This document shows positions 1 through 64,000 of a DNA stretch of 64,000 nucleotides, piece after piece. The stretch covers positions 1,116,001-1,180,000 of the forward strand of contig NZ_CP066339.1 of assembly GCF_016406125.1 (NCBI RefSeq). The letters run 5' to 3'. Numbering within the stretch: position 1 is the first letter of the stretch; each line of letters begins with the position of its first letter. Position numbers and translations under genes: made by a program. The DNA comes from Alicyclobacillus sp. SO9. Its GTDB lineage: Bacteria; Bacillota; Bacilli; Alicyclobacillales; Alicyclobacillaceae. A model generated the notes under the pieces. It was given only the letters and a program-made list of their open reading frames with translations, was not told the origin of the DNA and did not search any database.

Positions 1-791
1 GCCGCCCCTACACAAGTCATACCAATAGCAGTTCGACTTGGGTCGAGAAACCCCCGAAATGCCACTTCCAAACCGTCTCCTTCTGAACCAAGGCGGTGGG
101 ACACGGGGACACGGCAGTCCCTCAGACGGAGATGCCCGTGTCCCGTACCTGTTATCCCCATGGCTGCAGGCATCATTTCAATGTCTAAACCAGGGGCATT
201 CCTTGGAACCAACAGGGCCATAGTACCCTCTGTGCCGGATGTACCTTCCAGACGACAAAAGAGCAAAAAGTAGTCCGCTACGTCACTGAAAATAATCATC
301 CATTTCTCACCGTTTAAAACGTAGTCGTCCCCATCACGGCGAGCTGTGGTTTTCATATCGGCTCCAGACCCCGAATTTGGCTCTGTCAGTGTAAATGTAA
401 CGCGGTGTTGCCCCTGAATGAAGGGTAAGACAAACTTTTGCCGTTGTGCATCGTCGGCTTTACTATCCAAAGCCCGCCACAAGCTGTTCATGACGTGCAC
501 AATCACACGCATCGACCCATGCATATGAGCGAAGCGTTCCAGCAGTTTCAGGTAATCTGTGAAGGTCAGTCCAAAGCCGCCGTACCCTGCGGGGGCAGTG
601 AGGCGGAGAAACCCGCGGTCATTCAAGTCCTGCCACACCTCAGTGGGAACTTGCTTTTTTTGTTCAATAGTACGGGCCCAGCTTTGTGCAGGACCCTCGA
701 CATACATTGTAACTTTTTTATTCCATTCGTTTACTGCTGCACTGTTCTCTGTTGCATCGTTTGGTGTTGCATTATTTACTGTTGCAGCCAC
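1..791 (-). CDS. Acyl-CoA dehydrogenase family protein (3' end beyond window)
   Basis: Open reading frame on the minus strand that runs off the left edge, so about 263 residues of an expected ~380 are visible. I choose the GTG at 791 because AGAAGGG lies 6-7 bases upstream of it. The flavin-pocket motif TLTEPNSGSGAD followed by GEKWMI, and later FLDPSRTAIGMTCVGA, are typical of the acyl-CoA dehydrogenase family; the catalytic glutamate would lie past the edge. It is the third gene of a minus-strand operon, 81 bases after the CoA ligase. By analogy with the Streptomyces ansatrienin genes (AnsL, as I recall) it would act on a ring-bound acyl-CoA during cyclohexanecarboxyl-CoA formation. Family is clear; the substrate is inferred only from neighbours. 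Confidence 0.85.
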   Translation of the reverse strand, partial: MAATVNNATPNDATENSAAVNEWNKKVTMYVEGPAQSWARTIEQKKQVPTEVWQDLNDRGFLRLTAPAGYGGFGLTFTDYLKLLERFAHMHGSMRVIVHVMNSLWRALDSKADDAQRQKFVLPFIQGQHRVTFTLTEPNSGSGADMKTTARRDGDDYVLNGEKWMIIFSDVADYFLLFCRLEGTSGTEGTMALLVPRNAPGLDIEMMPAAMGITGTGHGHLRLRDCRVPVSHRLGSEGDGLEVAFRGFLDPSRTAIGMTCVGA

Positions 792-872
792 TGTTTACCC
801 TTCTTTCCCAATCGCAGAGTCGGAGTCACAAATCAGTACTGCAAAATTGTGCCGAGAGTCGGGGCCGAAGAG

Positions 873-2471
873 TTATACGTTCTGTGTACTGTGACTCAAC
901 TTCTCAACAATGTCGTTACGCAAAATGTATTTTTGAATCTTTCCGCTGGCTGTGCGGGGCATTTCTGAGATGGTTTCCAGTCTTTCAGGCCAATAAATTT
1001 TTGCCATTCCCTGATTTGCTAGAAAACGTCTAACATCGTCCAGAGCAGGGGCTGGAAATTTGTCATTCACAACAATGTATAGGCATGCGCGTTCACCGAG
1101 TCGGTTATCAGGCATTGCTACGACCGCTGCATCGGCAATTGCCTCATGTTGATACAGCAGGTCTTCAATTTCGACGACTGGAATTTTTTCACCGCCACGG
1201 TTCACGACGTCCTTTTTACGCCCGGTAATCCTGAGGTAGCCGTCTTCGTCAATGACAGCGAGATCGCCAGTATCGAAATAACCGTCATCAGAGAAGCCTT
1301 CTTCGTACCATTCGTGGTGATGAAGGTAAGTCAGAAACATAGCAGGTGTTTTGATTTGGAAATTACCCTCGTGTCCAGCCGGCAGGACCATTCCGTTCTC
1401 ATCTACGATGCGAATTTGCATTCCATCTATCACGCGGCCATCTGTGCCCCAGAGTTTTTCAACGGCATCCGATGGACGGCCGACGGTTACTAGGCAAGCC
1501 TCCGTCGATCCCCACGCTCCTACAATCGTGCAGTCTAAAGCCGAACGAGCCTGCTGTGCCAACTGACGAGGAATTGCGGCTCCCGTCGCAATGAAGAGGC
1601 GCAACCCCTTGGGCGGACGTGGGTTTTTGGTCAGATCCGCGAGAAACGGCATGGCTGCCTGCACAAAGGTGGCTCCAAATTCCTCGATGGCGATGCGGGC
1701 TGTATCCACGTTCCACACGGCTTGGACAATGGCCGTCGCACCGATATAAAAACTAACCATCATCCCGTATAGGAAACCTGTTTGATGGGCTAATGGGGAA
1801 GGAATCCAAATTTTGTCCGACGACTGTAGACCAAGGGTTCTTGTATGCGCGAGTAATGCACTAGAGAGGCTCTGATGTGTATGTAGCACGCCCTTTGGTT
1901 CTCCGGTAGTCCCTGAGGTATAAAGGAGCTGTGCATAAGTGGTGGACTTGGCGCGAACAGCCTGCAGTGCTGCTGTACTCACAGGCGTCTTGGCCAACAG
2001 TCCGCCGATGTTTGAGTACTCTGGATTGCGTTCACTCATGTTGAGGATAAATACATGCTCCAAGTTTGGGACGTCGGGTCGAAGGGTCTCGACCATTGAA
2101 GGATAATCAAATTTGCGGAAACTATCCGGAACAATGAAGACTCTGCTTCGAGACGACTTTAAAATGAATGCTGCTTCCCGTTCCCTAAGGGAAGGCAGGA
2201 GAGGGCAGGGAACCGCACTAATGCGCCACAAAGCCAATGTCAATACGATAAACTCCCAGCCGCCGGGCAATTGATAAGCTACTGGCTCACCTGCTTCAAT
2301 CCCAAGCTGCAGTAACCGTGCTGCACATCTGTCGGCTAAGTCGTTCAGTTGCTCATACGTGAGTTGTACGGGCGTTTCCGTACTCAAATCTACGATAGCG
2401 ACTGCATTCGGTGTATCGACGATAGTCCGGTGAATTTTGTCCAGGACCAGTGGAGCCTTAGCGAGATCCAC
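873..2471 (-). CDS. Acyl/aryl-CoA ligase (AMP-forming), probable cyclohexane/cyclohexenecarboxylate ligase
   Basis: A 532-residue member of the ANL adenylating superfamily. The P-loop YTSGTTGEPKG (around residue 185), the A5 motif GAWGSTEA, the A7/A8 block YFDTGDLAVIDEDGYLRITGRKKD and the C-terminal lysine motif TASGKIQKY are all intact, so it should form an acyl-adenylate and then a CoA thioester. The GTG start at 2471 is preceded by AAAGGAG and lies inside the end of the upstream EPSP-synthase-like gene (14-base overlap), showing translational coupling. Its sequence style is closest to my memory of cyclohexanecarboxylate and 2,3-dihydroxybenzoate ligases. Next to the other cluster genes it is the natural counterpart of AnsK, activating a shikimate-derived ring acid. 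Confidence 0.85.
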   Translation of the reverse strand: MDLAKAPLVLDKIHRTIVDTPNAVAIVDLSTETPVQLTYEQLNDLADRCAARLLQLGIEAGEPVAYQLPGGWEFIVLTLALWRISAVPCPLLPSLREREAAFILKSSRSRVFIVPDSFRKFDYPSMVETLRPDVPNLEHVFILNMSERNPEYSNIGGLLAKTPVSTAALQAVRAKSTTYAQLLYTSGTTGEPKGVLHTHQSLSSALLAHTRTLGLQSSDKIWIPSPLAHQTGFLYGMMVSFYIGATAIVQAVWNVDTARIAIEEFGATFVQAAMPFLADLTKNPRPPKGLRLFIATGAAIPRQLAQQARSALDCTIVGAWGSTEACLVTVGRPSDAVEKLWGTDGRVIDGMQIRIVDENGMVLPAGHEGNFQIKTPAMFLTYLHHHEWYEEGFSDDGYFDTGDLAVIDEDGYLRITGRKKDVVNRGGEKIPVVEIEDLLYQHEAIADAAVVAMPDNRLGERACLYIVVNDKFPAPALDDVRRFLANQGMAKIYWPERLETISEMPRTASGKIQKYILRNDIVEKLSHSTQNV

Positions 2472-3786
2472 TAGAATTCAGCTCCTTTACCATGACATCC
2501 TCCGTTAATTCAATGTTCATGCCAAGTTGCGACATGTGACGGAGAAACTCTGGATAGGAAATCTCAAATGCGCTGGGGTAATTCAGGATGGTTTCCCCTT
2601 TGGCAAGGCTGCCGGCGACAGCAAAGGCCATTTGAACCCGGTGGTCGTCGTGAACGTCAATTTCCGCTCCGCAGAGGCTTTCAACACCATCGATTATCAG
2701 GTCGTCGTTGTCCTCGCGAATCTGTGCACCCATTTTGCACAGTTGCTGCATGGCTTCGACTCGATTGGATTCCTTGTAGCGGCCAGGACCAATATTGCGC
2801 AGTACCGTGCGGCCCTCCGACACGCTGGCCAGAACAGAAAGAATCGGAATTAAGTCAGGGATGTGAGCCATGTCAATTTCAGTCCCCTTCGGCCTGATGC
2901 CTTCGTTGCGTACAGTGATTTGTCGATTTGCCTCGTCAATTGTGAGATGGACACCCATGTTTTGCAAAATATCGATGACTTCACCTTCGGGATGGTGTCC
3001 GGCACCATCAATGTCAGTCAATACCACTTCTCCTTCGTGCAGCGCAGCATACACCAAAGGAAACGCTGCTGAAGAGAAGTCTGCTTCCAACTCTATTTCT
3101 GCTCCACGGTAGTTTTGCTGTGCCGGCACCGTGAAATTTCGACCGCTGTCGTCCACGAGAACGCGAATTCCGAAGGTGTTGAGCATTGATGTCGTTAGAC
3201 GAATGTAAGTTTGTTCATTAAATGGATTGAGAATTTTAATATGTGTGTCATTGGCCGCAAACGGCGCTGCCATCATCAGCCCGGAAATCCATTGACTCAG
3301 AGTACCTTGGATGGCGATGTTGCCGCCAGCCGGTCCTCCAGGGAAAACCGTGACAGGGAGTCTGTCATTCATGGATTTGTTTTTGACACCGAGTTGGTTG
3401 AGCGCGTTTAGGAGAGGGCCAATGGGTCGATTTCGAAGTGCTTGAACGCCGTCAAAGGTAACAGGTTCTGCGGCTCTTGAGCCTAGACCCAGAAGAAATT
3501 GTGTGGTAGATCCAGAGCTGCCCAAGCGAACAAGCTGACTCCGCGGATTGTACGGACCGCCTTCTACACGGTATCCGGACCGCACATCTTCAACATTGGC
3601 ACCGAGGTCATACAAGGCATTCAAGGTATCCTGGATGTGCTTTGCATCGGAGTGCCCGTGAATCGTGGTAGTACCCTCCGCCAGTGATCCGAATATCAAG
3701 GCACGGTGCAGATGGTATTTGGAACAGGGCACCGCAATTGTGCCTTGAATCGAATGTAGCGTAGGTTTAATAGCCAAGTAAGACAT
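2458..3786 (-). CDS. EPSP-synthase-like protein with altered active site (AnsJ/AroA homologue)
   Basis: A 442-residue protein with the two-domain EPSP synthase plan. The start at ATG 3786 is set by GAGGAGG seven bases upstream; an upstream in-frame start at 3810 lacks this. Compared with E. coli AroA, Lys22 and Arg27 are kept (K23, R28), as are Arg124 (R120 in RNRPIG), the SQ pair (LSQW), the catalytic Asp313 (HIPD), Lys340/Arg344 (KESNR) and Arg386 (DDHR). Several canonical positions differ: Ser23 is Tyr24, Asn94 is Ser90, Arg100 is Gln96, and Lys411 is replaced by Ile near the C-terminus. This pattern suggests a pathway-specific paralogue, not the housekeeping aromatic enzyme. It heads the minus-strand operon with a CoA ligase and an acyl-CoA dehydrogenase, as ansJ does in the ansatrienin cluster. 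Confidence 0.82.
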   Translation of the reverse strand: MSYLAIKPTLHSIQGTIAVPCSKYHLHRALIFGSLAEGTTTIHGHSDAKHIQDTLNALYDLGANVEDVRSGYRVEGGPYNPRSQLVRLGSSGSTTQFLLGLGSRAAEPVTFDGVQALRNRPIGPLLNALNQLGVKNKSMNDRLPVTVFPGGPAGGNIAIQGTLSQWISGLMMAAPFAANDTHIKILNPFNEQTYIRLTTSMLNTFGIRVLVDDSGRNFTVPAQQNYRGAEIELEADFSSAAFPLVYAALHEGEVVLTDIDGAGHHPEGEVIDILQNMGVHLTIDEANRQITVRNEGIRPKGTEIDMAHIPDLIPILSVLASVSEGRTVLRNIGPGRYKESNRVEAMQQLCKMGAQIREDNDDLIIDGVESLCGAEIDVHDDHRVQMAFAVAGSLAKGETILNYPSAFEISYPEFLRHMSQLGMNIELTEDVMVKELNSSGSR

Positions 3787-4076
3787 GACTACGCCTCCTC
3801 TGGAATTCAAGACTATGGGTAGTAGTAGAGATATACTTTGAAAATTCAGTGCGTCTCATGTTATAAATACTACCATTGTATCTATATCTTAACGCACTTA
3901 CTAACTTTATCACTGTGACATAGCATTCTTCAAATTATGGTGCTAAGATCGATGCAATACGAACACGGATACTAGTAAAAACTCATAGCCAGAACATTCT
4001 CTATCATATTCATAAATATCATGGACAGAACGTGAAATGTCATCAAATTATCATGAAACGGTAAAGGAGATCTGGA
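3787..4076. promoter_or_regulatory. Divergent promoter region of the cyclohexanecarboxyl-CoA cluster
   Basis: A 290-base AT-rich gap separates the head-to-head transcription units. It must hold both promoters, but I see no convincing -35/-10 pair and no long palindrome. On the plus side AAAGGAG stands seven bases before ATG 4077; on the minus side GAGGAGG precedes ATG 3786. Confidence 0.5.
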
Positions 4077-6101
4077 ATGGACGCTGCACAAAAGAACGGG
4101 GGACACAGTCGACAAGTTCAATATAAGGCGTTAAGTCGACCTGGGAAAATTGGGAGCCTTGAACTTCCTCATCGAATCCTCATGGGTTCCATGCATATGG
4201 GACTTGAGGGGCGCGAGGGTACGTTGGACATGCTGACAGAATTCTACCGCGAGCGCGCCGTTGGGCAGGCGGCCCTGATTATCACGGGCGGAGCTGCTGT
4301 CGTCAAAGAGGGCGGAGCCGACAATATGTACGTTATGACAGAGGATGCGGATGTAACCGCTTTGGGCCAATTGCCTCCTGCGGTCCATGAAGCAGGAGGC
4401 AAGATTGCCCTGCAATTGTTTCACTCCGGACGTTATGCCATATCGGATGAAATTGGAATGCAGCCTGTGGCGCCCAGTCCCATTCCATCCAGGCTCACCC
4501 GGGAAACACCCAAAGAAATGACCGTGGAGGACATTGAGACAACGATTCTCAGATATGCGGAGGCAGCGCAAAAGGCACAGAGTGTCGGTTACGACGCGGT
4601 TGAAATCATGGGTTCTGAAGGCTACCTTCTCAATCAATTTCTCTCCCCAGTGACAAACCATCGCAATGATAAATACGGCGGTTCCTTACAAAACCGCATG
4701 CGCTTCAGTCTGGAAGTGATGGAAGCCATTCGACACCGAGTCGGTGGTGATTATCCAGTGATTTTCCGAATGTCGGGCTTGGATTGCATGCCCGGCAGCA
4801 CGACCGAAGAGGAGACGTTGGCATTCGCGAAGGCATTGGAAGCCTCCGGTGTTGATGCTTTGAACATTGGCATTGGCTGGCACGAGGCACGTGTCCCGAC
4901 GGTGCAACAAGTGGTCCCAAGAGCCGGTTTCGCCGTCGTTGCCCGTGCTATTCGCCGCGAGGTGGGCATTCCTGTGATTGGTGCCAACCGATTAAATGTG
5001 CCCGAAGTTGCAGATGAATTGGTAGCTTCAGGCTACCTGGATTTTGTCGCTCCGGCACGTCCATGGCTGGCTGATAGTCGGTTGGCAGCCAAAACTCTGG
5101 AAGGAGACAGGGAAGCAATCAATGTCTGTATTGCTTGCAACCAGTCCTGTCTAGACCATACTCTGGTACGGCCTCACAAAGCTGTGAGCTGCTTGGTCAA
5201 TCCGAGGGCGGGTCAGGAAGTGCTGTGGCCCAAAGTGGTTGCGCCGAAGCAAAAGAGCGTCGCTGTTGTTGGAGCCGGTCCTGCGGGCTTACAGGCCGCG
5301 TTGACTGCTGCCGAGCGCGGACACGGTGTAGTGTTGTATGAACGCCAGTCTGAAATTGGCGGGCAGTTTCGCATGGCGGGAAAAATTCCAGGGAAGTACG
5401 AGTTCTATGAAACCATCCGTTACTACAGCGAGCAGTTGCAGCGCTTGAATGTAACTGTGAAACTGGAAACTTCTCCGTCTGTAGACGAACTGAGTCGATA
5501 TGATCACGTTATTATGGCACACGGTGTTAAGCCGCGCCTCCCAGAGATTCCCGGAACATCGCTGCCCAATGTGGTTTCCTATCCGCAGCTTCTCACCGGA
5601 GAGGTGTCACCTGCAGAGACGGTCGCCATTGTTGGAGCAGGCGGCATCGGCTGCGATGTAGCTACGTACTTGGCTGAAGGAAGTCTTGTACCATCACAGG
5701 TTTCTGCTTTCTTCAAAGACCACGCGTTACAGAGTCCACCTGCTGTACCCAGAAAAATCACTGTTCTTGCACGAAGCGGTCATTACGGAAAAGGCATTGG
5801 CAGCAGCACAAGGTGGGTAGTAAAACAGGAGATGCAGCGGCTCGGAATCGATGTGATCTTAAACTTCGAATTTAAAGAGATTACGCAACATGGTGTTGTG
5901 GGTTATACAGATGCGGGGGAGGTTCTGGTACCTGCGGCACAAGTCGTGCTGTGCACTGGTCAAGAACCGGAAGAGTTCCCTCTACGGCAACTACAAGAGC
6001 GCACAAATGTACATCTAGTGGGCGGCGCGAGAGACAGCCAAGGCATTAATGCAGCAAGGGCAATTCGCGAGGCTTTTGAGACGGCTTATCAGCTTTCGTG
6101 A
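4077..6101 (+). CDS. 2,4-dienoyl-CoA reductase-type FMN/FeS/FAD oxidoreductase
   Basis: A 674-residue three-part oxidoreductase of the FadH/old yellow enzyme family. Residues ~25-350 form the FMN TIM barrel with the signature GSEGYLLNQFLSP and NHRNDKYGGS. A 4Fe-4S site follows, with cysteines spaced C-x2-C-x3-C-x11-C in CIACNQSC...SC. Then come a FAD-binding Rossmann motif (VVGAGPAGLQAA) and an NAD(P)H motif (VAIVGAGGIGCD). Total length matches E. coli FadH (~670). Such enzymes move electrons from NAD(P)H through FAD and the cluster to FMN to reduce conjugated dienoyl-CoA. It is the first plus-strand gene of the cluster and likely reduces a ring diene on the route from shikimate to cyclohexanecarboxyl-CoA, as proposed for AnsM. 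Confidence 0.88.
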   Translation: MDAAQKNGGHSRQVQYKALSRPGKIGSLELPHRILMGSMHMGLEGREGTLDMLTEFYRERAVGQAALIITGGAAVVKEGGADNMYVMTEDADVTALGQLPPAVHEAGGKIALQLFHSGRYAISDEIGMQPVAPSPIPSRLTRETPKEMTVEDIETTILRYAEAAQKAQSVGYDAVEIMGSEGYLLNQFLSPVTNHRNDKYGGSLQNRMRFSLEVMEAIRHRVGGDYPVIFRMSGLDCMPGSTTEEETLAFAKALEASGVDALNIGIGWHEARVPTVQQVVPRAGFAVVARAIRREVGIPVIGANRLNVPEVADELVASGYLDFVAPARPWLADSRLAAKTLEGDREAINVCIACNQSCLDHTLVRPHKAVSCLVNPRAGQEVLWPKVVAPKQKSVAVVGAGPAGLQAALTAAERGHGVVLYERQSEIGGQFRMAGKIPGKYEFYETIRYYSEQLQRLNVTVKLETSPSVDELSRYDHVIMAHGVKPRLPEIPGTSLPNVVSYPQLLTGEVSPAETVAIVGAGGIGCDVATYLAEGSLVPSQVSAFFKDHALQSPPAVPRKITVLARSGHYGKGIGSSTRWVVKQEMQRLGIDVILNFEFKEITQHGVVGYTDAGEVLVPAAQVVLCTGQEPEEFPLRQLQERTNVHLVGGARDSQGINAARAIREAFETAYQLS

Positions 6102-6163
6102 TGTTGAAAGCAGGTTTATGACGCCGATTCATGCAAGAAAGGAATCCATAAGGAGCTGAAAGT

Positions 6164-6946
6164 ATGCCAGGATTATTGGAAGGAAAGAGAGCATTTATTA
6201 CTGGAAGCAGCCGAGGAATCGGTCGGGCCGCTGCATTGGCAATGGCGCGGGAAGGTGCGGACATCGTAGTTCATTATCGTCGATCACAGGACGAGGCGGA
6301 AAACGTGGTTCGGGAAATTCATGCCCTTGGTCAGCGTACACTGTTGGTGAAAGCGGAACTTGAGAGCCAGGACGAGATTAACGCGGCCTTTGATGTAATT
6401 GAACGAGAATGGGGAAAGTTAGATATCTTTATGGCTAATGCGGCTGCGAGTGCATTCAAAGCCGTCCATCAACTGAAAGACTATCATTTGGATAAAACCT
6501 ATCATACCGTGGTTCACAGTACTGTGTTTGCCGTTCAGCGGTGCATTCCCTTAATGGAGGGAAGAAACGGGCGGATTATAACGATGTCGAGTATGGGCGG
6601 GGAGTATACGCTGCCGCGTTACATCACACTGGGAACGGCGAAGGCAGCACTGGAATCGCTCACCCGCTATCTTGCATCTGAACTGGGTCCGAAGGGCATT
6701 ACAGCCAACGCTTTGAATCCGGGTGTAGTGGACACGGAGTCCGCAAAGTTTTACGGGGGCGACAATTACGACCAATACAACGCAGATGTCATTGCCCATA
6801 CGCCTTTAGGGCGGTTGGCAGCGCCAGAGGATGTGGCTGATGCAGCCGTGTTTTTAGCCAGTGACCTGTCCCGTTTCATTACTGGACAGGTGATTAAAGT
6901 GGATGGAGGACTTACACTCCTGACAGGTGGTTTTGAAAGTTTCTAA
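6164..6946 (+). CDS. chcA: Enoyl reductase of the SDR family, probable 1-cyclohexenylcarbonyl-CoA reductase (ChcA-like)
   Basis: A 260-residue short-chain dehydrogenase. The cofactor motif TGSSRGIG is at residues ~14-21. The active-site tyrosine and lysine are seven apart (YITLGTAK), the Y-x6-K spacing of enoyl reductases such as FabL, instead of the Y-x3-K of ketoreductases. The conserved NAA at ~91 also fits FabL. AAGGAG precedes ATG 6164, and the gene lies 62 bases after the dienoyl-CoA reductase. ChcA of Streptomyces collinus, which carries out the last and other double-bond reductions to cyclohexanecarboxyl-CoA, belongs to this enoyl-reductase group, so the symbol is given on family plus context. 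A FabL-type fatty acid enoyl-ACP reductase is the main alternative. Confidence 0.75.
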   Translation: MPGLLEGKRAFITGSSRGIGRAAALAMAREGADIVVHYRRSQDEAENVVREIHALGQRTLLVKAELESQDEINAAFDVIEREWGKLDIFMANAAASAFKAVHQLKDYHLDKTYHTVVHSTVFAVQRCIPLMEGRNGRIITMSSMGGEYTLPRYITLGTAKAALESLTRYLASELGPKGITANALNPGVVDTESAKFYGGDNYDQYNADVIAHTPLGRLAAPEDVADAAVFLASDLSRFITGQVIKVDGGLTLLTGGFESF

Positions 6947-8249
6947 CCTACAATCAGACTCAGAAGCTGACACGCACTCAATGAAGAATTCAACAACAGT
7001 GACGACACGCGAGGGACGCGGGTCAAGGAGCGGCGGCTCTGGTCAGGCACCTCAGACAAAGGGGAAGAGAATCTGGCTCATCTCCCTGCTCGGAGCTTTA
7101 ACTGCATTGGGTCCACTGTCCATTGATATGTATTTGCCGGCCCTGCCTACACTGACGAGAGACCTTCATACGAGCACTTCCTTGGGGCAGTTAAGCTTGA
7201 CTTTCTGCTTGTTAGGCTTGGCCTTCGGTCAGTTGCTGGCGGGGCCCATCAGCGATGCCCGCGGTCGGAGAGGCCCATTGATTGTTGGCTTAGGGTTGTA
7301 TATTGTTGCCGCGCTCTTGTGCGCACTGACTCCGTCCGTCTGGGTTCTCATTTTGTTGCGCTTGATTCAGGGACTGGCCGGTTCGACCGGAATTGTCATT
7401 GCGAGAGCCATTCTGCGTGACTACTTTAGCGGACCTGAATTGACAAAGTTTTTCGCCCTTCTCATGCTGGTGAATGGAATCGCTCCTATCCTTGCTCCTA
7501 TTTTGGGTGGACAGTTGTTGCTGTTAGCGTCGTGGCGCATTGTGTTCCTGGTTCTTGCGGGCCTTGGCATTTTAATGCTGGTGTCTGTGACCTTGGGTTT
7601 GCCAGAAAGCCTGCCTAACAGTCGTCGCTCCGTCGGAGGCTTCCGGCAGACGCTGAAGACAATGAAGGATTTGGTGACAGACAGGGTTTTTACAGGATAC
7701 GCTTTTTCACAAGGGCTGGTTTTTGGGGCTATGTTTGCGTATATATCGGGATCGCCATTTGTGCTTCAGCAGATTTTTGGACTTTCACCACAAATGTTCA
7801 GCGTTGTCTTCGCGATGAACGGCACAGGAATCATTATAGCCAGTCAGGTCAGTGCGGGCCTGTCCAGGCGCTACAGTGAGACAGCGGTTTTGCGAGGAAG
7901 TCTCGCTGCAGCAGGGGCCGGCAGCTTGCTCCTGGTGGTAACAGCGGCGGGTAGAGGAAATTTGGCGGGAATCCTCGTATCTCTATTCATCGTGGTTTCC
8001 AGTGTAGGAGCCGTTGCTACAACAGGCTCTGCGCTTGCGATGGAGCGCAAAGGCAGGCATGCCGGCAGTGCATCTGCAGTGATTGGCATGTCACAGTTAA
8101 TACTCGGCGCCGCCGCAGCGCCTGTTGTTGGGCTGTTTGGCAACACGACAGCCGCTCCCATGGGAATCGTCATTGCAGTTCTTGATATTGGTGCAGTGCT
8201 CTTGTTTCTTGTTCTTGTTCGCGGGTACAGGCCAGCGAGAAACTCATAG
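6927..8249 (+). CDS. MFS multidrug transporter, Bcr/CflA family
   Basis: A 12-segment major facilitator with the Bcr/CflA hallmark near the first helix (LGPLSIDMYLPALP) and motif A (GPISDARGRRGPL) after helix 2. These proteins export drugs or small metabolites using the proton gradient. The first in-frame start, GTG 6927, overlaps the 3' end of the enoyl reductase by 20 bases; ATG 6981 would give a shorter N-terminus, but neither has a clean ribosome binding site, so the start is uncertain. The basic, Gly/Ser-rich segment before helix 1 is unusual. Overlap with the preceding gene suggests co-transcription with the cyclohexanecarboxyl-CoA genes, though a transport role there is only a guess. 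Confidence 0.85.
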   Translation: MVLKVSNLQSDSEADTHSMKNSTTVTTREGRGSRSGGSGQAPQTKGKRIWLISLLGALTALGPLSIDMYLPALPTLTRDLHTSTSLGQLSLTFCLLGLAFGQLLAGPISDARGRRGPLIVGLGLYIVAALLCALTPSVWVLILLRLIQGLAGSTGIVIARAILRDYFSGPELTKFFALLMLVNGIAPILAPILGGQLLLLASWRIVFLVLAGLGILMLVSVTLGLPESLPNSRRSVGGFRQTLKTMKDLVTDRVFTGYAFSQGLVFGAMFAYISGSPFVLQQIFGLSPQMFSVVFAMNGTGIIIASQVSAGLSRRYSETAVLRGSLAAAGAGSLLLVVTAAGRGNLAGILVSLFIVVSSVGAVATTGSALAMERKGRHAGSASAVIGMSQLILGAAAAPVVGLFGNTTAAPMGIVIAVLDIGAVLLFLVLVRGYRPARNS

Positions 8250-8270
8250 TGGTTTGGCACAAGTTTGACT

Positions 8271-8945
8271 TCACTTTGGAGACGTAGGCGGAATAGCAGA
8301 GTTGGTATCTTGGATGGCGTGCACTGTGAAGAGTGGAATGAAAATCTGTGCCAATGGACCTATCGAGACGGCGTAAAGAAGTGTTCCCCAACCAACATTT
8401 CCTCCGAGTATCCAGCCTGCGACAAGGACCGTCACTTCAATCGTGGTGCGTACCACCCTAATGGACAGCCCGCGAGCCGAGAGACCGACCATCAGTCCGT
8501 CTCTCGGCCCAGGACCGAGTCCTGCTCCAATGTACCAGCCCGTCGCTGCGCCGTTGAGACCCACACCTAAAAGGAGCACGACAATGCGTGCAGGAAGCGC
8601 AGTCGGGGGCGGAACGTGGGCCAGGACGAGGTCCATCACGCTCCCGACTATGAGCACGTTCAGTACCGTGCCGAGGCCAGGCCGCTGTCGTAAAGGGATC
8701 CACAGGAACAAGACGGCAAGGCCGACGAGAATGGCCCAGGTTCCAATCGGTATGCCCGTATGAAGTGCGAGCCCTTGTTGAAAGACATCCCAGGGGTCTA
8801 TGCCAAGATGCGCAAGAACCAGGAGTGAATCGCTGGTACCATAGAGTACAAGCCCGACCAGCAGTCGGGTCAGGCGGAGCCAAAGACGATTTCGTCCGCT
8901 GGGCGGTACCAACCCTCGAACGATTGGCGTGAAAAATGGCACCAT
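8271..8945 (-). CDS. yczE: YczE-family integral membrane protein
   Basis: A 224-residue, very hydrophobic protein with about five to six membrane segments. The sequence LGIDPWDVFQQGLALHTGI and the repeated glycine-rich GAGLGPGPRDGLM are characteristic of the YczE (DUF161-like) membrane family. The start at ATG 8945 is chosen because GGAGG lies eight bases upstream; the longer frame from 8966 would place that site inside the coding region. It is divergent from a MocR-type regulator, the same pairing known for yczE with YczR/YcxD-type MocR proteins in other Firmicutes, so that regulator most likely controls it. The biochemical function of YczE is not settled. Confidence 0.85.
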   Translation of the reverse strand: MVPFFTPIVRGLVPPSGRNRLWLRLTRLLVGLVLYGTSDSLLVLAHLGIDPWDVFQQGLALHTGIPIGTWAILVGLAVLFLWIPLRQRPGLGTVLNVLIVGSVMDLVLAHVPPPTALPARIVVLLLGVGLNGAATGWYIGAGLGPGPRDGLMVGLSARGLSIRVVRTTIEVTVLVAGWILGGNVGWGTLLYAVSIGPLAQIFIPLFTVHAIQDTNSAIPPTSPK

Positions 8946-9068
8946 AATCAGCCTCCTGACTTGCATCGTATATGGAAGATGCAGTGCTAGATGCTATTAT
9001 AGAAACAATTGGACCTCAAATCACCAGCCAATTTGCTGCCTTATTGTCAGCCATTTTAGGAGGAGTGA
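8946..9068. promoter_or_regulatory. Divergent yczE/mocR promoter region with GATGC repeats
   Basis: The gap holds two direct GATGC repeats (8978-8982 and 8990-8994, start-to-start 12 bases) plus an inverted GCATC at 8963-8967. MocR regulators often bind direct repeats in the gap to their divergent target. AGGAGGAG at 9058-9065 serves the MocR gene. Assignment as an operator is inference. Confidence 0.4.
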
Positions 9069-10514
9069 GTGATTGAGTGGATGAAAGATGATCCGAAAAC
9101 CGTACGGGAACTGGTGGAATGGCTCGTCACCAGCATTCACGAAGGTGTATGGCTGCCCAAGACGCGCTTGCCTCCCGAGCGCAGCCTCGCAGACCAATTT
9201 GGGCTGAACCGCAGCACAGTGGCCACGGCCTATCTTGAACTTCAGGCAAGAGGCCTTGTGGACCGGAGACAAGGCAGCGGTACGTATGTACGCGACGATC
9301 TCTGGGGCATCACTCCGGATTGGCCACGCTACCTGGAACAGGCAGCGTTCCGGCCGCTGGCTCCACTCGCTCGTAAGATCGCTGAGACTCGTCAGCGAAG
9401 AGATATTCTGGATTTCTCGGACGGCAATATTGGGCCGGAGGTCTGGCCGGTGGAAAGCATGCAGCGGCTGCTTGCCGGAGTCGACCTAAATGAGGTACTT
9501 GGCTTCGGCCATCCCCTTGGATTGCCAGCCTTACGCGAGACCGTAAGCAGTGAAATCAAACGCAATTTGAATGTGAAGGTTGACCCTGAATCCCTCTTAA
9601 TCACCGCCGGTGCTCAACAGGCCCTTTACCTCTTGGCCAGGGGTCTTTTGCATCCGGGCGATTCCATCGCCATTGAGAAGCCATCTTTCTATTATTCGCA
9701 GGCCCTTTTCCAATCGTGCGGCGTGCGACTTTTGCCCATCCCCATGGATAAGGATGGCGTGTTGCCCGATGCCCTCAAGGAACTCGTCCGCAAACACCGT
9801 CCGGCAATGGTGTGGCTCAATCCCACCTACCACAATCCAACTGGGGTGACGTTAAACCTAGAGCGGCGTCAAGCGGTCGTGGCGATCTGCAACGCATGGA
9901 ACCTGCCTATCGTCGAGGACGATACCTTCGCACACCTGCAGGTTGCTGGTACGCCGAAGGTGCCGTCGCCCCTTTTTCGACTCGCTGAGCAATCATCGGT
10001 TCTTTACGTAGGCAGCCTCTCAAAGGTCGTCGCTCCCGGTCTTCGCATCGGCTGGGTCGCAGGACCGCGAGCCATCATCACCCGACTCGCTGAGATTCGC
10101 AGCCAAATTGACTCAGGCACCCCCGGTCTCGTACAGGGGCTCGCGGCAGCATTTCTCAGTAGCCCGGGATGGCAGAGTCACCGCCGAACCGTGTCACAGG
10201 CTCTGCGGCAGCGGCGCGATGCCTTTGCTCATTCTCTCAGTACTTTCGCCGCACGGGGCGCGACGTGGACAGTCCCTGCTGGCGGGCTTCACTTTTGGTT
10301 AAAACTCGGCGGCGCGATGCCGGATGAACTACGCGTGGAGACGGCTGTGAATTCCGGCGTCACTTATGCACCGGGAAGACTGTACGGTGCCGAGGACGGC
10401 TTTGCCCGACTTAACTATGTCCGGCTGTCGCCTACCGAGGCAGCGCTAGGTATCGCCCGGCTGGCAGAAGCCATCACCGGCGGTCCGCCGCATTCTACGA
10501 GAAGCCACATCTAA
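9069..10514 (+). CDS. MocR/PdxR-type PLP-dependent GntR regulator
   Basis: A 481-residue fusion of an N-terminal GntR winged helix (residues ~5-75, with LPPERSLADQFGLNRSTVATAYLELQARGLV) and a C-terminal fold-type-I aminotransferase domain. The PLP lysine sits in SLSKVVAPGLRIGW, and NPTYHNPTGVT plus VEDDTF provide the cofactor pocket. Such proteins sense PLP or a PLP adduct and regulate a neighbouring divergent gene. GTG 9069 lies five bases after AGGAGG; ATG 9081 is too far. The divergent yczE makes this a YczR-like regulator. The local GC content appears higher than in the flanking region, but I could not measure it. Confidence 0.9.
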   Translation: MIEWMKDDPKTVRELVEWLVTSIHEGVWLPKTRLPPERSLADQFGLNRSTVATAYLELQARGLVDRRQGSGTYVRDDLWGITPDWPRYLEQAAFRPLAPLARKIAETRQRRDILDFSDGNIGPEVWPVESMQRLLAGVDLNEVLGFGHPLGLPALRETVSSEIKRNLNVKVDPESLLITAGAQQALYLLARGLLHPGDSIAIEKPSFYYSQALFQSCGVRLLPIPMDKDGVLPDALKELVRKHRPAMVWLNPTYHNPTGVTLNLERRQAVVAICNAWNLPIVEDDTFAHLQVAGTPKVPSPLFRLAEQSSVLYVGSLSKVVAPGLRIGWVAGPRAIITRLAEIRSQIDSGTPGLVQGLAAAFLSSPGWQSHRRTVSQALRQRRDAFAHSLSTFAARGATWTVPAGGLHFWLKLGGAMPDELRVETAVNSGVTYAPGRLYGAEDGFARLNYVRLSPTEAALGIARLAEAITGGPPHSTRSHI

Positions 10515-11083
10515 TACTGTACGCCAGTTGACTTACCAGATGGGTACATTCTCATGGATATGACCATCTTAATGGCGTTCATTGCTTGGTGGTAATTACT
10601 AGCCGCAAACAAAACGTTACCAATCGCCCAGTGCAGTTCAGTGTGGTTCCCACCGTTAGTTTGCATAACGCCTAATGTACCCATGGTTTTAGGTAATAGA
10701 TGGATGTGTAAGTAGGAAACAATCTTCTGAGATTCGTTTATAACATAGCTCTTGTTACTCCCTGAAACCTGGCACTTCCAATTGCCTTCGTTCCACTCCA
10801 CAGTTGCCTCATTATTAAAAAGGAACATGTTACCACTTATGCCGTTACCAAGATTGATTGAATTTTGTTGCGCTTTTGGTGACACCGACAAAACAAATTG
10901 GTTTAAAGCCTTTAAGGCATTCTTAGGCATCTGAAATTTGGTTGCGCCGAAAGCCCCGACATACTCGGCAAGTCCCGTATTTGGGGGTTGATTGATGGCC
11001 GAACTATTTACTTGAAGCTTCGTCGAAGAACGATGCAAAGCTACGCGATATTCATGATTCGTAGATGTCGTTATGGATGTCAA
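10511..11083 (-). CDS. Hypothetical protein, possibly a 5'-truncated lipoprotein gene
   Basis: I do not recognise the family. The reading frame is open for 190 codons but has no ATG and no ribosome binding site near its 5' end; the first usable start is TTG 11083. The predicted protein is soluble and Asn/Ser-rich, with an alpha-helical C-terminal part (ELHWAIGNVLFAASNYHQAMNA). It has no signal peptide although its composition resembles the secreted lipoproteins nearby, so the true 5' end may have been lost. It overlaps the end of the MocR gene by four bases on the opposite strand and is divergent from the ECF sigma factor. Could be a decaying gene. Confidence 0.45.
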   Translation of the reverse strand: MTSITTSTNHEYRVALHRSSTKLQVNSSAINQPPNTGLAEYVGAFGATKFQMPKNALKALNQFVLSVSPKAQQNSINLGNGISGNMFLFNNEATVEWNEGNWKCQVSGSNKSYVINESQKIVSYLHIHLLPKTMGTLGVMQTNGGNHTELHWAIGNVLFAASNYHQAMNAIKMVISMRMYPSGKSTGVQY

Positions 11084-11169
11084 ATTAGGATAGTGGGAAT
11101 TCGTTCAAAGTGCAAACGCGATAAAATTCGAACTCGTACGTCTAATTGGATGGAAGGGGGCAAGATTCA

Positions 11170-11703
11170 TTGGAATCGGAAATTAACGAAGACGCCTCTG
11201 CAAGTGATGCTATTGGCAGACTCTACGAGCTTTATTCGCAAGACATTTATCGTTACGCATGGTACAGCCTTGGCAGTAATTCAAAAGCAGAAGATGTAGT
11301 GCAAGAAGTATTCTTTCGTGCATTCCGGTCTTGGCACTCATTTCGCCATGATTCAAATCCGAGGACATGGTTAATGAGTATTACGCGGAATTATCTCTAT
11401 GATATGTATAGGAAACAAAGCATCGAAAAGAGTGTCTTTCAGGATTCTGTGCCAGATGCAATCGTCGATGAATCAATGACTATCCATGAAACGGTCGATC
11501 TCGAATCTGCCTTAGCACATATGAAGCAGACCCACCGCCAAGCCATTATCTTACGATACATTCATAACCTTTCCATCCGCGAAACAAGTCAAGTATTGGG
11601 CTGGTCTGAAGCAAGGGTTCGTTCGACGAGCCATAGGGCAATCATCAAACTGCGTAAATATCTAGGTTTGAATGACGAGGGGATGAGCCATCGTGACATC
11701 TGA
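11170..11703 (+). CDS. ECF-type RNA polymerase sigma factor
   Basis: A 177-residue extracytoplasmic-function sigma factor. Sigma region 2 contains LYSQDIYRYAWYSLGSNSKAEDVVQEVFFRAF, split here as LYSQDIYRYAWY and AEDVVQEVFFRAF, with RTWLMSITRNYLYD in 2.3-2.4. Region 4 contains RQAIILRYIHNLSIRETSQ and GWSEARVRSTSHRAIIKLR. The open frame extends upstream to ATG 11146, but GGAAGGGGG lies inside that stretch and is nine bases from TTG 11170, so I take TTG 11170 as the start. It overlaps the next gene by 11 bases, the usual sigma/anti-sigma pairing. It presumably directs a stress or envelope regulon and its own operon. Confidence 0.9.
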   Translation: MESEINEDASASDAIGRLYELYSQDIYRYAWYSLGSNSKAEDVVQEVFFRAFRSWHSFRHDSNPRTWLMSITRNYLYDMYRKQSIEKSVFQDSVPDAIVDESMTIHETVDLESALAHMKQTHRQAIILRYIHNLSIRETSQVLGWSEARVRSTSHRAIIKLRKYLGLNDEGMSHRDI

Positions 11704-12493
11704 ACAGAAAATGCGGGACTTGATTACAACTGCAAAAAACCAACGGAAGATGACCTATACTAAGCAGCAAGAAGTATGGAATAAAATTGAACAACGGATC
11801 ATGGAAAATTCAGAGGAGCTACCGAAGGGCTTACAGCAAGTTTACGTTCGAAAGCCAGACTCGCGTTACCGCAGAACATTTGGATGGGTCCAAGGCACAA
11901 TGGCTGTTCTTGCGGCAGTTTGTGTCGCTGCTGTCGTCACAATAGGTGTGATGAAGCGTTCCGCACCACAGTACAGCACTGCCACCCCTGCTGAAATAGC
12001 CGTGCAGCAGTACATTAATAAACGGATTCAACCCTTTCTAAATAAAAACATGCCTGGAACTGTCGAGAAGGTCACTCATAATATCGCAACAATACCTAGC
12101 GGCGAGTTTGTGGCCACCCAGACTACGACACCGAGTGGAAACACCCATTACAGAATACTGTTTGTCTCAAAGAACAACGGCAATTGGAACTTTCAAGGAC
12201 TTAGCGTCAAATACGACCCTAAATCCAAGTCATTGCCAGCAGGCTGGACGCATATTACAAACGGATTTGATTTCATTGGAGTAGGTGTACCAAAGAAACT
12301 CACCATTGCAAAGGTGACTGTTGACGTACGGCTTGAAAACAATCAAAAGGCAACCGTGTTCTCTTTGAAGAAAGTGGGGGCTTTACCAATATGGGTGGAT
12401 AAACTAGCAGGAGATACATTTTTGCATCTCGATTCCATTACTGCATACGACAAAACCGGAAAAATTGTCTGGTCACGAAACTTGGAATCATAA
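11693..12493 (+). CDS. Membrane-anchored protein, probable anti-sigma factor
   Basis: A 266-residue protein with a basic cytoplasmic N-terminal part (~70 residues), one membrane helix (WVQGTMAVLAAVCVAAVVTIGVM, about residues 64-87) and a ~175-residue outside domain rich in Lys, Thr and Ser. It has no zinc-binding HxxxCxxC motif, so it is not a classical ZAS anti-sigma factor. The position, overlapping an ECF sigma gene by 11 bases, and the topology point to an anti-sigma role: holding the sigma factor at the membrane until an envelope signal arrives. Start is GTG 11693, with GAGGGG about 11 bases upstream. The extracellular domain is not one I recognise. Confidence 0.7.
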   Translation: MTSEQKMRDLITTAKNQRKMTYTKQQEVWNKIEQRIMENSEELPKGLQQVYVRKPDSRYRRTFGWVQGTMAVLAAVCVAAVVTIGVMKRSAPQYSTATPAEIAVQQYINKRIQPFLNKNMPGTVEKVTHNIATIPSGEFVATQTTTPSGNTHYRILFVSKNNGNWNFQGLSVKYDPKSKSLPAGWTHITNGFDFIGVGVPKKLTIAKVTVDVRLENNQKATVFSLKKVGALPIWVDKLAGDTFLHLDSITAYDKTGKIVWSRNLES

Positions 12494-12956
12494 CTTCATT
12501 GGAAAACGTACCCGTGATTTCAATTGTGGTTGGATTTTTAGATTAAACCTCCCACTATAAATTAATGTTTTCTCCTATTTACTCTCTTATTCTCACGATT
12601 ACGTACCTTGACAATTTGAGAGAGATTACCAGAATGCTAGATGTGCCAATTTTCAAACGGGTAGTCCGTAGCAGGAACAGAGATTGGTGCTGTTTTACCA
12701 ATACATGGAACATAATTATGTTCGCACATTTGGATGTCCACACGTTCCCTTGCGGTTTACCCTCCCATGTCACACTGGGTCTATGCCCTCACATTCCTTC
12801 GTACTACCTCTCAAGGGGTGGATGCCGTTTCTTGCTCCTTTACTGGGTCGTTGCCCTTATGGTGTAGATACTACGGCTTATCCGTGCTTCTGTTTGTCTT
12901 GGCGATTCATCGTGTACAAGCGAGTAAATCGAACTGACGAGTTTGAATCAAATCGG
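12494..12956. other. Non-coding stretch next to the IS110 element
   Basis: About 460 bases with only short, unconvincing open frames. The part nearest the transposase stop (roughly 12720-12956) is richer in G/C tracts and contains two copies of ACTGGGTC (minus-strand GACCCAGT, 12774-12781 and near 12842). It could be the distal non-coding end of the insertion sequence. I see no gene. Confidence 0.4.
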
Positions 12957-14255
12957 TTAAGCTGCCACCTGTAGTTGGGACCTCCGAAGTGGCCCCAGTA
13001 AATCCTCAGCGTTGTACTGAACTTGCTTTGTCCCCAATGTGTGTAGAACACGAATGAGTTTTCCACACAGCGCAATCAGTGACTGTTTCTTCTTCAAGGG
13101 ATTGCACGTTCGGGTCGTGTAATAATCGTGCAACGCCTTGAACTCGGCGTTCTTGGCAACCATCGGCAATATGGCTCGAAAGAGTAGTGCCCTGAGCCGG
13201 GAGCGACCCCGCTTCGAGATTCCTGTTTTCCCTTTCCTCTTGCCAGAACTGTTCTCTTTCAGATTCAGTCCAGCGAGCCGGATAATCTGCTGTCCATGGT
13301 CGTATCCCCGTAGGTCGCCCACTTCAGCCAGGAATCCGGCAAGTGTGGTGACACCCATCCCTGGTACGCTCAGCATCTCTTCAGTGCCTGGAATCTGGTT
13401 CAGCAGTTGCTCCACCTGAGCCATGATTTCATCACGCTGCCGAGTGAACATCTCATACTGTTCTAGCAAAGCCATTAGTTCCAACCGAGCTGCCGTAAGC
13501 CCCTCTTTCAGACCAATAGACTTTTTAGCGGTACTCACAAGCCGTGTTGCTCGCTTCATACCGACAGCCCGCTTCACACCGCCCCTTTTCCACTGACCCA
13601 CAATCTCGCTGGCGCCGAGTGAGACGAGGTCCTGTGGAAACGGAGACTTACGCAGTGTGATGAGTGACGTCTTACCTTCCCAGTCCTTAAACACCTGGGT
13701 GTATTCCGGAAAGAACCGGTCGAGCCAGTTCTGAATCCGCATTTGCACTTGCCCCAGATTCACCACGACCTTCTCTCTCAGGTTCATGAGGATTCGTAAA
13801 TCCGCATAGATACCTGTTGGGAGTTTAGGCTCGGTGTACTTGCCGTCCTTGACGAGATTCGCAATAACCTTGGCATCCTTGTAGTCGTTCTTCGTTGGCG
13901 AGTTATCTTCCAACTCTTTGCTCTTGTTGACGTGGTGCGGATTCACTAGCACGAATCGAACGCTCAAGCCTTGCATGAAGGCACCTAACGGAAACCAGTA
14001 GTGTCCGGTCGGCTCAACACCAAAGACGACATCCGTCTTGCCGTGCAGCCGTTGCAACTCCTTCATCCACGTTACGAGTTTCGTCAGGCCCTCATCGTCA
14101 TTGTTAAAAACACACTCTTTACCGAGCTCAATTCCACGGAAGTCAATGGCTCTCGCCACATGGGTTTGCTTCGCAATGTCGGCTCCCACAATGATGGTAG
14201 CGTCGGTAATTTGTTGAATTCGTTGATTTTGCTTCTGTTGGATCTTATACTTCAC
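12957..14255 (-). CDS. IS110-family transposase (DEDD recombinase)
   Basis: A 432-residue recombinase. The N-terminal RuvC-like DEDD domain shows D in VGADIAKQTH, E in GVEPTGHYW, and the paired aspartates in NDYKDAKVIANL. The C-terminal transposase_20 domain holds the helix-hairpin-helix VPGMGVTTLAGFLAEVGD and the serine region LAGLNLKENSSGKRKGKTGISKRG. Length fits an intact member (~400-430). GTG 14255 is chosen because AGGAGG stands nine bases before it; the TTG at 14273 overlaps that site. IS110 recombinases cut and paste using a bridge RNA made from the non-coding end of the element. Nothing suggests inactivation. Confidence 0.93.
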   Translation of the reverse strand: MKYKIQQKQNQRIQQITDATIIVGADIAKQTHVARAIDFRGIELGKECVFNNDDEGLTKLVTWMKELQRLHGKTDVVFGVEPTGHYWFPLGAFMQGLSVRFVLVNPHHVNKSKELEDNSPTKNDYKDAKVIANLVKDGKYTEPKLPTGIYADLRILMNLREKVVVNLGQVQMRIQNWLDRFFPEYTQVFKDWEGKTSLITLRKSPFPQDLVSLGASEIVGQWKRGGVKRAVGMKRATRLVSTAKKSIGLKEGLTAARLELMALLEQYEMFTRQRDEIMAQVEQLLNQIPGTEEMLSVPGMGVTTLAGFLAEVGDLRGYDHGQQIIRLAGLNLKENSSGKRKGKTGISKRGRSRLRALLFRAILPMVAKNAEFKALHDYYTTRTCNPLKKKQSLIALCGKLIRVLHTLGTKQVQYNAEDLLGPLRRSQLQVAA

Positions 14256-14450
14256 GTTGAGCGTCCTCCTCAATTAGGGAATGAATGTGTCTGCATTCGG
14301 AACCCAGCATACAGGAGGCGCTCTTTTTGTTACAAACCCGAAATTAATTCATTACAGGAATGGCTCCTTTCCTAAACAGACGTGGGACGATCACATTCGT
14401 TAACAATCACAATATCTAAAGCAACGCATTGTCGGATGACAGAAAAAGAA
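14256..14450 (-). ncRNA. Candidate bridge RNA region of the IS110 element
   Basis: The non-coding end upstream of the recombinase is where IS110-group elements encode their bridge RNA. It contains two short perfect hairpins: GAATG/CATTC (14283-14287 with 14294-14298) and AGGAA/TTCCT (14356-14360 with 14369-14373). These are consistent with a structured RNA but do not prove one; the target- and donor-binding loops cannot be assigned without the element ends. Confidence 0.35.
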
Positions 14451-14464
14451 AAGGCCGCTGGCTG

Positions 14465-15427
14465 TTAGTTGTTTATTGCAAAAATCGTGCATTTACTGCT
14501 GGAGTGCTGCTCAAGCCACACTTCTCCGTTTCCAACCATGACACCTTGGTCATTAGCCGACAACTTGTTAACCTGTTGAGCTAGGAGGGCAGATTTCACC
14601 TTATGGGTCATAATGAGATTGTAGTTTTGGATGAAACCTTGCGCATTGGTGATAGTTTGTAATTTTCCGTCGATAGTTACCCTAATAGGATAAGAGACGA
14701 ATGAAGCCACCTTTGTCTTGTCCCCTTGAGCAACATCGGACCGCAGTTGATTGAACCCTTGGACGAATGCAGCGGGATTGGATATACCAGCCACATTTTT
14801 CATTCTCGATGCCAGTGTGCTAGACAGGTGGGTGTTTGCTTGGAACTGCTTTGGATAAGGTTTATTAGGAACCAGTTTTGAGTTCTTCCAAGTGTACGTA
14901 ATTGTCACAGGCGTTCCGGTTGGATTGGCAAAGGAATCATTTTTGTTATACACAGGATAGGTAACTGCAATGCCATGCCCAACAGCTTTTGCACTTGTGA
15001 TTGAGATACTTGGCTTAGCGGTATCGGTCCCTAAATACTTGCCGTTCAAAAAAAAGAAAACAAGTTGGTTGTAGCCGTCCTGTGACTTGGCAGCAATTGC
15101 AATCCATGCCGTCAAAGTGCTGCCAGACGCAGTTTTTACTGACGCATTCGGAGTGGCTTTGTTCGCCTTCACGGAGTAACCCTTCTTTTTCATTAGTGCA
15201 ATTTCACTCATAAAGCTGGATTGTGAAGTTGTCGTGCCGCTTTGGGAAGCGGATACGCTGTTTGTGGCATTGTCCGTATTGGTTGCAACGTTTACGTCAG
15301 ATGCATTGGATATTGTGTTTACGGGTGAGTGATTACTAGTCCCATTTCCACTAGGGTTGGTGGCACATCCCGCAGTTGTTAACAACACCAAGGCTGTCAT
15401 GGGTATGAAAGCAAGATACTTGTTCAT
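14465..15427 (-). CDS. Secreted lipoprotein of unknown function
   Basis: A 320-residue lipoprotein. The start at ATG 15427 is fixed by GAGGAGG a few bases upstream; the longer frame to 15493 is not needed. A signal peptide ends in the lipobox LLTTAGC (Cys ~21), followed by an ~50-residue Asn/Thr/Ser linker. The mature domain is lysine-rich with beta-type segments (TAWIAIAAKSQDGYNQLVFFF; VTITYTWKNSKLVPN) and a helical middle. I do not recognise the family with confidence; it loosely resembles LppP/LprE-like lipoproteins. It is a monocistronic neighbour of the next lipoprotein gene, 118 bases away on the same strand. Confidence 0.75.
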   Translation of the reverse strand: MNKYLAFIPMTALVLLTTAGCATNPSGNGTSNHSPVNTISNASDVNVATNTDNATNSVSASQSGTTTSQSSFMSEIALMKKKGYSVKANKATPNASVKTASGSTLTAWIAIAAKSQDGYNQLVFFFLNGKYLGTDTAKPSISITSAKAVGHGIAVTYPVYNKNDSFANPTGTPVTITYTWKNSKLVPNKPYPKQFQANTHLSSTLASRMKNVAGISNPAAFVQGFNQLRSDVAQGDKTKVASFVSYPIRVTIDGKLQTITNAQGFIQNYNLIMTHKVKSALLAQQVNKLSANDQGVMVGNGEVWLEQHSSSKCTIFAINN

Positions 15428-15545
15428 GATGAACCTCCTCGTGTGTATGACAGTATATAGACGAGACAGCACGATGAGGTGTTTCACTTTCAACTATTGC
15501 ATGGAGATAACCGGAATCAAATGTTCAATCACTACACGTCTGCGG

Positions 15546-16172
15546 TTATTTCACAGTGATAAAAGGCTGACTCAACTTGGCGACATCAAAGTAGTCCCAC
15601 ATGCCGGATGTGGCAGAAACAACGGCGTAGGTACCAGCCTTTGACGCGGTGAACTCAAAGTGCTGAGTCACTCCCGGTTGCGCACCTGTTTTGGAGTGGG
15701 GTGTTTCCGATCCCTTGAAGGCAGCTTGAAGTTTCTGGTGATTTTTCACTTGGCTGTAAGGCACAATGATGGCGCTGTTTGGCAAATTTCCTTTGTTGGT
15801 AAAAGTGACTTTTACATGCCATCCTGTTGGGACATGAATCGTCATAAATCCATTTTCGTAACCGTTAAAGTTAAACTTGTTATGCATAGCTCCTATAAGA
15901 GTCAAATCGACGGTTTTGTCAGTCGAATGAATTTTCATCCACTTTGCGGTCAGCTCTTTTGTTTGTGTCGCTTTCGTCGAAGATGTCCCAGACTGGGATC
16001 CCCCGGACGCTGGTGAATGTGATATAGTACCGCATCCAGTGACTGTGAATACTAAGGCAGTCGTAGTTATGAAACCCATAGCTTTGTGCTTCGCAAACCG
16101 TAGCTTGATATCATCACATGTCTTGGTGTTTCGTGACTCTGTGTTTGGTGTTTGCTGTGTTCGAGTCGGCAA
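15546..16172 (-). CDS. Sulfocyanin-like (cupredoxin) lipoprotein lacking copper ligands
   Basis: A 208-residue predicted lipoprotein started at TTG 16172, where GGAGG lies seven bases upstream. A long basic N-region precedes the signal helix and lipobox VTGC. The C-terminal half follows the sulfocyanin pattern: FNFNGYENGFMTIHVP, then TFTNKGNLPNSAIIVP, then GTYAVVSATSGMWDYFDV. In sulfocyanins the corresponding blocks read LPHS and YxCxxPGHxxSGMW; here the first His is Asn and the Cys-to-His loop is deleted, leaving only the Met. It therefore probably cannot bind a type-1 copper, and may be a structural or sensory relic. Family call is from motif memory. Confidence 0.7.
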   Translation of the reverse strand: MPTRTQQTPNTESRNTKTCDDIKLRFAKHKAMGFITTTALVFTVTGCGTISHSPASGGSQSGTSSTKATQTKELTAKWMKIHSTDKTVDLTLIGAMHNKFNFNGYENGFMTIHVPTGWHVKVTFTNKGNLPNSAIIVPYSQVKNHQKLQAAFKGSETPHSKTGAQPGVTQHFEFTASKAGTYAVVSATSGMWDYFDVAKLSQPFITVK

Positions 16173-16372
16173 GAGCTCACCTCCATTTAAATCTACTTTC
16201 GAGTCTAGATGCTTTTTCCTCTGTGTATCAAACGATTATACCAAATTCCCCTGTGGTTCACCTCGGCAATTGTAAATACTGAATCTGTGCGAATGGCGAG
16301 GGCAGATACCGCTTCTCTCGGGTTGTACACATACATATTGTGCATCATACCGAGCAGAGGGAGGGAGCAGGT

Positions 16373-16498
16373 ATGTACGATGGCGGCGTACTTGGCGGGT
16401 ATACCCGTTGGGCGATTGTATTCCTCATCATCTTTGTGCTGTTTATGTTGCTGATTCCATATGGAGCAACAACATGCTGCACAACTACAGGTTATTGA
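16373..16498 (+). CDS. YjcZ-like small membrane protein (41 residues)
   Basis: A short gene with a good ribosome binding site (GGAGGGAG just before GTATG). The product has a glycine-rich head (MYDGGVLGGY), a single hydrophobic helix (WAIVFLIIFVLFMLLIPYG) and a Cys/Thr-rich tail. This is the layout of the YjcZ family of sporulation-associated mini-proteins in Bacilli. A strong hairpin begins 14 bases after the stop, which supports a stand-alone transcription unit. Confidence 0.65.
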   Translation: MYDGGVLGGYTRWAIVFLIIFVLFMLLIPYGATTCCTTTGY

Positions 16499-16511
16499 GT
16501 ATCAGCCTGAT

Positions 16512-16542
16512 AACTGCATGAGAGAGAGACTCTCATGCAGTT
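16512..16542 (+). terminator. Hairpin after the YjcZ-like gene
   Basis: Perfect 13-bp stem (AACTGCATGAGAG at 16512-16524 with its complement at 16530-16542) and a 5-base loop. The following T-tract is weak. Confidence 0.65.
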
Positions 16543-16620
16543 AGGCCTATTTATGACTTTACATACTCAATTCGTGGTTTGCTGATTCCGAGGGTGTGTG
16601 TCAACATTTTAGTTGGTTTA

Positions 16621-16654
16621 AGATCTATCACTCGTTTTGCTAGATCTATCACTC
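16621..16654. repeat. 13-bp direct repeat upstream of asparagine synthetase
   Basis: AGATCTATCACTC occurs at 16621-16633 and again, identically, at 16642-16654. The start-to-start distance of 21 bases is two helical turns, so a regulator could bind both copies on the same DNA face, about 90 bases before the asparagine synthetase start. Confidence 0.6.
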
Positions 16655-16741
16655 AATGGAACTGGTGACAGTGTTTAATTTCTAAGAAGTTGAAAGCAAC
16701 GACTTTGCTGGTCATTGAGAATTCTGGGAGGATTTATTTTT

Positions 16742-18286
16742 ATGTGTGGCATTGTAGCGGCATCGACAGATGTCCCGGCAGAAGAATGTGAGCGGATGCT
16801 GGAGCGACTGGCTCATCGAGGTCCTGACAATTCTGGCCGGCGCCATGTGGGTCCATATTGGTTGGGTCACCGTCGTTTGTCTATAGTGGATTTAGAAATG
16901 GGTCAACAACCATTGCACAATGAAGATGAGTCATTGTGGCTGGTTGGAAACGGTGAAATATACAATCATCTTGAGCTTCGCAGCAAGTTGTCTACTCACA
17001 ACTATGCGACATCTTCGGATAATGAGGCCATTCTTCATTTGCTTGAAGAATACGGCGTTGAGGGCATAACACAGCTGCGCGGGATGTTTGCCTTTGTTGC
17101 AGCGGGACCGGACGGTTCTTTGATAGCTGCCCGCGATGCTCTGGGTATCAAACCTTTGTATTGGGTCAGAACAGGAGAAACAATTCTCTTTTCCTCCGAA
17201 ATGAAGGCGTTCGATAAACGGTGGCATCCGTATATTGAGGCATTTCCACCGGGGCATTATTTTACAAAAGAACAAGGGTTGCAGTCATTTACCGAGTTGC
17301 CTGTTCCAGAGGTTTCAGCTACGAGTACAAAAGCCTCTCGCTTTCGTGCTGAGCCTAACCCTTCAGCGATGGAACTGCAAAAGTTGCGCGAGACACTAAT
17401 AGCAGCTGTCAGGCGGAGAATGATGGCGGATGTTCCTGTTGGTGTTTTCTTGTCCGGCGGTCTTGACAGCAGCTTGATTTCAGCGATTGCCAGCAGGATT
17501 GCAGCCGAAGAAGGACGCCAAATCAAGTCCTTTTCCGTTGGACTGAAAGGGAGTCCAGATTTGGTTGCGGCTAGGGAAGTGGCTGAGTTTCTTGGAACGG
17601 ATCACTATGAGTGGGTCTATACTCCGGAAGCTGCGGTAGCGATTGTACCCGAAGTGGTGCGGATGATGGAGTCATTTGATCCGAGCTTAGTTGAGAGCGC
17701 CGTAGCGAACTATATGATTGCCGAGTTGACGGCGCGGCATGTCAAAGTGGTGTTAACCGGCGAGGGAGCGGATGAACTGTTTGCCGGATACAAGTATCAC
17801 AAAGGCATCAGTGACGAGGAAGAACTCCATCGGGAGCTGATTCGTACTGTCAAGGAACTGCATCACTTGAATTTGCAACGGTGTGACAGGATGACGATGG
17901 CCCACAGCCTTGAAGCCAGAGTTCCATTCCTTGATGTCGACGTAATTCAATTAGCACTGCGTATGCCGGTAGAATGGAAACTCCATGGTGAAAACCAGGT
18001 TGAAAAATGGGTGTTGCGGAAGGCTTTTGAGGGATATTTGCCAGACGCCATCTTATGGAGAAAAAAGTCTCAATTCAACGAAGGCAGCGGAATGGACTCG
18101 GTATTGAGAGATGCGTTGGCATCGACTGTGAGCGAGGAGGATTTCCGTAAAAATCGAAACGAGTTAGATCCTCCACTGACAACACAGGAGGAGATGGCTT
18201 ACTACCGCGTGTTTAGAGAGACGTTCTCGGAAGTAGAAATCGAAAGTGTCTTGGGACGTTCACCGGCTGCCTTTGCAGTGGAATAA
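16742..18286 (+). CDS. asnB: Asparagine synthetase (glutamine-hydrolysing)
   Basis: A 514-residue class II amidotransferase. ATG 16742 places Cys2 (MCGIVA) as the glutamine-hydrolysing nucleophile, and GGGAGG lies upstream. The glutaminase domain shows LAHRGPDNSG, LGHRRLSIVD and NGEIYNH. The synthetase domain has the ATP pyrophosphatase loop SGGLDSSLI, then TGEGADELFAGY and the C-terminal GxxxxLEARVPFLD. It makes asparagine from aspartate, ATP and glutamine. It is somewhat shorter than E. coli AsnB (554). It stands alone, with a 13-bp direct repeat in its promoter region and a hairpin after its stop codon. I see no T-box leader. Confidence 0.93.
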   Translation: MCGIVAASTDVPAEECERMLERLAHRGPDNSGRRHVGPYWLGHRRLSIVDLEMGQQPLHNEDESLWLVGNGEIYNHLELRSKLSTHNYATSSDNEAILHLLEEYGVEGITQLRGMFAFVAAGPDGSLIAARDALGIKPLYWVRTGETILFSSEMKAFDKRWHPYIEAFPPGHYFTKEQGLQSFTELPVPEVSATSTKASRFRAEPNPSAMELQKLRETLIAAVRRRMMADVPVGVFLSGGLDSSLISAIASRIAAEEGRQIKSFSVGLKGSPDLVAAREVAEFLGTDHYEWVYTPEAAVAIVPEVVRMMESFDPSLVESAVANYMIAELTARHVKVVLTGEGADELFAGYKYHKGISDEEELHRELIRTVKELHHLNLQRCDRMTMAHSLEARVPFLDVDVIQLALRMPVEWKLHGENQVEKWVLRKAFEGYLPDAILWRKKSQFNEGSGMDSVLRDALASTVSEEDFRKNRNELDPPLTTQEEMAYYRVFRETFSEVEIESVLGRSPAAFAVE

Positions 18287-18338
18287 GTTCATCATGGAGG
18301 CATGTCGGCTGCTGTGATGACGACCGCTTTCTTGTGAA

Positions 18339-18379
18339 ACTGCCTCAGGCTGCACCGAACGGGTGCGGACTGAGGCAGT
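18339..18379. terminator. Two-way hairpin between asnB and the trans-sulfuration gene
   Basis: Outer 10-bp stem ACTGCCTCAG/CTGAGGCAGT with an inner GCACC/GGTGC stem. It lies between convergent genes and could serve both; no clear T-run follows. Confidence 0.55.
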
Positions 18380-18406
18380 ATTACTGTGACTGCTGTCGCT
18401 GTCTAG

Positions 18407-19594
18407 TCAAACGCGATTTAGCGCCTGATTCAAATCATTCCAAATGTCATCGACATGCTCAATGCCGACGGATAGCCTCACAAGCCCCTCAGTAATACCG
18501 GAAGAACGACGTTCTTCGTCTGTTAAGCTGCGGTGCGAAGCCATTACCGGGTACAACAAAAGGGAGTAAACATCACCGACGGTCGTTGCAGGGACAACCA
18601 CCTGCAGGTTCTGCATGAGGAGAAAAACGCTGTCCTTTCCTCCGTCGATTTCAAAAGACAGTACGGCACCTTGTCCCTTTGGGAACAGTTTCAGTGCCTG
18701 CTCATAATCGGGGTGGGTTGTGAGCCCTGGATGATAAACACGCTTTATTCGCGCATGCTGGCTCAAGCGCACAGCGAGAATCTTGGCCGATTGCAACTGC
18801 CTTTCGAATCGCACTACAAATGTCTTGAGTCCTCGCAGGGTCAACCACGCCTCCATCGGTCCCAGAACACTGCCGGTCAGTTTCTGTTGAGAGGTCAGTT
18901 TTGCCTTGTTAATTTCAGAGGTGACAACAGCTCCACTCATGCTGTCGCCATGTCCGTTGAGGTACTTTGTCAGACTGTGGACGACCATCGTCGCTCCCAA
19001 GTTGAGCGGGTTGCACAAATAAGGGGTCGCAAACGTATTGTCGACAATACTCTTGACGCCGTGTTGGTTTGCGGCTTTAAGCAGCGCTGGCATATCGACA
19101 ACGCGAAGCAGAGGGTTGGATATGCTCTCCAGAACAACCGCCTTCACCCTGGAATTTTTCAGCCATCGGACTGCCTCGTTCGTGTCCGACATGTTCACAC
19201 TGACAATTTCAATGCCAAAGCTGCCAAAGATGTCTTTCATTAGCGTCACGGTAGCTCCGTACAAGTCTCGGCTGGCGAGCACCACGTGTCCGCTGGACAG
19301 GTCGCACGCGAGCAACGCTCCCTGCAGTGCGGCCATTCCAGACGCGTATACCTTTGCCGATTCTCCCTGTTCCATTCCTGCAAGGACGACTTCTAGTTCT
19401 GATACTGTTGGATTTCCATGTCGCCCGTAGGTAAATCCTGTCCGCTCGCCGCCCAGAATTTCATCCATTTCAGAGGGACTTTCCAGTGTGTACGTATTGC
19501 TGAATTGTACGGGACTTACTGTGGGTGTCTCTTGCAGTCGATTCTTTCTTTGGTTCGTATGGACAACATGTGTGTCCAATGCCTTCTTTTGCAT
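18407..19594 (-). CDS. Cys/Met metabolism PLP-dependent enzyme (cystathionine gamma-synthase / lyase type)
   Basis: A 395-residue fold-type-I PLP enzyme of the Cys/Met group. Typical blocks are TGFTYGRHGNPT, YASGMAALQGAL, VVDNTFATPYLCNPL and the PLP-lysine segment VVHSLTKYLNGHGD. The C-terminal RLSVGIEHVDDIWNDL is also standard. Start ATG 19594 follows GGAGGG by seven bases. The sequence cannot by itself separate cystathionine gamma-synthase, cystathionine beta/gamma-lyase or methionine gamma-lyase. It is transcribed alone, convergent with asnB; no SAM riboswitch or T-box is visible in the short upstream gap. Confidence 0.88.
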   Translation of the reverse strand: MQKKALDTHVVHTNQRKNRLQETPTVSPVQFSNTYTLESPSEMDEILGGERTGFTYGRHGNPTVSELEVVLAGMEQGESAKVYASGMAALQGALLACDLSSGHVVLASRDLYGATVTLMKDIFGSFGIEIVSVNMSDTNEAVRWLKNSRVKAVVLESISNPLLRVVDMPALLKAANQHGVKSIVDNTFATPYLCNPLNLGATMVVHSLTKYLNGHGDSMSGAVVTSEINKAKLTSQQKLTGSVLGPMEAWLTLRGLKTFVVRFERQLQSAKILAVRLSQHARIKRVYHPGLTTHPDYEQALKLFPKGQGAVLSFEIDGGKDSVFLLMQNLQVVVPATTVGDVYSLLLYPVMASHRSLTDEERRSSGITEGLVRLSVGIEHVDDIWNDLNQALNRV

Positions 19595-19637
19595 GGAATT
19601 CCCTCCAGATTCAATCAATGGTGTTTACCAGAGACAA

Positions 19638-21281
19638 TTACTCCAGGCTAAAACGATTGACAATGGTGCGAAGCTCTTCTGCCATAGTGGCTAACTCTGT
19701 AGATGAAGCCGAAATTTGTTCCATAGCGGCCAACTGCTCTTCCGTACCTGCCGACATTTGCTGTGAAGACTTGGAGGCTGCTACAGCAATGGAGTTGATT
19801 TCCCCCAAGGACTGTCGGATGCTGTCACTGTCCTGTGCTACCTCTGAAAAGACGCCGGAAATCTGTGCAATCTGCTGGCTGATATCTGACACGGCTTCAA
19901 CTATCTGCTCGAATGAATGGTTGGAGTTTGATACTAATTCAATCTCTTGCGTCATGTCGCGGGTAGCTTCATTCATTAATTGTACCGTGCTGTCCATTTC
20001 CGTCTGTATCTTCTCGACAGACGTCTGAATATCATCAGTTGCGTACCGAGACTGCTCAGCGAGTTTCCGTACTTCTTCTGCTACCACAGCAAATCCCCGC
20101 CCGCTTTCTCCAGCATTGACGGCTTCAATGGATGCGTTGAGTGCCAGAAGATTTGTCTGTTTGGAAATGCCTCCGACAGTTGAAACCAGAGCTTGAATCT
20201 TTTCCGTTTGCTGGCTGAGGCTGCCCACGACAGATGAAAGATTGGTTAGCGTCGTATTCATTTCATTCATGTGCGTTGTCGCGTCCCGAAGTGTGTCTCT
20301 GCCCTTATATGCTAGCTTTTGTGTTTCCTGAGACGCCTTGGCAATACTTTCGGATTCCTCCGAAGCGTATTTGGTTTTGCCGGATATATCTTCCGATCCC
20401 GCTAAGCTCCCTCGGGTACTTTGAGCTTGGCTTTCCGCGCCGGCTGCAAGCACCTGGATGCTGTTTACGATACCTTGTGTGGTGGCGGTCGTCTCTTGTA
20501 CGCTGGCCGATAATTCCTCGGATGCCGCGGCAACTTGTGATGCACTTGTGGAGACCTGATGAATAATGTTTTTCACGCCAAGAGCCATCTTGTTCAGTTC
20601 AAAGTTGATTTGTCCCAATTCGTCACGTGTCCGCGCTGACAGTTGACCGTTTAACGACCCCTTGCCGATGTTCCGCATGAATTGAACCCACTTTTTGTAT
20701 GATTGCTGAAATGAGTTTTCGTACAAGATTATTAGCACAACAGAAAGTGCTAGAAAAATCCATAGAGCGGATAATTGCAGCACTCTTGAAGGCAAAAATG
20801 GAGAGAGTGCGGCTAAGAAAGAAAGAAGGATCAAAGGTAATAAAAACTTTGTTTTCCTGGAGGCAGATGGCAAAATCTGACCGGATCGCAAGACGTAGAC
20901 TTCAGCCTTGGTTTGCGCTCGTTCGCTTGTTTTGCCTACAATGATTGGTGTAGATACATCAATAAGCTGTTCTCCAGTATCACGAGGATAATAGAAAGCG
21001 GTCGTTTGCTCTGCTTTAGCGCATTGGACGCCAACGGCATCACTGAAGTACCTGCCTTCTCTCAGGTGATTGGTATGTATCTCACCATAGCTGTCCCTGC
21101 GCACGAGTACAAAATACTCCAGTTCACCAAGGTGTTTGTCCATCACACCTCTAATCTGTGCCCTTGCATCAGCGGTCAAACCATCAAACGTGCCAATAAT
21201 TTCGCCAATTTCTGCGGCTGCTTTTTCAACAATTCGGGACTGTGCCCGTACAAGCCGTGCAGGAAGCCGTCGGTCACTCAC
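19638..21281 (-). CDS. Methyl-accepting chemotaxis protein
   Basis: A 547-residue chemoreceptor. The start GTG 21281 follows a run of seven G bases by six bases. The first ~140 residues carry no membrane helix; two adjacent helices lie at ~145-190 ([18 protein letters not shown] and [20 protein letters not shown]). A HAMP-like segment follows, then the signalling domain with the tip [36 protein letters not shown], given here in parts: [16 protein letters not shown] and [16 protein letters not shown]. This topology suggests a cytosolic N-terminal sensor held close to the membrane. No CheA/CheW genes are in the window. Confidence 0.9.
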
Positions 21282-21437
21282 AACTATCCCCCCCAATGTA
21301 AGTTGTAAATGTAAGTTCTATTAGAAATAAGATAATTATTACTACTCTGATAAATGTACCATACTATCCTGTCACAGAAACACTGAATCCTAGAACGAAG
21401 ACACCTGAGCAGGACGTCTCCAACAGAAGGTTGGTTC

Positions 21438-21496
21438 TTGACAAAGAGTAAAACAATAGCATATTGTTTATAGTGTACTACTTGTAATAGTACAAG
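21438..21496 (+). promoter_or_regulatory. Promoter and double-palindrome operator of the ytrA-type operon
   Basis: TTGACA at 21438-21443 is followed after 18 bases by TATTGT (21462-21467). Just downstream, two palindromes overlap: GTACTA-N7-TAGTAC (21475-21493) and CTTGTA-N4-TACAAG (21481-21496). The site would cover the transcription start, an arrangement for repression by the first gene product. As I recall, YtrA operators contain GTACTA/TAGTAC arms. Confidence 0.65.
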
Positions 21497-21564
21497 AGGT
21501 GCTGACCTGCGGTCTTATCGCTCTCATCATAGACAAAGTTTATCGGAGGAGTTGGAGGTGTGAA

Positions 21565-21978
21565 ATGTGGCTGCAAATTGATGCCAGGTCGCCTGTTCCC
21601 ATTTATCAGCAAATTGTAGATGGAGTCAAAGCGGCTGTTGCCAAAGATGTTTTGAAACCTGGGGACAAAATACCCTCCATTCGAGAACTTGCGGTAGACC
21701 TCATGCTCAACCACAACACAGTTGCCAAAGCCTATCGGGAACTGGAACGGAGCAAAGTCATTGAGGTGCTGCGCGGACGAGGAACATTTGTGGCAGAAAC
21801 AAACATCGCCCCTGACCGTGCGGAGCGCATCAGAGACATTCGAAACCAGATGGAGAGGATGTTAATTGAAGCTCATCATCTCCAAGTCACTGATGACCAA
21901 CTGGTTTTCATGTTGAAAGAAGTTATTACCCAGTGGAACCAAGACAGTGTGAATGTAACTCGTCGGGACGAAGAGTAA
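21565..21978 (+). CDS. YtrA-type GntR transcriptional regulator
   Basis: A 137-residue protein with a full GntR winged helix (PIYQQIVDGVKAAVAKDVLKPGDKIPS in parts, then VDLMLNHNTVAKAYRELERSKVIEVLRGRGTFV) and only a short ~45-residue C-terminal dimerisation helix, the size of the YtrA subfamily. ATG 21565 has GGAGG eight bases upstream. It begins an operon with an ABC ATPase and a permease, as ytrA does in Bacillus subtilis, where the regulator responds to cell-wall antibiotics. It most likely represses its own operon through the palindromes 70-90 bases upstream. Confidence 0.9.
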   Translation: MWLQIDARSPVPIYQQIVDGVKAAVAKDVLKPGDKIPSIRELAVDLMLNHNTVAKAYRELERSKVIEVLRGRGTFVAETNIAPDRAERIRDIRNQMERMLIEAHHLQVTDDQLVFMLKEVITQWNQDSVNVTRRDEE

Positions 21979-21991
21979 AGGGTGTGAGTAC

Positions 21992-22903
21992 ATGGACAAA
22001 GTCCTGGAGACAACAGATTTGACAAAGGTGCTGCAGGGGAGAGCGGTTGTCAATCGTGTCAATTTATCCATACCAGGGGCTTCTATCTACGGAATTGTCG
22101 GAGCTAATGGCGCCGGAAAAAGTACACTACTTAGATTGATTGTCGGATTGATGTGGCCGGACACAGGGGAAATCAGGCTGTTTGGCAAACCGCTTCCAAG
22201 GGACGCAGCAGAGTTCAGGCAACGTGTTCATTTAGTTGCCTCTGATGGACAAATCTACTCTTCGTTTCACGTTGAGGACTTGATAAGGTATGCAAGCGGG
22301 CTCTATCAAAGGTGGGATCAGAAACGTTGTGATACATTAATCGACGTGCTGGAATTACCGCGAAAGAGGCGAATCAAGAGTCTTTCTTCTGGAATGAGAA
22401 TGCAACTGAAATTGACGGTCAGCCTATCTGCACATCCAGACTTATTATTACTGGATGAACCCACAAACGGTTTGGACGCGGTGGTGAAACGTCAATTTCT
22501 GCAACTTATTTTGGATGAGGCAGCTCGTGATGGAACGACAATTGTGATGGCTACCCACGCTGTAAATGATTTGGAACGTATGGCAGATGCCGTTGCTGTG
22601 ATGTACCACGGGCGAATCATTGCTGACGGAGTCGTAGATGACTTGAAGACGCGTATTCGCTCCTACCAAGTGGTTCTGCAAAACGGACTACCACAAGCAG
22701 TGAGGCATCACAACAGGGTTCTTCATACTCAGCAAAGAGGCAGCGTTTGGACTGTTGTCGCACAGGACCCGGACGGTACGGTGAGGGCCATGCTGTCGGC
22801 AGAGAGTACGCATGTGGAACTGGTACCGCTTGATTTGGAAGAGGTGTTCACGTATCTGCTGGCCAAGGAGGGATATTCACGTGACTCAATCCTTCTTGCC
22901 TAA
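21992..22903 (+). CDS. ABC transporter ATP-binding protein
   Basis: A 303-residue ATPase. Walker A is GANGAGKST, the signature is LSSGMRMQLKL (a variant of LSGGQ with Ser-Gly-Met), Walker B is LLLLDEPTNGLD, and the switch histidine is in ATHAVNDLE. The extra ~80 C-terminal residues after the switch are typical of ABC-2 exporters linked to YtrA regulators. It lies 13 bases after the regulator and overlaps the permease gene by 23 bases, so the three genes form one operon. Probable role: export or sensing of envelope-active compounds, inferred from context. Confidence 0.92.
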   Translation: MDKVLETTDLTKVLQGRAVVNRVNLSIPGASIYGIVGANGAGKSTLLRLIVGLMWPDTGEIRLFGKPLPRDAAEFRQRVHLVASDGQIYSSFHVEDLIRYASGLYQRWDQKRCDTLIDVLELPRKRRIKSLSSGMRMQLKLTVSLSAHPDLLLLDEPTNGLDAVVKRQFLQLILDEAARDGTTIVMATHAVNDLERMADAVAVMYHGRIIADGVVDDLKTRIRSYQVVLQNGLPQAVRHHNRVLHTQQRGSVWTVVAQDPDGTVRAMLSAESTHVELVPLDLEEVFTYLLAKEGYSRDSILLA

Positions 22904-24044
22904 GCCGCTTTTATACAAGGAATGGAAGGAACACAAGTGGTGGGTGTTTGCAGGGGTCATTCTATTACTGCACAGTCCGGTTTTGGACTTCCTAAGTGCT
23001 TTGCTTCGGCCCCCTTTACAAGGGGTTAAGCAAGGGATGATTTGGCAGGTGATTTTTCCTGTGATCTATCACTTTCAGTTTACGTTGACTTCGTCCTATC
23101 CATATTATCCATCGGACTATCTTATTAAAGGTCCCCCGACTTTAGATACAATAGCTGCCGTCGTGGCAATGGGTCTCATGATTTCGTTGGTGAGTGTGGA
23201 ACGAAGCAGAGGGTCGATGTGGTACACGTTTTCGTTTCCAATCCGACGGATTGATATGTTACGTGTCAAAATTGGGATTGCGCTCTGCGCGGTCCTGGGA
23301 AGTCTTATGGTGAATTTTATTGTTCTGGTCATAGCCGATATCCTTGCCAAGCAGGTCATACCGCTGTCATCAGTCATACTATGGCTATTTGAAAATGCTC
23401 TTTTGGAAGTGTCACTGATGGCAGTGGGACTTGCGGCAGCGTCGGTTATTACGACGGGATTGCTCGCTGGACTGACGGCACTGTTGGTGTCTGCAACTCC
23501 TTGGGCTCTTGGAAGTGCTGTCCTGCCGCAGACTGCTCCAGGTATAGCTCCTGCTCTTACGCAAACAGCTCCGTTTGTTCAGGGAACTTCCATGGCAGGG
23601 CACATTTCCATGTTCCTGCGCGGACTCTCTCCATTACACTACTCCCTGGCTGGGATGACTCAAACCAGTGGGCCGCAAAACTCATTTGTCCCCCTCGCCA
23701 TTCCCCCAGGGCTGCACTTATCGATGAGTTGGTGGGCAGTCACCTGGCTGATTCTATGGACTGTCGCCTGGGGTGCGCTGGGGGTTTACGGCTACCTTCG
23801 TGCTAAGCTCGAGCACGTTTCAAATTTGTTGCAGTTTCCAAAATTACTGCCGTTCGTGCTTTGGCTGTTGTACGGATTCGTCAGTTCGGTTGCTGCAAAC
23901 GCATTGACCATTCATCACAACCAAACTGCGTCGAAGCCCTATGTCTTGTTAATTCACTGGCTTCTTATGTGGATTGTGATTGGAATGGCAGGGACGGTAT
24001 TTCGATACTTTTTCCGACGGGAGAGGCAGACACCCTCAGCCTGA
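22881..24044 (+). CDS. ABC-2 type permease of the ytrA-like operon
   Basis: A 387-residue membrane protein with about eight hydrophobic segments. Start is GTG 22881, with AAGGAGGG about eight bases upstream, inside the end of the ATPase gene. An early cytoplasmic LLYKEWKEHKWW motif and a large outside loop after the first helix resemble YtrC/D-type permeases. VSVERSRGSMWYTFSFPIRR fits the ABC-2 coupling helix region. Sequence is poorly conserved in this class, so the assignment rests on topology and operon position. Confidence 0.85.
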   Translation: MTQSFLPKPLLYKEWKEHKWWVFAGVILLLHSPVLDFLSALLRPPLQGVKQGMIWQVIFPVIYHFQFTLTSSYPYYPSDYLIKGPPTLDTIAAVVAMGLMISLVSVERSRGSMWYTFSFPIRRIDMLRVKIGIALCAVLGSLMVNFIVLVIADILAKQVIPLSSVILWLFENALLEVSLMAVGLAAASVITTGLLAGLTALLVSATPWALGSAVLPQTAPGIAPALTQTAPFVQGTSMAGHISMFLRGLSPLHYSLAGMTQTSGPQNSFVPLAIPPGLHLSMSWWAVTWLILWTVAWGALGVYGYLRAKLEHVSNLLQFPKLLPFVLWLLYGFVSSVAANALTIHHNQTASKPYVLLIHWLLMWIVIGMAGTVFRYFFRRERQTPSA

Positions 24045-24157
24045 AGGCTGTCTACATAAAATCTCCATATCTCCGTCACTAGAGCACAATATTTCTTGGG
24101 TAGGCTGGGTTTAGGGAATGAGGAAAACATCTCATTACACAAGGAGGAATACTGCAG

Positions 24158-25000
24158 ATGAAGTGGAGAAATACGATTCTTACTTCTGCCGTCGCAGTTG
24201 GCCTCATTGGCTCAGCTACTACGGTTTTTGCAGCAACACAATCCAGCCAATCGGGAACAAACAATGTAAAATCATCAGCACCTTCCCAGACCGGGCAGGG
24301 ATGGCATCGGCACGGTGGGCCTAGCTCTGGACGAATGCTAGAGGTTGCAAAGATTCTGGGTGTCACGCAGACGACCCTTCAGACGGATTTACAGTCAGGA
24401 AAATCCATTGCTGAGGTTGCGAAAAGTAAAGGAATCAGTGAAGCAACGCTGATTGCGAAGTTAAAAGCTGACTTGAAAACAAACCTGGACCAAGCGGTCA
24501 AAAATGGGAAGCTGACTTCGTCCCGAGAAACAACGATGCTCTCCAATTTTAATTCTCACGCGAAACAGTTTGTCGAGCGTACGGGCGGTTTCGCTGGTCC
24601 TGGAGGCGCGTGGCACGGACGCAGAATGGGCTTTGGAGGAAGGATGGCTGATGTTACGACTGTTCTTGGCATCAGTGCAACCACATTGCGGTCCGATTTG
24701 CAATCAGGAGAATCCATTGCACAGATAGCGCAGAGTAAGGGAATGAGTGAAGCAACGCTGATTGCGAAGCTAAAGGCTGACTTTAAGTCCAACTTAGATC
24801 AAGCGGTTAAAAACGGGAAACTGACGTCATCTCGGGAAACAACGATGCTTTCCAATTTTAATTCTCACGTCAAACAGTTTGTCGAGCAAAAGGGTTGCAA
24901 AGGTCCGCGGCAAGCCCCAGTAAGTCCACCGCAGCCTGGGGCACAGACCAATTCACAGGGCAACGTGAAGGCTGGTTTGCAGGCCAATTCGCAGGCATAG
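24158..25000 (+). CDS. Secreted protein with two tandem ~80-residue helical repeats
   Basis: A 280-residue exported protein. It has a clear Sec signal (MKWRNTILTSAVAVGLIGS... ending in VFAA) and a good ribosome binding site (AAGGAGG). Two copies of a helical module follow, about residues 59-140 and 162-243, each with LGV/I-x-x-TTL, a DLQSGxSIAxxAxSKGxSEATLI stretch and KNGKLTSSRETTMLSNFNSH. The DNA of the two modules is almost identical over 147 bases (24431-24577 and 24740-24886), indicating a recent duplication. A Gly/His/Arg linker and a Pro/Gln-rich tail surround them. I do not know the function; a wall-associated or metal-binding role is possible. Confidence 0.8.
   Translation: MKWRNTILTSAVAVGLIGSATTVFAATQSSQSGTNNVKSSAPSQTGQGWHRHGGPSSGRMLEVAKILGVTQTTLQTDLQSGKSIAEVAKSKGISEATLIAKLKADLKTNLDQAVKNGKLTSSRETTMLSNFNSHAKQFVERTGGFAGPGGAWHGRRMGFGGRMADVTTVLGISATTLRSDLQSGESIAQIAQSKGMSEATLIAKLKADFKSNLDQAVKNGKLTSSRETTMLSNFNSHVKQFVEQKGCKGPRQAPVSPPQPGAQTNSQGNVKAGLQANSQA
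24431..24886 (+). repeat. Two 147-bp near-identical intragenic repeats
   Basis: 24431-24577 and 24740-24886 align without gaps and differ at scattered, mostly third-codon positions. They encode the C-terminal half of each module in the secreted repeat protein. Confidence 0.85.
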
Positions 25001-25112
25001 CACAGCTTGAGGTCAGGTCACAAGCCGCAGCTAAATGTTTGCATGTTTGTGGCCGAGCGCGACGCCTTTAGGTTCAGTCTCCGCTCACTTCACTTTTCAA
25101 GTTAAATAGAAT

Positions 25113-25159
25113 AAATTGTAAATCCCTCACTCTAAAAATAAGTGAGGGATTTACAATTT
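25113..25159. terminator. Strong bidirectional hairpin
   Basis: A perfect 19-bp stem (25113-25131 with 25141-25159), loop of 9 bases, with A-rich and T-rich flanks, about 110 bases after the secreted repeat protein. It ends the upstream operon before the kinase gene. Confidence 0.85.
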
Positions 25160-25258
25160 TCAGGGAAAAGTCACAAAATTATATTTCTCACAAGTTATAC
25201 TTGAAATCGAATTACTAATCACATGTCGTACCTTGATGGTGAACTAGGGGGATGGGAT

Positions 25259-27304
25259 TTGAAGCGTTCGTTGCTGCGTCAGCGTATCATTCTGTCAATT
25301 CGCACGCTTGTCTTGGTCGCTGTTCTTGAACTCATGAATGAACTCGGCGATGAAACGGTACTGGCTCATTGGAACATACCTGTTGGTACATTAAAGCTGC
25401 ATATCGTGAAGTTGAGTGTCGCTGTAGCTTTTGCAATTCCCGTCGTTCTGCTGTGGATCTCACAGGAGTACAGGAACTTGAAACGCGCTGACATGGAGCT
25501 TGAACAGAGCCAGCAGGATTATCGGTCACTGTTTGATCATAACACTGACGGAGTGTATTTGCTGAATGAGCGAGGAGAGTTCTGCAATGCCAACCCTAGC
25601 TTTTTGGAGATGACGGGATATAGCTTGGACGAATTGAAGAACAAGCCAAGGCTCGACTTCTCTGATGAAAGCAACCGATTGGAGATGTTAGAGCATTTGC
25701 GCCGCGCTCAAGCGGGGGAATCCAGCCGTTACCAGGCTCGATTTGTGCGGAAAGATAAGCGTTCGAGCGTCGATTTGAATATTACCTATTTCCCCATGTA
25801 TCGAAACGGGAGATTGGCAGGCTCGTACAGCATTGTGCAGGACGTGACTGAGAAGAACCGAGCCGAAGAGGAACTGCGAGAAACGAAGAATATGCTGACT
25901 TCTCTTATTGACAACACAACCGATATCATTGCGATTTACGACGCAAAAGGTACCATTTTGAGTGTGAATCGCGGGTTTGTCCAAACTTTCCAATACGACG
26001 AGCTTGAAATTGTCGGCGGAAGCGTCTACGACTTGGTGCCACAGTCTTGGATGGACGACATGAAGACGACAGTAGCAAACGTCCTCAACAATAAGATGGT
26101 AGTCTCGAGAGATGCACTGCGTGTCACAAAAACAGGCAATTTCGTGGAAATTGATTTGACAATATCTCCAATTACCAATGCCAAAGGTGATGTCGTTGCC
26201 ATCGCTAGCATTGGGAGAGATGTGACTGTGGACAAGAGACTGAAGCGTGAATTGGACGAAATGCACAGCAGACTTGAGTCTTTGGTCCAAAATACGGCCG
26301 ACGCCATCAGTTTTCTGGATGTTCAAGGCAGGGTGATTCTGGTCAATCCCGCATGGGAGCAGCTGTATGGGTGGCAGTTTGCGGAGGTAAAAGGCCAGAT
26401 TCCCGCTACCATGACAGAAATGTTTCGAAGTGTCTTAACCCGTGAAGAGAGTTTTACGAAAGAGCTAGTTGTGCAAAGAAAGGACAAGTCTCAAGTGACC
26501 GTGAGTGCTACGGGATCGCCGATTTACTCCAGTGATGGCACCGTCACAGGCGTATCCTTTATTTCGAAAGACTTGACTCAGCAGAAACAAGCAGAAGAGG
26601 TCTTTCTCAACGCCGAGAAGATGCAACTTGTTGCATCTTTGGCAGCCGGTATCGCTCATGAAATTAGGAACCCGCTTACTTCGGTTTCTGGATTCTTGGA
26701 ACTCATGAAATCAAACTGTGAAATCAAGTATTTGGACCTGCTGCAGAGTGAGGTGAGTCGTATCAACGAAATTACCAATGAATTTTTGTTGTTGGCAAAG
26801 CCGCAAGCACAGGCTCAGAGTTATGAAGACTTAACACAGGTCCTTCATGAGGTGTTAACCCTTATGGGAAGTCAGACACATATGCACAGTATCTCTGTTC
26901 ATATCAATCGGGCAGAGAGTCTTCCACGGGTGGCGTGCGTCAAAGCGCACATGAAGCAGGTCTTTATTAATATTATTAAAAATGCCGTAGAAGCCATGGA
27001 AGACGGAGGCACTCTTTATATTGACTTCTCGCACAACGGTGCTGGAGTCAGTGTTGACATCGTTGATGACGGAGCCGGAATTTCCGAGGAAACCCTGCAG
27101 AAGATTGGGCAGCCATTTTATACGACGAAGGAACGTGGCACGGGACTGGGCTTGATGGTTACATATCGGATTGTGGAGAACCATGGGGGCACCATTCATA
27201 TTAGCAGTACCCTGGGGCAAGGGACAAAGGTCCGACTGTATTTGCCTGAGAGCGGGTGTATGCAAAACCTTGAATCTTCGGCTATTGCCGCTGGGGTAGT
27301 GTAG
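25259..27304 (+). CDS. Multi-PAS sensor histidine kinase (KinA/KinE-like)
   Basis: About 681 residues. I prefer TTG 25259, which has AGGGGG seven bases upstream; ATG 25223 in the same frame has no visible site. Two membrane helices lie in the first ~70 residues (IILSIRTLVLVAVLELM; LSVAVAFAIPVVLLWI). Three PAS domains follow at roughly 95-205, 215-330 and 340-450. The kinase core has the H-box AAGIAHEIRNPLTS, N-box FINIIKNAVEAMEDG, G1 VDDGAGI and G2 GTGLGLMVTYRIVENHGG. No response regulator adjoins it, so it is an orphan kinase like those feeding the sporulation phosphorelay. The signal is unknown. Confidence 0.9.
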   Translation: MKRSLLRQRIILSIRTLVLVAVLELMNELGDETVLAHWNIPVGTLKLHIVKLSVAVAFAIPVVLLWISQEYRNLKRADMELEQSQQDYRSLFDHNTDGVYLLNERGEFCNANPSFLEMTGYSLDELKNKPRLDFSDESNRLEMLEHLRRAQAGESSRYQARFVRKDKRSSVDLNITYFPMYRNGRLAGSYSIVQDVTEKNRAEEELRETKNMLTSLIDNTTDIIAIYDAKGTILSVNRGFVQTFQYDELEIVGGSVYDLVPQSWMDDMKTTVANVLNNKMVVSRDALRVTKTGNFVEIDLTISPITNAKGDVVAIASIGRDVTVDKRLKRELDEMHSRLESLVQNTADAISFLDVQGRVILVNPAWEQLYGWQFAEVKGQIPATMTEMFRSVLTREESFTKELVVQRKDKSQVTVSATGSPIYSSDGTVTGVSFISKDLTQQKQAEEVFLNAEKMQLVASLAAGIAHEIRNPLTSVSGFLELMKSNCEIKYLDLLQSEVSRINEITNEFLLLAKPQAQAQSYEDLTQVLHEVLTLMGSQTHMHSISVHINRAESLPRVACVKAHMKQVFINIIKNAVEAMEDGGTLYIDFSHNGAGVSVDIVDDGAGISEETLQKIGQPFYTTKERGTGLGLMVTYRIVENHGGTIHISSTLGQGTKVRLYLPESGCMQNLESSAIAAGVV

Positions 27305-27455
27305 GTGAGTTGCACTTATCACAAAGGCCGTAAGGAATGGGGCCGAAGGCGGTTAGTTTATAGGCCGTTTTCATGACGGAGGTTTTTACTCCGATTTTGG
27401 CTATTCTGCTGCAGGAAATGCACCACAGGCGATTGTCATTGGGTATGCCGTTCAT
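27282..27455 (-). CDS. Small zinc-ribbon protein (57 residues)
   Basis: A gene too short for usual cut-offs. ATG 27455 is preceded by AAAGGAG at seven bases. The product begins MNGIPNDNRLWCISC and ends with GLCDKCNSPTLPQRQ, so it has two CxxC knuckles separated by about 29 residues, the layout of a zinc ribbon. It is convergent with the kinase gene and overlaps its last 23 bases. Zinc binding is inferred from the cysteines; the function is unknown. Confidence 0.65.
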   Translation of the reverse strand: MNGIPNDNRLWCISCSRIAKIGVKTSVMKTAYKLTAFGPIPYGLCDKCNSPTLPQRQ

Positions 27456-27601
27456 CTCTTAACTCCTTTCACTAGGACAGAGATTATGATATTCCGTACG
27501 GAGGACAAAATTTGTCGAAAGATGTCATCTGAGTTTGTGAAAATTTTGTGACTTAACGGTTTACATCACTGAAGTTTTTCTATGTAGGTCAGCACGTATG
27601 A

Positions 27602-27633
27602 GCAACTGCCCTGATGTCCGTCAGGGCAGTTGC
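27602..27633. terminator. Hairpin terminator
   Basis: Perfect 13-bp stem GCAACTGCCCTGA/TCAGGGCAGTTGC with a six-base loop, five bases beyond the stop codon of the minus-strand gene that ends at 27639. Confidence 0.7.
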
Positions 27634-27638
27634 AATTG

Positions 27639-27938
27639 TTACCACCAGTATCTCCCTGCCAACGCCCCTGCAGTAAAACCTGCCAACGCCCCAAAGGCGA
27701 AGAATGCGCCTGGCGCGTAGATTAACTCAGGTTCGGCACGGTTGGACGCGTCAGAGACATCCAATTGGGTGTCGTGTTCCTCGAAACTTGCCAAATATGC
27801 AGGTCGACAATTTAGGAGATAAACACCGTCATAAGTGACAGAGTGCAGGATACCCTGAGACACTCTGCCATCCAGGTGGTGAACGTATACGGGTCTGCCC
27901 GTTAGTCTCACTGCATGATGATAAAGCGGATGAGCCAC
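27639..27938 (-). CDS. Conserved hypothetical small protein with Sm-like N-terminus and hydrophobic tail
   Basis: A 99-residue protein from GTG 27938, with AAAAGGAGGGG upstream. The first half (LTGRPVYVHHLDGRVSQGILHSVTYDGVYL) reads like a small beta-barrel segment resembling Hfq/Sm-type or coat-associated proteins; the C-terminus is a glycine/alanine-rich hydrophobic helix (FFAFGALAGFTAGALAGRYWW). I recall similar unnamed proteins in spore-forming Bacilli, but cannot name a family. It is a single-gene unit ended by a hairpin. Confidence 0.7.
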   Translation of the reverse strand: MAHPLYHHAVRLTGRPVYVHHLDGRVSQGILHSVTYDGVYLLNCRPAYLASFEEHDTQLDVSDASNRAEPELIYAPGAFFAFGALAGFTAGALAGRYWW

Positions 27939-28146
27939 GTCTACCCCTCCTTTTCCCCCTATACCTCTACACTATGGCCTCTCGGGACAGGTTGCCCGGG
28001 CTGTTTGCTCACGTTTCCCCAAAAGAGGCATCTAAAAAGGGCGCAGCGACGCTGGACTGTAGAGAAAGTGAGATACGTGCTCCAGACTTGGAGGTCTGCT
28101 TGTATCAGTCTTTGACACTGCCCGTCACGAAACAGACATATTTGAG

Positions 28147-28189
28147 TTGACGTCAATCAAGGTGTGACTCTTCCCGCTCAGACTATATT
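28147..28189 (+). promoter_or_regulatory. FNR/DNR-like box and -10 of the NO reductase promoter
   Basis: TTGACGTCAATCAA (28147-28160) matches the FNR-type consensus TTGAT-N4-ATCAA at nine of ten positions. TATATT at 28184-28189 is a fitting -10. A start near 28196 puts the box centre at about -42, the class II activator position. The box is ~130 bases before the gene start. Confidence 0.6.
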
Positions 28190-28285
28190 GATGAAGTCAA
28201 AACAACCGAGAGGAGGGGAACAGGCCCGACTCTGCAGCCGCGGTGTTGAAGACTTACTGAACTGGGCAGAGGAGGGTCAATACTC

Positions 28286-30520
28286 ATGAAAGATCCAATA
28301 ACGAAAATACTCAAGAGAATTTTTCTTCTCGTGCTAGTTGGATGTGCTTCCATCTTTATCTGGGGGACTGTGAAAACTTATCAGGGAGCGCCTCCAATTC
28401 CGAAGAGAGTTGTATCGCAAAGCGGGGAAGTGCTGCTGACAAGCTCAAACATTGTAAGGGGAAAAGCTGCTTTTCAGGAAGCTGACCTGATGGACTACGG
28501 CAGCGTTTACGGAAACGGTGCATATTTCGGAGAAGATTTCACAGCCTCTCTGCTGCACGAATGGGCTTTACAGATGAACCAAATGTATGCCAAACAGCAG
28601 TATCAAACTACCTACGACAAGCTTTCAAAGGCGCAGAAGGTGACGGTGAATGCCGAGGTTCAAACACAGCTTCAACATCCCAAAGTGAAGAATAATGTAC
28701 TGACGCTGTCCAATACGGCTTCAGCGGCACTAAAAGATGTTGTAGTTAAGACCCAGCATCAGCTCATGCATACGAATAAACGGACGGGATATGTCCAAGA
28801 GCGGTCACTAACTGCGACGAAAGCTCTAGATACAGCAGACTTTTTTTGGTACACATCATGGACTTCCGTCGCTCATCGCCCTGGGGTTAATTACTCGTAC
28901 ACCAACAATTGGCCCTACGATCCCTTGGTAGGGAATACTCCCACATCAGCAACATTCATTTGGACTTGGGTTTCCATTGGGTTTCTGCTGGCAGGTATTG
29001 GCGGCGTTATTTACTTCTACTTTGCACATATCTCAGCACCTGTAGAAGACGTTGGCGAAGTTATTATTAAAGGTTTTCCCAAACTCACTCCAAGTCAACG
29101 AAAAACAGGCAAGTACTTTATCAGTGTTGCCCTGTTGTTTTTAATACAGATTCTGGCTGGCGTGCTCATGGCACACTATTATTCAGAACGGGGTGGATTT
29201 TTCGGACTCAACATCATTAGTCTGCTGCCCTTTAATGTGCTTAAGGCGATTCATATTCAAACGGCGATATTTTGGATTGCTATCTCCTGGATTGGTGCGG
29301 GAATCTTTCTAATGCCATTTATCAGCGGCAAGGAACCGAAACATCAGGGTTTGTTGGTAGATATTCTGTTTGTCGCCATCTGGGCGGTAGGAATTGGAAC
29401 GCTGGCAGGTCTGTACGCGGGAATCAAAGGCTGGCTGCCTGGCAACAGTTGGTTCTGGTTCGGAAACCAGGGACTCACTTATCTGCAGTTGGGACGGTTC
29501 GACCAACTTGCCCTGTTCATTGGCCTCTTCCTTTGGGTATTTATCATTGCACGGGCATTGTGGCCGGCACTGCGTGGAAAGAAAGGCTTCGGTACACTGG
29601 AGCATTTGTTGTTTTACTCGGGGTTCTCAATTGCTGCGATGTACGCCTTTGGTATGTTCCCCATCACTTGGATTATGAAGTCGTTCACGCTGACAGATTT
29701 TTGGCGCTGGTGGGTTGTACACCTCTGGGTTGAAGGAACGTTTGAGTTTTTTGCTATTGTCGCTACAGCTTATATCCTGGTAGTGCTCGGCTTCATTTCG
29801 AGAAAGACTGCAGAAAGATCTACCTGGTTTGAATTAATTCTTGTCTTCCTCGGCGGTATTGTCGGTACAGGACACCACATGTACTGGATTGGTGAACCCT
29901 GGATTTGGCTGAGCATTGGGAGTATGTTTGCCTTTGTTGAAGTTCTTCCTTTGCTGCTCATGATTGTCGAAGCAATTGAGTACAGAAAGCACATGAAAAA
30001 CGAGAAGGGATTTGCACATAAGGTTGCATTGACGTACTTGATGGGCTCTGGCTTCTGGAACTTTTTCGGCGCCGGAGTCATGGGCGGGTTGATTAATGCC
30101 CCCTTAATCAACTACTACGAACACGGTACCTTCTTGACCCTGGCGCACGCACATACGTCGATGTTCGGTGCTTTTGGACTCCTGGGGATTGGACTCATGT
30201 ACTTCGGATTGCGGTATCTTGTGGGAGACAACGGATGGAGCAACAAGCCAGCAATATGGGCATTCTGGTTCTACAATATAGGAATGCTGTTGTGGTGCCT
30301 GCTCAACTTCTGGCCCATTGGTTTTGAACAGCTCAATGCAGTGTTTATGCACAGTTATGTTTATGCCAGAAGTGTCGCATTCTACAACAAGACACTGGTT
30401 TGGCAGTGGCTGCGGATGCCGGGAGACGTCTTCTTTGCTGCCGGTGCACTGCTAATGTCTTGGGACATCTACCGCAAGGTGCGCATTGGCATGAAAAACT
30501 ATAGGCAACGGAATGCCTAG
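28286..30520 (+). CDS. norZ: Quinol-dependent nitric oxide reductase (qNOR)
   Basis: A 744-residue integral membrane enzyme of the heme-copper oxidase superfamily, near the ~760 residues usual for qNOR. After a first helix it has the qNOR-specific outside domain (residues ~35-230, with RGKAAFQEADLMDYGSVYGNGAYFGEDF). About twelve more helices follow, with metal-ligand segments HIQTAIFWIAISWIG, WVVHLWVEGTFEFFAIVAT (active-site glutamate), GTGHHMYWIGEPW and AHAHTSMFGAFGLLGIGLMY. It reduces two NO to N2O with electrons from quinol. Start ATG 28286 follows GAGGAGGG. No other denitrification genes are nearby, so NO detoxification is most likely. An FNR-like box lies upstream and a strong terminator follows. 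Confidence 0.95.
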   Translation: MKDPITKILKRIFLLVLVGCASIFIWGTVKTYQGAPPIPKRVVSQSGEVLLTSSNIVRGKAAFQEADLMDYGSVYGNGAYFGEDFTASLLHEWALQMNQMYAKQQYQTTYDKLSKAQKVTVNAEVQTQLQHPKVKNNVLTLSNTASAALKDVVVKTQHQLMHTNKRTGYVQERSLTATKALDTADFFWYTSWTSVAHRPGVNYSYTNNWPYDPLVGNTPTSATFIWTWVSIGFLLAGIGGVIYFYFAHISAPVEDVGEVIIKGFPKLTPSQRKTGKYFISVALLFLIQILAGVLMAHYYSERGGFFGLNIISLLPFNVLKAIHIQTAIFWIAISWIGAGIFLMPFISGKEPKHQGLLVDILFVAIWAVGIGTLAGLYAGIKGWLPGNSWFWFGNQGLTYLQLGRFDQLALFIGLFLWVFIIARALWPALRGKKGFGTLEHLLFYSGFSIAAMYAFGMFPITWIMKSFTLTDFWRWWVVHLWVEGTFEFFAIVATAYILVVLGFISRKTAERSTWFELILVFLGGIVGTGHHMYWIGEPWIWLSIGSMFAFVEVLPLLLMIVEAIEYRKHMKNEKGFAHKVALTYLMGSGFWNFFGAGVMGGLINAPLINYYEHGTFLTLAHAHTSMFGAFGLLGIGLMYFGLRYLVGDNGWSNKPAIWAFWFYNIGMLLWCLLNFWPIGFEQLNAVFMHSYVYARSVAFYNKTLVWQWLRMPGDVFFAAGALLMSWDIYRKVRIGMKNYRQRNA

Positions 30521-30563
30521 CAAACCGAAGAAGGAAAATGTCTAGACCAGGTTCATCAGGGAT

Positions 30564-30605
30564 TGCTTCAATCGTCAACGGCGATTGAAGCAGTTCTTTT
30601 TTTTT
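30564..30605 (+). terminator. Intrinsic terminator of the NO reductase gene
   Basis: An 11-bp stem (30564-30574 with 30582-30592) and seven-base loop, followed by a run of ten or more T. Confidence 0.9.
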
Positions 30606-30690
30606 AAGCTAACCGTTCTGAACTAACAGTTGTCTGCTTATCTGCAGTATGATAAAAGTACTTATTTAACAAGCTAGGGTGGTGCCCTAA

Positions 30691-31341
30691 ATGGAAACCT
30701 ATCATGTGGTGATTGCAGATGACAGCGAAAAATCTCGTAAGGCTGTCCGGCTGCTTTTAAATGCGGACAAACAATTCCAAGTCGTAGCGGAAGCCGCCAC
30801 TGGGAATCAGGCCATAGAGAAGACGCGTGAGCACATGCCGGATTTAGTGCTGATGGATATTAATATGCCGGACTGCAATGGATTTGAAGCAACGCGTCTT
30901 ATTAAAAAAGAATTTCCATACGTGCGAGTCGTCATTCTCAGCGTATCGGATGACGCAACCGATTTGTTTGACGGGATTCGAAACGGTGCTCAGGGGTATT
31001 TGGTCAAGAGCATGCAGCCGTCTGATTGGATTCATTACTTGCATGGAATTATGGATGGGGACACGCCTGTATCCCGAGAGATTGCAAAACGACTGCTGGC
31101 GGAGTTTAAATACGAGGGTGTAGGACAGTTTGGGACTGAGGGGGTTGAAAAATTGACCCATCGAGAACAGGAAATCTTGAAGTGGGTCAGTACTGGGGCA
31201 TCAAACAAGGAGATTGCATCGAACCTGTTTATTTCTGAGAACACAGTAAAAAATCATTTGAAAAACATTATGGCTAAATTACATATTCAAAACCGGGTAC
31301 AACTGGCCATATACGCGCAAGGAAAACATAGGGAGAGGTAA
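30691..31341 (+). CDS. NarL/FixJ-family response regulator
   Basis: A 216-residue two-domain regulator. The receiver (1-120) has acidic DD at residues 10-11, the phosphorylation Asp in DLVLMDINMPD and the conserved Lys in GYLVKSM. The LuxR-type DNA-binding domain (~150-212) reads LTHREQEILKWVSTGASNKEIA and ENTVKNHLKNIMAKL. No histidine kinase lies next to it; the PAS kinase 3.4 kb upstream is not of the HisKA_3 class that usually pairs with NarL regulators. Its position directly after the NO reductase terminator hints at a respiratory role, but that is only inference. Confidence 0.92.
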   Translation: METYHVVIADDSEKSRKAVRLLLNADKQFQVVAEAATGNQAIEKTREHMPDLVLMDINMPDCNGFEATRLIKKEFPYVRVVILSVSDDATDLFDGIRNGAQGYLVKSMQPSDWIHYLHGIMDGDTPVSREIAKRLLAEFKYEGVGQFGTEGVEKLTHREQEILKWVSTGASNKEIASNLFISENTVKNHLKNIMAKLHIQNRVQLAIYAQGKHRER

Positions 31342-31503
31342 AGGAGGAGGATGACCAAGGAGGAGATAAGAACGGGATAAAATAAAAACAGCAATTTGCC
31401 TAAAAAATAGCCCTTTCGAGTCAAGGAATTTTGTGCCACTGCAGCGTACTGTTATGTAGGGAACTTGAATACTTCTCATGACATTCAAACGAGGTGACGG
31501 TAT

Positions 31504-32460
31504 GTGTCGAGGCAAAGCCGCAGCCCGTGGCTTGTTGTAATCCTTGTTTTGTTTGTTTTGCTGCTGCTTCCCTTTGCATACGGGGTTGTTGGGGACTCCG
31601 AGTCGCTTGGCCGTTTCAAACTGACTGTTTCTTTGTTTCGAGAAACACCAAACACCTCTGTTTCCAATGACTTTCAACACCCCGCACAGTTCAGTATTGT
31701 ACAAGTGATAGCCGGGGACCGGGATGTTCCTAAGGCGCAAGTCAAGAATGTCGCTCGCTTAATCAAGACCAATGCGTCCATTTTGCAAACCACCCTAGGG
31801 CAACTCCCCAGTTCGAAGACCAAGGTGTATCTGTATTCAACCCAAAAACAGTATAAAAGAGTGGCAAAGAGCGCGTTTCCTGCGTCCCAGGTAGCATGGG
31901 TGCTCAGTGAAACAGGCGGTTTTACGGTAGCATCCACTGTGTACATTCCTCTGTACAAATACTCCAACAATGCATTTATAGCTGACACACTGATGCATGA
32001 ACTGACTCATGTCACACTGAATTCGCACAGTTTGACCCCAAAAATGCCGGAGTGGATGAACGAAGGACTAGCCTGGTACAACGGCACACAAGCACAGGAG
32101 CGTATTGATGAGGAAGCTTCACAGCAGACGCGTGTACGCCTGTTTCAAGAGTTACATAAAGCACAAAGTACGGGAGAATTACAGTCTATTGCGTCAGAGA
32201 GTGTTGCGGTTGCGCAGGACAATCTGCCATACAACGTTGAATTTCAAGACTCTTTGGGTGTGTCATATTTGATTCGAAGATACGGCATAAACCGGCTTGG
32301 CTTACTGTTGCGGGAGTTAAAGCACCGGTCTTTTAGCGAGTGTTTTCAAATGATATACGGAAAATCTGCGCAACAATTTCAAAACACCTTTACTGGACTG
32401 AGGCCAGTTGGAAATGCTGAGTTTCAGTGGTCTTATCCTCCTTCTGCAATACTACATTAG
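31504..32460 (+). CDS. Membrane-anchored gluzincin-type metalloprotease (peptidase MA-like)
   Basis: A 318-residue protein with an N-terminal signal/anchor helix (WLVVILVLFVLLLLPFAYGVVG). The zinc site is HELTH near residue 163, with the third ligand glutamate in EWMNEGLAWYNG about 20 residues later. This is the gluzincin arrangement of MA-like peptidases. A segment YLIRRYGINRLGLLL and QQFQNTFTGL downstream is also typical. The start is GTG 31504, with GAGGTG upstream; the overlapping ATG 31502 opens a frame of only 12 codons. The catalytic domain would face outward. Substrate unknown. Confidence 0.85.
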   Translation: MSRQSRSPWLVVILVLFVLLLLPFAYGVVGDSESLGRFKLTVSLFRETPNTSVSNDFQHPAQFSIVQVIAGDRDVPKAQVKNVARLIKTNASILQTTLGQLPSSKTKVYLYSTQKQYKRVAKSAFPASQVAWVLSETGGFTVASTVYIPLYKYSNNAFIADTLMHELTHVTLNSHSLTPKMPEWMNEGLAWYNGTQAQERIDEEASQQTRVRLFQELHKAQSTGELQSIASESVAVAQDNLPYNVEFQDSLGVSYLIRRYGINRLGLLLRELKHRSFSECFQMIYGKSAQQFQNTFTGLRPVGNAEFQWSYPPSAILH

Positions 32461-32741
32461 TACAATTGTCTCCTTGTGTCTCATCGTTGCCCTCTTACAC
32501 AGAAGCCGCAAAGGGTTCCTGGGTCTGTTCCGCAACCAGCTTACTGGCTTACTCACTGACTCACCGACTTATTCACTGACTGTCACAATTAGATGCCAGT
32601 TGCTTTTCAGCTCAAGGCATGGTATCTTTCGTAAACAGGAATCATTCCTACTTGACGAGCCTGTTATACTTTAGAATGCATACGATAGTGTTTCGTGTGA
32701 CTTATATTTTATCTATTGAAGTTATGTGGAGGGTTGTTGGA

Positions 32742-33911
32742 ATGACGACAGCAGACAATGTTCAAGAAATAGATAGAAGGATGAACGGAAGGTTGTTCGG
32801 CCTCAGTTGGTCACATTTCTTAAACGACGGAGCGGCAAATTATCTGCCGGGTATTCTCCCGGCAGTTCTCATTTCCCTCCATGAACCGGTCAAAATGGCC
32901 GGAGTACTCATGGCAGCCCTTATGATTGGGCAGGCACTACAACCTCTGATGGGGTGGATTGCCGACAGAGTCGGCGGCAGAAGTCTTATCATTATTGGCT
33001 TGCTCAGCAGTTCTCTCGGCGGAGCTCTGTTAGGCGTCGCGCATTACGCTTGGGTTTTTATCGGTCTCTTATTGTTAATTGGAGTTGGGAGTTCACTGTT
33101 TCACCCTCAAGCTTTGGCAGTTGTCAGAAGTATGGCTCAAACGAGGCAAGGGTTGACCACTTCAGTATTTCTGGTCGGTGGCGAACTGGGAAGAGGCATA
33201 TGGCCCACCGTTGCAAGTTTTGTCGTTGTTCACCATGGCATCTCATCACTCTGGATCTTTGCAGTACCTGCATTAATCACAATACCGTTCTTGATGCGTT
33301 TTGCACCGAAGCTGCCGGCTAAACGCACTCACGGAAACCCGATTCACATCAACGAGCATCTTGCTCCTATGTCTTTGCTCATCGGGTATACGGGACTTCG
33401 TGCACTCATGACCTTTGGTTTGGTCACCTTTGTCCCGATACTTTGGAAAGTGTATGGCGGAACCTTGGTTGGAGGCGCCTCTATTATTACGACAATGCTT
33501 GTAATTGGCGTGATTGGCAACCTTGGAGGAGGACACTTGGCTGACAGGTTCGGACGACGTCCAGTTTTGGTCATATCTGCTTTTCTCTCTGCCGTTTTGA
33601 TACCTGTCCTCGCCCACGTTTCCGGAGCATGGATTTGGGTTATAGCAGCGATTGTTGGTATTTTCCTGTTTCTTAGTGCATCCACAACAGTTCTTATTGG
33701 TCAGGACATATTTCCAGAGAATCGCTCTATGGGCTCCGGAATCGCACTTGGCTTCTCCAATGGCATTGGAGCTGTGTTAGTGCTTGTGATTGGGCTGTGG
33801 GTAACAGACCAGAATGTTTTGACCGTTTTCTGGATTTTAGCAGGTGCGGGTCTCATCTCCGCGCTGCTGGGCCTTTTAATACCGCGCTCTGTGGTCGGAC
33901 GAAACGCTTAA
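32742..33911 (+). CDS. MFS transporter, fosmidomycin-resistance (Fsr)-like
   Basis: A 389-residue major facilitator with about 12 helices. ATG 32742 is set by GGAGGG nine bases upstream; the open frame to 32619 is non-coding leader. The N-terminal SWSHFLNDGAANYLPGILPAVL and motif A in GWIADRVGGRSLIIIG resemble Fsr-type exporters, which begin with an SxxHxxND segment. LADRFGRRPVLV is the second-half motif A. Probably a drug or metabolite efflux pump. It stands alone and ends in a hairpin. Confidence 0.85.
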   Translation: MTTADNVQEIDRRMNGRLFGLSWSHFLNDGAANYLPGILPAVLISLHEPVKMAGVLMAALMIGQALQPLMGWIADRVGGRSLIIIGLLSSSLGGALLGVAHYAWVFIGLLLLIGVGSSLFHPQALAVVRSMAQTRQGLTTSVFLVGGELGRGIWPTVASFVVVHHGISSLWIFAVPALITIPFLMRFAPKLPAKRTHGNPIHINEHLAPMSLLIGYTGLRALMTFGLVTFVPILWKVYGGTLVGGASIITTMLVIGVIGNLGGGHLADRFGRRPVLVISAFLSAVLIPVLAHVSGAWIWVIAAIVGIFLFLSASTTVLIGQDIFPENRSMGSGIALGFSNGIGAVLVLVIGLWVTDQNVLTVFWILAGAGLISALLGLLIPRSVVGRNA

Positions 33912-33936
33912 AAACTAGTTTTGAATCGCAGTCTGT

Positions 33937-33967
33937 AGAGCCCTGTGCCAATTCGGTACAGGGCTCT
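33937..33967 (+). terminator. Hairpin between convergent genes
   Basis: Ten-bp stem AGAGCCCTGT/ACAGGGCTCT, loop 11 bases, between the MFS gene and the minus-strand lipoprotein gene. It can serve both. Confidence 0.7.
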
Positions 33968-33987
33968 CGTGTTCTCCAAAATCACGC

Positions 33988-34617
33988 TTATTTAACAGTC
34001 CAAGTTCCGTTCATATAACCTGGGTTCTTGGAGAGGTCCATGACGCCGCCCATTCCGCTGGAACCGGACCCGCAAGCAGCGTCACATTGCCACTTTAATT
34101 GCGTGGGTTTTGAAGGAGTATGAAAAGTAAATACAATGCTGTTGCTCCTTTCACTGCTAGTACGCGCTTCTATTGGTATGTTTAGGCCCTTAAAACTACT
34201 TGTTTGCGCGATAGTGATGGTATGCGCCACCTTTTTGACGGGAACCGATGATACGGCTTTTCCGTCTACTGTCATGGTACCGCTAACAGTTCCTTGGACT
34301 TTGTTTCCGCCTGAAGGGATGGCGGCTCCACCGTCATCAAAATTCTGGACAGTAATGGTAACATCTTTGTTTTCAGGAAGAGTCAGATTCGCTGGAACGA
34401 ATGCAGGAACCATTTTTGGCTTTCCATTTTTCTTGTCAACAATTACTTGAATTTTAAAGTGTGTCTTAATGGTGCTGGCAGATGTTTGTTGGGACGTACT
34501 CCTATTTGATGTGTTGGTCGGCGCTGTACTGGAACTAGCAGAGTTGTTCGATGTGCCGCAGCCTGCGAGGACAAAAATTGGACTGATAACGGCAATAGCA
34601 AATAACTTGGATTTCAT
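33988..34617 (-). CDS. Cupredoxin-like lipoprotein
   Basis: A 209-residue lipoprotein starting at ATG 34617 (GGGGG upstream). The signal peptide ends with the lipobox VLAGC, followed by an Asn/Ser/Thr linker. The mature part has beta-strand blocks (TLPENKDVTITVQNFDDGG; KVAHTITIAQTSSF) and a C-terminal cluster QLKWQCDAACGSGSSGMGGVM. The order His, Cys, then Met resembles a type-1 copper or CuA-like site, with two cysteines four apart, so a copper/redox role outside the membrane is plausible. This is weaker than a family match. It is monocistronic. Confidence 0.6.
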   Translation of the reverse strand: MKSKLFAIAVISPIFVLAGCGTSNNSASSSTAPTNTSNRSTSQQTSASTIKTHFKIQVIVDKKNGKPKMVPAFVPANLTLPENKDVTITVQNFDDGGAAIPSGGNKVQGTVSGTMTVDGKAVSSVPVKKVAHTITIAQTSSFKGLNIPIEARTSSERSNSIVFTFHTPSKPTQLKWQCDAACGSGSSGMGGVMDLSKNPGYMNGTWTVK

Positions 34618-34928
34618 TTGAAAGTTCCCCCTGTCATGGATATGATTGCGTTCGCAAATACCATAACTCTCCATGCAAATACAGAGGGTGGCTCTTTCGG
34701 GCTATCTTTGTTACAGGATTTTATCATATATTCATTAATCACCTTATTACATCTTATTAGCTGGATTCAGCAAGTATCAAAGTGAAGAATAGTGATGACA
34801 CGATGACAATATCTTTTTGGAGGACTGATCGAAGAAAGAGGAGTTTGCTATTTCTTCAACGAAAGTAGAGTTGCAAATGAAGAATATGGCTTGGAGTAAA
34901 ATAGAATGAAGACCATCGCAAGTGAAGA
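34618..34928. other. Non-coding AT-rich stretch
   Basis: About 310 bases upstream of the cupredoxin-like gene. Apart from presumable promoter sequence for that gene, I see no coding potential or strong structure. Confidence 0.5.
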
Positions 34929-34954
34929 ACGCGTGCGACGGATGCCGCACGCGT
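34929..34954 (-). terminator. Hairpin after the small peptide gene
   Basis: Perfect 8-bp stem ACGCGTGC/GCACGCGT with a ten-base loop, about 40 bases beyond the stop of the peptide gene. On the minus strand it is followed by TTCTTCACTT. It supports the peptide gene as a real transcription unit. Confidence 0.6.
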
Positions 34955-34993
34955 CTCAACTCTAACAGACACTCAGTTTCGCATGATTGAAGT

Positions 34994-35125
34994 TTAGCCG
35001 AGCACGTGCATGACGGCACTGACAATGGCAGGAGTTGGCGGAATACTTTCTGCTGGCGATACTGCCAATGCAGCCAAAGCCAGAGCACCAACACCAATTG
35101 CCAAGAGGGTTAAAGTTTTCTTCAT
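34994..35125 (-). CDS. Secreted signalling pro-peptide candidate (43 residues)
   Basis: A 43-codon gene from ATG 35125, with GGAG ten bases upstream. The product has a lysine-positive start and a long hydrophobic core (MKKTLTLLAIGVGALALAAL), a likely cleavage site near AVSPA-E, and a short mature tail ending SIPPTPAIVSAVMHVLG. This is the size and shape of Phr/NprX/AimP-type signalling pro-peptides. It lies head-to-head with an XRE-TPR receptor gene; only 30 bases separate the two starts, so each promoter would lie within or close to the other gene. The divergent layout is like shp/rgg pairs. An ordinary small secreted peptide is the alternative. Confidence 0.65.
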   Translation of the reverse strand: MKKTLTLLAIGVGALALAALAVSPAESIPPTPAIVSAVMHVLG

Positions 35126-35155
35126 AACTATACATCTCCAATCGAGGTGGTTTTA

Positions 35156-36598
35156 GTGGACATTCAGCAACGCGACGAACTACTTGCCTTCATGGCCGGT
35201 CACCGCATCATGACCCTGAGAAAACAGCACGGCATGTCTCAAGCTTACTTGGCTCGGGGAATCGTCAGTCAACCGACATTAAGTCTGCTAGAGACTGGGA
35301 AGCACTCCCCTCAACCTGAATTGCTGCGGCTGCTGGGTGAAAAGCTAGATGATTCTGTTCTCCTGACTTATGCCGAATTGACAGAGCAAAAAAATGACTA
35401 CATCGACATCCCCCCTGATGAAATTCTTGAGGCATTACTGCAGTATACTGCCAGTTGGACTGCATTTCATACAAACCTCGCAGTACAACTGTCTGAGTAT
35501 TATTTTAATCTTGGAAATCGCGAACATGCAGAAAAATTAGTCGATTTGGCTATTAATAATAAGCTCGACTCCATTCATTACTACAAGGCATGCAATTTAA
35601 AAGGGAAATTTCTCTTGTATTCTTTTGACTATATGGAAGCGGAGCAATACTTGCTGAGAGCCAATCATGCAGGGAATCTCTTGGATTCAAAGCTTCGGGC
35701 AACCGTTTTGTACAATCTGGGATATACCTACTTCTTTATGGACAAGTATGACCTTGCGTCGACCTATTGCGCTGAGGCCGTGGTCATTTGTCAGCAGGAG
35801 AGCAAGCTGTTTTGGCTGTACGCCAAAGCCCTCGGACTCAGGGGTGCCATTTACCATAAGGTCGGAAGATTGGACGAAGCCATGTCTAGTCTAGATGATG
35901 CCTTTGTCATGTTGGAAAAATTCAACGGTAATCTGGAAGACAAGTTTCGTGTCAGCATGTCTGCCGTGGACGTGTTGGAGTCCCAGGCCAGGTACGATGA
36001 GGCTGAGAAGTATCTGGAACGGCTTCGGGACCTTGCACCGGACTTTGAGGGCATTGGCGACACGTCATTGTCCGTATATTATCGTATTCTGGCTCGAATA
36101 CAGTTCAGGAAAGGGCTATATTCTCAAGCCGAGCTGTCAGTGTCTGAAGCCATCGGACACGCATTTAATGTCAATGATGACTGGTCTATCACCTGGTCTC
36201 TCATAACAGTGCTTGGAATCTATCGAGATGCGAGAAAGCGTCGTGATGCTGCGGAGCAAATTCTCACGATTGCTGAAGAGAAGCAGTTACCGATGCAGGG
36301 AGCGATTGCAGCAGAAGCTTTGCTCGAACTTTCGGGTGATTCTTTCCCCATTGAAGCGTACAAAGCGATTACTATGTATCGTACTGCATTGTTTCGAACA
36401 ATTTATCTTGAACCTGTAGCAGGTTTGCTGCCAAAACTTGAGCTCAAAACAGACGATAAAACTAGCGATGACGCAAATGGAATAGAGTCGGAGCCCGGAG
36501 GGGCGGAGTCAGCGGCAGCCAACGACCTTGGCAACGCCAAGTCGGAATCAGGGTCAAGAAACGAAGAAAATCAAAGAAAGGAGACGGGAGAAGTCTAG
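35156..36598 (+). CDS. XRE-TPR transcriptional regulator, RNPP-like peptide receptor
   Basis: A 480-residue protein. The N-terminal XRE helix-turn-helix (residues ~12-70) reads IMTLRKQHGMSQAYLARGIVSQPTLSLLE, cited in parts: LRKQHGMSQAYLARGI and SQPTLSLLETGK. Residues ~90-430 are a helical solenoid of at least six TPR-like repeats (e.g. ATVLYNLGYTYFFMDKYDLA; AKALGLRGAIYHKVGRLDEA). This is the NprR/PlcR/Rap-type plan, in which imported peptides bind the TPR groove. A Ser/Glu/Asp-rich tail of ~45 residues is extra. GTG 35156 follows GAGG by eight bases. It is divergent from a secreted mini-peptide gene and followed by two secreted S53 proteases, the kind of target NprR-like regulators control. 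Confidence 0.85.
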   Translation: MDIQQRDELLAFMAGHRIMTLRKQHGMSQAYLARGIVSQPTLSLLETGKHSPQPELLRLLGEKLDDSVLLTYAELTEQKNDYIDIPPDEILEALLQYTASWTAFHTNLAVQLSEYYFNLGNREHAEKLVDLAINNKLDSIHYYKACNLKGKFLLYSFDYMEAEQYLLRANHAGNLLDSKLRATVLYNLGYTYFFMDKYDLASTYCAEAVVICQQESKLFWLYAKALGLRGAIYHKVGRLDEAMSSLDDAFVMLEKFNGNLEDKFRVSMSAVDVLESQARYDEAEKYLERLRDLAPDFEGIGDTSLSVYYRILARIQFRKGLYSQAELSVSEAIGHAFNVNDDWSITWSLITVLGIYRDARKRRDAAEQILTIAEEKQLPMQGAIAAEALLELSGDSFPIEAYKAITMYRTALFRTIYLEPVAGLLPKLELKTDDKTSDDANGIESEPGGAESAAANDLGNAKSESGSRNEENQRKETGEV

Positions 36599-36692
36599 AA
36601 CTGCTCTTTTTATTATTAATAGCGAACCTTGCAGGCTTCCCAAATTTTATGTGGTAATTCGATATTATCCGAAAATTTTGGAGGTGTATCGA

Positions 36693-37865
36693 TTGAAGAA
36701 CAAGGTTCGCAAGCTTTCTGCAGGTGTATTTGGTATTGCTGCACTAACGTTTTTGGTTGGCTATGCTCCCGCGTCTCGCGCAGGAGGCCACCCGTCGAAA
36801 TGGACGGCACAGCTCCCGATTCACATCAAACGAGATGCTACGACCACGTATCAGAGCGGTTATACCCCCAGTCAGATTCGTACGGCATATGGCATCAATC
36901 AGCTTTCCGTAACAGGTGCCAATCAAACGATTGCTATTGTGGACGCCTATGGCAGTCCTACCATCCAACAAGACCTAGCGTCGTTTGACAGCCAGTTCGG
37001 ATTGTCCTCAGCAAACCTACAGATAGCCTATCCAAATGGCAAACCGCATCAAACAAACAGTGGCTGGGCGCTTGAAACTTCCTTGGATGTGGAATGGGCA
37101 CATGCAATAGCCCCAGGAGCCAAAATCATGTTGGTCGTTGCAAAGTCAGCTTCGACATCCAATCTTCTGTCAGCCATCAACTACGCAACTTCACACGGCG
37201 CACAGGTAGTATCCAATAGTTGGGGCGGGTCCGAGTTCTCCGGGGAATCCAGCTACAACTCCTATTTTCAGCATACCGGAGTCGTCTATCTGGCTTCTTC
37301 CGGCGATAGCGGCGCTGGCACGGAATGGCCGGCAGCTTCTCCTGATGTCCTTGGGACAGGCGGTACGACACTGAATCTTGGGTCGGGCGGCAGCTATGGC
37401 AGTGAAACAGCTTGGTCTGGGTCTGGCGGCGGTCAGAGCACCTATGAGTCTCGTCCGAGTTACCAGAACAATTGGTTGAGTGTGACGGGATCGCAAAGGG
37501 GTATTCCTGACGTCGCATGGGATGCCAACCCGAGTACAGGTGTGGCAGTATACGACAGCACAAGCGATCAAGGACAGTCTGGCTGGTTTGTTGTCGGCGG
37601 GACAAGCGTGTCAAGTCCGAGTTGGTCCGGCCTGATTGCCTTGGCAGACCAAGGTCGAACATCACCTCTGACCAGCCGTGATGCTATCTCCCAGATTTAC
37701 AACTTGGCTGGTACGACAGGAAGCACTGGCTACAACAAGTACTTCCATGACATCACACAAGGAAATAACGGCGGCTATTCCGCACAGCCAGGGTACGATC
37801 TCGTTACCGGTATCGGCAGTCCTCAGGCCAATAATCTGATTCCAGCACTCACAGCCGCTCCTTGA
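36693..37865 (+). CDS. Sedolisin (S53) protease without the usual pro-domain
   Basis: A 390-residue secreted serine-carboxyl protease. TTG 36693 follows GGAGG by eight bases and gives a proper signal peptide (KLSAGVFGIAALTFLVGYA). All S53 catalytic residues are present: Glu and Asp in ETSLDVEWAHAIAPGA, the oxyanion Asp in SSGDSGAG, and Ser in GGTSVSSPSWSGL; the calcium-site region is FHDITQGNNGGY plus GYDLVTGIGSP. Kumamolisins normally carry a ~190-residue pro-domain that folds and inhibits the enzyme; here only ~55 residues separate signal and catalytic core. It lies 94 bases after the receptor gene. Acts outside the cell at low pH, probably for peptide nutrition. Confidence 0.9.
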   Translation: MKNKVRKLSAGVFGIAALTFLVGYAPASRAGGHPSKWTAQLPIHIKRDATTTYQSGYTPSQIRTAYGINQLSVTGANQTIAIVDAYGSPTIQQDLASFDSQFGLSSANLQIAYPNGKPHQTNSGWALETSLDVEWAHAIAPGAKIMLVVAKSASTSNLLSAINYATSHGAQVVSNSWGGSEFSGESSYNSYFQHTGVVYLASSGDSGAGTEWPAASPDVLGTGGTTLNLGSGGSYGSETAWSGSGGGQSTYESRPSYQNNWLSVTGSQRGIPDVAWDANPSTGVAVYDSTSDQGQSGWFVVGGTSVSSPSWSGLIALADQGRTSPLTSRDAISQIYNLAGTTGSTGYNKYFHDITQGNNGGYSAQPGYDLVTGIGSPQANNLIPALTAAP

Positions 37866-37949
37866 GCCGGCATCACTAGTGAGGCTGGACACGTTTAAGG
37901 AAGGCGCGATTCGATACAACATTCCAAATTAGAATGCGGGGTCCTATTG

Positions 37950-40202
37950 ATGAAAAGAAATGGTATAGAAAAAATAAAATTAAGTTTAGGTACAAGCATT
38001 TTGGCCGGTTTTCTGCTGACGGCGGGAATGCCAACGGCTCTTGCGCAAAACCACTCCGGCAAGATGCGGCTGCCAGGAGCTGCGCCTGTCGCGGCGAAGC
38101 ACGGCAAGTTCCTCAAACATGCCAATGCGTCGAGAAAGATCTCTGTTACGATTAGTCTCAAGCTTCGAAATGAGGCACAGCTCAAACAGCTCATCCAAAA
38201 TCAGTACAACCCCCAATCCGCAGATTACAAGAAGTTTCTTACACCGGCAAAGTTTGCACAGGAATTTGGCCCGACAAAAACCACAGTTGCAGCGGTCAAG
38301 GCATACGCCAAATCCCATGGATTAACAGTCACCCACGTGTCTAAGGAGCGCACCCTTGTGCAAGTGCAAGGGACGGTGGGCCAAATGGAGAAAGCTTTTA
38401 GCGTCAAAATCAACAATTACAAGGATAGCTCAGGGAAGAAATTCTATGCGAATGCTACTTCACCGACTCTGCCGACTTCTCTGGCTGCCCAAGTGATTGG
38501 AATTTCAGGGCTAAACGACAAGGCCAGTTGGCATCACGCCAGTGCAACACCACTGCAGAGCAAAAAAGGGCTTCCGGGAATTCATCACACCATACTAGCT
38601 TCAATGCTGAATCACAGTACTACTCCTCACCTTGGCAACGGTCCTGCGGGAGGTTACACGCCAACTGAACTCCGATCGGCCTACAATGTGAGCCCCTTGA
38701 CTTCCGCTGGTATCAACGGATCGGGTCAAACCGTGGCGCTGTTCGAACTGGATGGTTACAATCAGTCCAATATTTCAACATATGACAGCTACTACAATTT
38801 GGGCAGCGCATCCCCGTCAACTGTACTCGTCGACGGATACAGCGGTGCTGCAGGCCAGGGAGAACCCGAAGTGGAACTCGACATCGAAGTGATTAACGCA
38901 ATTGCACCAAAGGCCAACGTTGTTGTTTATGAGGGGCCGAACAGTACACAGGGTGTCATTGACACCTATCAAAAGATTGCTACCGCAGACACTGCAAAGC
39001 AAGTCAGCAGCAGTTGGGGGCAATCTGAGTTATCAAGTAATACGTCTACTATGAACAGTTTGAATTCGATTTTTCAACAGATGGCCAGTCAAGGTCAGAG
39101 CATGTTCGCGGCTGCAGGAGACAATGGGGCTTATGACGGCGGCGGCTCCCAGTTAGCTGTGGACAGCCCCTCCAATGACCCTTACGTCACAGGGGTCGGC
39201 GGAACGCATTTGACCCTGTCCAACGGCAGCTATGGCAGTGAATCTGTCTGGTCCAATTCTTCCAACAATTCGGGTGGCGGCGGAGGATTATCTACGGTGT
39301 ACAGTCAACCGAGTTGGCAAACCGGACCGGGCGTACAAAACAGTTACAGCAACGGGATGCGCGAGGTGCCGGATGTGTCGGCCGACGCAGATCCAAGCAC
39401 AGGCTACTCCATCTACAGTCAGGGTTCGTGGACGGTGTACGGAGGGACATCTTGTGCAGCACCGCTGTGGGCTGGACTGGCTGCTCTGAATAACCAGTAC
39501 GCTGCCAAGAACGGTAAGTCAGCCTTAGGATTTGCAAATCCAACCCTCTACAAAATGTTTAACACCACACAGACTTACCCGGCATATCACGATGTCACAC
39601 AGGGGAACAACCTGTACTATCCCGCAACATCTGGCTACGATATGGCTTCCGGAATTGGAACCCCGAACGCCTACAATCTCATTCGTGACATCAATGGAAC
39701 GTCCACGGGAGGTACCGGCGGCGGATCCGGCGGAGGTACAACCCAGACTCAACTGATTCAAAACGGCGGCTTTGAGAGCGGTACGAGTCCTTGGGTTGAA
39801 TCAAGCTCGGGAGGCTATCAGCTGATTGACACAACGAACCCCCATACAGGCAGCTATTCAGCTTACTTGGCAGGGTACAATAATGCTAACGATTCAATTT
39901 ACCAAACCATTTCCATTCCGAGCTCTGCCACGAAGGTCACGTTGTCCTATTGGACGGATGTCCAAACCACGGAGACCACTCACAGCTACGACTTCCTGAA
40001 AGTAGAACTGAGAGACGCTAACGGCAATGTTCTGAAGACAATTCAAACCCAGAGCGATGCTACAGCTACTGGCTGGAAGAGCCAGTCGTTCGACATTAGC
40101 GGGTATGCAGGAAAGACGGTTGAAGTGTATTTTGACGGGACAAATGATTCCAGTAATCCGACTGACTTCTTTGTGGATGACGTCAGTGTGACAGCTAATT
40201 GA
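37950..40202 (+). CDS. Kumamolisin-type sedolisin (S53) protease with C-terminal jelly-roll domain
   Basis: A 750-residue preproprotease. Order: signal peptide (~1-33), pro-kumamolisin domain (~45-190, with LRNEAQLKQLIQNQYNPQS and YKKFLTPAKFAQEFGPT), linker, S53 catalytic domain (~230-590) and, after a Gly/Thr-rich hinge, a ~155-residue beta-jelly-roll (starting LIQNGGFESGTSPWVESS), probably substrate-binding. Catalytic Glu/Asp are in GEPEVELDIEVINAIAPKA, oxyanion Asp in AAGDNGAYD, Ser in GGTSCAAPLWAGL. Start may be TTG 37947 or ATG 37950; the ribosome binding site is weak. It follows the first protease by 84 bases with no terminator seen, so the two may be co-transcribed. A GC-rich terminator follows. 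Confidence 0.93.
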   Translation: MKRNGIEKIKLSLGTSILAGFLLTAGMPTALAQNHSGKMRLPGAAPVAAKHGKFLKHANASRKISVTISLKLRNEAQLKQLIQNQYNPQSADYKKFLTPAKFAQEFGPTKTTVAAVKAYAKSHGLTVTHVSKERTLVQVQGTVGQMEKAFSVKINNYKDSSGKKFYANATSPTLPTSLAAQVIGISGLNDKASWHHASATPLQSKKGLPGIHHTILASMLNHSTTPHLGNGPAGGYTPTELRSAYNVSPLTSAGINGSGQTVALFELDGYNQSNISTYDSYYNLGSASPSTVLVDGYSGAAGQGEPEVELDIEVINAIAPKANVVVYEGPNSTQGVIDTYQKIATADTAKQVSSSWGQSELSSNTSTMNSLNSIFQQMASQGQSMFAAAGDNGAYDGGGSQLAVDSPSNDPYVTGVGGTHLTLSNGSYGSESVWSNSSNNSGGGGGLSTVYSQPSWQTGPGVQNSYSNGMREVPDVSADADPSTGYSIYSQGSWTVYGGTSCAAPLWAGLAALNNQYAAKNGKSALGFANPTLYKMFNTTQTYPAYHDVTQGNNLYYPATSGYDMASGIGTPNAYNLIRDINGTSTGGTGGGSGGGTTQTQLIQNGGFESGTSPWVESSSGGYQLIDTTNPHTGSYSAYLAGYNNANDSIYQTISIPSSATKVTLSYWTDVQTTETTHSYDFLKVELRDANGNVLKTIQTQSDATATGWKSQSFDISGYAGKTVEVYFDGTNDSSNPTDFFVDDVSVTAN

Positions 40203-40236
40203 ATGAAGTAAAATTGTAACAAAGTGTACATCACGG

Positions 40237-40269
40237 GCCCCCGGTATTCGGATATGCTGGGGGCTTTGT
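40237..40269 (+). terminator. Terminator of the protease genes
   Basis: GCCCCC (40237-40242) pairs with GGGGGC (40259-40264), followed by TTTGTT. Confidence 0.7.
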
Positions 40270-40509
40270 TATGTTGTCTGCGTGCGGGAGGGACCCATCG
40301 GTGTCCATTCAAGGCTATAATGAGGGTATTCGGAAGATAGTCTTAATGGCGTCTTATCACAACACAGGACAGCACTTTGTTTCGGAGGCACTTGTTCGGC
40401 ACGTCGGCCGCACTTATGGATAATGTTGCTTTGGAAAAAATAAAGGCAGCAAGTACAAAGTTTGAGGACTTGCGTACGCCAGAGTAGACCCGGGGTTAGG
40501 AGATGAATA

Positions 40510-41538
40510 ATGGATTTTTCCACTTCAAAGAGAAAAGAAGAACATATTGATATCGTACTTAATAAGGAAGTAACAGGGCGCGGCATCAAAACAGGTTTCG
40601 ACGACTACCGTTTTGAGCATCAGTCCCTCCCTGAGATTCGTTTTGACGAGATTAGCCTGGCATCGCAGTTTCTTTCGAAAAAGATGCAAACACCTTTTCT
40701 GATAAGTTCAATGGTTGGCGGGACTGACAGGGCCAAGAACATAAATAAAACACTGGCCTCTGTTGCTGAGCGGAGAGGTTGGGCTATGGCCCTCGGTTCG
40801 GTCCGTTCCGCTATTGAGCGCCCTGATACAAGTGACACATACGAGGTTCGAAGATATGCTCCGAGTATCCCCATTTTAGCAAACATTGGCGCTGTTCAAT
40901 TGAATTACGGCTATGGCGTAGAGGAATGCAAGAGAGCCGTAGAATTAACCCAAGCAGACGGATTGATACTGCATATGAATAGTCTCCAAGAAGTTTTTCA
41001 ACCTGAAGGAAATACGGACTTCAAAGGACTTTTATCGCAAATCGAAACGCTTTGTACCGAACTCTCTGTACCGGTCGGTGTGAAGGATGTGGGGTTTGGT
41101 GTAACTGGATTACTGGCCGAAGAACTGTTTCAACGAGGCGTGAGCTTTGTTGACGTTGCAGGAGCAGGCGGCACATCGTGGATACAGGTCGAGAAATACC
41201 GCAATCCCGATGAGGTGAAAAAGGCTGCTGCAGAAGTCTTTCAAGGCTGGGGGAATCCTACAGCAAACTGCATTGTGGACGTTGTGTCGCGTCCGTCTGC
41301 GGGTACCGTTATCGCCAGCGGCGGTTTAAGTAACGGTTTGGACGCAGCTAAAGCCCTAGCGCTTGGTGCAAACTTGGCAGGATTTGGACGTTCCATCCTG
41401 GCAGCAGCGGTGGAATCGGAAGAACGGTTAAATCAATTGTTTGAAGGCATTGAACTTCAGTGCAGAATTGCCATGTTTGGTATTGGCGTCCCTACAATTG
41501 ACGCACTTCGGCATACCACCAGGCTGCATCGTATGTAG
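40510..41538 (+). CDS. fni: Type 2 isopentenyl-diphosphate delta-isomerase
   Basis: A 342-residue FMN enzyme that interconverts IPP and DMAPP. Family marks are the N-terminal RKEEHID, FDDYRFEHQSLPEI, TPFLISSMVGGT, GSVRSAI, NIGAVQLNYG, LHMNSLQE and the FMN-phosphate region VAGAGGTSWIQVE. The glycine motif ASGGLSNGLDAAKALALGA (in parts) is also present. Length agrees with Bacillus and Staphylococcus Fni (~345). ATG 40510 has AGGAG upstream. It is a single gene between the protease terminator and a convergent MFS gene. No other isoprenoid gene is nearby. Confidence 0.95.
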   Translation: MDFSTSKRKEEHIDIVLNKEVTGRGIKTGFDDYRFEHQSLPEIRFDEISLASQFLSKKMQTPFLISSMVGGTDRAKNINKTLASVAERRGWAMALGSVRSAIERPDTSDTYEVRRYAPSIPILANIGAVQLNYGYGVEECKRAVELTQADGLILHMNSLQEVFQPEGNTDFKGLLSQIETLCTELSVPVGVKDVGFGVTGLLAEELFQRGVSFVDVAGAGGTSWIQVEKYRNPDEVKKAAAEVFQGWGNPTANCIVDVVSRPSAGTVIASGGLSNGLDAAKALALGANLAGFGRSILAAAVESEERLNQLFEGIELQCRIAMFGIGVPTIDALRHTTRLHRM

Positions 41539-41555
41539 CGTGACCTTTCTTCACC

Positions 41556-43037
41556 TCAAATATCCCACTGCCGACCTTTGGTGCGCAGCAGGGCTGCTAC
41601 AATGCCTGCCACAGATGCTGCCAGTAACGCCGTCAGTGCCCAGTGAAAACCCGTTGTTAACAACTGAATATCAGTGTGGGATACATGAGCCATGCGCCCA
41701 GCATAGACGGCGTTTTTCAACCGGGTTGGCAGTCCAGACGTCACGAGCGCCAGAGACAAGGCTGTTCCGATGACTTGTCCCATATTTTGCAGCATGGACC
41801 TCAGTCCGTTGGCAATACCCCGCCTCTCCGTTGGCACGCTGGTCATGATAAATGTCGTGTTGGGGGTCATGAACAATCCAGCCCCCGCACCAACGAGAAA
41901 CATGGCGACAAGGGAAAGCAACAGAGCGTGTCCGCCACCCAGAAATCCCGCCAGCAAAGCCAATCCAATGATGGTCACAGCTAAGCCAACAGCGGACAGC
42001 AGACGGTATGTAAAACGAGCTGCTAAACTGCCGGCAATCGGGGACATGAGCATCATACCGATGGTGACGGGAAGGACGCGTAGACCTGCGGCAAATGGAT
42101 TCAGACCAGATGTACTTTCAAAAAACAGAGCAATTAACAATACCACTGAGGTTCGCACCATGTTGTTGAACAGTGCAGCAATATAGCTTAGAGAAATATT
42201 TCTGCTGCGAAGCAGTTGCAGGTCGACAACAGGAGCAGGACTGTGTTGTTGTTGAACAACGAATATCGGGAGGCCGATGACAAATACTGCTGCTCCTAAC
42301 ATGACAATGGGGCTGAGCCACCCTAATACTCCTCCTTCGGACAGAGCAAGGATGAGTCCAGCCAGCACAATGAATATGAGACCACTGCCAACCCAGTCGA
42401 TGGTTTCACGCTTTTCGGGTTTTGTACCTTCATGAAGCGTGAATGCCGCCCAGACTACGCCTATAACGCCAAGCGGGACATTAAACCAAAAAACCCATCT
42501 CCACCCCAATTGAAATGCAATCCAGCCGCCGAGAACCGGTCCCACCAATTGGGCTACAGAGCTCACCAGAACGTTAATACCTAGTCCACGGCTCAACAAA
42601 GGTTCGGGAAAGCTGTCTGTCAACAGTGCTGTGGTATTCGTAATAATCATGGCGCCGCCTGCTGCCTGAAACATACGCAGAATAATCAATACGGCTACAT
42701 TTGGAGAAATCCCAATGAGCAGACTGACTCCTGTAAATAAAATAAAGCCTGCTAAATACATCTTTTTTCGGCCAAATATATCTGCCATCCGCCCAAATAC
42801 GAGAATGAGAATAGTATTCGCTAACATATATGATAGAAGTATCCAGCTGGCAGAAGTTGATCCAGCATGAAAGTGATTGGCAATGTCCGGAAGCGCTACG
42901 TTCAGTGTTCCGACGTTCAGCAATGTCAGCATGACACCAATGGATGTTACAGACAGGACTAGCCATGGATACCTCTTTGAAGCCCTGCGGTTGTTTCGAA
43001 CAGAATTTAGGTTGTTGTGCCGGTTTAGATGACTCAT
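41556..43037 (-). CDS. MFS drug exporter, EmrB/QacA (DHA2) family
   Basis: A ~493-residue, 14-helix exporter. Motif A appears as FGRMADIFGRKKMYLAG after helix 2, and the N-terminal WLVLSVTSIGVMLTLLNVGTLNVALPDIA (cited in parts) includes the LNVALP signature of DHA2 transporters. FMTPNTTFIMTSVP matches motif near helix 11. Both ATG 43049 and ATG 43037 are possible; CGGAG stands 12 bases before the latter and directly next to the former, so I use 43037. Proton-driven efflux of cationic drugs is typical. It is convergent with fni and divergent from the LysM hydrolase. Confidence 0.88.
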   Translation of the reverse strand: MSHLNRHNNLNSVRNNRRASKRYPWLVLSVTSIGVMLTLLNVGTLNVALPDIANHFHAGSTSASWILLSYMLANTILILVFGRMADIFGRKKMYLAGFILFTGVSLLIGISPNVAVLIILRMFQAAGGAMIITNTTALLTDSFPEPLLSRGLGINVLVSSVAQLVGPVLGGWIAFQLGWRWVFWFNVPLGVIGVVWAAFTLHEGTKPEKRETIDWVGSGLIFIVLAGLILALSEGGVLGWLSPIVMLGAAVFVIGLPIFVVQQQHSPAPVVDLQLLRSRNISLSYIAALFNNMVRTSVVLLIALFFESTSGLNPFAAGLRVLPVTIGMMLMSPIAGSLAARFTYRLLSAVGLAVTIIGLALLAGFLGGGHALLLSLVAMFLVGAGAGLFMTPNTTFIMTSVPTERRGIANGLRSMLQNMGQVIGTALSLALVTSGLPTRLKNAVYAGRMAHVSHTDIQLLTTGFHWALTALLAASVAGIVAALLRTKGRQWDI

Positions 43038-43207
43038 GCTGAAACACATCTCCGTTATGACAGTAAATTAGTACTTGCTTTTCATGCTTTAATGTTTTGG
43101 CTTGTACAAACCGAAATTTAAATACCTATTTTACCAGACTTTTGGCAATGAACCTCATTCCTAACCATGATATAGTGTCAACCATAACCAAAGAGAGGAA
43201 TGAGAAC

Positions 43208-44023
43208 ATGCGCTTCAAGAAAACAGGAATGAGCATAGCTGCGGCTGCATCAGTGATTACCATTGGCGCGGCGACAGTACCAAATGCATTTGCTGCGACA
43301 ACAAATACGGTGCGTGTGCAATCAGGCGACTCTCTGTGGAAGATTGCACATGCTCACCATATTAGCGTGCAGTCTCTTGAACAAGCAAATCCTTCCGTGA
43401 GTCCAAACAATTTAGCGATTGGTACGATTTTGCGTTTGCCGAGTTTGTATACTGTACAGTCTGGTGATACGCTTTGGAAAATTTCGCGACAGTATGGGGT
43501 AACGCCGACAAGTCTTCAAGCGGCAAACAAGGGAATCAACCCCGTCAACTTGAGAATTGGGAAGGTGTTGATTATACCGAGTCAACATTCATCGGGTACA
43601 ACGACACAGTCTCCTCTTGTATCGACAACCTCCCAATCTTCATCATCCTATAGCTCCACAGACCTGTATTGGATGACGCATCTCATCCATGCCGAAGCGG
43701 GATCGCAACCTATGAAAGCAAAAATTGCCGTGGGTGATGTGATAATGAATCGTGTTCACAGCCCGAATTATCCCAATAGCGTCAAAGGCGTGATTTTTCA
43801 AGTCGCGAACGGACATTATCAGTTCACACCCGTCCTTAATGGATACATCTACTCCAGCCCAGGCAGCACGGACAGGCAGGCCGCTTTAGATGTATTGAAA
43901 TATCACGACAATATTGTACCTAGTGCGTTTGTGTTTTACACACCGAGCGGGACGCCGGCCGCTAGTTGGGTCCGAAAGCAGCCCTATGTTGCGCAATATG
44001 GGCAGTTAGTCTTTGCAAAGTAG
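43208..44023 (+). CDS. LysM cell-wall hydrolase (SleB/CwlJ-type Hydrolase_2)
   Basis: A 271-residue exported protein. The signal peptide ends AFAA (~residue 29). Two LysM domains follow, VQSGDSLWKIAHAHHIS and VQSGDTLWKISRQYGVT, each ~44 residues, which bind peptidoglycan. After a Ser/Thr linker comes a Hydrolase_2 domain with the catalytic glutamate in LIHAEAGSQ and the downstream VGDVIMNRVHSPNYPNSVKGVIF (in parts). This family includes the spore-cortex lytic enzymes SleB and CwlJ and the general hydrolase YkvT. ATG 43208 has GAGAGG upstream. It ends in a large terminator and is a stand-alone unit. Confidence 0.9.
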   Translation: MRFKKTGMSIAAAASVITIGAATVPNAFAATTNTVRVQSGDSLWKIAHAHHISVQSLEQANPSVSPNNLAIGTILRLPSLYTVQSGDTLWKISRQYGVTPTSLQAANKGINPVNLRIGKVLIIPSQHSSGTTTQSPLVSTTSQSSSSYSSTDLYWMTHLIHAEAGSQPMKAKIAVGDVIMNRVHSPNYPNSVKGVIFQVANGHYQFTPVLNGYIYSSPGSTDRQAALDVLKYHDNIVPSAFVFYTPSGTPAASWVRKQPYVAQYGQLVFAK

Positions 44024-44062
44024 GATTCAAGCAGGTTTATGAATAACGATACTTGGAATGAG

Positions 44063-44103
44063 AGGGTCCCCCCTGAAGCCGAAACAGCCTCAGGGGGGAC
44101 CCT
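44063..44103 (+). terminator. Hairpin terminator of the wall hydrolase gene
   Basis: Perfect 14-bp stem AGGGTCCCCCCTGA (44063-44076) with its complement (44090-44103), loop 13 bases. Confidence 0.75.
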
Positions 44104-44228
44104 GTATGTACGTGAGCAGGCAACCGATGCTGTGGAGCATTCTTCACTTTAAAATTGCTTCATGGACTGTCCTGCAGTTTAATGTAGTTCTTCAAATAAA
44201 ATTCCAGTCTTTCTTGGTTGACTTTGAA

Positions 44229-44244
44229 ATACGTATGGGGGTAT
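44229..44244 (+). promoter_or_regulatory. CsoR/CstR-like operator before the rhodanese gene
   Basis: ATACGTATGGGGGTAT has the ATAC...GGGGTAT arms and 16-base length of CsoR/CstR sites, 40 bases upstream of the rhodanese start. The left arm is imperfect. Confidence 0.5.
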
Positions 44245-44284
44245 ATGTATAAGAGACAAATTGTTTAAAGGAGGAACAGATTCA

Positions 44285-44578
44285 ATGTGTCAAGAAATCA
44301 CCGCACCAGAATTTCAGTCAAAACTATTTCGTGGAGATGACATCTTCATGTTAGATGTCCGGGAAATTGAAGAGTATCGCTCCGGGCACGTAGAGGGCTC
44401 TGTGCTGATTCCCGTTGGTGTGCTGCCACACCTGATTCCAGATGTTGACAAGCAAAGAGAAGTGATTATCATGTGTCGAAGTGGCAATAGAAGCCAGGAA
44501 GCATGTCAAATTCTCCAGCAACGTGGTTTCACGAATGTAAAATCTCTGCAAGGCGGATTGACCGCTTTAAGTGCCTAG
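44285..44578 (+). CDS. Single-domain rhodanese (sulfurtransferase)
   Basis: A 97-residue rhodanese domain. The persulfide-forming Cys is in the loop MCRSGNRSQEA, and MLDVREIEEYRSGHVEGSVLIP is the standard N-terminal block (cited as LDVREIEEYRSGHV). ATG 44285 follows GGAGGA by ten bases. It moves sulfane sulfur between carriers. The upstream CsoR/CstR-like site and the nearby flavoprotein and rhodanese-lactamase fusion make it part of a persulfide-response group. Confidence 0.9.
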   Translation: MCQEITAPEFQSKLFRGDDIFMLDVREIEEYRSGHVEGSVLIPVGVLPHLIPDVDKQREVIIMCRSGNRSQEACQILQQRGFTNVKSLQGGLTALSA

Positions 44579-44619
44579 TGGAGCCCGGTAAGCTCTTTCC
44601 AGTAAAAATATGGTGTTGT

Positions 44620-44651
44620 CAAGAGGAGGGGACACACGTCCCTTCCTCTTG
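44620..44651 (+). terminator. Hairpin after the rhodanese gene
   Basis: CAAGAGGAGGGG pairs with CCCTTCCTCTTG with one mismatch. It may partly separate the rhodanese gene from the flavoprotein gene 146 bases downstream. Confidence 0.55.
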
Positions 44652-44724
44652 TTGGCTGGAGCAGTTGCGAAGGTTATTAAACTAGATTCTGATTACAGCA
44701 CGAGGAGCAGCGAGAGGAGAACTC

Positions 44725-45318
44725 ATGAGGAAAACTGATGTCTTGGTCGTTGGCGGAGGTGTCGCAGGCTTAAGTTGCGCCTTGTATACCAGTAGGGCTG
44801 GCCTGTCGACTACAGTACTGGATACGGGTATGTCGCAACTCAAGAAAGTCAGTGAGTTGCATAATATTCCAGGATTGCCGAAGGGAATTTCGGGGGAAGA
44901 TTGGGTTGCTACTGCCCGAAGTCAGGCAGAAAATGCAGGTGCTGAGATTAGACAACTAGAGGCCACTGCGTTTGATTTAAAGCAAAGGCCCTACCAGGTC
45001 TTTACGAACTCTTTGGAAACAGGAGAGAAACTCTCCTTTGCGTCAGATTACGTTGTTATTGCAGTGAATCTCGGATATCCATTGCTTGAAGACATGGATT
45101 TGGGACTGGAAGTGAACGAGTTTGTACCCAGCAAGAAAATTCGAAAGGTTAAAAACATAACTTTTGAGGGGCGAACGACGAAGCCTGGGGTGTACATTGC
45201 GGGATTACTGGCTGACATCCCCAGCCAGACAGCCGTTTCATCCGGTCAGGGAACCTACGTAGGAGTTCAAATAGCCAGCGAAGCTTTGGGCAGGGCGTAT
45301 ATGTGGCACGATCGTTAG
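44725..45318 (+). CDS. Short FAD-dependent oxidoreductase (thioredoxin-reductase fold, no CxxC)
   Basis: A 197-residue protein with a FAD Rossmann motif (VLVVGGGVAGLSCALYTSRAG) and a thioredoxin-reductase-like C-terminal FAD block (TTKPGVYIAGLLADIPSQTAVSSGQG, in parts VYIAGLLAD and AVSSGQG). The whole NADPH-binding domain with the redox CxxC of true thioredoxin reductase is missing, although no frame break is seen. Short proteins of this kind occur beside sulfur-transfer genes. It may pass electrons between flavin and a partner such as the nearby glutaredoxin-like protein; that is inference. ATG 44725 has a purine-rich GAGAGGAG upstream. Confidence 0.8.
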   Translation: MRKTDVLVVGGGVAGLSCALYTSRAGLSTTVLDTGMSQLKKVSELHNIPGLPKGISGEDWVATARSQAENAGAEIRQLEATAFDLKQRPYQVFTNSLETGEKLSFASDYVVIAVNLGYPLLEDMDLGLEVNEFVPSKKIRKVKNITFEGRTTKPGVYIAGLLADIPSQTAVSSGQGTYVGVQIASEALGRAYMWHDR

Positions 45319-45326
45319 AGACTCGG

Positions 45327-45352
45327 ATAAGAGGGGAGTATTCCCCTCTTAT
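45327..45352 (+). terminator. First hairpin after the flavoprotein gene
   Basis: Perfect 11-bp stem ATAAGAGGGGA/TCCCCTCTTAT with a four-base loop, eight bases after the stop codon. Confidence 0.7.
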
Positions 45353-45365
45353 CGCTGAACGACTC

Positions 45366-45409
45366 AAAAAGGCCGTCCCGTGTCAACTTGTGATTAGGAC
45401 GGCCTTTTT
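45366..45409. terminator. Bidirectional intrinsic terminator
   Basis: Perfect 13-bp stem AAAAAGGCCGTCC/GGACGGCCTTTTT with an 18-base loop; A-run on one side and T-run on the other make it work both ways. Confidence 0.9.
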
Positions 45410-45493
45410 GATAATGATACTGAACAAACTGCTATGCAGTTATTAGTTTTACTAATCAAACTTAGGTTGTTTTCTTATATATCGGGCAAATAA

Positions 45494-45509
45494 ATACCCC
45501 TTCAGGTAT
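45494..45509. promoter_or_regulatory. Third CsoR/CstR-like 16-mer (orphan)
   Basis: ATACCCCTTCAGGTAT, same length and ATACC/GGTAT arms as the two neighbouring sites, but located between convergent genes with no gene start close by. Could be a relic or act on an unrecognised transcript. Confidence 0.35.
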
Positions 45510-45560
45510 AGTGTAAGTGATATCCTGTAGGAAGACCCGCAACCTGCACAAGATAGCTCT

Positions 45561-46697
45561 TTAGCCCGCGAGATGTTTCACAGCGCATCGGTTGGGGCCA
45601 ACTTCCAATTCTGAGCGCTCTGTTTCGGTTGGTGCATATTCACCCCGGTTAATTTGGACAATGGTTGTGTAGTTTGGCGGCGTCTGACCTGCCCTTTGAA
45701 CCATTTTGTCTGTAAAATCTGCTTCAGACATGTCTTGGAAAAACTCGTTGGATGAACGAATGTCAGAGAAAACGCTGCCTACGTAGCCTTCACTGGTAAA
45801 TTCACTTAGGTCAGCAAAGTGAGCGGGCAAGATAACAACGTCATCCGGAAGCGTGCTCAACTTATCACGAACGGTTTTGTAAAGCAGTTCTGACCATTCT
45901 TCGGCTTTACCACCCAGGTCAGGTCGGCCAATACCACTGACAAATACGGTGTCACCGGAGAGGAGATACTTGTTGTTTACCAAGAACGATACACTGCCAG
46001 GCGTGTGTCCGGGCGTAGGAATGGAAAGAACTTGCAGAGTTGCCTTGCCAAACTTGAATGTCTGCCCGTCTGTAAGGCCGTTAAATTCCATGTCTGATCC
46101 CTGCATCTCAGAAGCAGAAATCCAGTACTCTGCATTCTCTTGGTTCGCAAGGACCGGTCCACCGGATATATGGTCCGCATGACAATGCGTGTCAAGCACG
46201 TGGCGCACCTTTGCACCCTTATCTGCTGCAAGTTTTGAATAATAGTCGTCGTGACGTCCTGCGTCAACAACAATCGCTTCGTCACCGGAAACCAGCATAT
46301 AGGACAGGCAACCTTTGGCTGGACGAATGACCTGCAGAAGTTCCAAATCATCTTGATTAGACTTCGTCACAGGCACATTGTAGTAAAATTCGCTCCATGC
46401 CTGCATGCCGCCTTCGACATTCAGGACCTTATATCCACGTTCATCAAGAATCTGTGATGCTTCTTTACTGGCATTGCCTTTGGCACAAATGACCGCTACT
46501 TCTTTATCGGTAGGGATTTGCGGATAAGCTTCAGGTCCATTTTCCTTCAGCTTTGAGGTCTGAATGTTGAGCATCTCTGCATTTTGATGCTTAACATGCC
46601 ACTCATCAAAGGCTGCCACTCCACGAACATCCAAAATGACGGTAGGGTTTTTCTCCAATCGTTCATGAAGTTCCTGTGGGGTGATAGAAACTACCAT
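45561..46697 (-). CDS. Rhodanese-metallo-beta-lactamase fusion (persulfide dioxygenase-like)
   Basis: A 378-residue two-domain protein. Residues ~5-110 are a rhodanese domain with the active Cys in VICAKGNASKEA. Residues ~125-375 are an ETHE1/CstB-type metallo-beta-lactamase domain with HCHADHISGG, GHTPGSVSF, SGDTVFVSGIGRPDLGG and LPAHFAD, the iron-site pattern of persulfide dioxygenases. It would oxidise glutathione-, bacillithiol- or CoA-persulfide to sulfite, or handle thiosulfate. The rhodanese-first order differs from the CstB lactamase-first order. ATG 46697 has AAAGGAG upstream; the open frame further up is a shadow. A perfect CsoR/CstR-like palindrome lies 36-55 bases upstream. Confidence 0.92.
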   Translation of the reverse strand: MVVSITPQELHERLEKNPTVILDVRGVAAFDEWHVKHQNAEMLNIQTSKLKENGPEAYPQIPTDKEVAVICAKGNASKEASQILDERGYKVLNVEGGMQAWSEFYYNVPVTKSNQDDLELLQVIRPAKGCLSYMLVSGDEAIVVDAGRHDDYYSKLAADKGAKVRHVLDTHCHADHISGGPVLANQENAEYWISASEMQGSDMEFNGLTDGQTFKFGKATLQVLSIPTPGHTPGSVSFLVNNKYLLSGDTVFVSGIGRPDLGGKAEEWSELLYKTVRDKLSTLPDDVVILPAHFADLSEFTSEGYVGSVFSDIRSSNEFFQDMSEADFTDKMVQRAGQTPPNYTTIVQINRGEYAPTETERSELEVGPNRCAVKHLAG

Positions 46698-46732
46698 TGA
46701 TTGACCACTCCTTTGATTAAGGTACACACATT

Positions 46733-46752
46733 TTATACCCCATGGGGTATAA
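46733..46752. promoter_or_regulatory. Perfect 20-bp palindrome, CsoR/CstR-like operator
   Basis: TTATACCCCATGGGGTATAA lies between the divergent rhodanese-lactamase gene and the Sec-glutaredoxin gene, 37 bases from each start. The ATACCCC/GGGGTAT core matches the type of site bound by CsoR/CstR family repressors, which in the CstR case sense persulfides. One repressor could control both genes. Confidence 0.75.
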
Positions 46753-46789
46753 TTGCAAGGGGTGAACAAAATTGTTTGGAGGAGATTCC

Positions 46790-47035
46790 ATGAAAAAACC
46801 TGTTATTATGTACGTTATACCGCTCTGACCCCAGTGCAAACGCGCTAGGCGGTTCCTTTCGGAGAAAGGAATTTTATTTGAAGAGAGAAACATCTTGTTT
46901 AATAAGGCACACCGCAAAGAATTTGAACAGTTGACAAGTGTCATGGCAATACCTGTAACCGTATTTGGAGACAGGGTGGTGGTCGGTTACAACTTTGCCG
47001 AGTTTCAAGCGGCCGCGGACTATATTGGGTACTAA
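46790..47035 (+). CDS. Glutaredoxin-like selenoprotein (UxxC; in-frame TGA at 46826)
   Basis: An 81-residue thioredoxin-fold protein if the TGA at 46826-46828 is read as selenocysteine. Before it: MKKPVIMYVIPL; after it PQCKRARRFLSEKGILFEER, and later the cis-proline strand MAIPVTVFGDRVVVGYNFAEF. The TGA is at the first position of the CxxC of NrdH/glutaredoxins (UPQC), flanked by perfectly conserved family context on both sides, with no other break. Ribosome binding site GGAGGAG precedes ATG 46790. A SECIS-like hairpin follows the TGA. It is divergent from the persulfide dioxygenase-like gene, sharing a CsoR/CstR-like operator, so a role in reducing persulfides or polysulfides is likely. Alternative: a cysteine gene killed by TGT/TGC to TGA. 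Confidence 0.8.
46826..46871 (+). promoter_or_regulatory. Bacterial SECIS element candidate
   Basis: Downstream of the TGA, TTCCTTTC (46853-46860) and GAAAGGAA (46864-46871) form a perfect 8-bp stem with the loop GGA. The loop starts with GG and lies 32 bases after the TGA. This agrees with the bacterial SECIS rule as I recall it: a short apical loop with G in the first two positions, 16-37 bases from the UGA. SelB would bind it to insert selenocysteine. Confidence 0.75.
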
Positions 47036-47106
47036 ATTGTTTTCGAAACAAGTTTACGCGACAGGGCACACTTTGCTCGAGTTATAGACAAGTCGAGGGG
47101 AGAACA

Positions 47107-48354
47107 TTGCAGAATCGAATGTCCGAGTTATTACACTCGTTTCGCTATCGAAACTATTTGTGGTTATGGCTTGTCGTAGCGCTGACCAACACGGGGAAAT
47201 GGGTCTTTACGCTGGCGGTTACATGGCAGGTGTATAATCTTACACACTCCTCCTTTTGGTCTGGGGCGCTCATGTTTGCATCCATGTTTCCGAATATCAT
47301 TGGAGCCCCGGTGGTCGGTGTACTCGCAGACAAGATTGAGCGGCGACGTCTCATCTTTATTGCTGTTGGGATTGCACTTACGGTACTGTTGTTGCTAGCC
47401 GGATTCACGGCTGCACACCTCATGAACTCTGGCGGCATGATTGTTATGGCCCTTCTGTTTGGATTGGCGACAAGCACAATGGGTGTGTCCATTAACGCTA
47501 TAGTGCCAACGCTTGTCCCCAAGGATGTCTTGTATAATGCCTATTCGTTGCAGGCCGTTGGGCAGCGCGGGACAGAATTCGTGGGCCCATTTTTGGCAGC
47601 CCCTCTTCTAGCGGCCTTTGGCCCGGAATCGGTATATCTTTTCGGAGCAGCGACTTATGTTGTCGCCATTGTCTTTGCTCTTTTCCTGTCAGTTCCAAAT
47701 ACGGTGGAGCGGAAAGTCTCAGAGGGGTTTTTCGCCTCCCTGGGGAACGGCTTTCGTTATATTCACAGGAACCGATATATCTTTGGGATAATTGTGCTGG
47801 TCGGGCTGCACTGCTCTTTGACAATGGCATTCTTGGGAATGTTGCCGAAGTACGTTCAACAAGGATTGGGAGCGAAATCGAGTTTCTATGGTGTTTTAAT
47901 GAGCATGGTAGGTCTAGGGTCTATTTTTGGTACTTTATTTTTAGCTGGAGTTAAGAGCCACGCACTGCGCATGAAACTGTTTTGGACAAGCGCAGTTCTG
48001 AGTGGCTTGTCGTTGTCTTTCCTTGGTGAAAGCAGCAGCAACACTGTGGCTGTCGTTGCAATTATACTCGTCGGTGCCTCTCAAGCACTGTTCATGACAC
48101 TGACGGTAGCTTTCGTGCAAGAGGCAACCGCTGAACACGTTCGAGGTCGTGTTACAAGTGTGTATCTCGTACTCGCAGCCGGCCTCATGTCATTGGCAAA
48201 CTGGGGGTACGGGTGGTTGGCAAATGTGGTAGCACCGAAGTACATCATGCTCACCGCAGGACTTCTTTTTACAGTTGTCGTAGGGATATATTGGCTTGCC
48301 ACTCGCAACAAGCCGTTAGGTAAACCGGTCTCGAATGAAATGCTTGAGTTATGA
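47107..48354 (+). CDS. MFS transporter (MFS_3 / EntS-like)
   Basis: A 415-residue, 12-helix transporter. It starts with FRYRNYLWLWLVVALTNTGKW, then FPNIIGAPVVGVLADKIERRRLI, the motif-A loop of MFS_3 exporters such as EntS and macrolide pumps. The second half has VQEATAEHVRGRVTSVY, also characteristic. TTG 47107 follows AGGGGAG by five bases; ATG 47119 is too far. It lies 71 bases after the glutaredoxin-like gene and could be co-transcribed. Substrate unknown. Confidence 0.85.
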   Translation: MQNRMSELLHSFRYRNYLWLWLVVALTNTGKWVFTLAVTWQVYNLTHSSFWSGALMFASMFPNIIGAPVVGVLADKIERRRLIFIAVGIALTVLLLLAGFTAAHLMNSGGMIVMALLFGLATSTMGVSINAIVPTLVPKDVLYNAYSLQAVGQRGTEFVGPFLAAPLLAAFGPESVYLFGAATYVVAIVFALFLSVPNTVERKVSEGFFASLGNGFRYIHRNRYIFGIIVLVGLHCSLTMAFLGMLPKYVQQGLGAKSSFYGVLMSMVGLGSIFGTLFLAGVKSHALRMKLFWTSAVLSGLSLSFLGESSSNTVAVVAIILVGASQALFMTLTVAFVQEATAEHVRGRVTSVYLVLAAGLMSLANWGYGWLANVVAPKYIMLTAGLLFTVVVGIYWLATRNKPLGKPVSNEMLEL

Positions 48355-48387
48355 TCAAACAAGTTTCGGCCAAGCACGGATCCTGGA

Positions 48388-49191
48388 TTACGCGTACCAC
48401 ACCAGTTCATCTTGGGCAAAATACTCTTTCAGAGCAAAAATACCGTAGGCGCCCGCCATGAAAAAGGCCATAATCAGTGCTCCCAACTGCATATCGCCAA
48501 GCGGTGACAGCCAAGCAATCATTCTCGGGGCATGAACGTAAAAAGGATACCAGGGGTGTTTGGCAATAAACAAGAGTACGACAAGCGGCATCATGAGGTT
48601 GTAGTTGTAGAGCAAGTACAGCAATCTCTGTCCCGGTTTCAATCTCGGAAGATGGGGGCTTTCAATTAACAAAGGTGCCCACATGAAGGCTGCAATAATG
48701 AAGAAGACGCTGTGTTCAAAGAAATGAAATGGGTCACTGACGAGTGCCAGTCCATACAATGGTGGTGTGTGAAACAGCGATAGTACAACATTAAAGACGC
48801 CTCCTGCTACGAGGGGATGGGCCCACTTCCGAATGAGCCAGCGCGTTTTTCGCGAATTCCACAGGAAATGGTAGGCGCGCAAAGGCAGGCCCTTCAGGAT
48901 CAGCGGCGCCATGACGACAATCTCCAGCATATGCTGGAGCATATGTGCGCTGAACAAGTAATTATCTGATAAATAATCGAGTGGACCGCCAAAAGAAAAA
49001 TACATCAGCCAACAGCCAGCCAAAAATGAGGCTGTTTGCTTGGACGAAGTTAAATGTCGCTCTCCAAACAAGCGGGTTGCGACGCTTCCGTGTACAAGAA
49101 TCAAATATATAATTTGAATGAGAATCGCCACACTGAAAACAGTGGGCTGCCATAAGTCCCGCGGATTTGCATGGATCAGTGCGCTAAGCAC
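48388..49191 (-). CDS. ctaG: Cytochrome c oxidase assembly factor CtaG
   Basis: A 267-residue protein with seven membrane helices, of the caa3_CtaG family. Typical parts are YLILVHGS near helix 1, FSFGGPLDYLSDNYLFSAHMLQHMLE (in parts LSDNYLFSAHMLQHM) and HSVFFIIAAFMWAPLL with conserved histidines that may handle copper. In Bacillus CtaG is needed to assemble the CuB centre of caa3 oxidase. Start GTG 49191 follows GGGGGA. It is alone and convergent with the MFS gene; no oxidase subunits are in the window. Confidence 0.9.
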   Translation of the reverse strand: MLSALIHANPRDLWQPTVFSVAILIQIIYLILVHGSVATRLFGERHLTSSKQTASFLAGCWLMYFSFGGPLDYLSDNYLFSAHMLQHMLEIVVMAPLILKGLPLRAYHFLWNSRKTRWLIRKWAHPLVAGGVFNVVLSLFHTPPLYGLALVSDPFHFFEHSVFFIIAAFMWAPLLIESPHLPRLKPGQRLLYLLYNYNLMMPLVVLLFIAKHPWYPFYVHAPRMIAWLSPLGDMQLGALIMAFFMAGAYGIFALKEYFAQDELVWYA

Positions 49192-49490
49192 GCCGCTTCC
49201 CCCTTGTTTAATTAAGACTGTAAATTTAGATTTGTTGAAGGTTCTATGTCTTTATTTAGTATAACGACATTTCTGCTTATCTGCATCCTCCGTAGTGTTT
49301 ATCAGAGACGATCAACCGATTCATTCACACCATATCGTTTTGGCGAGGCCGAAGTGGTACGACCGGGACTTCGACTTACTCCAGATTTGTGCATAGCGGG
49401 GATTTGTATCGCACATACTCCAATTTAATGAGAAAAGACACACACCATTCATTGAGGTCCTGTTTTGCTGCAGGCAAGAGGAGAAGTGCC

Positions 49491-51137
49491 ATGACGACAG
49501 ATGTGAAATCGAGTTTGGAAGACCGTAGAAGGGCAGAAAAACCATATGAGAAAATCAGTCCGTTTGAGTTCAAAAATAAACTAATATCACTAGCCAAAGA
49601 GCACGAAAAACAGAGTGCGAAAGCGATGTTGAATGCTGGACGCGGAAATCCAAACTGGATTGCAGCAACGCCAAGAGAAGCTTTCTTCGCATTGGGAAGG
49701 TTTGCTGTTGAGGAGAGCCGGAGAACCTGGAATCAACAAGACTTGGCAGGAAAGCCAAGTGGCGACGGCATTGCTCAGCGTTTTAAAGAGTTTATAGACC
49801 GCCATCAACACGAGGAGGGTGTGGCACTCCTTCAGGACATTGTGGACTATGGCATTGACCGCAATGGATTTTCGCCCGACGAATGGATTCATGAACTCGT
49901 CGATGGTATTATCGGCGACAACTACCCCATGCCCGATAGGATGCTTGTACACTCTGAGAGCATTGTTCACGATTTTTTACTTCAGGAATTATGCGGGAAT
50001 GACACTTCTTTGGGGAAGTTTGACTTGTTTGCCGTCGAGGGAGCAACAGCAGCAATGTGCTATCTATTTGATTCTCTCCAAGAGAATCGTCTGCTTGCAA
50101 AAGGCGCTAAAGTAGCTGTCATGGTTCCTATATTTCCGCCTTATGTTGAGATTCCTAAACTGTGGCGATACAATTTTGACGTCGTAGAGATCCGTGCTTT
50201 TGGCACGGATGGAGAGGGTCGTCATACATGGCAGTATCCAGAGTCTGAACTCAATAAATTGCGGGACACGTCAATTCACGCGTTGTTTCTGGTCAATCCC
50301 AGTAATCCTCCTTCAGTGGCTATGAACAAGCAGAGCGTGGCTACCCTCAAAGCAATTATCAAGGAATCGAATCCCAGTCTCATGATTATTTCGGACGATG
50401 TATACAGTACGTTTGTAGAAGGATACCGGTCCTTGATAGCAGAATTGCCCTACAATACGCTGTGTGTGTATTCTCTCTCGAAATACTTTGGTGTTACTGG
50501 GTGGCGTCTTGGTGTGATTGCTTTACACAAAGAGAATGTGTTTGACGATTTATTGAAAGGGCTCCCGGAAGAGACAGTCCAGATGTTAAATCAACGATAT
50601 TCATCTATTACGGAAGAACCTGCCTCGATTCGATTTATTGACAGGGTCGTCGCAGACAGCCGTCAAGTTGCCTTGAACCACACAGCCGGATTGTCAACAC
50701 CACAGCAAATTCAAATGACCTTGTTTGCAGCATTTGCACTTCTTGACACGAAAAACACTTATAAGCGCCTCACTATGGATATCTGTCAACGACGCATGCG
50801 TCTGCTTTATGAAGGTTTGGAACTGCCCATGCCGAAAATCCCTAACGATGCAGACTACTACACAGAGTTTGATCTGCAGCACTGGGCGGGCCATCACTAT
50901 GGGAAGGACTTTGCACAGCATCTGGAAGAGAATTATGAACCCCTGGACATTCTCTTTCGCTTAGCGGAACAATCGTCAATTGTGCTGCTAAATGGCGGAG
51001 GATTTCATGGGCCAAAGTGGTCCATCCGTGTCTCCTTGGCAAATTTGGAGGACCAGGCTTATCGAGAAATTGGCGGAGAACTTCACCGCGTTCTTGAGGA
51101 CTATGTCAAGGAGTGGCGAGTTTCCCGTCAAAAGTAA
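49491..51137 (+). CDS. aspD: Aspartate 4-decarboxylase / aspartate aminotransferase
   Basis: A 548-residue PLP enzyme of the bifunctional aspartate aminotransferase/aspartate 4-decarboxylase family. Family marks are the N-terminal LNAGRGNPNWIAATPREAFF, the segment VEGATAAMCYLFDSL, LVNPSNPPSVAM, IISDDVYSTFV and the PLP-lysine VYSLSKYFGVTGWRLG. Length fits AspD (530-550), longer than simple aminotransferases. It turns aspartate into alanine plus CO2, which consumes a proton and, with an Asp:Ala antiporter, supports acid tolerance; no antiporter gene is seen here. ATG 49491 has AGGAG upstream, and the open frame to 49389 is leader. Confidence 0.92.
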   Translation: MTTDVKSSLEDRRRAEKPYEKISPFEFKNKLISLAKEHEKQSAKAMLNAGRGNPNWIAATPREAFFALGRFAVEESRRTWNQQDLAGKPSGDGIAQRFKEFIDRHQHEEGVALLQDIVDYGIDRNGFSPDEWIHELVDGIIGDNYPMPDRMLVHSESIVHDFLLQELCGNDTSLGKFDLFAVEGATAAMCYLFDSLQENRLLAKGAKVAVMVPIFPPYVEIPKLWRYNFDVVEIRAFGTDGEGRHTWQYPESELNKLRDTSIHALFLVNPSNPPSVAMNKQSVATLKAIIKESNPSLMIISDDVYSTFVEGYRSLIAELPYNTLCVYSLSKYFGVTGWRLGVIALHKENVFDDLLKGLPEETVQMLNQRYSSITEEPASIRFIDRVVADSRQVALNHTAGLSTPQQIQMTLFAAFALLDTKNTYKRLTMDICQRRMRLLYEGLELPMPKIPNDADYYTEFDLQHWAGHHYGKDFAQHLEENYEPLDILFRLAEQSSIVLLNGGGFHGPKWSIRVSLANLEDQAYREIGGELHRVLEDYVKEWRVSRQK

Positions 51138-51339
51138 CAATTACACAGTTCTTTCACACGTTACTTTTACACACTGCTTCGCGATGTCGTCTTGCTCAAG
51201 AATTTATGAATCTTAATACTCAGAGCAGGCAGGATTTCGACAGCATCTGCAGAATAAGAGCGTATATGCACAGGAGACGTTGCAGAAGGGGCATCTTTGG
51301 CCCTAAATAGACATGGGTTGCTTTTCAACATCAAGCATA
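51138..51339. other. Non-coding gap before the riboswitch
   Basis: About 200 bases with no recognisable gene. The promoter for the riboswitch transcript must lie in its right part. Confidence 0.5.
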
Positions 51340-51420
51340 ATTTGTTGGCAAACCCCAGGAAACTGAGGGACGCAAAGCTATGGGCCTAAAGCACTTTGTG
51401 CAAGGGTTGCCAGGTTGCAC
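51340..51420 (+). promoter_or_regulatory. Cyclic-di-GMP-I riboswitch (GEMM)
   Basis: The core reads TTGGCAAACCCC, a CAG-GAAA-CTG tetraloop hairpin, GAGGGACGCAAAGC, then ATGGGCCTAAAGC, a short hairpin and GGGTTGCCAGGTTGC. These match the c-di-GMP-I aptamer nearly base for base: the GGCAAA and GGGACGCAAAGC blocks, the GNRA loop and its CCTAA receptor. It precedes the ferric-reductase-like operon and is followed by a terminator hairpin. Confidence 0.95.
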
Positions 51421-51430
51421 TATTGTGATA

Positions 51431-51460
51431 AATCTGGCCTCAGGCCGGATTTTATTTTGT
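51431..51460 (+). terminator. Riboswitch expression platform terminator
   Basis: AATCTGGCC pairs with GGCCGGATT around a tight loop and is followed by TTTATTTTGT, 10 bases after the aptamer and ~75 bases before the operon. Ligand binding would decide whether it forms. Confidence 0.8.
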
Positions 51461-51530
51461 ATTTGCAGTGTTTTCCATGATTTGTTTATGAAGTAAATTT
51501 TGTAAAAATCCACTGAAAAGGAGGGTCGAT

Positions 51531-52304
51531 ATGGCACGTCCACCAAACAAACCAAAACGCAAGTCAAAGAAGGATACTGAGGCCTCGCCGCTGGCTACTA
51601 ATATTATTGTTATTGCAATTGCCATTCCTCTGATTTCTATGATAAGTCTTTACAGCCTTCAAAGTGACAAATGGGTTCACGGGGAGACCTTCTGGCTGAT
51701 AAGCCGCGCTGCTGCCGTGGCGGCTTTCGTGGTTCTTACCTTAATCGTTGTGCTTGGGTTGCTCTTGAGCCATCCAAGAAACAAAGACACGTGGCGCTGG
51801 ACTGTGCACCTTTTGTCATGGCACCAGTCGTTGATGGCAGCTTTGTTCATCCTCATTGGTTTGCACTTATTCTTCACTCTGTCTGACCCGAAGTCAGGTG
51901 TTACATTGCAGCAGGTATGGTTTCCGATTCACGCCCGCTATTATCCTTTGGCCATGGTAGCAGGGGCGGTTGCAGTCTACGGTCTCCTTATCATCATGAT
52001 AAGTCTGGGATTGAGGAGAGTCACAAAAATGTGGTTACCATTGCACAGAATGTCTTGGCTTGTATGGGGACTGGTTTTTGCACATGGGGTTTTTGGCGGA
52101 ACAGATACTGTGCGCTTACAGATGATGTATTGGATATCTGCAGGGGTTGTGGTTGTCACCTTTTACTGGCGCCATTGGGTCAACAATCAAAGGCGTCGAG
52201 CCAATCAAACGCCGCAGCCGGTTCCAGAGAGCACAGGCACTCCGAGCCATGCTCCTGATTTAGCCAGTTCTACAATTTCTAATCCGAAAGGAGGGTCTAT
52301 ATGA
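51531..52304 (+). CDS. Ferric-reductase-like transmembrane cytochrome
   Basis: A 257-residue protein with six or so membrane helices. A lysine-rich N-tail precedes helix 1; histidines inside helices occur at VHLLSWHQSLMAALFILIGLHLFF (cited: LLSWHQSLMAALF and LIGLHLFF) and in WLPLHRMSWLVWGLVFAHGVFGG (cited: LPLHRMSW and FAHGVFGG), the bis-heme ligand pattern of the ferric reductase-like/MsrQ family. It would carry electrons across the membrane through two b hemes. A Pro/Ser/Thr tail follows. ATG 51531 has AAGGAGGG upstream. It is the first gene after the c-di-GMP riboswitch and overlaps the next gene by four bases. Confidence 0.85.
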   Translation: MARPPNKPKRKSKKDTEASPLATNIIVIAIAIPLISMISLYSLQSDKWVHGETFWLISRAAAVAAFVVLTLIVVLGLLLSHPRNKDTWRWTVHLLSWHQSLMAALFILIGLHLFFTLSDPKSGVTLQQVWFPIHARYYPLAMVAGAVAVYGLLIIMISLGLRRVTKMWLPLHRMSWLVWGLVFAHGVFGGTDTVRLQMMYWISAGVVVVTFYWRHWVNNQRRRANQTPQPVPESTGTPSHAPDLASSTISNPKGGSI

Positions 52305-52762
52305 AACCAGCATGGAAACGCGCACTATTAGCCGCAGCCACTCTTGGCTTTGCAGTGACTGGATACGCTGAGGCACAGCCGCTTCACAGATTAATTCCTA
52401 AATCTCCGGGTGCTGCGACTCTGACAAATCAGGATTATGTGTCGCTAAACGCAGCAGTGAAGCAACAAACAGCCGATCTCCAAAAACAGATAAAACAGCT
52501 CACGAGTGAGGTCAAGCAGGCTCAGCAGAGTGATAAAGACGCTAGTGTCTCACTTGAGAAATTGCAAAAACAGGCAGTGTCTCTGCAACAGCAGTTGACG
52601 GCCAAGCAGGTCGCAGCCAAGCAGGCACAGCAACTCGCCTTGGCACGTTCTGCAGCGCAGGCGCGTCAGTTAGCCCAGCGAGTTAGCCCGCCGAAAGTCC
52701 AGAGTGTAACTCGGGCTTCAGGGAAATCTGACGATGATGGTGGTGGCGGACACGATGATTAA
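52301..52762 (+). CDS. Secreted coiled-coil protein with acidic glycine tail
   Basis: A 153-residue protein beginning with a signal or anchor (WKRALLAAATLGFAVTGYAEA), then a long Gln/Lys/Ala-rich coiled coil (residues ~45-125, e.g. QQTADLQKQIKQLTSEVKQA) and a C-terminus ending DDDGGGGHDD. AAAGGAGGG precedes ATG 52301, which overlaps the stop of the cytochrome gene. I know no family. The coiled coil could form a periplasmic-side scaffold for a redox partner; Asp/His at the end may bind metal. Confidence 0.75.
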   Translation: MKPAWKRALLAAATLGFAVTGYAEAQPLHRLIPKSPGAATLTNQDYVSLNAAVKQQTADLQKQIKQLTSEVKQAQQSDKDASVSLEKLQKQAVSLQQQLTAKQVAAKQAQQLALARSAAQARQLAQRVSPPKVQSVTRASGKSDDDGGGGHDD

Positions 52763-53168
52763 ACCTTGGCAAAAAGCGGCACTTAGCGTACTTGCAAGTC
52801 TCGGTATATATGGGATTTTGCTGCACTCCATTGAAGCAAATACACGGAAGTCGAACCATGACGCGGCTCTGATTCGTGCTGAAAAGGAACAGTACCAATT
52901 ACTTGAGACGGAGTTGAAGAAACAACAAGTTGCCTTGGTCCAGTTACATTTGGCACTGACGAAAGAGCACGCTAAAAAACTCCAAATCGAAGCCAAGATG
53001 GCTGATGCGAGAAGTCAAATTGACAAACTCAAGAGTGGAATCCAGGTAGCTGCTGTTCATGTGTCGAATGCACAACACGCGGCTGCCAAGGTATCCGTTC
53101 CGACGCCTTCAGTAACCGTTTCCAATCCTCCGCCAGTACAGGCCACGACAAAAGCGTCAGGCGCGTAG
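52755..53168 (+). CDS. Second secreted or membrane-anchored coiled-coil protein
   Basis: A 137-residue protein with one N-terminal helix (WQKAALSVLASLGIYGILLHSI), a coiled coil (~residues 35-95, KEQYQLLETELKKQQVALVQ) and a Pro/Val/Thr-rich end. I choose ATG 52755, which overlaps the previous stop codon (ATGATTAA), so translation is coupled; earlier in-frame ATG 52734/52737 are possible. It has the same plan as the preceding gene product, suggesting a pair that assembles together. No classical flavinylation motif (DxxTGAT/S) is present, although the protein ends KASGA. Confidence 0.72.
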   Translation: MIKPWQKAALSVLASLGIYGILLHSIEANTRKSNHDAALIRAEKEQYQLLETELKKQQVALVQLHLALTKEHAKKLQIEAKMADARSQIDKLKSGIQVAAVHVSNAQHAAAKVSVPTPSVTVSNPPPVQATTKASGA

Positions 53169-53212
53169 CAGAACGGGTCTCGCGGAACTTCAGACGTGAA
53201 TGGTCTTCAAAA

Positions 53213-53228
53213 TGACGCTTTGGCGTCA
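53213..53228. terminator. Short hairpin between convergent genes
   Basis: TGACGC-TTTG-GCGTCA, overlapping the stop codon of the ApbE gene; on the minus strand it is followed by TTTTG. Confidence 0.55.
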
Positions 53229-54197
53229 GTCTGTCGCAAGCCAAACAATGAAAGGCTCCATGTCTGCATTCATGTGGATATTGCCCGTTTTTGTAATCCA
53301 CAAACAGCGAGGCGTGTAATCCCGCCACAAGGGGGCATCTCTAAATCCGCGAAGCAGAATATATTTAGTCACGACTTCGGCTGTGGCTGCTGAATCTGCC
53401 AGGGCCGTAACTGAGTAGAGCTGGGTTTCTACAGGACTGCCTGTAGCAGGATCGATTAGGTGATGGACTTTCTTACCTTCGTGGACCCATGCATTGCGCC
53501 AGAGGGAACTGGTGCACAGCGCCGTCTTTTGGCCATAGTTTCCAACAGGTGAAGCGACCGCTGAAAGGGTAGACGGATTAAGTGGATTTTCAATACCGAT
53601 GTTCCATGGGTCGCCGGAGTGCTGACAGCCGGACACAACGAGATCGCCGCCTGCATCAATGATATATCCTGCCAGGTTGAACGGGCTGACGGCGGATTCA
53701 ATCATCTCGGCCAAACAGTCTGCGGTGTAGCCTTTGCCAATGCCGCCAAGGTCTATCGGGGTAACTAGCTTAATTTCGCCGTGCTCATTTCTGTGGAATA
53801 CCTTGGCGGGGTCACAGGATGAGGGTTCTGATTGATGGAAGCTGTTGTTAAAGGCAGCGCCGGCGTAGCCAATTTCTTCTAAGCGAGGCAAAATACGCGG
53901 GTCAAAAGCGCATGCTGTCAAATCCATGGCTGCTTCTGCTATCTTTAGCACCTCCTCCATATGAGGAGAGGGCGTTGTCCACTGGTCCATGCTATTTATC
54001 AGGGTCATCAATTCGCTGTCTTGGCGAAAGCGTGATAGAGATTGCTCCAGTTGTTCTGTTTTTTCTTCTAATTGTGTGAGTAGCGCTTCTGTCTCGCCAC
54101 TGTTGATAGGGGTGGAAGAATCAGAATTCGGCCACAAGTCCAGGCGCACTGAAAACCGGGATCCCATGGCGTCATAGCTCCGTTGAAATGTTGTCAT
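53226..54197 (-). CDS. apbE: ApbE-family FMN transferase
   Basis: A 323-residue flavin transferase. It opens with AMGSRFSVRL, has LSRFRQDSELMTLIN, FDPRILPRLEEIGY, the FAD-binding block IDLGGIGKGYTADCLAE, the metal-site IDAGGDLVVSG and the C-terminal HHLIDPATGSP with SVTALADSAATAEVVTKYI. These are the hallmarks of ApbE, which attaches FMN to Ser/Thr of outside redox proteins using FAD. No lipobox or signal is seen; the first residues are MTTFQRSYDAMG. It faces the c-di-GMP-controlled cytochrome operon, where it probably supplies a flavin, but no recognisable target domain is in the window. Confidence 0.93.
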   Translation of the reverse strand: MTTFQRSYDAMGSRFSVRLDLWPNSDSSTPINSGETEALLTQLEEKTEQLEQSLSRFRQDSELMTLINSMDQWTTPSPHMEEVLKIAEAAMDLTACAFDPRILPRLEEIGYAGAAFNNSFHQSEPSSCDPAKVFHRNEHGEIKLVTPIDLGGIGKGYTADCLAEMIESAVSPFNLAGYIIDAGGDLVVSGCQHSGDPWNIGIENPLNPSTLSAVASPVGNYGQKTALCTSSLWRNAWVHEGKKVHHLIDPATGSPVETQLYSVTALADSAATAEVVTKYILLRGFRDAPLWRDYTPRCLWITKTGNIHMNADMEPFIVWLATD

Positions 54198-54448
54198 TCA
54201 CGCTGTTCCTTTCTAACCATCCTACATTTGAATCTATTATAAAACAGTTTTGCACGACATAGGATGCAGGTTTTCAGTCAGGCAGTCAACCGGCAGGTAT
54301 TGCCGCAGCGCCAGTTGATTCTTACACGAGGGCCCCCAAGGGAGGTCCCTATGAAAAAGATTAAAGGCCACCAGTCAAGCTTGGTTCTTTACCGGGCTTG
54401 GCTTTCTGCTATGCTTAAGTCAGTACATAGAGCTGAGAGGGTGTTTCC

Positions 54449-55375
54449 ATGGAGAAGTGGGACGTTTCCAACATGCCGCAAATGTCCGGCAAGGTCGTTG
54501 TGGTTACAGGTGCGAACAGCGGGATTGGGTTTGAGTCCGCAAAAGCATTGGCGGGGAACGGCGCAACCGTTGTGTTAGCTGTACGGAATTTGAAAAAGGG
54601 AATGGAAGCTGCTGATAAAATTCAGCAGATGCACCAAACGGCGAGGGTGAAGGCGCTGACTCTCGATTTAGCCGATCTCGCCAGTATCCGGGCGTTTCCT
54701 GAACAACTGAATCAGGCAGGGTTTGTAAAGTTGGATGTACTGGTCAATAATGCGGGCGTCATGGCGCCGCCGCTCAAAAAGACGACGGATGGATTTGAAC
54801 TTCAGTTTGGAACGAACCACCTTGGTCATTTTGTGCTAACACATCAGCTCTTGCCCTTCTTGAAACAGGAAGGTGGACGCGTGGTATCAGTAAGCAGCAT
54901 GGCACATGTACAGGGACAAATCGACTTTGAGAATTTGGATGCAGCAAAGGGGTATAGTCGCTGGCGCTTCTATGGTCAGAGCAAACTTGCAAACCTTCTG
55001 TTCGCCTACGAGTTGCAAAGGCGCCTGACTGCGGCCGGGTGGCCTGTCATCAGTGTGGCTTGTCACCCAGGCTTTGCTGCGACCAATCTAACCGCTGCAG
55101 GGGTTGGTATGAACATGGGGGTGTTCGGGCGCGGTTTGGCGGCTTTTGCCAATCTATTTGCACAAAGTGCCTATATGGGGGCTTTGCCTACTGTGTACGC
55201 AGCGGTCAATGAAAACCTCCGCGGCGGCGAATACATTGGACCTGTTGGAAAAAGTGGCATGAAGGGCTATCCGGGCATCGTAAAGTCAAATGACCGCTCC
55301 TATGATACTGAGTTGGCGCAGAAACTATGGAGAGTATCAGAGGACTTAACAGGTGTGCACTACAGCTTTGAGTGA
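54449..55375 (+). CDS. SDR family oxidoreductase (retinol dehydrogenase-like)
   Basis: A 308-residue short-chain dehydrogenase. Cofactor motif VTGANSGIGFESAKALA at ~20-36, NNAGVM at ~104, active site SVSSMAH and YGQSKLANLLFAYEL (Y-x3-K), then HPGFAATNL. The layout is that of the retinol dehydrogenase/protochlorophyllide-reductase-like group of classical SDRs, active on lipophilic alcohols or ketones. ATG 54449 has GAGAGGG upstream. It is a single gene; substrate unknown. Confidence 0.88.
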   Translation: MEKWDVSNMPQMSGKVVVVTGANSGIGFESAKALAGNGATVVLAVRNLKKGMEAADKIQQMHQTARVKALTLDLADLASIRAFPEQLNQAGFVKLDVLVNNAGVMAPPLKKTTDGFELQFGTNHLGHFVLTHQLLPFLKQEGGRVVSVSSMAHVQGQIDFENLDAAKGYSRWRFYGQSKLANLLFAYELQRRLTAAGWPVISVACHPGFAATNLTAAGVGMNMGVFGRGLAAFANLFAQSAYMGALPTVYAAVNENLRGGEYIGPVGKSGMKGYPGIVKSNDRSYDTELAQKLWRVSEDLTGVHYSFE

Positions 55376-55521
55376 AATGGACCAATGAGCAGAGACCATT
55401 GGTGGAATGATGATTTCCTCACAAGAGGCAGTAAAAACGGAGGAGGGGAGCGCTGCCAACAGAAACTGTTGAACAGCGCTTCTTTCGCAACCATTTCAAG
55501 CTGGATGCTGACAGTCGTCCG

Positions 55522-57342
55522 TTAGTCGACTTGATACTGGCCTAATTCCTGAATTTCATCTCTCATTTTGTTTTCAGCTTCAGTGCTCATGCCATCAGCA
55601 ACGCTGGTTGTGAGTATACCGTGATTTAAAGTCCAAACACTGCCTTGAAAGTGCTGAATGAACCATCTGTCGTGTGAAACGGCAACCACAGGTCCGGGAA
55701 ACTGATTTAATGCCCGCTCGAACTCCTCGAGAATATCAAAACTGACGTGGTTTGTGGGTTCGTCAATCAAGAGTAGATTCGCCTCCTTTGCCATTAGCTT
55801 TGCAATCATTAGTTTGCGGAGCTGCCCTGGACTCAGAGATGTGACAGGCAAATGAAAGTCCTTGTACTGGAACAGCTGATACGATAGAAGTTTGGAGACA
55901 TGGTCGTCTCGTTGCCCGGGCAATAATTGGCGAAATATGTCTAACAAAGAGAAATCCGACTGATTGCCCTCGTTTCCGGATGCAGGTCTGTCACTGACCG
56001 GGTTGGCTTCGGAACTGTGTTTGATCTGGGGTTGAAACTCTTGTTGGATGTATGCGGCGTGAATGTGCCGGGGGACGAAGACTTCACCCGTTATCTGCAA
56101 GCCGCCCGTCTCATACATGAACCCTCCTGCTGCAGCGTTTGCAATGATATTCAAAAGGGTTGTCTTACCAGCACCGTTGGGGCCTGTCAGAAGGACATGC
56201 TGATGTTTTCCCAGAGTAAGGCTTACATCTTTTAGGATTGCAGCACCGTCGCTCTTAGTAACATTGACGTGGGCAATCGTGACGACCGTAGGGCGGTGCA
56301 CTTGCTCTGCCTGCAGCGACGCAGCAAATTTCATGGGGTCAGGCGGCCTGGGAGTTGGATTTTCCAAAATCTTTTCCAGTTCCACTTCGGCTGCTCGAAC
56401 GCGACTGGAGACTGCGCGCTGAACCTTTTGACCGTGTCCAAAATACGCCATTTTGTTTCCGTCTTTCGGAGGCCGGTTGTGCCCGACTTGTCTGGCTGAT
56501 TCGTATATGCGCAGGCGCAGTTCCTGTATTTTTAACCGCTCGCGTGCATAGCGTTGTTCCCATTGCCGGCGTGCGTCATGTTTTTCCTGAATGTACAAGG
56601 TGTAGTTTCCGCTGTATTCGCGTACCTGGTGGTCAAATTCGTTAACCTCCAGAATTTTAGTAACTGTTTTATCAAGAAAGGTCCTGTCGTGAGAGACTAC
56701 CACTAGGGCCCCTTTAAATGTATTGAGATAGTCTTCCAACCAATTTATCGCTGCGGAGTCTAAGTGGTTCGTTGGCTCGTCGAGGAGCAGTACGTCGGGA
56801 TTCTGAATCAAAGTAGCAGCGAGCCCCAGACGAGTCTTTTCTCCTCCAGACAATGCACTAACTCGTTGATTTTTAGTGAGGTACGACAGTCCCAGTCCAT
56901 GAAGCACTGCTTGAATTCTGTAATCCAACTCATATCCTCCGCAAGCTTCAAACCGTTCGGCCAATTCACCGTATTCTTCCATAATGCGGTTTAGGGATTG
57001 CTGTTCCTTACAGAGACCCATTTGTTTCGTCAATTGTTCCAGGTGAAGTTGAATGGCTCGCAACTGATGCTGGGCTTCTTCAAGCCAACTACCGACCGTA
57101 TGTCTGTCCGAGAATTGTATCGTTTGCGGCAGATAAGCAAAAGTCACGTTGGAGGCACGCCTCACATAACCGTCACTTGGTCCATCGAGGCCCGACATAA
57201 TTTTCATAAGAGTTGATTTCCCAGACCCGTTTGCACCGATGAGTCCGGTACGACTTCCGTGCTGAATGGTAAATGTTGCTTTTGCAATGACTTCTTTATC
57301 ACCAAAAGATTTGGTTACACCGTTTACGGACAGTACCTGCAT
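55522..57342 (-). CDS. ABC-F family ATPase (ribosome protection type)
   Basis: A 606-residue protein with two ABC domains and no membrane helices. First domain: GANGSGKST, LSGGEKTRLGLAATL and LLLDEPTNHLD; second: GPNGAGKTT, LSPGQLRKLMIAKL and LLIDEPTNHVS. The ~90-residue linker between them is charged and helical, as in ABC-F factors that enter the ribosomal E site. It is longer than housekeeping factors such as EttA and could belong to the antibiotic-resistance group, a view supported by the leader hairpin upstream. AAGGAGG precedes ATG 57342. A Ser/Asn-rich insertion sits in the second ABC domain (SSEANPVSDRPASGNEGNQS). Confidence 0.9.
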   Translation of the reverse strand: MQVLSVNGVTKSFGDKEVIAKATFTIQHGSRTGLIGANGSGKSTLMKIMSGLDGPSDGYVRRASNVTFAYLPQTIQFSDRHTVGSWLEEAQHQLRAIQLHLEQLTKQMGLCKEQQSLNRIMEEYGELAERFEACGGYELDYRIQAVLHGLGLSYLTKNQRVSALSGGEKTRLGLAATLIQNPDVLLLDEPTNHLDSAAINWLEDYLNTFKGALVVVSHDRTFLDKTVTKILEVNEFDHQVREYSGNYTLYIQEKHDARRQWEQRYARERLKIQELRLRIYESARQVGHNRPPKDGNKMAYFGHGQKVQRAVSSRVRAAEVELEKILENPTPRPPDPMKFAASLQAEQVHRPTVVTIAHVNVTKSDGAAILKDVSLTLGKHQHVLLTGPNGAGKTTLLNIIANAAAGGFMYETGGLQITGEVFVPRHIHAAYIQQEFQPQIKHSSEANPVSDRPASGNEGNQSDFSLLDIFRQLLPGQRDDHVSKLLSYQLFQYKDFHLPVTSLSPGQLRKLMIAKLMAKEANLLLIDEPTNHVSFDILEEFERALNQFPGPVVAVSHDRWFIQHFQGSVWTLNHGILTTSVADGMSTEAENKMRDEIQELGQYQVD

Positions 57343-57811
57343 ATATTTGACCTCCTTGTATTCAGTTCACGGCTTAAATAGATGTGGTGTACGACGCGTG
57401 ACCTGCAACAAAAAGGCCGTGGTGCAGAATGCCCACGGCAGATGAGAAACATTGAGGTTTTCTAGCGAAAGAATCCGGACCTATACAGCAGCAATAGCGA
57501 CAGCCGTATCAATCAAGTTCCATCCTGAAAAGTACCCAGCTTGTTTCTCCATGAATCATTCAAGCACAAGAGAGCCTTGTCAAACGGAAAGGCAAGTGTA
57601 CATCCAAACGTACACGGTCTTCCTGCAAGAACTCACCGATGCTTGCTGCTGCGTGCAGCGTCTGCATCCAAACCTTATAAGAGCAGGTCTTAGAGTACAA
57701 ACGAATAATCCATGACGATAACTGGATACCACCTTTCTCGATTCATTGACTGTCTGTCATTTTACATCATCAAGTATACCATAGTTTGACAGCAGATTTG
57801 AGATAGAGGGG
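57343..57811 (-). promoter_or_regulatory. Long leader of the ABC-F gene
   Basis: About 470 bases without a convincing gene. On the minus strand the last part is the leader of the ABC-F gene, with an intrinsic terminator at 57409-57439 ahead of the ribosome binding site. A mini-ORF encoding MDYSFVL (near 57712) could act as a leader peptide, but its ribosome binding site is too distant to be persuasive. Confidence 0.45.
57409..57439 (-). terminator. Attenuator-like terminator upstream of the ABC-F gene
   Basis: On the minus strand GCCGTGG (57439-57433) pairs with CCACGGC (57422-57416) and is followed by CTTTTTG. It lies about 70 bases before the ABC-F start, in the untranslated leader, where an antibiotic-stalled ribosome could prevent its formation. 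Confidence 0.65.
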
Positions 57812-58102
57812 CTACGAAATTACTTTTCCTGTATAGTAAGTCACCTTTGCACGAGGCTGCATTTTCTGTCCGCTTTCACCACCGTGATGTTGTTTAAACA
57901 TGTCACTGTGAATGTAGCCTTCGAAAGCCTCTTTGGATTCCCAACGCGATACTGCAAGGAGTGCTCCGTCTTCTTCCGTCCAGAGTTCGAAACCAAGAAA
58001 GCCGTCAAATTCCTTCAAATTAGGTGCATTATGTGCGAAACCTTGCTGCATCTTTTGTTGTTCTTCTTCTGAGACTTCAATCCGGTTTGCGGCAATAAAC
58101 AT
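57812..58102 (-). CDS. IsdG/HmoB-like antibiotic biosynthesis monooxygenase
   Basis: A 96-residue ferredoxin-like ABM-domain protein. The N-terminal AANRIEVSEE, FDGFLGFELWTEED, AVSRWESKEAFEGYIHS and HGG match heme-degrading monooxygenases, and the Asn-Trp-His triad seems present (N7, the Trp of SRWES and a His near 66). Bacillus HmoA/HmoB are close in size and pattern. It may open heme to release iron or act on another substrate. ATG 58102 has AGGAGG upstream. Divergent from the PadR gene. Confidence 0.85.
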   Translation of the reverse strand: MFIAANRIEVSEEEQQKMQQGFAHNAPNLKEFDGFLGFELWTEEDGALLAVSRWESKEAFEGYIHSDMFKQHHGGESGQKMQPRAKVTYYTGKVIS

Positions 58103-58209
58103 GGTTCGATCAACCTCCTGGTATTTGTGGTTATGTTACAATTGAATTGACAATCCTATAATGTTGAAACATCCTTGACAGTTTTCAGTATAATGTACTC
58201 GATGATGAG

Positions 58210-58225
58210 TAGTCAAATTCGACTA
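58210..58225. promoter_or_regulatory. Palindrome in the promoter region of the PadR gene
   Basis: TAGTC-N6-GACTA (58210-58225) lies between the divergent monooxygenase and PadR genes. It could be an operator of the PadR protein; the arms are short, so this is tentative. Confidence 0.4.
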
Positions 58226-58337
58226 ATTGCTGAGACGGACCATAATTGACATGGATAACTGAGGTCGACCTGCTGAGATTCCGAAACGGACTCGACTCGT
58301 TCCGATAGCATGTTGACTTTAATTTGGGGGAAGAATC

Positions 58338-58859
58338 ATGGATGAACGGAGCCTGCTGTTGTTGGGTATGCTGAGAACGCAAAGCCAGCACGGCTATCAA
58401 ATTAATGAATTTATTGAGCAAAATCTGTCTCGCGTTATTGACATTAAACGTTCTACTGCGTATTCCATTTTGGATAGGCTTAGTGCCGCCGGCTATGTAG
58501 ATGTGACTGTGGAGCAGGAGGGAAATAGACCACCGCGCAAAGTCTACGCCATCACGCCTCAGGGGGAGGCACAATTTTATGAGTTGCTTAGGGAGAATTT
58601 GACGGAAGCTGAAGGTTTGTCTTCTCCTTACGATATTGGCCTGATGTTTTTGGATGCTTTGTCTCAGGAAGAGGCTCTCGCCGCGGTGAAGACTCGCATC
58701 GAAAAACTGCAGTATTGGACAGAGATGTATGAAAATGCACCAAGACATGGATTTGGCGTTGGCGTCGACTTAGCAGTAGAGCACCGTCTGATGCTGGTGA
58801 AAGCTGAATTGGACTGGCTCAAATCCGTGAGAAATCGAATTGGGTCCGCACAACGCTAA
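58338..58859 (+). CDS. PadR-family transcriptional regulator
   Basis: A 173-residue regulator. The N-terminal winged helix (1-85) starts LLLLGMLRTQSQHGYQINEFI and contains STAYSILDRLSAAGYVDV and RPPRKVYAITPQGEAQFYEL, the standard PadR pattern. The C-terminal part (~90-165) is a helical dimerisation domain of the PadR-s2/Vir_act_alpha size. It usually represses genes for phenolic stress or efflux. The neighbours are an IsdG-like gene (divergent) and an acyl-CoA ligase (148 bases downstream). GGGGGAAG stands upstream of ATG 58338. Confidence 0.92.
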   Translation: MDERSLLLLGMLRTQSQHGYQINEFIEQNLSRVIDIKRSTAYSILDRLSAAGYVDVTVEQEGNRPPRKVYAITPQGEAQFYELLRENLTEAEGLSSPYDIGLMFLDALSQEEALAAVKTRIEKLQYWTEMYENAPRHGFGVGVDLAVEHRLMLVKAELDWLKSVRNRIGSAQR

Positions 58860-59006
58860 AAAGGGCATGGGTCCTGTATCGTTTCGGGAGGATACGTTAT
58901 GTCTTTTTGCAGATCAGTCTCACATCAAATTTTGGACAGGAGTACCCACATTTAACTGAATATTAGTATAATAATGTTAGAACACAATACTAAAGGAGGG
59001 CTTGAT

Positions 59007-60641
59007 GTGTTTGAGTCCACAATGATGGAGTTTCCCTTGACCTTAAATCATATCTTAGAACGAGCAGGAGACTTGTTCGCAAAATCTGAGATTGTATCAC
59101 AGACACCCGAAAAGGCCTTGCATAGATATTCATATCGAGAGTTTTACAGCCGTTCTATTCAGTTGGCGGAAGCCTTGCAACAGGCTGGTTTGCAGCGAGG
59201 AGACAGAGTAGCAACTTTGATGTGGAACCACTATGCTCACCTCGAAGCCTATTTCGGTATTCCGGCAGCAGGCGGAGTGTACCATACGTTAAATATTAGG
59301 CTTCATCCGGATGAAATCGCATACATTGCAAATCACGCCTCCGATCGCTTCTTGATTGTAGATGACGTACTTGTCCCCCTCCTAGAGAAATTCATCGACA
59401 AAGTCTCTTTTGAACGCATTTTTGTGGTGCCCTTATCACAGCACCCTATCCCCACTCGCTATGAAGACTATGAAATGTTTTTGGCTACGGCAGCGGGAGA
59501 GTTTCAGTTCCCTGAACTCAATGAAAATGAACCTGCAGGAATGTGTTATACATCTGGTACAACGGGTCGTCCGAAGGGTGTGGTCTATTCACATCGTTCC
59601 TTAGTCCTTCATTCGCTTGCGGCAGCGCTGGTGGATACACTTGCCATCGGAGAAAGAGACGCTGTGTGTCCAGTGGTCCCGATGTTTCACGCAAATGCTT
59701 GGGGAGTACCTTTTGCATCCGTTCTGGTGGGTGCCAAACAGGTGTTTCCGGGGCCTCATCTCGATGCACAAAGTTTGCTCAATCTATTTGCGGCTGAGAA
59801 CGTGACTTTTGCTGCCGGAGTTCCTACCATTTGGCTGGGAATAGCCCAGGCGCTGGAGCAAAATCGAGAAGGCTGGCTTTTAAAAAATATAAGGATGGCA
59901 GTCGGGGGGTCAGCAGCGCCGGAAGGTTTAATTCGTACCTTTGACAAGTTTGGTCTGAAGGTCATTCACGCTTGGGGCATGACAGAAACCACACCGCTTG
60001 CGACGGTGAGCCAGCCCCTTGCTTTGATGGATGAATGGGACGCAAACGATGTTTATCGGATTCGCGCGAAGCAAGGCTCGCGTGTACCTTTTATTGATAT
60101 GCGGATTGTCAATGAAGACGGAATTGTTCCACGGGATGGACAGACAATGGGAGAACTGCAAGTCCGAGGACCGTGGGTTGCCAGGGACTACTACAATCGA
60201 CCGGATACGGCCGCAAGCTTTACGGAAGACGGTTGGTTCCGTACAGGCGACGTTGCTACTATTGATGAGTACGGGTACATGAAGATAACGGATCGGACGA
60301 AGGACCTCATCAAGTCTGGGGGGGAGTGGATTAGTTCTTTGGATCTGGAAAACACCTTGATGGGGCATCCAGGTGTGGCCGAGGCTGCCGTATTTGCAAT
60401 TCCCCACCCAAAGTGGCAGGAGCGACCTGTTGCAGCGGTCGTCGTAAAACAAGGGCAAACAGTATCCGAAGAAGAATTGAAGGAGTATTTAACTAGGACA
60501 GTACCAAAGTGGTGGGTCCCAGAGGCGTTCGTATTTATTGATGAGATACCGAGAACATCTGCTGGGAAATTTTTAAAATCCAAACTGCGAGCGGATTACC
60601 ACGACTGGAATTGGAACTGGGACCCGGCAGGGAAGGCGTAG
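59007..60641 (+). CDS. Acyl-CoA synthetase (AMP-forming), medium/long chain
   Basis: A 544-residue ANL enzyme. GTG 59007 has GGAGG seven bases upstream, so the earlier in-frame ATG 58974 is not needed. P-loop CYTSGTTGRPKGVVYSH, motif HAWGMTETTPLA, WFRTGDVATIDEYGYMKITDRTKDLIKSGGEWIS (in parts FRTGDVATIDEYGY and KDLIKSGGEWIS) and PRTSAGKFLKSKL are intact. The pattern fits the FadD3/AlkK-like fatty-acyl-CoA ligases, ending with the WNWNW tail. It would activate fatty acids for beta-oxidation or membrane remodelling. It may be controlled by the PadR protein encoded upstream; that is inference. Confidence 0.9.
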   Translation: MFESTMMEFPLTLNHILERAGDLFAKSEIVSQTPEKALHRYSYREFYSRSIQLAEALQQAGLQRGDRVATLMWNHYAHLEAYFGIPAAGGVYHTLNIRLHPDEIAYIANHASDRFLIVDDVLVPLLEKFIDKVSFERIFVVPLSQHPIPTRYEDYEMFLATAAGEFQFPELNENEPAGMCYTSGTTGRPKGVVYSHRSLVLHSLAAALVDTLAIGERDAVCPVVPMFHANAWGVPFASVLVGAKQVFPGPHLDAQSLLNLFAAENVTFAAGVPTIWLGIAQALEQNREGWLLKNIRMAVGGSAAPEGLIRTFDKFGLKVIHAWGMTETTPLATVSQPLALMDEWDANDVYRIRAKQGSRVPFIDMRIVNEDGIVPRDGQTMGELQVRGPWVARDYYNRPDTAASFTEDGWFRTGDVATIDEYGYMKITDRTKDLIKSGGEWISSLDLENTLMGHPGVAEAAVFAIPHPKWQERPVAAVVVKQGQTVSEEELKEYLTRTVPKWWVPEAFVFIDEIPRTSAGKFLKSKLRADYHDWNWNWDPAGKA

Positions 60642-60905
60642 ATGAAGCTTTGCCCGCGAAAACAGGCTGAGGAACCGGGCTGAGGATAGATGTCGCAGAT
60701 TCACTGGGTGCGGCTTCGCCGTAGTCGGAGTGCCGGAATTCACTGGATACGTACAGCTTCTTTCGACACGACCTGTTGGTCCACCTCATTTACTTCTTCA
60801 TGTTATTTGTTTCATCAAATGGATGAAACAGATCGCAACGGGAATTCTGAGAAGACCACAACGTTTGACGATTGTGAGATCAGCCGCTGAAGGAGATTGT
60901 TTTTT

Positions 60906-61517
60906 ATGCTGCGCTCATTCCCTGAAGTGTGGCTGTTGGGACTGGTTGTGCTGGCTGTCGTAACAGTAGGCGTGTGCCCTGGTGAATGGGTCTCTGCATC
61001 TTCAGAACTCACGCTTGTCCGTAACCTTGCAGAGGAAATCCCGCGCGGGCATTTGAGCGGTGAGTTCCCCGGACACTCATTCCGAATTTCAGAGACAGGG
61101 TTGGAACCGGGAGACATTATTGCGTGCCACAATCCCAAGGGCGGGTACGGATATTGGACACATGCGGTCCTATATGTTGGAAAAGGAGAAGCGGTGGATT
61201 CCAACGACTTTGTTCGAGGCACTATCCGGCGCCCGGTCTCAGCCTACAGCACCTATCAAGCTGTGGTGGTCTTACGGGTAAAAGCACCCAAGGCACTTCG
61301 CGAGAAGGCAGTTCAAACCGCATTGGCAGACGTAGGAAAACCGTACGACCCCTTTTCTCCAGTCTGCGACTCACGTGGTCAGTACTGCAGTAAGTTGGTG
61401 TGGCAGGCATTTCAACGGCAGGGTGTGAGGCTGTGCCCCCGTCATCGTTGGATCGTTCCGGACGATCTCGTTCACAGTCCCAAACTCACCACCATAAAAC
61501 GGTGGTCTCAGGTATGA
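60906..61517 (+). CDS. YiiX-like permuted papain-fold hydrolase
   Basis: A 203-residue exported protein. A signal helix (VWLLGLVVLAVVTVGVCP) is followed by a domain of the YiiX/permuted NlpC-P60 type: the catalytic His in YWTHAVLYVGKGEAV comes first, and the Cys in GQYCSKLVWQAFQRQG comes later, the reverse of ordinary NlpC/P60 order. GLEPGDIIACHNP is the usual strand before the His. It likely cuts amide or ester bonds in the wall or lipids. AAGGAG precedes ATG 60906. Its stop overlaps the next start (ATGA), so the two proteins are probably made together. Confidence 0.82.
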   Translation: MLRSFPEVWLLGLVVLAVVTVGVCPGEWVSASSELTLVRNLAEEIPRGHLSGEFPGHSFRISETGLEPGDIIACHNPKGGYGYWTHAVLYVGKGEAVDSNDFVRGTIRRPVSAYSTYQAVVVLRVKAPKALREKAVQTALADVGKPYDPFSPVCDSRGQYCSKLVWQAFQRQGVRLCPRHRWIVPDDLVHSPKLTTIKRWSQV

Positions 61518-62014
61518 GGTCACCCAGAATCACTAATAGTCCGACGCAAAAACATCGTCTTCCTCATCCATTTCGCGTATTCTCCGGGAGTTATTTCCTG
61601 ATGGTACTGTGGTCTGTTTTTGAACTCGTTCCCCGTTGGCTGCACATGAGCATTGTTTTGTTGTGGTTGTTTGCTCTGCTCTTCTATGCAGATGCATGGG
61701 GAAAGCGGACCGGAAAGCATCTCTCGCTGATATTGAACATCATCCTGGCTCAACTTCCCGGACTCAGCCTATCAGCACTAAGTTTCTGGACAATAGAACA
61801 TGGACAGTTAAACGAATGGATGAACGGCGGACTCGAAATGTGGACTTCACCTCTTCTCCGTCTGTGGGAATGGCTTCCTCGCGCTTCGTATCAAGGCTTG
61901 TCTGCAGCATACCTTGCCGCCTGTCTTACACCTTATCTGCTTGTCAGCTTGCAAATCCTCTGGTACTTTACAGCACAAAGATTCATGGGAAAATATCAAT
62001 GGGTGTTGCATTAG
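61514..62014 (+). CDS. Hypothetical four-helix membrane protein coupled to the YiiX-like hydrolase
   Basis: A 166-residue protein. ATG 61514 overlaps the stop of the hydrolase gene (ATGA). A basic N-tail (TQKHRLPHPFRV) is followed by about four membrane segments (YFLMVLWSVFELVPRWL, MSIVLLWLFALLFYADAW, LSLILNIILAQLPGLSLSAL, AAYLAACLTPYLLVSLQILWY). I do not recognise a family. Tight coupling suggests it anchors, regulates or supplies substrate to the hydrolase. Confidence 0.75.
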   Translation: MRSPRITNSPTQKHRLPHPFRVFSGSYFLMVLWSVFELVPRWLHMSIVLLWLFALLFYADAWGKRTGKHLSLILNIILAQLPGLSLSALSFWTIEHGQLNEWMNGGLEMWTSPLLRLWEWLPRASYQGLSAAYLAACLTPYLLVSLQILWYFTAQRFMGKYQWVLH

Positions 62015-62272
62015 CATTCCTGCACACGGAAACCGTGAGAGGGCAGATAGAAGGAACGTACTGATCTGGGAAATAATTCGAAGGAATATTATGCGCGATT
62101 GTAAAGTTATTGTATAGCATAATAACGGATATCGGTGAATTAATGTGCGCTAATTAACGAAATGTGTGTTATATTTCTGTTCAAGCCCTAGTTCCCCTGC
62201 TAAAATGTGTGTTAATGTTTAACTTCAAAAAAATTAGATTCTGCAGATTTATCAAAAAGGAGTGTCTGCCCT
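62015..62272 (+). promoter_or_regulatory. Promoter region of glutamate dehydrogenase
   Basis: AT-rich gap of 258 bases. It holds GTTATT-N9-AATAAC (62106-62126) and a TTAAT/ATTAA pair close to 62135-62157, either of which could be an operator. AAGGAG stands ten bases before TTG 62273. Confidence 0.4.
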
Positions 62273-63547
62273 TTGGCTGAGTCGAGTTCAACAGTGTTAC
62301 AGGAGCGCGAAACGCTGAATCCTTATCTCATTGCCCAGCGTCAAATTCAGCTGGCAGCAGGAGTCTTGGGGCTGAACCAAGATGTAGTAGAGATTTTAAA
62401 GCGGCCCCAGCGTGTGCTGTCTGTGTCCTTTCCGGTACGAATGGATGATGGTTCGGTCCAAGTGTTTGAGGGATACCGGTCACAGCACAATGATGCGGGA
62501 GGGCCTGGCAAAGGCGGAATTCGATTTCATCCGGAAGTCCATGTGGATGAAGTCAAAGCGTTGTCCATGTGGATGACGATTAAGTGTCAGGTTGTAGGGT
62601 TGCCCTTTGGCGGGGCAAAAGGTGGAGTTATCTGTGACCCGCGCACGCTCAGCACAGGCGAACTGGAACGAGTCAGTCGGGGATTTATTGAGGCCATTTC
62701 CCAGATTATTGGCCCTGACAAGGATATCCCGGCTCCTGATGTCTACACCAATCCTAAAGTTATGGGCTGGATGATGGACACGCTCAGTCGAATGCAACAG
62801 ACCTACTCTCCTGCAGCCATTACGGGAAAGCCTTTGTCCATCGGCGGTTCACAGGGCCGAAGCGAGGCGACCGCCAGAGGCTGTGTCATGACTGTAGTAG
62901 AAGCTATGAAAGAAAAGGGAAAAGACATGAAGGGTGCTACAGCTGTCGTACAAGGCTTTGGGAACGCCGGTCGAACTGCTGCCAAGCTGCTGTCTGACCT
63001 TGGCTTTCACATTCTTGCAGTCAGTGACTCAAGGGGTGCTGTGTATTCGCCCGCCGGTCTCGATGTGGAGTATCTGAGTGTGTTGAAAGAGACGGGATCG
63101 GTCGTGGATGATGAAGCACTGTTACGTATTACTCAAGATGAATTGTTGGAACTGGAAGCAGATGTGTTGATACCGGCTGCTTTGGGCAATGTGATTACGG
63201 CCGAGAATGCAGACAAAATCCACGCATCCATCATTGCGGAGGCAGCGAATGGCCCGATTACACCAGACGCAGACCAGGTTTTGGCCGAAAAAGGAATTGT
63301 GGTCATTCCGGATGTGCTGGCCAATGCTGGCGGTGTAACAGTCTCCTACTTTGAGTGGGTTCAGAATGTTACGCGATTTTATTGGAAAAACGACCGGGTT
63401 CTTGACGAACTCCGGACCGTAATGGTAGACAGCTATCACGCCGTTAGCAACCTAGCGAAAAAATATGAAACTACGCTTCGTGTAGCGGCGTATATGATTG
63501 CGTTGCAGCGCGTCACCAATGCGATGACAGAAAGAGGGTGGGTGTAA
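62273..63547 (+). CDS. gudB: Glutamate dehydrogenase
   Basis: A 424-residue enzyme of the RocG/GudB class. The substrate region GPGKGGIRFHPEVHVDEVKAL, the catalytic lysine block PFGGAKGGVICDP, PAPDVYTNPKVMGWMMDT, the NAD-binding QGFGNAGRTAAKLL and NAGGVTVSYFEWVQN are all present. It interconverts glutamate with 2-oxoglutarate and ammonia. The start is TTG 62273, with AAGGAG upstream. In an acidophile, glutamate breakdown can also help hold cytoplasmic pH. The stop codon lies in a 24-bp palindrome shared with the convergent gene. gudB is preferred over rocG only by default. Confidence 0.93.
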   Translation: MAESSSTVLQERETLNPYLIAQRQIQLAAGVLGLNQDVVEILKRPQRVLSVSFPVRMDDGSVQVFEGYRSQHNDAGGPGKGGIRFHPEVHVDEVKALSMWMTIKCQVVGLPFGGAKGGVICDPRTLSTGELERVSRGFIEAISQIIGPDKDIPAPDVYTNPKVMGWMMDTLSRMQQTYSPAAITGKPLSIGGSQGRSEATARGCVMTVVEAMKEKGKDMKGATAVVQGFGNAGRTAAKLLSDLGFHILAVSDSRGAVYSPAGLDVEYLSVLKETGSVVDDEALLRITQDELLELEADVLIPAALGNVITAENADKIHASIIAEAANGPITPDADQVLAEKGIVVIPDVLANAGGVTVSYFEWVQNVTRFYWKNDRVLDELRTVMVDSYHAVSNLAKKYETTLRVAAYMIALQRVTNAMTERGWV

Positions 63548-63564
63548 CCTAATTAGGTTACACC
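63541..63564. terminator. 24-bp perfect palindrome over both stop codons
   Basis: GGTGTAACCTAATTAGGTTA continues to CACC: a perfect inverted repeat, 12 bp per arm and no loop. It includes the TAA of glutamate dehydrogenase (63545-63547) and of the YisL-like gene (63558-63560). It could be a two-way terminator but lacks T-runs. Confidence 0.5.
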
Positions 63565-63893
63565 AATCCCATAATCATACCGGCAATCATTAAGACACCT
63601 GCCCAGACGTACGCTTGCACTTGTGTGCGTTTGGTCCGGGTGTCTTTTGTGTAGATGTGGAGAATAACCACAGCTGTGAGCATCAACAAAGGGTGAAATA
63701 GAAACCATCCGCCGGGGTGGTGAATGATATAGGTAATAAGCCCCAACAGTACCTGCAAGTCCAGCAGGCCGATAAACGCCATACGATTGCGCTTAGAATC
63801 CATTCCGGCTGTACCGCCTCGTAAGTGTTGGAAGACGATCCAGAGCATGAACACAATCAGAATTAACCCAATAATACTGTGGAGCGCAATCAT
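63558..63893 (-). CDS. yisL: YisL-family membrane protein (DUF1516)
   Basis: A 111-residue protein with four membrane helices. It starts MIALHSIIGLILIVFMLWIV and contains LLDLQVLLGLITYI, GGWFLFHPLLMLTAVVILH and a C-terminal YVWAGVLMIAGMIMGLV, with the histidines and helix order typical of the YisL/DUF1516 family in Bacilli. Function unknown. It is convergent with glutamate dehydrogenase, their stop codons ten bases apart. About 107 bases remain upstream to the window edge, showing nothing further. Confidence 0.85.
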   Translation of the reverse strand: MIALHSIIGLILIVFMLWIVFQHLRGGTAGMDSKRNRMAFIGLLDLQVLLGLITYIIHHPGGWFLFHPLLMLTAVVILHIYTKDTRTKRTQVQAYVWAGVLMIAGMIMGLV

Positions 63894-64000
63894 TTCATCA
63901 ACCTGCCTTCCTGTAATGCTGTTTCTCTAATGATAAAGGAAACAAGCCCAATATCAAAATCTATGATTTAACCCTCACAATTCAGGTACTAGACTACGAA

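What the first reader, a model, noticed from the sequence alone, without database searches (positions are those of the whole stretch)
46790..47035. Probable glutaredoxin-like selenoprotein with SECIS hairpin
An 82-codon frame encodes a thioredoxin-fold protein interrupted only by TGA at the exact first-Cys position of the CxxC motif (UPQC). Both sides keep family context (MYVIPL before, CKRARRFL and the cis-Pro AIPVTVFG after). Thirty-two bases after the TGA is a perfect 8-bp hairpin with loop GGA, which fits the bacterial SECIS rules. The gene has a strong ribosome binding site and a palindromic operator. Sec-containing glutaredoxins are known in some bacteria, but one in the persulfide regulon of an Alicyclobacillus-like organism would be new as far as I know.
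Basis: partly seen in the sequence, partly recalled or inferred. Interest (0 to 1): 0.92.

Follow-up and report, generated by a model that had tools for sequence, protein, structure and literature searches.

The report
Selenocysteine glutaredoxin-like protein
This small gene encodes a real glutaredoxin-like protein whose active site uses selenocysteine (read from an internal UGA stop codon), conserved in at least 15 relatives of this acid-loving Bacillota bacterium and probably switched on by reactive sulfur.

Summary
ORF 46790-47035 encodes an 81-aa glutaredoxin-fold protein with one in-frame TGA at the first-Cys position (UPQC), followed by a hairpin that meets the published bacterial SECIS rules. 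An unbiased protein search found 17 relatives with the TGA at the same codon. All 18 TGA genomes, this one included, encode SelB. The five codons forming the hairpin are synonymously frozen in Sec orthologues (TTC CTT TCG nnG AAA) and lost in three Cys orthologues. The same UGA+SECIS gene occurs in Alicyclobacillus, Sulfoacidibacillus and Desulfosporosinus. The "persulfide regulon" idea is supported by inference: a CsoR/CstR-type operator overlaps the promoter in 10 of 18 orthologues. All unlinked exact copies of that site in this genome lie by rhodanese or TauE genes, and one near-match precedes a CstR-like regulator. Sec-containing glutaredoxins and "UXX-star" selenoproteins are already known, so this is a new, previously unclassified clade of a known kind. 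It scores below every curated UXX-star model. UGA decoding, substrate and regulator were not tested experimentally.

The parts
46790..47035 (+). Selenocysteine-containing glutaredoxin-like protein gene, 81 aa, UxxC active site
46826..46828 (+). In-frame TGA, predicted Sec13 codon (first position of UPQC)
   Evidence: TGA in all Sec orthologues, TGC in three Cys orthologues
46835..46837 (+). Codon of resolving Cys16 of UxxC
   Evidence: invariant
46853..46871 (+). SECIS apical hairpin TTCCTTTC-GGA-GAAAGGAA
   Evidence: rules from PMC13188914
46778..46784 (+). Ribosome binding site GGAGGAG
   Evidence: direct reading
46734..46751 (.). CsoR/CstR-type palindromic operator TATACCCCATGGGGTATA
46748..46753 (+). 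Putative -10 box TATAAT overlapping the operator
   Evidence: direct reading; same overlap upstream of orthologues
45561..46697 (-). Divergent rhodanese + metallo-beta-lactamase (persulfide-dioxygenase-like) fusion protein; shares the intergenic operator region
   Evidence: ETHE1 and BpPRF among best PDB matches
44285..44578 (+). Single-domain rhodanese, with a one-mismatch operator copy at 44229-44244
45494..45509 (.). Exact second match to the operator pattern (ATACCTGAAGGGGTAT on the minus strand), no assigned gene

Best explanation
The gene makes a small glutaredoxin-like selenoprotein. Transcription starts at a promoter overlapped by a CsoR/CstR-type operator and is probably released from repression when a CstR-like regulator is modified by persulfides or polysulfides (inferred). 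On the mRNA, SelB with GTP and Sec-tRNA-Sec binds the conserved hairpin 24 nt after the UGA and inserts Sec at codon 13 (inferred from conserved sequence and a complete SelA/SelB/SelD/tRNA-Sec set). The Sec13 selenolate attacks a disulfide, persulfide or polysulfide, and Cys16 resolves the intermediate (inferred from the Grx fold and UxxC motif). The likely role is to reduce sulfane sulfur, or sulfur carriers such as rhodaneses, in sulfur-rich habitats. The electron donor, a low-molecular-weight thiol or a thioredoxin-reductase-like flavoprotein, is unknown. The confidence given is for the selenoprotein reading; for the sulfane-sulfur role and CstR control taken together it is about 0.5.
For: Glutaredoxin fold across the TGA. 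Own genome complete, with SelB over cut-off, tRNA-Sec 63.9 bits with anticodon TCA, SelD with its own in-frame TGA GUGCK and SelA 559 bits. Protein search of 101 genomes: 17 other genomes carry the same ORF with TGA at the same codon, 3 close orthologues have TGC. All 18 TGA genomes have SelB against 48 of 101 overall (hypergeometric 2e-7 ignoring ancestry). The SECIS codons F-L-S-x-K show codon identity 1.00 in 13 Sec orthologues against mostly 0.2-0.6 elsewhere, and are absent in Cys orthologues; an AAA to AGA change keeps the stem by a wobble (direct reading). Three Sec genomes end the same ORF at an ordinary TGA stop, so UGA is not reassigned. Operator with at most 1 mismatch upstream of 10 of 18 orthologues against 0-1% of background windows. 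Exact operator sites elsewhere lie at TusA-rhodanese/TauE, rhodanese, and rhodanese/thioredoxin genes, and a one-mismatch site precedes a CsoR-family regulator lacking the CsoR His. E. coli glutaredoxin 1 and thioredoxin 2 are induced by and remove sulfane sulfur (PMC6831875); CstR homologues repress rhodaneses and sulfite exporters (PMC10318464).
Against: No protein-level evidence of Sec insertion. The SECIS stem is nearly invariant, so there is almost no compensatory covariation; the support is codon freezing. The 19-nt hairpin alone is -7.1 kcal/mol, and the longer fold is significant in only some orthologues. Eight of 18 orthologues lack an evident operator. One-mismatch operator hits genome-wide (26) are only about twice the reversed-pattern control (14). 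The persulfide-dioxygenase neighbour is not conserved, and Desulfosporosinus copies sit by molybdenum-cofactor genes instead.
Confidence: 0.95

Rival explanations
1. Pseudogene or sequencing error: a Cys glutaredoxin gene broken by a TGC/TGT to TGA change.
For: Most Grx genes have TGC/TGT there, including three close orthologues.
Against: The same TGA codon occurs in 17 other genomes of several genera, with purifying selection downstream (49-57% protein identity with near-random synonymous codons) and a frozen hairpin.
Confidence: 0.01
2. UGA is reassigned to another amino acid (code 4-like) or simply leaks, without selenocysteine.
For: The frame is open if UGA is a sense codon.
Against: UGA serves as the ordinary stop of the same ORF in L056, L059 and L070, and the own genome has the full Sec machinery with a Sec-type UGA in selD.
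Confidence: 0.02
3. It is a Sec glutaredoxin, but its role is general thiol or metal redox work (copper, arsenic, formate-dehydrogenase maturation) and the operator is bound by a copper- or formaldehyde-type DUF156 repressor rather than CstR.
For: CsoR-type repressors use similar G/C-rich palindromes; three CsoR-like regulators exist in the genome, two of them directly upstream of predicted copper ATPases. Desulfosporosinus copies lie beside mobA/fdhD/moaA-like genes.
Against: Exact operator copies in this genome flank rhodanese and TauE genes, not copper ATPases; rhodanese, DsrE, TauE or selD genes lie near several orthologues.
Confidence: 0.3

Closest known systems
Sec-containing glutaredoxin (PF00462, UxxC), e.g. 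the Clostridium (Alkaliphilus) oremlandii selenoprotein Grx (PMC13188914 table; Kim 2011 cited there)
   Same: Glutaredoxin fold, UxxC motif, bacterial SECIS after the UGA, Cys homologues. Nearest PDB sequences are glutaredoxins 7c10/7c12.
   Different: Only moderately similar in sequence to solved glutaredoxins (45 bits to 7c10); different lineage; linked to a CstR-type operator; physiological partner unknown.
NCBIfam NF041212 Uxx-star glutaredoxin-like (seleno)protein and UXX-star families 1-3 (NF041114, NF041211, NF047338)
   Same: Short Grx-like selenoproteins with U at the first active-site position.
   Different: Window protein scores 45.6 bits against a cut-off of 66 for NF041212 and far below the others, so it is not formally a member.
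TIGR02196 YruB-family glutaredoxin-like protein
   Same: Best-scoring model (56.8 bits), all 24 aligned members match at 1e-5 or better.
   Different: Below its cut-off of 88.55; that family is known as a Cys protein (own knowledge).
CstR/CstB persulfide regulon of Staphylococcus and relatives
   Same: CsoR-family repressor, rhodanese, persulfide-dioxygenase-rhodanese protein and TauE-like exporter genes with G/C-rich palindromes (PMC10318464, PMC5480029).
   Different: Here the target genes are scattered and include a selenoprotein; rhodanese precedes the MBL domain in the window protein.

Membership tests
Bacterial selenoprotein | In-frame UGA at a redox Cys position with Cys homologues | tested here: met
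Bacterial selenoprotein | SelA, SelB, SelD and tRNA-Sec in the genome | tested here: met
Bacterial selenoprotein | bSECIS: loop 3-9 nt, stem 4-16 bp, G in first two loop bases, 16-37 nt from UGA to loop, MFE at most -7.5 kcal/mol (PMC13188914) | tested here: met
   loop GGA, 8 bp, 32 nt; 55-nt region -19.2 kcal/mol; the isolated 19-nt hairpin is -7.1
Bacterial selenoprotein | Sec demonstrated in the protein | not testable with these tools
   needs 75Se labelling or mass spectrometry
Glutaredoxin (PF00462) | Profile match over gathering score | tested here: met
   52.6 bits against 22.9 (Sec read as Cys)
NF041212 Uxx-star | Score over curated cut-off 66 bits | tested here: not met
   45.6 bits
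TIGR02196 YruB | Score over curated cut-off 88.55 bits | tested here: not met
   56.8 bits
CstR-type persulfide regulon | G/C-rich palindromic operator shared with rhodanese and sulfur genes | tested here: met
CstR-type persulfide regulon | CsoR-family regulator with two Cys and no copper-ligand His | tested here: inconclusive
   C1:1520189 regulator has CKDVV and NMQYC without the His of HTRGC seen in the copper-type paralogues; not shown to bind this site
CstR-type persulfide regulon | Response to persulfide | not testable with these tools
   needs expression or binding assays

The most novel reading that the evidence does not exclude
A selenoenzyme dedicated to sulfane-sulfur (persulfide/polysulfide) homeostasis: a Sec-glutaredoxin clade induced through a CstR-type operator in Alicyclobacillales, many of them from sulfur- and iron-rich acidic habitats, where Sec gives faster or oxidation-resistant depersulfidation.
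Probability: 0.45. Interest if true: 0.7.

Novelty: new member of a known kind. Interest (0 to 1): 0.52.

Why it matters
Ordinary gene callers stop at the UGA and miss this protein. The Sec/Cys exchange within one clade (Sec in A. ferrooxydans, Cys in two genomes of its genus) offers natural pairs for asking what Sec adds. If the operator link is right, it ties selenium use to reactive-sulfur defence in extreme acidophiles, a role not named for glutaredoxin selenoproteins in the reviews read here.

Tried and rejected
A scan of viral contigs for TGA plus SECIS found nothing. One hit, L103 (Prosthecobacter), has no Grx frame and is probably chance. Conserved linkage to the persulfide dioxygenase was tested and not found. 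Pseudogene, sequencing error and UGA reassignment were rejected. Structure prediction was not run, since sequence already gives the fold.

Full report
What is there. The frame 46790-47035 (+) has ATG, a ribosome binding site GGAGGAG and 81 codons plus TAA, with one TGA at codon 13. Read as Cys, the product matches Pfam Glutaredoxin over its gathering score, with the match running through the TGA. The nearest solved structures are glutaredoxins 7c10 and 7c12.

Is UGA decoded as Sec? The own genome (5.29 Mb, 2 contigs, rated 100% complete) has SelB above the curated cut-off, a tRNA-Sec with anticodon TCA, SelA and SelD, the last with its own in-frame UGA in GUGCK. A protein search, blind to the hairpin, over 101 genomes found the same ORF with TGA at the same codon in 17 other genomes and Cys codons in three close orthologues. 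Two of the 17 (L035/L036) belong to a more distant Grx subgroup with the same motif and hairpin. Every TGA genome has SelB, whereas only 48 of 101 do overall; the hypergeometric value is 2e-7, which ignores shared ancestry. In three Sec genomes the same ORF ends at an ordinary TGA, so UGA is not reassigned in general.

The SECIS. The hairpin 46853-46871 meets the published rules (PMC13188914): triloop GGA, 8-bp stem, 32 nt from UGA to loop, and a fold of -19.2 kcal/mol for the 55-nt region. Among 13 non-redundant Sec orthologues the codons for F-L-S-x-K are TTC CTT TCG nnG AAA without synonymous variation at shared residues (one AGA, which keeps the pair as a wobble; one GGC at the variable residue), while other conserved residues mostly share codons in 20-60% of pairs; the three Cys orthologues use other codons. 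This is RNA-level selection inside a coding region. Because the stem barely varies, classical covariation cannot be shown.

Distribution. A pattern scan of named genomes (UGA plus hairpin) found the gene in Alicyclobacillus ferrooxydans, A. tolerans, Alicyclobacillus sp. SP_1, Sulfoacidibacillus thermotolerans, many Desulfosporosinus and unnamed Bacillota, plus more distant Grx-like proteins in an Acidobacteria MAG and a Deltaproteobacteria MAG. In the tree the close set forms one supported clade of 20 rows (96/93), with Cys forms nested at two places, so Sec/Cys exchange probably happened at least twice, though inner forks are weakly supported. Within the order, 19 of 59 genomes have the gene, 16 with TGA and 3 with Cys. 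One TGA copy, in Alicyclobacillus sp. SP_1, also has a TAG and may be decayed.

Regulation. The perfect palindrome 46734-46751 overlaps a TATAAT box. A site of the same form, with at most one mismatch, lies 44-75 bp upstream of 10 of 18 orthologues including all three Cys forms; only 0-1% of background windows have one. In the own genome, exact matches to ATACCNNNNGGGGTAT lie at the Sec-Grx, at 45494-45509 in this window, at a TusA-rhodanese/TauE pair, at a rhodanese, and at a rhodanese followed by a thioredoxin/glutaredoxin-like protein; one-mismatch sites lie before the window rhodanese and before a CsoR-family regulator. That regulator lacks the His found in the copper-type paralogues; its best PDB match is 7mq1, deposited as CsoR and, from memory, the pneumococcal persulfide sensor CstR. 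CsoR-RcnR operators are G/C-rich pseudo-palindromes, and CstR proteins repress rhodaneses and sulfite exporters (PMC10318464). The one-mismatch hits are only about twice the control, so only the exact sites and the cross-species conservation carry weight.

Mechanism. Shown: gene, conserved UGA, SECIS-like codon freezing, machinery, operator-like site. Inferred: SelB-dependent decoding, Sec13/Cys16 chemistry, CstR control, and sulfane-sulfur reduction as the role. The last has precedent: E. coli glutaredoxin 1 and thioredoxin 2 are induced by polysulfide through OxyR and reduce sulfane sulfur (PMC6831875).

Novelty. Sec glutaredoxins and the UXX-star families are known (PMC13188914). The window protein falls below every curated cut-off, so it is a new, unclassified member of a known kind. 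No paper in the held library linked Alicyclobacillus or Desulfosporosinus to it by title and abstract, but most subscription papers are not held.

Noticed in passing
own genome C1:2651037-2651234 (L054): A second glutaredoxin-like ORF with TGA at the first-Cys position (TSTUPYC), a likely second UXX-star type selenoprotein with a different downstream sequence.
   Followed up: partly
own genome C1:3770106-3771035 (L048): selD itself has an in-frame TGA (SGUGCK), so selenophosphate synthetase is a predicted selenoprotein.
   Followed up: partly
45494-45509: An exact copy of the operator pattern with no assigned gene, downstream of the TrxR-like and persulfide-dioxygenase ORFs; it could drive an unannotated or antisense RNA.
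   Followed up: no
44725-45318: A 197-aa FAD-only protein resembling the FAD half of thioredoxin reductase, without the NADPH domain, between the rhodanese and the Sec-Grx.
   Followed up: no
51337-51422: c-di-GMP-I riboswitch, 70.5 bits, about 110 bp upstream of a predicted membrane protein ORF at 51531.
   Followed up: no
L066 and L071: In Sulfoacidibacillus thermotolerans (L066; same locus as the named L107) and a MAG of the same genus (L071) the Sec-Grx lies next to a SelD-like gene (read by eye) and near a DsrE-type gene; DsrE was confirmed in L066.
   Followed up: partly
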